A stretch of 20,238 nt of DNA from a virus, in the IMG/VR virus record IMGVR_UViG_3300017776_000276, positions 1 to 20,238 of that record. One strand, 5' to 3'. Position numbers and translations under genes: made by a program. The notes under the pieces were generated by a model, which made no database searches, had not been told where the DNA came from, and was given only the letters and a program-made list of their open reading frames with translations. Position 1 is the first letter of the stretch, and every line of letters starts with the position of its first letter. Below, one piece after another: positions 1 through 20,238 of the stretch.

Positions 1-1762
1 TAATACTTCTGAAGGTGTTGTTATTGATTATGTTGACCCAGCTGATTTAGTTTACTCCTATACAAAATCACCTTACTTTGATGATTTATATTATGTTGGT
101 GAAGTTAAAAACATACCTGTTAACGAGCTTGCAAAACAATTTCCACATTTAACTGAAGCTGACCTTGAGGATATATTAAAAAACAAAAGCTCTTATAAAA
201 ATAGCTACGGTAATAATTATGATGTAAACGAGTCTGATAACAATAAGGTTCAAGTTTTATATTTTAACTATAAAACATATATGAATCAAGTTTACAAGTT
301 AAAAGAAACTGGTAGCGGTGCTGATAAAGTTCTACCAAAAGATGATACGTTTAATCCACCAGAAAACATGGAGGGTGGTTTTGGTAGGTTACAAAGATCT
401 ATCGAGTGTTTGTATGATGGTGCTATAGTATTAGGTACAAGCAAGCTGTTAAAATGGGAAATGGCTAAAAACATGATGAGGCCAAAGAGTGATTTTACTA
501 AAGTTAAAATGAACTACGCTATAGTTGCTCCACGTATGTACAAAGGTAAAATTGAAAGCTTAGTTAGTCGTATTACTGGTTTTGCTGACATGATACAGTT
601 AACACATTTAAAACTACAGCAAGTATTATCACGTATGGTGCCTGACGGTGTTTATTTAGATGCTGATGGTTTAGCAGAAATAGATTTAGGTAATGGTACA
701 AATTATAATCCTCAGGAAGCTTTGAATATGTTTTTCCAAACAGGTTCTGTTATTGGTAGATCAATGACATCTGAAGGTGATATGAACCCAGGTAAAGTAC
801 CTATTCAAGAAATACAATCAGGCTCTGGTGGGCAGAAAATGCAAAGTTTAATTGGTACGTACAACTATTATTTACAAATGATAAGAGATACGACAGGTTT
901 AAACGAAGCTAGAGATGCTGCAACACCAGATCCAAAAGCATTAGTTGGAGTACAAAAGCTAGCTGCAGCTAATTCTAATACCGCTACAAGACATATACTA
1001 CAAGCTGGTTTATACTTGACATCAGAAGTTGCTGAATGTTTATCACTTAGAATATCTGATATTATAGAGTATTCACCAACTAAAGATGCCTTTATAAATC
1101 AAATAGGTAATCATAACGTAGCTACACTTGAAGAAATGTCAAGTCTACATTTATATGACTTTGGTATATTTTTAGAGCTAACACCAGATGATGAGGAAAA
1201 AGCAATGCTAGAGCAAAACATACAAATGGCATTACAACAACAACTTATAGAGCTAACAGATGCTATTGACCTTAGAGAAATTAAAAACATAAAGCTAGCT
1301 AATCAATTATTAAAAATACGTAGAAAAAGAAAGCTAGAAAGAGATCAGCAAATGCAACAGCAAAATATTCAAGCGCAGTCTCAAGCTAACATACAAGCAC
1401 AACAAGCTTCTGCTCAGATGGAAATGCAAAAACAACAAGCGCTTAGCCAGTCACAGGCACAACTAGAGCAAGTTAAAGCTCAGCTTGAAGCTCAACAACA
1501 AGCTCAAGAAGTTATGTACAAAAAAGAGTTGATGCAACTAGAGTTTCAGATGAATATGCAGTTAAAGTCTATGGAGGCACAAGCTGTTAAAACAAAAGAA
1601 AAAGAAAAAGAAGATCGTAAGGACGAAAGAACAAGAATACAAGCCACTCAACAAAGTGAACTTATAGACCAAAGAAAAAAGGAAAAAGCACCTAAAAACT
1701 TTGAGTCTGCAGGTAATGATTCTTTAGGAGGCTTTGACTTAGGTTCTTTTGATCCTAGGTAA
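1..1762 (+). CDS. Portal protein, 5'-truncated by window edge
   Basis: The reading frame is open from the window edge (first full codon at base 2), giving 586 visible residues; the ATG at 281 is internal. The portal is the dodecameric ring at one capsid vertex through which DNA is packaged and ejected. I recognise the segment at visible residues 298-331 (TGLNEARDAATPDP, then LVGVQKLAAANSNTATRH) as typical of portals of crAss-like and related marine Bacteroidetes phages. The C-terminal tail, about residues 447-560, is very rich in Gln, Ala and charged residues and should form a long helix or coiled coil, consistent with the barrel extension of P22-type portals. The gene ends in TAA, 26 bases before the scaffold-like gene. 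Its place just before scaffold and capsid genes supports the call. Family assignment is from memory; the missing N-terminus cannot be assessed. Confidence 0.8.
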   Translation, partial: NTSEGVVIDYVDPADLVYSYTKSPYFDDLYYVGEVKNIPVNELAKQFPHLTEADLEDILKNKSSYKNSYGNNYDVNESDNNKVQVLYFNYKTYMNQVYKLKETGSGADKVLPKDDTFNPPENMEGGFGRLQRSIECLYDGAIVLGTSKLLKWEMAKNMMRPKSDFTKVKMNYAIVAPRMYKGKIESLVSRITGFADMIQLTHLKLQQVLSRMVPDGVYLDADGLAEIDLGNGTNYNPQEALNMFFQTGSVIGRSMTSEGDMNPGKVPIQEIQSGSGGQKMQSLIGTYNYYLQMIRDTTGLNEARDAATPDPKALVGVQKLAAANSNTATRHILQAGLYLTSEVAECLSLRISDIIEYSPTKDAFINQIGNHNVATLEEMSSLHLYDFGIFLELTPDDEEKAMLEQNIQMALQQQLIELTDAIDLREIKNIKLANQLLKIRRKRKLERDQQMQQQNIQAQSQANIQAQQASAQMEMQKQQALSQSQAQLEQVKAQLEAQQQAQEVMYKKELMQLEFQMNMQLKSMEAQAVKTKEKEKEDRKDERTRIQATQQSELIDQRKKEKAPKNFESAGNDSLGGFDLGSFDPR

Positions 1763-1763
1763 A

Positions 1764-1791
1764 TTATTAATTATTATTATATTATATTATG
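1764..1791 (+). repeat. AT-only leader element, copy 1
   Basis: This gap between the portal stop and the next ATG is made only of A and T until the final G of the start codon. It begins TTATTAATT and ends TATTATATTATG. A nearly identical 29-base element precedes the gene at 4537, differing by about one insertion and a few substitutions. There is no Shine-Dalgarno motif. A role as translation leader or promoter is an inference; low-complexity AT sequence could also produce the likeness by chance. Confidence 0.4.
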
Positions 1792-2970
1792 GAAGAAAAC
1801 GTAGAAAACGTAACTGAAGAAGTTACAAAAGTAAACATGTCTAGTACTGAGCAAAAAGTAGATGACAATATTACAAAAGTAGATTTAGACAAACCAATAG
1901 AACCAAAAGAAGAAATAAAAAATGAAACCACAGAAACAACAGAGGTTGCAGAAAATAACACTGACAACGAAGGAGTGGTTAGAGTCGATGAAGACACCAC
2001 TACCACAGAAAAACAAGAAAAAGTACAACCGGAGACTGAAACACAAGAAGCTCCAGTATTAGAGGAAGTAACTGAAGAAGAAGTTCAAGAGCAAGTTGAA
2101 GAAATACAAGAAGCTGTTGAAGAAGCTAAAGAAACTGGTAAAGCTTTGCCTGAAAATTTACAAAAAGTTGTAGATTTTATGGAGGAAACTGGTGGTACTT
2201 TAGAAGATTATGTAAGACTTAATCAAGATTTTTCTAATTACGACGATATAACAGTTCTTAGAGAATATTACAGACAAACAAAATCTCACTTAACAGACGA
2301 TGAAATTAGTTTTTTAATAGAAGATTCGTTTTCATACGATGAAGAAGAAGATGAAGCAAGAGAGATTAGAAAGAAAAAAATAGCGTTAAAAGAGCAAGTT
2401 GCCAACGCTAAAAGCCACTTGGACGGGCAAAAGTCCAAATACTATGAAGAAATTAAAGCTGGTTCTAGGTTAACACCTGAACAACAAAAAGCTTGGGATT
2501 TCTTTAATAGATATAACAAGGAGTCGGAAGAAACTCAAAAGATAGCAAAAAAACAAACTGATAATTTTTTAAATAAAACGAATCAAGTTTTTAACGATAA
2601 GTTCAAAGGTTTTGAATATAACATCGGCGATAAAAGATATAGGTTTAATGTGAAAAATGCTCAAGAGGTTAAAAGTAGCCAAAGCGATATTAATAATTTT
2701 GTCAAGAAGTTCTTGAATGAAAAAAATGAAATGTCAGATGCTAAAGGTTATCATAAGTCTCTGTTTACGGCTATGAACGCTGATGCTATTGCTAATCACT
2801 TTTATGAACAAGGAAAAGCTGACGCTATTAAAGATAGTGTTGCCAAGGCAAAAAACGTAAGTATGGATCCTAGGCAATCATTTTCTAACGATAACACAAG
2901 TGGTCCTAAAGTAAGAGTGCTTAACGATGATTCTCCTAACTTTAAGTTTAAAATTAAAAATAATAAATAA
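1789..2970 (+). CDS. Putative capsid scaffolding protein
   Basis: This 393-residue protein lies between portal and major capsid genes, the usual place for a scaffold, which helps the shell assemble and is then removed. Residues 1-116 are low-complexity and strongly acidic (Glu, Thr, Val), ending in a likely helix. Residues 120-250 form a charged helical region including LPENLQKVVDFMEETGG, a Ser/acidic stretch (180-190) and KSHLDGQKSKYYEEIKAG. The C-terminus (373-393) is short and basic, ending FKFKIKNNK, as in scaffolds that use a basic tail to touch the capsid protein. There are no membrane segments or cysteines. I recall similar proteins in marine flavophage genomes. No protease gene is visible nearby, so how it is removed is unknown. 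Position and composition support the role; a head-decoration or internal protein remains possible. Confidence 0.6.
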   Translation: MEENVENVTEEVTKVNMSSTEQKVDDNITKVDLDKPIEPKEEIKNETTETTEVAENNTDNEGVVRVDEDTTTTEKQEKVQPETETQEAPVLEEVTEEEVQEQVEEIQEAVEEAKETGKALPENLQKVVDFMEETGGTLEDYVRLNQDFSNYDDITVLREYYRQTKSHLTDDEISFLIEDSFSYDEEEDEAREIRKKKIALKEQVANAKSHLDGQKSKYYEEIKAGSRLTPEQQKAWDFFNRYNKESEETQKIAKKQTDNFLNKTNQVFNDKFKGFEYNIGDKRYRFNVKNAQEVKSSQSDINNFVKKFLNEKNEMSDAKGYHKSLFTAMNADAIANHFYEQGKADAIKDSVAKAKNVSMDPRQSFSNDNTSGPKVRVLNDDSPNFKFKIKNNK

Positions 2971-2995
2971 ATTATAAATTTAAAATTACAAAATT

Positions 2996-4465
2996 ATGGC
3001 AATTAATCCGGGTGCAAACCTGAACAGCGTACCTGCTTCACAAAAGCAGACTTTCGCTACAAATTATCTAGATCTTTCATCTGCATCAAATGCAGGTTGG
3101 GGACAACAATACCTGCCGGACTTGATGGAAAAAGAAGCTGAGGTTTTCGGACCTAGAACAATTTCTGGTTTCCTATCACAAGTTAGTGCAGAAGAAGCGA
3201 TGACTGCTGACCAAGTTGTTTGGTCTGAGCAAGGTCGTTTACATTTATCTTACAAAGGTAATATGTCTGGTAACGACGTTTTTACAGTAACTCACGATAT
3301 TGATGAGGCTTCAGGTTTTACTGCTGCTAATCACGGTGTTAGAGTTAATGATACTGTTTTAGTAGCAAATGCTAACGGTATATTCAAATGTTTAGTAACT
3401 ACAATTACCGCGGCTGCTATTACAGTTAAGTCTTACGACGGTACTCAAGTAGATCAGTTAACTACTGCTAAAGGTACAACTTTATTAGTTTATGGTTCTG
3501 AATATGGTAAAGGAACTGGTTACTACAGTAACAGTGCTGCTTCTACAACTTTAGAAAGACACACGTCTAACGAGCCTGACTTTAAAACTTTTACTAACAA
3601 ACCAATTATTATGAAAGATTTCTACGAAGTATCAGGTTCTGATGCATCTAGAATTGGTTGGGTTGAAGTTTCTACTGAAGCTGGACAATCAGGTTACTTA
3701 TGGTACTTAAAAGCTGAGTCTGACACAAGATCTCGTTTTACTGACTACATAGAAATGTCTATGCTAGAGTCTGTTAAAGGAGATGATAGTGTTAATGCCA
3801 ATTCTGTTGATGCTCACATACGTAACAATGCTGATGTAGTTGGTACTCAAGGTTTATTCGATGCTATCGAAGACAGAGGTAATGTTACTACTGGTGTTAC
3901 TGGTGTTAACGCTGCTACTGATTTAGCTGAATTTGATGCTATCTTAGCAGAATTTGATAAGCAAGGTGCTATTGAAGAATACATGATGTTTGTTAACAGA
4001 GGAACTAGCTTAGCTATGGACGATATGTTAGCTGCTATGAATTCTTACGGAGCTGGTGGTACATCATACGGTGTATTTAACAACTCTGAAGATATGGCAT
4101 TAAACTTAGGTTTCTCTGGTTTCAGACGTGGATCTTACGATTTCTACAAGTCTGACTTCAGATACTTAAACGATAAGTCTACAAGAGGTGGTATTAACGC
4201 TGCTAACGCTGCAAATGCGATTAGAGGGGTTATGATCCCAGCTGGTACTTCTTCAGTTTATGACCAAACTGTAGGGCAAAGTATGAAAAGACCTTTCTTA
4301 CACGTTAGATACAGAGCTTCACAAACTGATGACAGAAGAATGAAGTCATGGGTTACTGGTTCTGTTGGTGCTGCTACATCTGCTTTAGATGCAATGCACT
4401 TACACTTCTTAACTGAAAGATGTTTAATTACTCAAGGTGCTAACAATTTCATGTTATTGAAATAA
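2996..4465 (+). CDS. Major capsid protein (HK97-fold, crAss-like type)
   Basis: This 489-residue protein forms the icosahedral shell. Recognisable segments include residues 43-60 (LMEKEAEVFGPRTISGFL), MTADQVVWSEQGRLHLSY at 69-86, and a C-terminal block with KRPFLHVRYRASQTDDRRMK (431-450), SWVTGSVG and LTERCLITQGANNF (472-485), which I recall from crAss-like capsid proteins. A Val/Thr-rich beta segment near 110-165 may be an inserted surface or loop domain. Codon choice differs from neighbours: by hand count 13 of 22 Phe codons are TTC and 16 of 20 Tyr codons are TAC, while the connector gene at 5567 uses TTT for all 9 Phe codons and TAT for 11 of 13 Tyr codons. The first codons include CCG and CTG, uncommon elsewhere here. 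The start follows an A/T-only leader apart from a single C, and a strong terminator follows the stop. Confidence 0.85.
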   Translation: MAINPGANLNSVPASQKQTFATNYLDLSSASNAGWGQQYLPDLMEKEAEVFGPRTISGFLSQVSAEEAMTADQVVWSEQGRLHLSYKGNMSGNDVFTVTHDIDEASGFTAANHGVRVNDTVLVANANGIFKCLVTTITAAAITVKSYDGTQVDQLTTAKGTTLLVYGSEYGKGTGYYSNSAASTTLERHTSNEPDFKTFTNKPIIMKDFYEVSGSDASRIGWVEVSTEAGQSGYLWYLKAESDTRSRFTDYIEMSMLESVKGDDSVNANSVDAHIRNNADVVGTQGLFDAIEDRGNVTTGVTGVNAATDLAEFDAILAEFDKQGAIEEYMMFVNRGTSLAMDDMLAAMNSYGAGGTSYGVFNNSEDMALNLGFSGFRRGSYDFYKSDFRYLNDKSTRGGINAANAANAIRGVMIPAGTSSVYDQTVGQSMKRPFLHVRYRASQTDDRRMKSWVTGSVGAATSALDAMHLHFLTERCLITQGANNFMLLK

Positions 4466-4479
4466 GCACATTTATTTAA

Positions 4480-4515
4480 GGGATCGAGGCTTCGGCCTCG
4501 ACCCTTTATTTTATT
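4480..4515 (+). terminator. Rho-independent terminator after the capsid gene
   Basis: A GC-rich hairpin stands in very AT-rich DNA 15 bases after the capsid stop. Bases 4484-4490 (TCGAGGC) pair perfectly with 4495-4501 (GCCTCGA) around a TTCG tetraloop (4491-4494). After one bulged A (4483), GGG 4480-4482 pairs with CCC 4502-4504. It is followed by TTTATTTTATT. It is the only classical terminator seen in the window. Confidence 0.9.
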
Positions 4516-4539
4516 AATTTTATTATATATTATATTATG
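4511..4539 (+). repeat. AT-only leader element, copy 2
   Basis: Directly after the terminator hairpin, this element begins TTATTAATTT and ends ATTATATTATG, closely matching the element at 1764-1791. Because the terminator should stop upstream transcripts, any promoter for the genes after the capsid would have to lie here or rely on read-through. I see no clear Bacteroidetes TTTG/TAnnTTTG promoter in it. Confidence 0.4.
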
Positions 4540-5340
4540 GCAAAAAAACAAAAAACACAAGAGGTGGAGGTACCTGTTGTTGAAACTCCAGTAGTTAAAA
4601 CACAAAAACCTACAAAACCTAAATGGGAAATAAAAGATAGAGTTTACAATTTAAAAAGTAACAAAAAACCAATTTCATTTACGTTAAGAAGTTCTAACAT
4701 ATATTATTTTGACGCAGATAAAGGTTATGAAAGAGAATTAAAATATTGTGAAAACCAAAGAACACCATTTGTTGACGAAATGCAAGGTGACCAAAGACTT
4801 TCTCATATTGTATTTAGAAACGGTAGCTTGTTTGTTGAAAAAGAAAAAACAACTTTACAAAGGCTATTATCTTTATATCACCCACACAAAGATAAATTAT
4901 TCACCGAATACCAACCTGCTAAAGAAGCGGCTACTGAAATAGAGATACTAGAAATGGAAGCCGATGCAATACTAGCAGCTAGAGAGCTAGATATAGATAT
5001 GGCAGAAGCTATAATGAGAGTAGAGTTAGGTTCTAGAGTTGCAGAGATGAGTTCTAAAGAGCTTAAAAGAGATTTATTGCTATTTGCTAGAAACAATCCT
5101 TCTTTATTCTTAGAACTGTTAAAAGACGACAATGTTGTTCTTAGAAACTTTGGTATCAAAGCAACTGAATTAGGAATATTGAAATTATCTACTGATAATA
5201 GAACTTTTATGTGGGGATCAAATGATAGAAAACTAATGAATGTTCCATTTGATGAACACCCGTATTCAGCTTTAGCTGCTTGGTTTAAGACTGACGAAGG
5301 CATGGAAATATATGCGAATATAGAAAAACAATTAAAATAA
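4537..5340 (+). CDS. Conserved phage protein of unknown function (capsid-adjacent)
   Basis: This protein has 267 residues. I recall homologues directly downstream of capsid genes in uncultured marine phages, but no established function. Residues 1-28 are a Lys/Pro/Val-rich, probably disordered tail. Residues 29-115 include KPKWEIKDRVYNLKSNKKP, an aromatic IYYFD and LQRLLSLYHPH. The middle (about 131-175) is helical and acidic (EIEILEMEADAILAARELD). The C-terminal block holds LLLFARNNPSLFLELLKDDN (180-199), IKATELGILKLSTDNRTFMWG (207-227) and VPFDEHPYSALAAWFKT (236-252). There is no signal peptide or membrane segment. It is the first gene after the terminator and the last before the RNA structure at 5348. 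A minor capsid or head-completion role is a guess from position only. The codons are A/T-ending, unlike the capsid gene. Confidence 0.75.
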   Translation: MAKKQKTQEVEVPVVETPVVKTQKPTKPKWEIKDRVYNLKSNKKPISFTLRSSNIYYFDADKGYERELKYCENQRTPFVDEMQGDQRLSHIVFRNGSLFVEKEKTTLQRLLSLYHPHKDKLFTEYQPAKEAATEIEILEMEADAILAARELDIDMAEAIMRVELGSRVAEMSSKELKRDLLLFARNNPSLFLELLKDDNVVLRNFGIKATELGILKLSTDNRTFMWGSNDRKLMNVPFDEHPYSALAAWFKTDEGMEIYANIEKQLK

Positions 5341-5347
5341 TCAAACT

Positions 5348-5383
5348 GTAGAAGCGGTCGCTCTACGGGGCGACTGCAACTAC
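5348..5383 (+). promoter_or_regulatory. GC-rich RNA hairpin with two alternative folds
   Basis: In the 56-base gap between two genes, GTAG (5348-5351) pairs with CTAC (5380-5383). Inside a symmetric AA/AA internal loop, GCGGTCGC (5354-5361) pairs with GCGACTGC (5370-5377) with one G-U pair, leaving loop TCTACGGG. A second, exclusive fold pairs the same GTAG with CTAC in that loop (5363-5366) and AGC (5353-5355) with GCT (5360-5362) around GGTC. It is followed by an A-rich run, not a T-run, so it is not a standard + strand terminator. A processing site, mRNA stabiliser or translation control element for the next gene are all possible. Confidence 0.5.
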
Positions 5384-5396
5384 TAAAAAATTAAAT

Positions 5397-5561
5397 ATGA
5401 AATCACAAGGACTAGGAGATACAGTAGAAAAATTTACAACAGCGACTGGTATAAAATCATTTACACAATACTTAGACAAGAATGGTGTATTTGGTAAAAA
5501 AGGTTGTGGGTGTAATAAAAGAAAAGAAGCTTTAAACAAAGCTTTTCCGTATAAAAAATAA
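5397..5561 (+). CDS. Small CxC protein, 54 residues, unknown function
   Basis: This short frame starts MKSQGLGDTVEKFTTATGIK and ends KAFPYKK. It has a single C-x-C pair (Cys37, Cys39) in GCGCNKRKEALNKAFPY. I recall very similar small proteins (LGDT..K.T.ATGIK, then CGC..R...LNK.FPY) at this place in phages of Bacteroidetes, which argues that it is real. It has no membrane segment or signal peptide. It follows the hairpin at 5348-5383 by 13 bases, ends with tandem TAATAA, and the next ATG starts 5 bases after its stop, so it is probably cotranscribed with the connector gene. The CxC pair could bind metal or form a disulfide, but this is not shown by the sequence. Function unknown. Confidence 0.75.
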   Translation: MKSQGLGDTVEKFTTATGIKSFTQYLDKNGVFGKKGCGCNKRKEALNKAFPYKK

Positions 5562-5566
5562 TAAAT

Positions 5567-6283
5567 ATGATAAGTATAGACACTATATATCAAAGAGTAT
5601 TAGCAGCTGCGAACAAAGAACAAAGAGGTTATATAACACCTCAAGAGTTTAACTTATTTGCTAACCAAGCTCAGATAGATATATTTGAGCAATATTTTTA
5701 TGAATTAAGTCAGTTTGATAGAATGCCTGATAACAATACAGAGTTTTCTAATATAACAAATCTACTTGATGAAAAAATAAGTGTCTTTAAACAAGTTAAA
5801 AATTTAGCAAACGGTGCTGGTAGTGAGTTTATTTTACCGGCATCTACCGGTGTTGATGACTTTTATAGACTTGGTACTGTAATGTATCAATCAAAATATC
5901 CAGTTGAAGAAATAGAACATGAAGAGCTTTATAGAATACAATTAAGCCCTTTGTCAACGCCATCACAAACTCAACCAGTTTACATTAGAAAAAAGAACTC
6001 AGCATCACAACAAGTTATAGAAGTTTATCCACAAAGTATAAACTCAGGTATTACAGCAACTCAAATACACAAGCCAAACAAAGTTAATTGGGGTTATGTT
6101 GTTATTGATGGTAAAGCATTGTATAACGCAACATCATCTGTAAACTTTGAATTGCACGCTTCAGAAGAGAAAGAGCTTGTTAATAAAATATTATTATTAT
6201 CAGGTATAATGCTAAAAGATAGTGGTCTTTACGCTTCTGCAACTCAAGAAGATCAAAAAAATACTCAACAAGAAAAAATATAA
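5567..6283 (+). CDS. Head-tail connector / ring-type structural protein
   Basis: This 238-residue protein has an N-terminal block, residues 10-46, with ANKEQRGYITPQEFNLFANQ followed by AQIDIFEQYFYELSQF. I recognise it as a hallmark of a structural family common in crAss-like and flavobacterial phages, generally placed in the neck or ring below the portal. Residues 70-190 look beta-rich (FILPASTGVDDFYRLG, QPVYIRKKN, QQVIEVYP). The C-terminal helix (about 197-220, HASEEKELVNKILLLSGIML) precedes a Gln/Lys-rich tail. No enzyme motif is seen. The gene sits between the CxC gene and the tubular connector gene, and ends in TAATAA directly abutting the next ATG. The structural role is inferred from family memory and order; whether it is the first or second ring protein cannot be told here. 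Confidence 0.65.
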   Translation: MISIDTIYQRVLAAANKEQRGYITPQEFNLFANQAQIDIFEQYFYELSQFDRMPDNNTEFSNITNLLDEKISVFKQVKNLANGAGSEFILPASTGVDDFYRLGTVMYQSKYPVEEIEHEELYRIQLSPLSTPSQTQPVYIRKKNSASQQVIEVYPQSINSGITATQIHKPNKVNWGYVVIDGKALYNATSSVNFELHASEEKELVNKILLLSGIMLKDSGLYASATQEDQKNTQQEKI

Positions 6284-6286
6284 TAA

Positions 6287-7654
6287 ATGGGATTACTAAA
6301 TCAATCAGCAAGACAATATTATGAAGGCCCAGATGGTGTTCAGAATAGCGGAGACGAATCATATGGTAGTTATCAGTTTACGTCTTTAGAAAATATAATA
6401 AATCAATTTATAATTGCTTATGTTGGTGAAGACAAGTTAATTCCTAAAATAAAAAAAACAGACGTTTCGTTTCACGCTAAACGCGCGTTACAAGAATTAA
6501 GTTTTGATACTTTTAAATCTTGCAAATCTATGGAGCTTGAAGTTCCAAACACTTTAAGTCTACCCTTACCGCAAGACTATGTTAACTATGTTAAGGTTTC
6601 TTGGGTAGATAATGCTGGTGTTTATAGACCTTTGTACCCAATGTCTAAAACTTCAAACCCAAAAGCTTTTCAACAAAATACAGATGGTAGTTTAAAGTTT
6701 GAAAACAACACTTATCAAGCGACACCTGCAGATCCTTTTAAAGAATATGGTATTACAAAATCTGGTAAATCATCTGCTTTTGATGGTGATGGTTTAATAA
6801 AATCAGATAATCCTTTAGAACAATATGAAAAAGAAATAAGAGTTGATTTTGATACAGATGGTACTGGAAATTTAAAGTACGGGCCAACACTTTTTTCTGG
6901 AAATTCAAACGAAAGAGTTAGCCACGGTATGTTTATTCAACTAAAAGATAGCCACGATATAGCTGTTGGTATGAGTGTTATTGGACCTGGAATACCTAAC
7001 GGAACAACTATTCACGCTATAAATAGTATAGCTGGTAGTAGTGCTTTTCCTTATAATGTAACGTTGTCAACACCAGAGTATGAGCAGTGGTTGTTAGGCG
7101 GTCAAGTTGGTACAAACACATACGCTCCAACTATAACCGCATCACAAGTCCGCTTTGACAGTGAAGAGCTTATATTTGCAAATTTAAATAAAACATCAGA
7201 TACAAAAACAAAATACAAATCAGCAAAAACTATAGAAGATACTGTAGACGGTTACGATTACGACACAGATATGTATGATTTAAATAGAGGTCAAAGATAC
7301 GGTTTAGATCCGCAACACGCACAAACAAACGGGTCTTATTACATTGATTGCATGGCTGGAATAATTAATTTTAGCTCTAATATTTCTGGAAAAACTGTAA
7401 TCATAGAATATATAAGCGATACGCTTGGCACTGACAGTGAAATGAAAGTTCATAAGTTTGCTGAAGAGGCAATGTACAAGTGTATAGCATACGCAATACT
7501 TTCCACAAGAGCTAACGTTCAAGAGTATATAGTACAAAGATTTAAAAGAGATCGTTTTGCCTCTGTTAGAACAGCAAAACTAAGACTGTCAAATTTAAAA
7601 TTAGAAGAATTAACTCAAATACTTAGAGGTAAGTCTAAGCAAATAAAACACTAG
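6287..7654 (+). CDS. Tail-tubular-like connector protein
   Basis: This 455-residue protein carries conserved segments at both ends. Residues 59-108 (DVSFHAKRALQELSFDTFKS, then LPLPQDYVNYVKVSWVDNAG) and 385-450 (EMKVHKFAEEAMYKCIAYAI, YIVQRFKRDRFASVRTAKLR) recall the tail-tubular or second-ring family of crAss-like phages, comparable in place to P22 gp4-type connectors. Between them, about residues 201-290, lies a Gly/Ser/Thr-rich module with VGMSVIGPGIPNGTTIHAIN, a motif also present in the protein at 16550 and probably a surface insertion. The gene ends in TAG, the only TAG stop in the window, one codon (TAT) before the ATG of the next gene in the same frame. The product is expected in the neck between ring and muzzle. 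The family call is moderate; the insertion is seen directly. Confidence 0.65.
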   Translation: MGLLNQSARQYYEGPDGVQNSGDESYGSYQFTSLENIINQFIIAYVGEDKLIPKIKKTDVSFHAKRALQELSFDTFKSCKSMELEVPNTLSLPLPQDYVNYVKVSWVDNAGVYRPLYPMSKTSNPKAFQQNTDGSLKFENNTYQATPADPFKEYGITKSGKSSAFDGDGLIKSDNPLEQYEKEIRVDFDTDGTGNLKYGPTLFSGNSNERVSHGMFIQLKDSHDIAVGMSVIGPGIPNGTTIHAINSIAGSSAFPYNVTLSTPEYEQWLLGGQVGTNTYAPTITASQVRFDSEELIFANLNKTSDTKTKYKSAKTIEDTVDGYDYDTDMYDLNRGQRYGLDPQHAQTNGSYYIDCMAGIINFSSNISGKTVIIEYISDTLGTDSEMKVHKFAEEAMYKCIAYAILSTRANVQEYIVQRFKRDRFASVRTAKLRLSNLKLEELTQILRGKSKQIKH

Positions 7655-7657
7655 TAT

Positions 7658-10600
7658 ATGCCACAGATTAAAAACACTTTCACGGCGGGGAAGATGAACA
7701 AAGACCTTGACGAGAGATTAGTGCCTAATAACGAATATAGAAATGCATTGAATATACAAGTTTCTAATTCTGACGGCTCTAATGTTGGTGTTATTGAAAA
7801 TGTTAGAGGTAATCTTCAAAGACTTGCTGGGTCGGGTTCTGGTATTGATCATGGTAGTAGATGCGTTGGAACTATTGCAGACGAGTCAAAAGATCTTATA
7901 TATTGGTTTGTTGCATCTCCTATGTCTGGTAAAGTTGTTTATAACACAGAAGGCAATGAAGATTCAGGTGTTTTAGATTGGAGTTGTAGAAGTTGTTTGT
8001 TAGACGCTGTAGCTAACACTTGGTGGCGAGACAAAATATACCAATACAATTCTGTTTCTGAAATAATAAATCCAGTTTTTGTAGATAATTTTTTATTAAA
8101 AACATCTTTTTATCCTAGTGGTAACAATGCAAGTGGTTTAAATTTAAATACACCTGGCTCAACTGTTTTTAATGGAACTAGTAACAAGCATTTTTACACT
8201 TTAGATTTTATGCCAGGAGCTTATCGCGAGCAAGTTAGTGTTGGTATGACCGCGTATTTTTTTAATGGTAGTGCTCACAGTAACGTAGCAAACTTTTCTC
8301 AACCTGTTGGTCAATTTTCACAAGAAACTACACCAATAGTTAGAACTGTTATAAGTGTAGATAGAGATTTAAATGGTCGTACTTGTGTTATATTTGACAA
8401 GAATTTACAAGAAGAACACGACGGTCTTAATTTTGCTAATGGAAATAAACTTATAGACTCTTCTATTGCTGATTATAATTACATAGTTTTTACAAAGAAA
8501 AGACTTTTAAACTTTAACTGTGACAGTATAGTTACTGGTATAAACACACTTTATGATTTTTTATTATGGACAGACAATGATTCTGAACCTAAAAAATTAC
8601 ACGTTCCAAGAAGTGCGTTAGGTACTGATCCTAATGGAAAAAGAAGCACTAGACTTATAGTAGAGGAAAGAGGTATTGGTATTAAAGAAGATATATTAGT
8701 AAAAGAAGAAAATATATCTGTAATAAAAAAATACCCTAAAAACAAACCTTTAGTAGAAGAAAAAGTTGAATATGCTTTATTAGCTACAGCATCTTACAAT
8801 TTTACTAACCAACAAGAAATTGTTAACGGATTACCTACAAACTTGTTTTTATTAAGCGATCCTGGTGATGTAGTAAAAATACAATTTGATAACTTTCAAG
8901 GCGGAAATAATTTTATTGTAGGAGAAGAAATAAGATTTTTAGAACAATCTAGCTTATTACAATTGCCTGAAAATTTTTCTGTTAGATGTAAAGTACTAGA
9001 AAACATAAGTAATACAGTAGAAGTTTTTCCTCAACCTTTCCCACAGAGTCCACTTACAATACCACATGGCCCAAATACATACAAGTTAGAAATTTTAAGC
9101 ATATCATCTAATACTGTAATTGACCCTACAAACACGGTTAGAGAAGACTTTAATGTGCAAAGAGTTTTAGATGAAAAAAGTTTGTTTGAAAAAAACATGG
9201 CAAGATTTGGTTATAGATGGAGATACCAAGACGGTGAGTATTCTACATTTTCACCTTTTTCAAACATTGTTTTTGAGCCTGGTAAATTTAATTATGATTC
9301 TAAAAAAGCCTACAACAAGGCTATGCAAAACCAACTTATAAGATTAACTTTAAGAAACATTATAGCTAGTGATATGCCAGATGATGTTATTCAAGTTGAT
9401 ATTTTATACGTCGATTCTAACTCTCCAAATGTATATGTAGTTGATAAGTTAAGGTACAATGATTACGCACACGTTTCTATTGGTACTCAAATGTACAACC
9501 ACTGGCAATCTGATCAATACGAAATAAAATCCGATATTATATATGCAGCTGTACCAGAAAACCAATCGTTTAGATCTTGGGATAACGTTCCAAGAAAAGC
9601 ATTGGCTCAAGAAATAACTGGTAATAGACTTGTTTACGGTAATTATTTACAAAATTACACGTTAAGAAATAACTCTCCAGAAAACCTATATGAAAAACCA
9701 GTTTTAGAAACATCATTAGATGACAGGTGGAGTCCTCTCTTAATTCTCAACACTAACACTAGAGGTGGTATTACTACTACTACAATAACAACAAACAGAG
9801 TTTTATACAATGATACTTATTTTGACGAGCAAGCGATAAACAATCCAGAGTTAGATTTTCCTTTTTTACAAGCAGAACCTTTAGAGAATTTACTAGGAAA
9901 TCCATCATTAAAATCAAATAGAAAATACCAGCTAGGATTTACATATCTAGACGAATACGGTAGGGAAACACCTGTGTTTAGTAATTCAGAAGCAACTGTA
10001 GATGTAACAAAACAATACGCAGATGACTACACGTTATTAACTTCTAAAATAGTTTCTTTTCCACCTAGTTGGGCAACAGATTTTAGAGTTTATGTGAAAG
10101 AAACTTCAAATGAATATTACAATGTTGTTATGGACAGGGTTTATAGAGCTGAAGATGGTAACTTATGGTTATCGTTTCCTTCTTCTGAAAGAAATAAAAT
10201 ACAAGAAGATACATTTTTAATACTTAAAAAACCAGCTGATTCAGACACTTTAGTAGAAGATAAGGCTAGATATAAAGTGGTTTCAATAGAAAATGAAGTT
10301 CCAGATTATATAAAAACAAAACAAAAACTAGTTATAAAAGCTGTTGGTGATCAAAATCTTCTTCCAACTCCACCAATAACACATATATTTACAACAGGTG
10401 TTGGTAATACTAATTTAGACACTTTGTTGTCTCCTTTGTCTAGAACTTTTAAAATTGAAGCTACTAGATTAAGCGAAGAAACAGCTGTAAACTTGCAAGA
10501 CGCTGGTGTTAATGTATTTGATTTTAAAGTTGGAGGACAATACTCAAGAAAATACAACATCATAAACGTTACGCTTGACAATGACGAGTATACAATAACT

Positions 10601-13420
10601 TTAGATAAAATTATACATAGTAGTGAAGACTGGATGTACAGTGATGTTACAGCTGCTACATACGATGGTAAGTTACAATTATCTTTTTACAAAGAAATTA
10701 TTGATATTAAGCCAGAGTTTTTTGGAAAGTTTTTTGTTAAAATAGAAGGCGATGGAATTTCAGACCAGTATTTAAATACTAACGTAGAATCTGAAACTTT
10801 TTACGGGGTAATAACTTCTTTTAATTTTTTCTATTTTTCTGATCAAGGAAAATTTGGTATTCAAGATGGTACAACAACATTACAGTTAACTCCTAACGGC
10901 ACTACTTGGGAGTACTACCAATCAAACAACGGTTTTAATCCTCATTTAAATCAATCTGGATCTGTAATACATAGCGCGGGTACAAACATGGTTAGCGCTG
11001 AAACATCTACAGATAGCTCGAAGGATTGGGACGATGTGTTTGATTTAATAGGCCCTCAATTTGTTAGTGGACAACCATCAAGCGGTTGGTTTGTAGATGA
11101 AGTTTTTTATGCCGGAGTTCACCCAAGTGGTAATCACCCTAATATACATAATCCAAACAACGTGAACGCTACAGATGGTAATTTTAACTACGGTAGGGGT
11201 ATATTTAACGATGCAGGTCAAGATTATATAGAATTATCTTTTGGTCAAATAAAACCTGACTCTGGTGTAAATGGTAGTGCTTTTGCAGGTCCTAGTGGAG
11301 AAGAAATAAACTATGCTGATTTTAACGAAGCTTTTATATGGGAAGTTGGTAGTAGTCAAAATCCTGACCATGCAGATCAAAACTCTGTGACAAAAAATTT
11401 AATACCTGGTAGTAAATTTAGATTTTTAGGTGATCAATACTCTACAATATACACTATATCAGATAATGTTAGTATACAAAAAATTAGAAGATATAACCAT
11501 ACTGAGTGGGGTGAAGTAAAATATAGATTTGACCAATGGGTTGCAGATGGTAAACCTAACCCAGCACCGGGTAATTCAAATGAAAAATACCAAGAAGTGT
11601 GGAATAGATTTTCTTCTGCGAACAATAGAAGGTTAACGTATGTAATTCCTATTGATAAAGATATACTTGGTCCTAATGGTACTTTAATAAATGGAGATCC
11701 TGTAACAGATCCAGATAAAGCAAACTCAGCAACACAAGTATCTACGCCGCAAACAATACAGTTTATAGAACAAAGAAAAGATGAAGAAGCTGATATAATA
11801 TCAAGTAGCAACCCAGTTATATTTGAAACAGAACCAAAAGAAAATATTGATTTAAATATATTTTACCAAGCATCAGATTCTTATCCAACAAAATTAACTA
11901 TTGAAACAGCTGAGCAGTGGGTTCCTTTAGGTAGTGTTGTTACATGTAAGTCACATCCTTACGTTGTTAGCGCAACAAGTATAACATTTGTCACTGGTTG
12001 GGAAATAAATAACTATGGTGAGTTAATGATTAAGTTTAACCAGCCTTTAGATATTTTAGGTATGGGTAGACTAGACGTTACTGATCAACAAACTTTAATA
12101 TTAAGATTTGTTAGACCAGACAATTCATTTACAACTCTTAGAGGTGCTTGGATAAATCCTGTTACAGTTCCAGAATTTGCATCTGTTACTCCAAGTTTAG
12201 AAATAGGTAATCAAACTAACTATGTAACAAGTAATATGCCTTGGACAGAAACCGCTTATCAAGTTAGTAGTTCTAACGTGGCCGCTAATAAAATAGGCAT
12301 ATCCTGGTACAATACATTTTCATATGGTAATGGTGTTGAGTCTGATAGAATAAGAGATATTTTTAACGAAAAGAAACTAAGCAAAGGTGTTAAGGTTTCT
12401 ACAACTATTGATGAGCCATACGAAGAAGAAAGAAGAAGTAGTGGTTTAATATATTCCGGTATATATAATAGTAATAGTGGTGTAAATGATTTAAATCAAT
12501 TTATACAAGCAGAAAAAATAACTAAAGATTTAAATCCTACTTACGGAAGTATACAAAAATTGTTTTCAAGACAAACAGATTTAATATCTTTTTGTGAAGA
12601 CAGAGTTGTAAGAATAGCAGCAAACAAAGACGCAATATTTAATGCTGATGGTAATCCTCAGTTAATAGCAACAAACAATGTTCTTGGGCAAACAATGCCT
12701 TTTAGTGGTGATTTTGGAATCTCAACAAACCCAGAGTCTTTTGCTAAAGAAAGTTATAGGGCTTATTTTACAGACGCTAAAAATGGAACAGTACTTAGAT
12801 TATCTAAAGATGGTTTAACACCTATATCAGATTATGGTATGAAAGACTATTTTATCGATGTTTTAAAGAATAGCAATGAATACAGGATAATAGGTAGTTA
12901 TGATGATAAGAAAAACTTGTATAATCTGTCTATAAACAAAGATCAGTGCTCTTTACTTCAAGTTAGTTATGGAGATGAACAATCAACTGTTAGTTATTCT
13001 GAAAAAAATAGAGGTTGGGAAAGTTTTAAAAGCTTTGAACCAGAGCAAGGTGTAAGTCTTTCTGGTGAGTATTACACATATAAACATGGTTATTTATACA
13101 AGCACCATTCACCAGTTGTTGATAGAAATTCTTTTTATGGTCAACCTGGAGTTTCATCTGTAACGTTTTTATTTAACGCTTCACCAGGTGTTGTAAAGTC
13201 TTTTAATACTTTAAATTACGAGGGTACAGAGGCGAGTGTTGTTCAAGAAACTGCACACCCAGTAGTTCAGTCAAATTCAAATAGAGGTTTTTACAATTTA
13301 ACTGGAATAGATGGTTGGATTGTTTCAGATATAAAAACAAACAAACAAGATGGTGATGTTCAAGAGTTTATAGAAAAAGAAGGTAAATGGTTTAATTATA
13401 TAAAGGGTAAGAAATTATGA
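7658..13420 (+). CDS. Giant tail stabilisation ('muzzle'-type) protein
   Basis: At 1920 residues this is the largest gene here. Its N-terminus (residues 3-33: QIKNTFTAGKMNKDLDERLV, PNNEYRNALNI) is a strong hallmark of the stabilisation proteins of crAss-like and marine flavophages. Further conserved-looking segments are GYRWRYQDGEYSTFSPFSNI (518-537), KYQLGFTYLDEYGRETPVFS (756-775), KLFSRQTDLISFCEDRV (1634-1650), GVSLSGEYYTYKHGYLYKHH (1798-1817) and the end WFNYIKGKKL (1911-1920). Most of the length looks beta-rich, with many Asn, Asp, Ser and Thr and no transmembrane segment. In the known family it forms the distal part of the short tail. The start is supported by the conserved N-terminus. 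The end overlaps the next gene by ATGA, suggesting translational coupling. The middle region, about 1000-1600, I cannot assign and may carry lineage-specific insertions. Confidence 0.75.
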   Translation: MPQIKNTFTAGKMNKDLDERLVPNNEYRNALNIQVSNSDGSNVGVIENVRGNLQRLAGSGSGIDHGSRCVGTIADESKDLIYWFVASPMSGKVVYNTEGNEDSGVLDWSCRSCLLDAVANTWWRDKIYQYNSVSEIINPVFVDNFLLKTSFYPSGNNASGLNLNTPGSTVFNGTSNKHFYTLDFMPGAYREQVSVGMTAYFFNGSAHSNVANFSQPVGQFSQETTPIVRTVISVDRDLNGRTCVIFDKNLQEEHDGLNFANGNKLIDSSIADYNYIVFTKKRLLNFNCDSIVTGINTLYDFLLWTDNDSEPKKLHVPRSALGTDPNGKRSTRLIVEERGIGIKEDILVKEENISVIKKYPKNKPLVEEKVEYALLATASYNFTNQQEIVNGLPTNLFLLSDPGDVVKIQFDNFQGGNNFIVGEEIRFLEQSSLLQLPENFSVRCKVLENISNTVEVFPQPFPQSPLTIPHGPNTYKLEILSISSNTVIDPTNTVREDFNVQRVLDEKSLFEKNMARFGYRWRYQDGEYSTFSPFSNIVFEPGKFNYDSKKAYNKAMQNQLIRLTLRNIIASDMPDDVIQVDILYVDSNSPNVYVVDKLRYNDYAHVSIGTQMYNHWQSDQYEIKSDIIYAAVPENQSFRSWDNVPRKALAQEITGNRLVYGNYLQNYTLRNNSPENLYEKPVLETSLDDRWSPLLILNTNTRGGITTTTITTNRVLYNDTYFDEQAINNPELDFPFLQAEPLENLLGNPSLKSNRKYQLGFTYLDEYGRETPVFSNSEATVDVTKQYADDYTLLTSKIVSFPPSWATDFRVYVKETSNEYYNVVMDRVYRAEDGNLWLSFPSSERNKIQEDTFLILKKPADSDTLVEDKARYKVVSIENEVPDYIKTKQKLVIKAVGDQNLLPTPPITHIFTTGVGNTNLDTLLSPLSRTFKIEATRLSEETAVNLQDAGVNVFDFKVGGQYSRKYNIINVTLDNDEYTITLDKIIHSSEDWMYSDVTAATYDGKLQLSFYKEIIDIKPEFFGKFFVKIEGDGISDQYLNTNVESETFYGVITSFNFFYFSDQGKFGIQDGTTTLQLTPNGTTWEYYQSNNGFNPHLNQSGSVIHSAGTNMVSAETSTDSSKDWDDVFDLIGPQFVSGQPSSGWFVDEVFYAGVHPSGNHPNIHNPNNVNATDGNFNYGRGIFNDAGQDYIELSFGQIKPDSGVNGSAFAGPSGEEINYADFNEAFIWEVGSSQNPDHADQNSVTKNLIPGSKFRFLGDQYSTIYTISDNVSIQKIRRYNHTEWGEVKYRFDQWVADGKPNPAPGNSNEKYQEVWNRFSSANNRRLTYVIPIDKDILGPNGTLINGDPVTDPDKANSATQVSTPQTIQFIEQRKDEEADIISSSNPVIFETEPKENIDLNIFYQASDSYPTKLTIETAEQWVPLGSVVTCKSHPYVVSATSITFVTGWEINNYGELMIKFNQPLDILGMGRLDVTDQQTLILRFVRPDNSFTTLRGAWINPVTVPEFASVTPSLEIGNQTNYVTSNMPWTETAYQVSSSNVAANKIGISWYNTFSYGNGVESDRIRDIFNEKKLSKGVKVSTTIDEPYEEERRSSGLIYSGIYNSNSGVNDLNQFIQAEKITKDLNPTYGSIQKLFSRQTDLISFCEDRVVRIAANKDAIFNADGNPQLIATNNVLGQTMPFSGDFGISTNPESFAKESYRAYFTDAKNGTVLRLSKDGLTPISDYGMKDYFIDVLKNSNEYRIIGSYDDKKNLYNLSINKDQCSLLQVSYGDEQSTVSYSEKNRGWESFKSFEPEQGVSLSGEYYTYKHGYLYKHHSPVVDRNSFYGQPGVSSVTFLFNASPGVVKSFNTLNYEGTEASVVQETAHPVVQSNSNRGFYNLTGIDGWIVSDIKTNKQDGDVQEFIEKEGKWFNYIKGKKL

Positions 13421-16400
13421 CAATAACAGCAGGAGATTTAGATTCTAGTGCGTTTAACATACAAGGTGTTGGCTTTGCCACTGGCTTACAACCACCACTA
13501 GTTGGTTGTAGAGATTCAGCCGCGGATAATTTTAATATAGATACTGGAGGTGTTTACGGAGCTGTTGGTGCAGTTGTTATATTTAATACACACTCTAACC
13601 CAGGTGATCCTAACGAGTGTTTATACACTGGCTGTATGGATCCAAACTCATCATCATTTTTCTCCACAGTATACAATGGTAACACATACTATGCGACAAC
13701 ACCAGGATCTTGTGATTACGAAGGTTGTAACGATTCTTTAGCGTATAATTTTAATACAACTTGTAGTGGTTATGTTTTGCCTTTAGGAACTTCAATAACA
13801 ATAACAAACAATGGGTGTTGTACATATCCTGATTCTTGGGATTGCGATACTGTTAACGGTGGTTGTACTACAGTTTCAGGTGGTACTGGTACTTATGTTG
13901 TTTGTAGCGATTTTTACGATCCTACAGCGCAAGCTAATACTCCTGCTGGTTGTTATGCAACACCTATAGATGCTATGGCAGCCGCGTGTACAAGTGGTGC
14001 TTGCCCAGCTTGTGGTTCAAGTTCAGTTCAAGGTTGTACTGATGACTGTTCTCCAAATTACGATCCATTAGCAACTTGTGATGATGGAAGTTGCACTACA
14101 GTTGTTTATGGGTGCATGGATGATGGTAGAATGGCTGCTGGGCAGGTAAACAGTAGTAGTAATTCAATATGGCCATCAAACGCTTGTCTTGGAGCTACGT
14201 GTAATGGCTATGATTCTTACGATTCTACTTGGAGCTATATAGATCTTACCGGTATAGAACTCAACATTAATTTAGGTGATGATATTATCGCTGATAATTA
14301 TAATGCTATCGCAACCCACATGGATTGTAGTTGTGAATACCACGGTTGTACAGATTCTCAAGCAATAAACTATGAGTCGTTTTACACTCACGAAGATGGT
14401 TCTTGTATTTATGCTGGTTGTACCGATCCAACATCTGTAAATGGAGTTACAACATACAACCATCCAAACCCAACTACTTTTTATACAAATCCTATTGATG
14501 CTACAATTGATGATGGAAGTTGTGTTGTTTTTGGTTGTAATCCTATTGATACCCCTAACGTTGCACCTTGGAATGGAAATCCTATAAAAGAAACCATGAT
14601 TAATGACAATGCTTTTGAAAAAGCTATTGAATCTTGGAACGAAGGTAGTTTAAATACTCAAATGGCTGGCCTTTACTATGGGCATGCTGGTAATTTTGAC
14701 GATACAATAAGTCCTTTAGCTCAACCTGGAACTCCAAGTTGTGGTATACCTTCTACTTTTGCAAATAATTTAAACAATATTGTTGATTATGGTAATGGAT
14801 TAACGGGAACTTGTACAGTAACTGAATACTTATCACACATGGCTTGGGAAGATAATACCGGCTCGTATGTTTACGATGGATTAAGCTGTACGCAAGGTTT
14901 TGCAAATGCATGGGGGCCTTTTGACGATAGGTATTGGACTGCTAGTGGTGGGCATAATGATGGTTTTTATTTAAAAAGATTTGGATTTCCACCATTAACT
15001 AATCCTTCTCACAAAACAATGATGTCTCCTATTGGTCAAGACATAACTGATCTTTCTGGTATTCAAGACTTTGCATTAAACCCAGCGTTTAAAAGACTTG
15101 TTATACATAACCAATATATAACTAGTTTTATTCACTCTGAAACTGATCCTGCAAGTCCTTACCACGGGTTAGACATGTTAGACACTTTATTTCAACACGC
15201 GCCAAACTTTGATTTTTTATCTTTAAAATCTTGCTCGATTGGAGGCTCAGGAGAAGTTTTAGATTTAACAAACTGGACTAACTGTAAAGTCGTAGAACTT
15301 GTTGACCTTGGTTACGATGAGGTTAATATAAACCATATAGATAATCCTAATTGTCACTCTATATTTATTGTTAATGACTTAGCTCCTGGAAACAATAATG
15401 GAAATTTAGGTAGTAGTTCTAGCTTGAGAAATGAAAGAGCTGCTGGACACGCAAGTCAAGGTTTTACCGGTTACAGCAGAGATCTTAATATAAACTGGAA
15501 TTCTCACACCCCCGGCACTATACCAACACCTACAACGGCGGATGCAGACGAAAGTTATAGGCAAGTTGAAACCTGCGGTTATGGTTACAATAAAAGCGGG
15601 CTAAATAGTATTTCAGGTGCTTTAGTAGGTAAAATGTATTATAATGTTGACGACAGTATTGGTGCAAACTTTCCGCCTCAAGGACCAGGTTTTACCGGTT
15701 GGGATCTTAACAATGGTTTTACCACTGGTCCAGCTGATCGTTTTGTGCCTCAATACAAGTTAGCTCCAATTGTTCAAAGTGGGCAAAATTATGGCCAGAG
15801 AAATGGTAACAACTTAATAAACACAAGAAGAGGTAGTACCAATGCTTTTCCTGACCAAGTGCATCCTGCTGGACTAGGCTCTAACCGAGGACATAGCACA
15901 AATAACTACCAGCTAATGTGGAATTATCAAGGAAATATTCATGGTATGACACTCGGTAGCCAGCTGTTAACACCAGGTGGTGAATACCACAATGGTTTTG
16001 GTTGGATTGATCACCCTTCTACATTAAGGTTAGGTGGTAATCCGCACGACTCGCCAGTAGGATTATGGTATGGGCCTGGAACTGCATTTCCAAATTACTC
16101 ACCGCCAGACCCTAATAGAACAATAGATCTTCAATTAGCTTACCCTAAAACTGAGGAAACAAATTTTGCAAAACTAGGTACTATATCGCAAAGTCAATTA
16201 ATTTTAATTAATTTAAAAAACTTAAGACATGTTTGGTTAGGGCCAGATTGGGACCCTCAATACGCCATGAATACTCCAAACGTGCAACCAGCAGGTGCAA
16301 ATTTTGGAGTTCCTCAAGTTAATCCAAAACGAGCACATTATAGAGGTTTTTCAATAAAAGGGTGTGGTAATGGCCAACCAGTTTATGTTCATACTGATGG

Positions 16401-16539
16401 TAGAGCAATGGAGTTTAAAAAAAGATATGGAACAAACGATCAAACCGCTTTAAATCAATTTGGGGAGCCTATATGGACACCAGAAGCTGAAACTTTCTTT
16501 TTAATGTATTTTGATAGCAACGTAGTGTTTGTTGATTAA
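13417..16539 (+). CDS. Cys-rich, LRR-like adhesin / receptor-binding candidate
   Basis: This 1040-residue protein is in two parts. Residues 30-374 hold 29 cysteines in imperfect units that open GC[TMNR]D and close with DDGSC or EDGSC, for example GCTDDCSPNYDPLATCDDG at 206-224. Such units are common in secreted flavobacterial surface proteins. Only 8 cysteines occur in the other 666 residues. Residues 394-410 (MINDNAFEKAIESWNEG) and 543-570 (ITDLSGIQDF, then KRLVIHNQYITS) resemble the start and first repeat of flavobacterial leucine-rich-repeat proteins; LRR-like strands continue to about 655 (FDFLSLKSCSIGG, VVELVDLGYDEVNINH). Residues 680-1040 are Gly/Asn/Pro-rich and unrecognised. There is no signal peptide, as expected for a virion protein. 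It follows the muzzle gene with a 4-base overlap. A host-binding role is inferred from architecture and position. Confidence 0.6.
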   Translation: MTITAGDLDSSAFNIQGVGFATGLQPPLVGCRDSAADNFNIDTGGVYGAVGAVVIFNTHSNPGDPNECLYTGCMDPNSSSFFSTVYNGNTYYATTPGSCDYEGCNDSLAYNFNTTCSGYVLPLGTSITITNNGCCTYPDSWDCDTVNGGCTTVSGGTGTYVVCSDFYDPTAQANTPAGCYATPIDAMAAACTSGACPACGSSSVQGCTDDCSPNYDPLATCDDGSCTTVVYGCMDDGRMAAGQVNSSSNSIWPSNACLGATCNGYDSYDSTWSYIDLTGIELNINLGDDIIADNYNAIATHMDCSCEYHGCTDSQAINYESFYTHEDGSCIYAGCTDPTSVNGVTTYNHPNPTTFYTNPIDATIDDGSCVVFGCNPIDTPNVAPWNGNPIKETMINDNAFEKAIESWNEGSLNTQMAGLYYGHAGNFDDTISPLAQPGTPSCGIPSTFANNLNNIVDYGNGLTGTCTVTEYLSHMAWEDNTGSYVYDGLSCTQGFANAWGPFDDRYWTASGGHNDGFYLKRFGFPPLTNPSHKTMMSPIGQDITDLSGIQDFALNPAFKRLVIHNQYITSFIHSETDPASPYHGLDMLDTLFQHAPNFDFLSLKSCSIGGSGEVLDLTNWTNCKVVELVDLGYDEVNINHIDNPNCHSIFIVNDLAPGNNNGNLGSSSSLRNERAAGHASQGFTGYSRDLNINWNSHTPGTIPTPTTADADESYRQVETCGYGYNKSGLNSISGALVGKMYYNVDDSIGANFPPQGPGFTGWDLNNGFTTGPADRFVPQYKLAPIVQSGQNYGQRNGNNLINTRRGSTNAFPDQVHPAGLGSNRGHSTNNYQLMWNYQGNIHGMTLGSQLLTPGGEYHNGFGWIDHPSTLRLGGNPHDSPVGLWYGPGTAFPNYSPPDPNRTIDLQLAYPKTEETNFAKLGTISQSQLILINLKNLRHVWLGPDWDPQYAMNTPNVQPAGANFGVPQVNPKRAHYRGFSIKGCGNGQPVYVHTDGRAMEFKKRYGTNDQTALNQFGEPIWTPEAETFFLMYFDSNVVFVD
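13504..14538 (+). repeat. Degenerate Cys repeats (GCxD...DDGSC)
   Basis: These are protein-level repeats in residues 30-374 of the adhesin candidate. Openings GC[TMNR]D or GCN occur at residues 30, 72, 103, 206, 232, 310, 334 and 373. Closings of the DGSC type occur at 223-226, 327-330 and 366-369, with a shorter GSCD at 97-100. Spacing is irregular, so this is a diverged array, not a recent tandem expansion. At DNA level GATGATGGAAGTTG recurs exactly at 14080 and again near 14507. Confidence 0.75.
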
Positions 16540-16549
16540 TAAAAATTAT

Positions 16550-17836
16550 ATGAAAAAAATAAATAAAATAACTATGGACACTAGCCCTATGAAGGCTACC
16601 AAAACAATAAGAAGTTATATTGTTGAAGGAGATCCTGGTGCTATGTTTAGTTTAAGAATTAGAAATAAATCTAATGCTTATTACTATAATTTTCCAGAAA
16701 ACATTGACCCTGCGTTTGCAACCCCACCAACACCCGCATTTACAGCAACTGTTGTAGAGTTGAATCCTAAGACAATAGATAATAGCGGTGTTTACAAAGG
16801 GTATGTATCTTTTCCAGCTATATCAGGTAATGATGGTTATAAAATGACTTTATTACCAAAAGGAAACACTGAATTAGATAGTAATTTATCGATTGAAAAA
16901 AGCTTTGAATTTCCTAGAGGTTTTTTATCGCAATATAGTAATACAGCTGTTACATTTAGCTTATTACACTCTAACTCTGCTGTTGTAGAACCTAGTAATG
17001 TTGTTTCTACAGGTGCTAATCATGTTATATCTACAGGCGCTACAAATTCATTTTCTATAAATTGGGATATAACACTTAATTCTAGTCAGTGTGTTATAGC
17101 AAGACAACCTATTGCAACTGACATTGAATTTACAACAACTAAAAAAACAAGAGGTACAAAAACTTCTAATATAGATAAATTTGAATTAACTGATATTACT
17201 GGTTTAAGTGTTGGTATGGGTGTTAGCGGTACAGATATTGATACTGGCACTACAATAACTTCTATAAACAAAGGTTATTATGACGAAACAAATTCTACGT
17301 TACAAAATCCTATATATATAGTGCCTAATATTTTAATTTTTGATGAGGAAAACAAACAAATCATGACACCTGATAAAGGTGGTACAATAACTTTAAGCAC
17401 TACAGCTAGTAGCCATGTAGATGATAGGACTATAACTTTTACAGGCAAAGGACCTGCTCACGCTAAAAACTTTAATAATACTGAGTTTGAAGTAAATAAT
17501 TTTGCAGTTACTATAGACCCAATAACAACAACAACAGACGCTGTAGTTAGTAATAGCACAACAATACCTATAACAAGTACAGACGGTATAAAAGCTGCTG
17601 ACACAGTTTTAATGTCAGGTATAGGTGTTACTGCTAACGCACCACACGTAGACACTGTAAACAATGGTGTTTCAGTTGTAGTAAGCTCGGCACAAACAAT
17701 AGAAAACGGTCAAACAGTGGTGTTTACTGGTAGCAGTAGATCTGCTAACGTAAAACTTGATGTTAAAGTTTTAAACCACGGTAAAGCACCAATAACATTG
17801 AAACTAAATTTAGATAACATTTTAACAGTAGGATAA
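16550..17836 (+). CDS. Beta-rich virion surface protein, function unknown
   Basis: I start this gene at ATG 16550 (428 residues, MKKINKITMDTSPMKATKTI) and not at a TTG codon at 16529 that would overlap the upstream gene; the ATG follows TAATAAAAATTAT, matching other starts here. The protein is rich in Thr, Ser, Val, Ile and Asn, with one Cys (181), no helix-rich stretch and no membrane segment, so a chain of beta domains is likely. Residues 204-299 and 333-396 look like two copies of one module: a [VI]xxT..G[IL]xx...V[LG]MSG-like segment followed by a [TV]VFTG-type strand. The first copy has an insertion of about 35 residues. The first copy also carries VGMGVSGTDIDTGTTITSIN (221-240), like the connector at 6287. 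Placed between adhesin and S74 genes, it is probably a tail-tip or fibre component; this is inference. Confidence 0.7.
   Translation: MKKINKITMDTSPMKATKTIRSYIVEGDPGAMFSLRIRNKSNAYYYNFPENIDPAFATPPTPAFTATVVELNPKTIDNSGVYKGYVSFPAISGNDGYKMTLLPKGNTELDSNLSIEKSFEFPRGFLSQYSNTAVTFSLLHSNSAVVEPSNVVSTGANHVISTGATNSFSINWDITLNSSQCVIARQPIATDIEFTTTKKTRGTKTSNIDKFELTDITGLSVGMGVSGTDIDTGTTITSINKGYYDETNSTLQNPIYIVPNILIFDEENKQIMTPDKGGTITLSTTASSHVDDRTITFTGKGPAHAKNFNNTEFEVNNFAVTIDPITTTTDAVVSNSTTIPITSTDGIKAADTVLMSGIGVTANAPHVDTVNNGVSVVVSSAQTIENGQTVVFTGSSRSANVKLDVKVLNHGKAPITLKLNLDNILTVG
17159..17737 (+). repeat. Two diverged copies of a beta module
   Basis: Residues 204-299 (17159-17446) and 333-396 (17546-17737) of the 428-residue protein share an order of elements: a short strand, TDITGLSVGMGVSG versus TDGIKAADTVLMSGIGV, then TITSIN versus VDTVNN, then a strand ending TITFTG versus TVVFTG. 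Identity is low and the pairing was made by eye. Confidence 0.4.
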
Positions 17837-17837
17837 T

Positions 17838-18185
17838 ATGACAGTAACATTTTTAGATCAAATAAACGTATCAGTACAAGTAGGTGATTTGGCTTGGTTT
17901 TTAACACCAGCGCCATCTGGCGTGCCTGGCAACCAGTATGATATTGGCTCAGCCTCTAACTCTTTATTGTTTGGTGAAATAACAGCTGTGAGTCCGTTTA
18001 CAATAACTGTTGACACACCTATAAACATACCATTAAGTAATAGTTATATATTGTTTTCTAAAAACAATGAAGCTAATAAAAGTAATTTGGTTGGTTACTA
18101 TGCTGAGGTTACAATGGTTAACCAAAGAAAAGATAGAGTAGAATTATACTCTGTAGGTACTGAGATAACAGAAAGTAGTAAATAA
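17838..18185 (+). CDS. Small conserved phage structural protein, unknown role
   Basis: This 115-residue protein starts one base after the preceding stop. It begins MTVTFLDQINVSVQVGDLAWF, has a central beta-rich stretch (LLFGEITAVSPFTITVD) and ends with a well-conserved looking tail, YILFSKNNEANKSNLVGYYA (70-89), then EVTMVNQRKDRVELYSVGTE and ITESSK. I recall this C-terminal pattern (LFSK.N..N.S.L.GYYA..........EL..VG.E..ESSK) in many uncultured marine phage proteins of about this size, without a known function. It has no cysteine and no membrane segment. Tight spacing suggests cotranscription with the gene at 16550. A small tail or fibre accessory protein is plausible but only from context. 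Confidence 0.7.
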   Translation: MTVTFLDQINVSVQVGDLAWFLTPAPSGVPGNQYDIGSASNSLLFGEITAVSPFTITVDTPINIPLSNSYILFSKNNEANKSNLVGYYAEVTMVNQRKDRVELYSVGTEITESSK

Positions 18186-18226
18186 AACACAAAAAGTGTG
18201 ATTATAATTAATAAGAAAAAATAAAC

Positions 18227-19405
18227 ATGGCACTAGGAAAAAGAATTAATACATTAAAATTAAAAAAGAGTAGCCCTGCTAAGGGTTTGTTTGACAGTAT
18301 ATGGTCTGAAAGTGGTGGTTGGTTTGGTGATAAAGCAGAGAAAAGAAAAGCCACACAGGCCGAAGACAGAATGAACCAAGCTGTTGATGCTTTTGGTAAC
18401 TTAGATACTAGTAATTTAGCTGCAGGTCTTACAAATCCATATGCAGATGCTAAAAATGTATATGCAGGAGCTCAAAATACTTTTGCTGGCGCTAAAAATG
18501 CTTTTGCTGGAGCTCAAAACCAATTTGCAAATGTGCAAAATCAATTTGGTAATTTACAAAATACAGCTGAAGACTTAACTGTTAACACACAACAAGCGGA
18601 GTTTGAAAAACAACAATTTCAACAAAGCCAAGCTAATATGCTTAGTAATCTTGCTGGTGCTGCTGGTGGTAGTGGTGTTGCTGGTTTAGCTCAAGCGTTG
18701 TCAAATCAAAACATGAGACAAGCACAACAAAGCTCTGCTAGCATAGGACAGCAAGAATCTCAGAATCAAGCTTTAGCAGCGCAACAAGCTGCTTCAAATC
18801 AAATGGCTTCTGCACAAGGAGCTCAATCAGCTGAAATGGCTAGAGCGCAAGGAGCTGCAGACCAACAGCGTATGATAATGGGTGGTGCTGCAGATCAACA
18901 ATCGCAAATAATGCAAGGTGCAGCTGCTCAACAAGCAATGGTGTTAGGTGGTGCTGCCTCGCAACAAGGAATGATTTTAGGTGGTGCTGCAGAGCTACAG
19001 TATAATCAACTAGCAAGTGCTGAAACTGCTAGAGGTTTAGAATACGAAAAACAACAAGCTATGGTAGCTGCTAGATCTGGGCAATACGCAACTGCTGAGC
19101 AACAAAGACAGCAAGGCAACACGTTTAATCAATACATGGGTTACTTAGGTACTGTAGCGGATCTTGCAGGTAGTGCTGGATCTATTGCTACAAGTGATAG
19201 AAAATTAAAGAAAAATATAAGTTTAATTGGTAAATCACCCAGTGGTATTAACATATATTCTTTTGAATATAAAAACAAAGAAAAATTTGGCAATGGAGTT
19301 TACCAAGGAGTTATGGCAGACGAAGTTCCACAAGCTGTTGTCAAACTTAATAATTACAACGCTGTTGATTACAATAAAATTGACGTAAACTTTAAACAGA
19401 TATAA
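18227..19405 (+). CDS. Coiled-coil virion protein with C-terminal S74 chaperone domain
   Basis: This protein has 392 residues. The N-terminus (1-50) is basic. Residues 70-111 are six heptads of the form Nx[YF]AxA[QK]. Residues 117-160 (DLTVNTQQAEFEKQQFQQSQ, GAAGGSGVAGLAQAL) I recall from many marine phage proteins. Residues 162-300 are Ala/Gln-rich, with five 11-residue repeats at 209-263. The end (322-392) matches the intramolecular chaperone / peptidase S74 domain: SDRKLKKNISLIGKSPSG, then YSFEYKN, GVMADEVPQAVV and AVDYNKIDV. In phage fibres this domain helps trimerise the fibre and then cuts itself off at the Ser of the SD motif (Ser323 here). The domain is a compact form of about 70 residues. 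A trimeric fibre or needle-like component is likely. Whether it cleaves is not shown. Confidence 0.75.
   Translation: MALGKRINTLKLKKSSPAKGLFDSIWSESGGWFGDKAEKRKATQAEDRMNQAVDAFGNLDTSNLAAGLTNPYADAKNVYAGAQNTFAGAKNAFAGAQNQFANVQNQFGNLQNTAEDLTVNTQQAEFEKQQFQQSQANMLSNLAGAAGGSGVAGLAQALSNQNMRQAQQSSASIGQQESQNQALAAQQAASNQMASAQGAQSAEMARAQGAADQQRMIMGGAADQQSQIMQGAAAQQAMVLGGAASQQGMILGGAAELQYNQLASAETARGLEYEKQQAMVAARSGQYATAEQQRQQGNTFNQYMGYLGTVADLAGSAGSIATSDRKLKKNISLIGKSPSGINIYSFEYKNKEKFGNGVYQGVMADEVPQAVVKLNNYNAVDYNKIDVNFKQI
18434..18559 (+). repeat. Six 21-base (7-residue) repeats
   Basis: Residues 70-111 of the S74 protein read as NPYADAK, NVYAGAQ, NTFAGAK, NAFAGAQ, NQFANVQ and NQFGNLQ without register shift. 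An aromatic at position 3 and small residues at 4 and 6 recur. At DNA level the units are similar but not identical. Confidence 0.85.
18851..19015 (+). repeat. Five 33-base (11-residue) repeats
   Basis: Residues 209-263 of the S74 protein read as GAADQQRMIMG, GAADQQSQIMQ, GAAAQQAMVLG, GAASQQGMILG and GAAELQYNQLA in exact register. GGTGGTGCTGC recurs at the DNA level at three of the unit junctions. An 11-residue period is typical of right-handed or hendecad coiled coils. Confidence 0.85.
19190..19402 (+). other. S74 / intramolecular chaperone domain
   Basis: Residues 322-392 of the preceding gene. Seen directly: the TSDRKLKKNI start with its Ser-Asp pair, then SPSGINIYSFEY and GVYQGVMADEVPQ, and the ending YNAVDYNKID. 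These follow the order known for the endosialidase-type self-cleaving chaperone family, in a shortened version. Confidence 0.8.
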
Positions 19406-19407
19406 CT

Positions 19408-20238
19408 ATGGCAATAGATCCAAATGTTTTTTACAGAGCAGGTGCATTAAAAGGTGATTTAGCTCGCCAAGAAAAACAAGACAGACAAAAATCATTTCAA
19501 AGAGCTGTTAGTGGTATAGCTTCTGTTACTAAAATGATAGGTGATAAACAAGATCAGTACGATAAAAACATGTCTGACTTTAATGGTGAAATACCTAGAG
19601 ATGTTGTGCCTGAAGCTGCGATGATGGATTTAACTAGACACATTGCTAGAGAAAAATCTGTATACACTGCAAATGCTAAAATAATGAGAAGTAGTCTTTC
19701 AAGAAAAAAGAAAAGAGAAGCAGCTGAAGAAAATGAAAAAATAAAATCTGGATTAGCGCAAGTTTACGCTGATTTTCAGACAGCTAATGACATGGGTAAA
19801 ACTGCAGAAAAAACAGTTCCTTATATTGGCGATGGGGTTAAGTTAAATGAAAAAGATAATATACTTGATTTTGCAAATAACACCTGGTATGATAGAGGTG
19901 CTAAGTTTACAAGAGACGGTATGACTTTAAATGGTTCAAGAGAAGATGAAAATGGAAAGATTGTTTCTTACGATCAAAGACTATCTGATATATCTTTTCC
20001 AAAAGCAGTCAAAGGGTTAGGTGGAAGTTTAGTAAGAAAAAATGCTGATACAGCAAGGGCAACATCTTTAAAAGGTACTCAAATAGATGACGCTGCTTTT
20101 GATGTTATGAAACAGGAGTATGTTCAACAATTAAAAAACATGCCTGTTGAAGAACAACGTCATTTATACTTTAACGGTTTAGGTGGTTTTGAAGGTAGTT
20201 CACAGGCTGAAACTGATGCTGCAACAGCTATGGGTCTA
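19408..20238 (+). CDS. Unrecognised protein, 3'-truncated by window edge
   Basis: The frame starts at ATG 19408, two bases after the preceding stop, and stays open to the end of the window (277 residues visible): MAIDPNVFYRAGALKGDLAR at the start. The first 140 residues are helical and highly charged, with several Lys/Arg clusters (SRKKKREAAEENEKIKSG). A segment near 140-200 looks mixed (TVPYIGDGVKLNEKDNILDF, NNTWYDRGAKFTRDGMTLNG). There is no signal peptide or membrane segment in the visible part. I do not recognise the family. Position after the S74 protein at the end of the structural block would fit an internal or ejected virion protein, but nothing in the sequence proves it. The close spacing indicates it belongs to the same transcript. 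Confidence 0.7.
   Translation, partial: MAIDPNVFYRAGALKGDLARQEKQDRQKSFQRAVSGIASVTKMIGDKQDQYDKNMSDFNGEIPRDVVPEAAMMDLTRHIAREKSVYTANAKIMRSSLSRKKKREAAEENEKIKSGLAQVYADFQTANDMGKTAEKTVPYIGDGVKLNEKDNILDFANNTWYDRGAKFTRDGMTLNGSREDENGKIVSYDQRLSDISFPKAVKGLGGSLVRKNADTARATSLKGTQIDDAAFDVMKQEYVQQLKNMPVEEQRHLYFNGLGGFEGSSQAETDAATAMGL

Follow-up and report, generated by a model that had tools for sequence, protein, structure and literature searches.

The DNA analyzed here (the window) is a viral record of 20,238 bases, with the gene order portal, scaffold-like protein, major capsid protein, connector-type proteins, muzzle and the gene under study (the target gene), followed by a 428/435-aa protein, a 115-aa protein and a cargo-like protein. 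The muzzle ORF matches Pfam PF25729 (crAss_MUZ_C, 7e-8) and phrog_14478 (5e-130), and tblastn aligns it with the muzzles of phi38:1, elemo and Gundel; a PDB sequence search with the muzzle returned no match. Because it carries crAss_MUZ_C and its relatives in the phage collection belong to phages of Flavobacterium, Cellulophaga, Tenacibaculum and Maribacter, a marine crassvirus infecting Flavobacteriaceae is the most likely source, the host being read from these phage relatives. The features of the locus are as follows:

7658..13420, plus strand: muzzle (tail-tip) body, 1920 aa, ending ...GKWFNYIKGKKL* (PF25729, phrog_14478, tblastn)
13415..13420, plus strand: TTATGA overlap of muzzle stop and target start, identical in all four orthologues
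13417..16539, plus strand: target gene, putative 1040-aa muzzle-associated adhesin arm (ORF; three further orthologues)
13432..13479, plus strand: muzzle-derived peptide, residues 6-21 (..LDSSAFNIQGVGFA), proposed docking segment (peptide HMM)
13507..14538, plus strand: Cys-rich GCxD/DDGSC stalk, residues 31-374, 29 Cys (Cys count, orthologue alignment)
14032..14094, plus strand: compact DDGSC unit, residues 206-226 (29.7 bits to the cellular unit HMM)
14344..14406, plus strand: compact DDGSC unit, residues 310-330 (GCTDSQAINYESFYTHEDGSC; 23.3 bits to the cellular unit HMM)
14596..14634, plus strand: LRR N-cap-like helix, residues 394-406 (MINDNAFEKAIES; motif order with ITDLSG, low-confidence AF2 helix)
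14647..15033, plus strand: variable insert 1, residues 411-539 (51-64% identity, indels)
15034..15384, plus strand: LRR-like core, residues 540-656, about four repeats (AF2, Foldseek; 73-80% identity)
15385..16191, plus strand: variable insert 2, residues 657-925 (48-50% identity, 31-61 gap columns)
16192..16536, plus strand: conserved C-terminal part, residues 926-1040 (72-75% identity)
16550..17836, plus strand: 428-aa beta-rich neighbor protein (ATG start; 435 aa if read from an upstream TTG)
17838..18185, plus strand: 115-aa gene for the muzzle's C-terminal beta domain, here detached (HMM, alignment)

The target ORF opens with an ATG at 13417 and its stop ends at 16539, giving 1040 aa, which bears out the coordinates of the initial annotation. 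Orthologues lie at the identical position on three independent contigs (L003, L004 and L313), four including the window. An assembly artefact was considered and rejected, since the four orthologues stem from separate contigs with identical gene order. The target protein has no Pfam, PHROG, NCBIfam or PDB-sequence match, and viral scans for relatives of its C-part found only the same lineage and L313. The 428-aa neighbor has a homologue at the corresponding position in L003, L008 and L313; its match to Phage_cement_2 is weak and below the cut-off.

Comparison with related muzzles reveals a split chain. In phi38:1, elemo, Gundel, L013, L016 and L018, a single muzzle ORF contains the body, a GIG-type peptide and a C-terminal beta domain; the body of these relatives ends with GKWFNYI[KR]G or an equivalent, followed by the ‘..F.(I/V)QGIG’ peptide. 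In all four orthologous loci the muzzle ORF ends right after GKWFNYIKGKKL, just ahead of the QGIG peptide. In the window, body, peptide and beta domain are spread over three cistrons, and the muzzle body is separated from its detached beta domain by the adhesin block and the 428-aa protein. The N-terminus of the target (MTITAGDLDSSAFNIQGVGFA) is a muzzle-type peptide without a hydrophobic leader: against an HMM of this peptide built from 13 other muzzles, the four orthologues score 11.9-16.8 bits (best of 2000 shuffles, 5.5). Similarly, the 115-aa gene scores 47.4 bits (E 1.2e-16) against an HMM of single-ORF muzzle C-termini, the best of 2000 shuffles reaching 12.4. On sequence evidence, the target gene is a segment detached from the muzzle chain; it starts with the muzzle's own post-body peptide and is an ORF separate from the muzzle body in all four orthologues. 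The absence of a signal peptide had been noted initially and holds, the N-terminus being a non-hydrophobic muzzle peptide. The placement ‘directly behind the muzzle gene’ is right in that the two genes adjoin and crAss_MUZ_C lies upstream, but it understates the relationship, as the gene itself derives from that chain. The upstream gene is the crassvirus muzzle itself (phi-crAss001 gp44; PF25729), whereas the muzzles of phi-crAss001, phi38:1, elemo and Gundel are unsplit and lack a DDGSC or LRR block at the post-body point.

The TTATGA overlap suggests coupled translation of muzzle and target. Termination-reinitiation is preferred over a programmed -1 frameshift, which was rejected, because the junction GGT AAG AAA TTA TGA lacks a slippery heptamer and, upstream of its ATG, the target frame stays open for just two codons.

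Behind the peptide, residues 31-374 form a Cys-rich stretch that contains exactly 29 of the protein's 37 cysteines, the number originally claimed, and all 29 are invariant across the four orthologues at 70-92% identity of the region. The description of this stretch as ‘GCxD...DDGSC units’ is apt at the profile level and loose in detail: residues 1-380 score 61.9 bits against an HMM of cellular 21-residue units (best of 1000 shuffles, 6.7), but with three [DE]DGSC endings (222, 326 and 365) and seven GCxD starts there are only two compact units, the third (334-369) being expanded and the remainder partial or stretched. The 21-residue unit GC[TM]D..A.NY...A..DDGSC is shared with exported DDGSC proteins of Flavobacteriales, Saprospiraceae and Neomarinimicrobiota. 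These cellular proteins usually carry a leader-like N-terminus (86 of 98 cellular DDGSC ORFs among the matches listed, by a simple hydrophobicity rule), whereas the target starts without one, and long inserts stretch its units. Lacking a leader, the target falls outside the exported Bacteroidota surface-protein class, though it is built partly from the modules of that class. Disulfide-rich repeats were also singled out as notable; they are less unusual than supposed, tail disulfides having been reported for the barrel and fiber hubs of phi-crAss001 (PMC10172136).

The distal part of the protein is less easily placed. The NDNAFEKAI cap motif and ITDLSGIQDF are both present and in the right order, an order in common with Bacteroidota NFEQAL-cap LRR proteins (Pfam LRR_4 / LRR_EndoS type). 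Unlike these proteins, the target is too divergent for a Pfam LRR match, and two large inserts interrupt its array. The proposed resemblance to a cap plus LRRs therefore stands for the motifs and their order, but the scores exceed chance only slightly (5.7 bits against the flavobacterial cap+LRR profile versus a shuffle maximum of 2.5; 30.0 in hhalign versus a null maximum of 23.6), and the cap lies about 140 residues from ITDLSGIQDF, versus about 30 in cellular segments. Structure prediction, envisaged at the outset as a check on the solenoid, gives a partial answer. An AF2 model of residues 535-660 from four sequences (pLDDT 59, pTM 0.57) contains evenly spaced short strands, at 26-30, 66-70, 91-95 and 114-118 of the folded piece, with LRR-like spacing, and the top Foldseek matches of this model are mostly LRR proteins (kinetochore CTF13-type, internalins, TLR2, TSH receptor), at E>0.09; on the other side, Foldseek returned no match to the model at E<=0.001, and AF2 of residues 374-1040 is uninformative (pLDDT 29). 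Residues 540-656 are likely a divergent solenoid of the Bacteroidota LRR type, as the model and motifs suggest. The cap+LRR type is carried by 71 of the 199 genomes of the sampled order, which, together with the mostly exported cellular DDGSC ORFs, agrees with the earlier statement that both modules are known from cellular Bacteroidota. A profile of the C-part alignment found no match in the same 199 genomes, in a search run without a positive control; no alignable cellular relative of the LRR part was found, and this part is too divergent for a meaningful tree. The DDGSC units, at 21 aa, offer too little length for tree building.

Two side observations concern LRRs elsewhere. Three unannotated records of the phage collection (OR846716, OR846725 and OR848132; Listeria phage LM 4-11-1 and 4-14-1) have internalin-like LRR matches and look like host DNA. 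In G055, a genome of the sampled order, contigs C1, C3, C4 and C6 contain many cap+LRR stretches with in-frame stops, which look like decayed or shuffled LRR cassettes.

The outer segments of the target are also where close phages differ. They share 59-77% DNA identity, versus 97-100% in much of the backbone. Aligned with L004 in steps of 100 nt, the stalk is 80-100% identical, whereas the head, apart from the LRR core, is mostly 45-70% identical, with many indels. Within the head, the inserts (48-64% identity) are more variable than the LRR core (73-80%) and the C-terminal part (72-75%). The target thus combines a conserved anchor with a variable distal part, as expected of a phage receptor-binding protein. 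In the tip, dN/dS is 0.16-0.53, below 1, and dS jumps with dN; because the two rise together, alleles have apparently been exchanged between phages, and such exchange, together with relaxed constraint, seems to account for the divergence of the tip more than any detectable positive selection does. Comparable blocks occur outside the target: window positions 3001-4000, in the middle of the major capsid gene, are 63-84% identical to L004, and positions 7751-12500, in the middle of the muzzle, 56-92%, versus 97-100% in neighboring genes, as if allele blocks had been exchanged there.

Among the matches listed, at least 16 of the 120 viral DDGSC loci sampled encode a muzzle and DDGSC repeats in one ORF, a count that describes this sample and not a prevalence. 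A QG[IL][GA]-type peptide lies between muzzle and DDGSC in 13 of the 16 fused ORFs, and a muzzle is found in none of 119 cellular DDGSC loci (both among the matches listed). DDGSC-bearing muzzles are a recurrent phage architecture. On the IMG/VR contigs L031, L041, L047, L093, L109, L128, L130, L135 and others, the order of body, QG[IL]G peptide and DDGSC is that of the window, but in one ORF where the window has separate cistrons. The tips past the DDGSC stretch are unlike that of the window (L135, for instance, has an fn3-like domain) and completely unlike one another. The target shares with this class the post-body position, the start with a QG[ILV]G peptide and the DDGSC stretch after the peptide; what it lacks is a polypeptide shared with the muzzle body. 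It belongs with the muzzle extensions, set apart from the fused ones as a separate gene. Since fused genes exist in relatives, it can be argued that the separate muzzle and target products also work together.

A second phage pairs the same two modules. Contig L271 (IMGVR_UViG_3300031628_000011) encodes at 12396-18992 a 2198-aa protein with DDGSC units, fn3 and four classical cap+LRR arrays; it belongs to phrog_7816 (function unknown), has no leader and lies in a phage structural gene cluster. Like the target, it is leaderless and joins DDGSC units to cap+LRR, so the pairing is not an accident of the window. The phage differs in having another head protein family and its own portal, and the protein in its classical repeats, its extra fn3 and a position not behind a recognized muzzle.

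Other phage proteins show further variants. At the equivalent position in a related phage (L008:14522-18661) lies a 1379-aa Cys-rich protein with a different tip and a different N-terminal beta domain, which by eye resembles the next, 165-aa protein. In L005, L006, L009 and L010, the first post-muzzle protein (about 420-450 aa) has one DDGSC unit and is perhaps a reduced form of the window arrangement. Viral DDGSC proteins with leader-like N-termini (the MKKLL..FSQ..D.YPSETSW family) occur in L044, L083, L104, L071, L137 and others, the one in L104 near a tail-fiber homologue; they are possibly phage-encoded secreted proteins. Among the annotated phage records searched, the DDGSC repeat occurs in only one, a single-cell-derived marine virus, and the papers searched contained nothing relevant on the repeat or on LRRs of crass-like phages.

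Four findings are direct observations: the muzzle is split, relatives have it fused to DDGSC repeats, the stalk cysteines are conserved and the tip diverges. They are probably best read together as a host-attachment arm at the crassvirus tail tip: a C-terminal extension of the muzzle that would have been separated later into its own cistron and that consists of peptide, stalk and LRR head. The first ~21 residues would probably dock the arm onto the hexameric muzzle; residues 31-374 would form a rigid, disulfide-stabilized DDGSC stalk; residues 394-1040 would adopt, as a whole, a divergent Bacteroidota-type LRR head; and the two variable inserts (411-539 and 657-925) would contact the host surface and so give the target its role in receptor binding. 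The two downstream genes would complete the block, the last of them representing the muzzle's own C-terminal beta domain. From the muzzle fusions and the neighborhood we infer that the target is part of the virion, at the tail.

The alternatives differ mainly in what the head is for and where it came from. The target could instead decorate the muzzle or stabilize its gate, with the Cys-rich and LRR-like parts shielding or rigidifying it while tail fibers or the crass domain recognize the host. The 29 invariant cysteines suggest a structural role, and in the cultured relatives phi38:1, elemo and Gundel infection proceeds with no such block immediately downstream of the muzzle. In phi-crAss001 the muzzle lies at the tail tip, and its crass domain and separate tail fibers are the proposed cell contacts (PMC10172136); tail fibers encoded beyond this 20-kb fragment could likewise be the main receptor binders here. 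We nevertheless regard a decorating role as unlikely: few stretches differ as much between otherwise near-identical phages as the distal part does, and the wholly different tips of the fused muzzles are expected of recognition rather than structural modules.

The initial annotation had proposed an attachment protein assembled from host-shared modules, and the hypervariable tip and the link to the muzzle fit the attachment role. The origin is where this proposal may need revision: because muzzles with DDGSC repeats recur among phages, the module may have come most immediately from another phage and not from the host. In its strict form, mimicry would mean that the protein has a flavobacterial surface protein as its direct source and makes homotypic contacts with a DDGSC/LRR surface layer of the host. 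The strong match to the cellular DDGSC unit profile, the leader usual in cellular DDGSC ORFs and the frequency of cap+LRR proteins in the sampled order would fit, but the phage muzzles offer a nearer source, and the 199-genome profile search, which had no positive control, yielded no cellular relative of the C-part; strict mimicry accordingly seems improbable, more so than decoration. Less probable still is a role outside the virion, in which the infected cell would display or release the protein, as in superinfection exclusion or lysogenic conversion. DDGSC proteins with leader-like N-termini are indeed found on some viral contigs, that of L104 beside a tail-fiber homologue, but the target has no leader, lies inside the muzzle block and starts with the muzzle peptide.

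A wider and more tentative proposal, to which we give slightly less than even chances, is that marine crassviruses possess a general slot behind the muzzle body for interchangeable DDGSC-stalked arms, here encoded separately, docked non-covalently and headed by LRRs. The docked LRR-headed arm of this lineage would then represent an LRR-based class of receptor-binding proteins in tailed phages, a class for which we found no description in these phages. The muzzle slot, with swappable arms that are in some cases fused and in others encoded by a separate gene, would be a concrete place to seek host-range determinants in uncultured marine crassviruses. A widespread, unnamed Cys-rich repeat of marine Bacteroidota surface proteins is now linked to phage tail tips, which raises the question of which way the DDGSC module moved.

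DDGSC motifs also occur in archaeal bins (L189, L201, L214, L226, L234, L235, L262 and L263) assigned to Marine Group III, Thalassarchaeaceae and Nanoarchaeota, where they represent either real genes or phage contamination.
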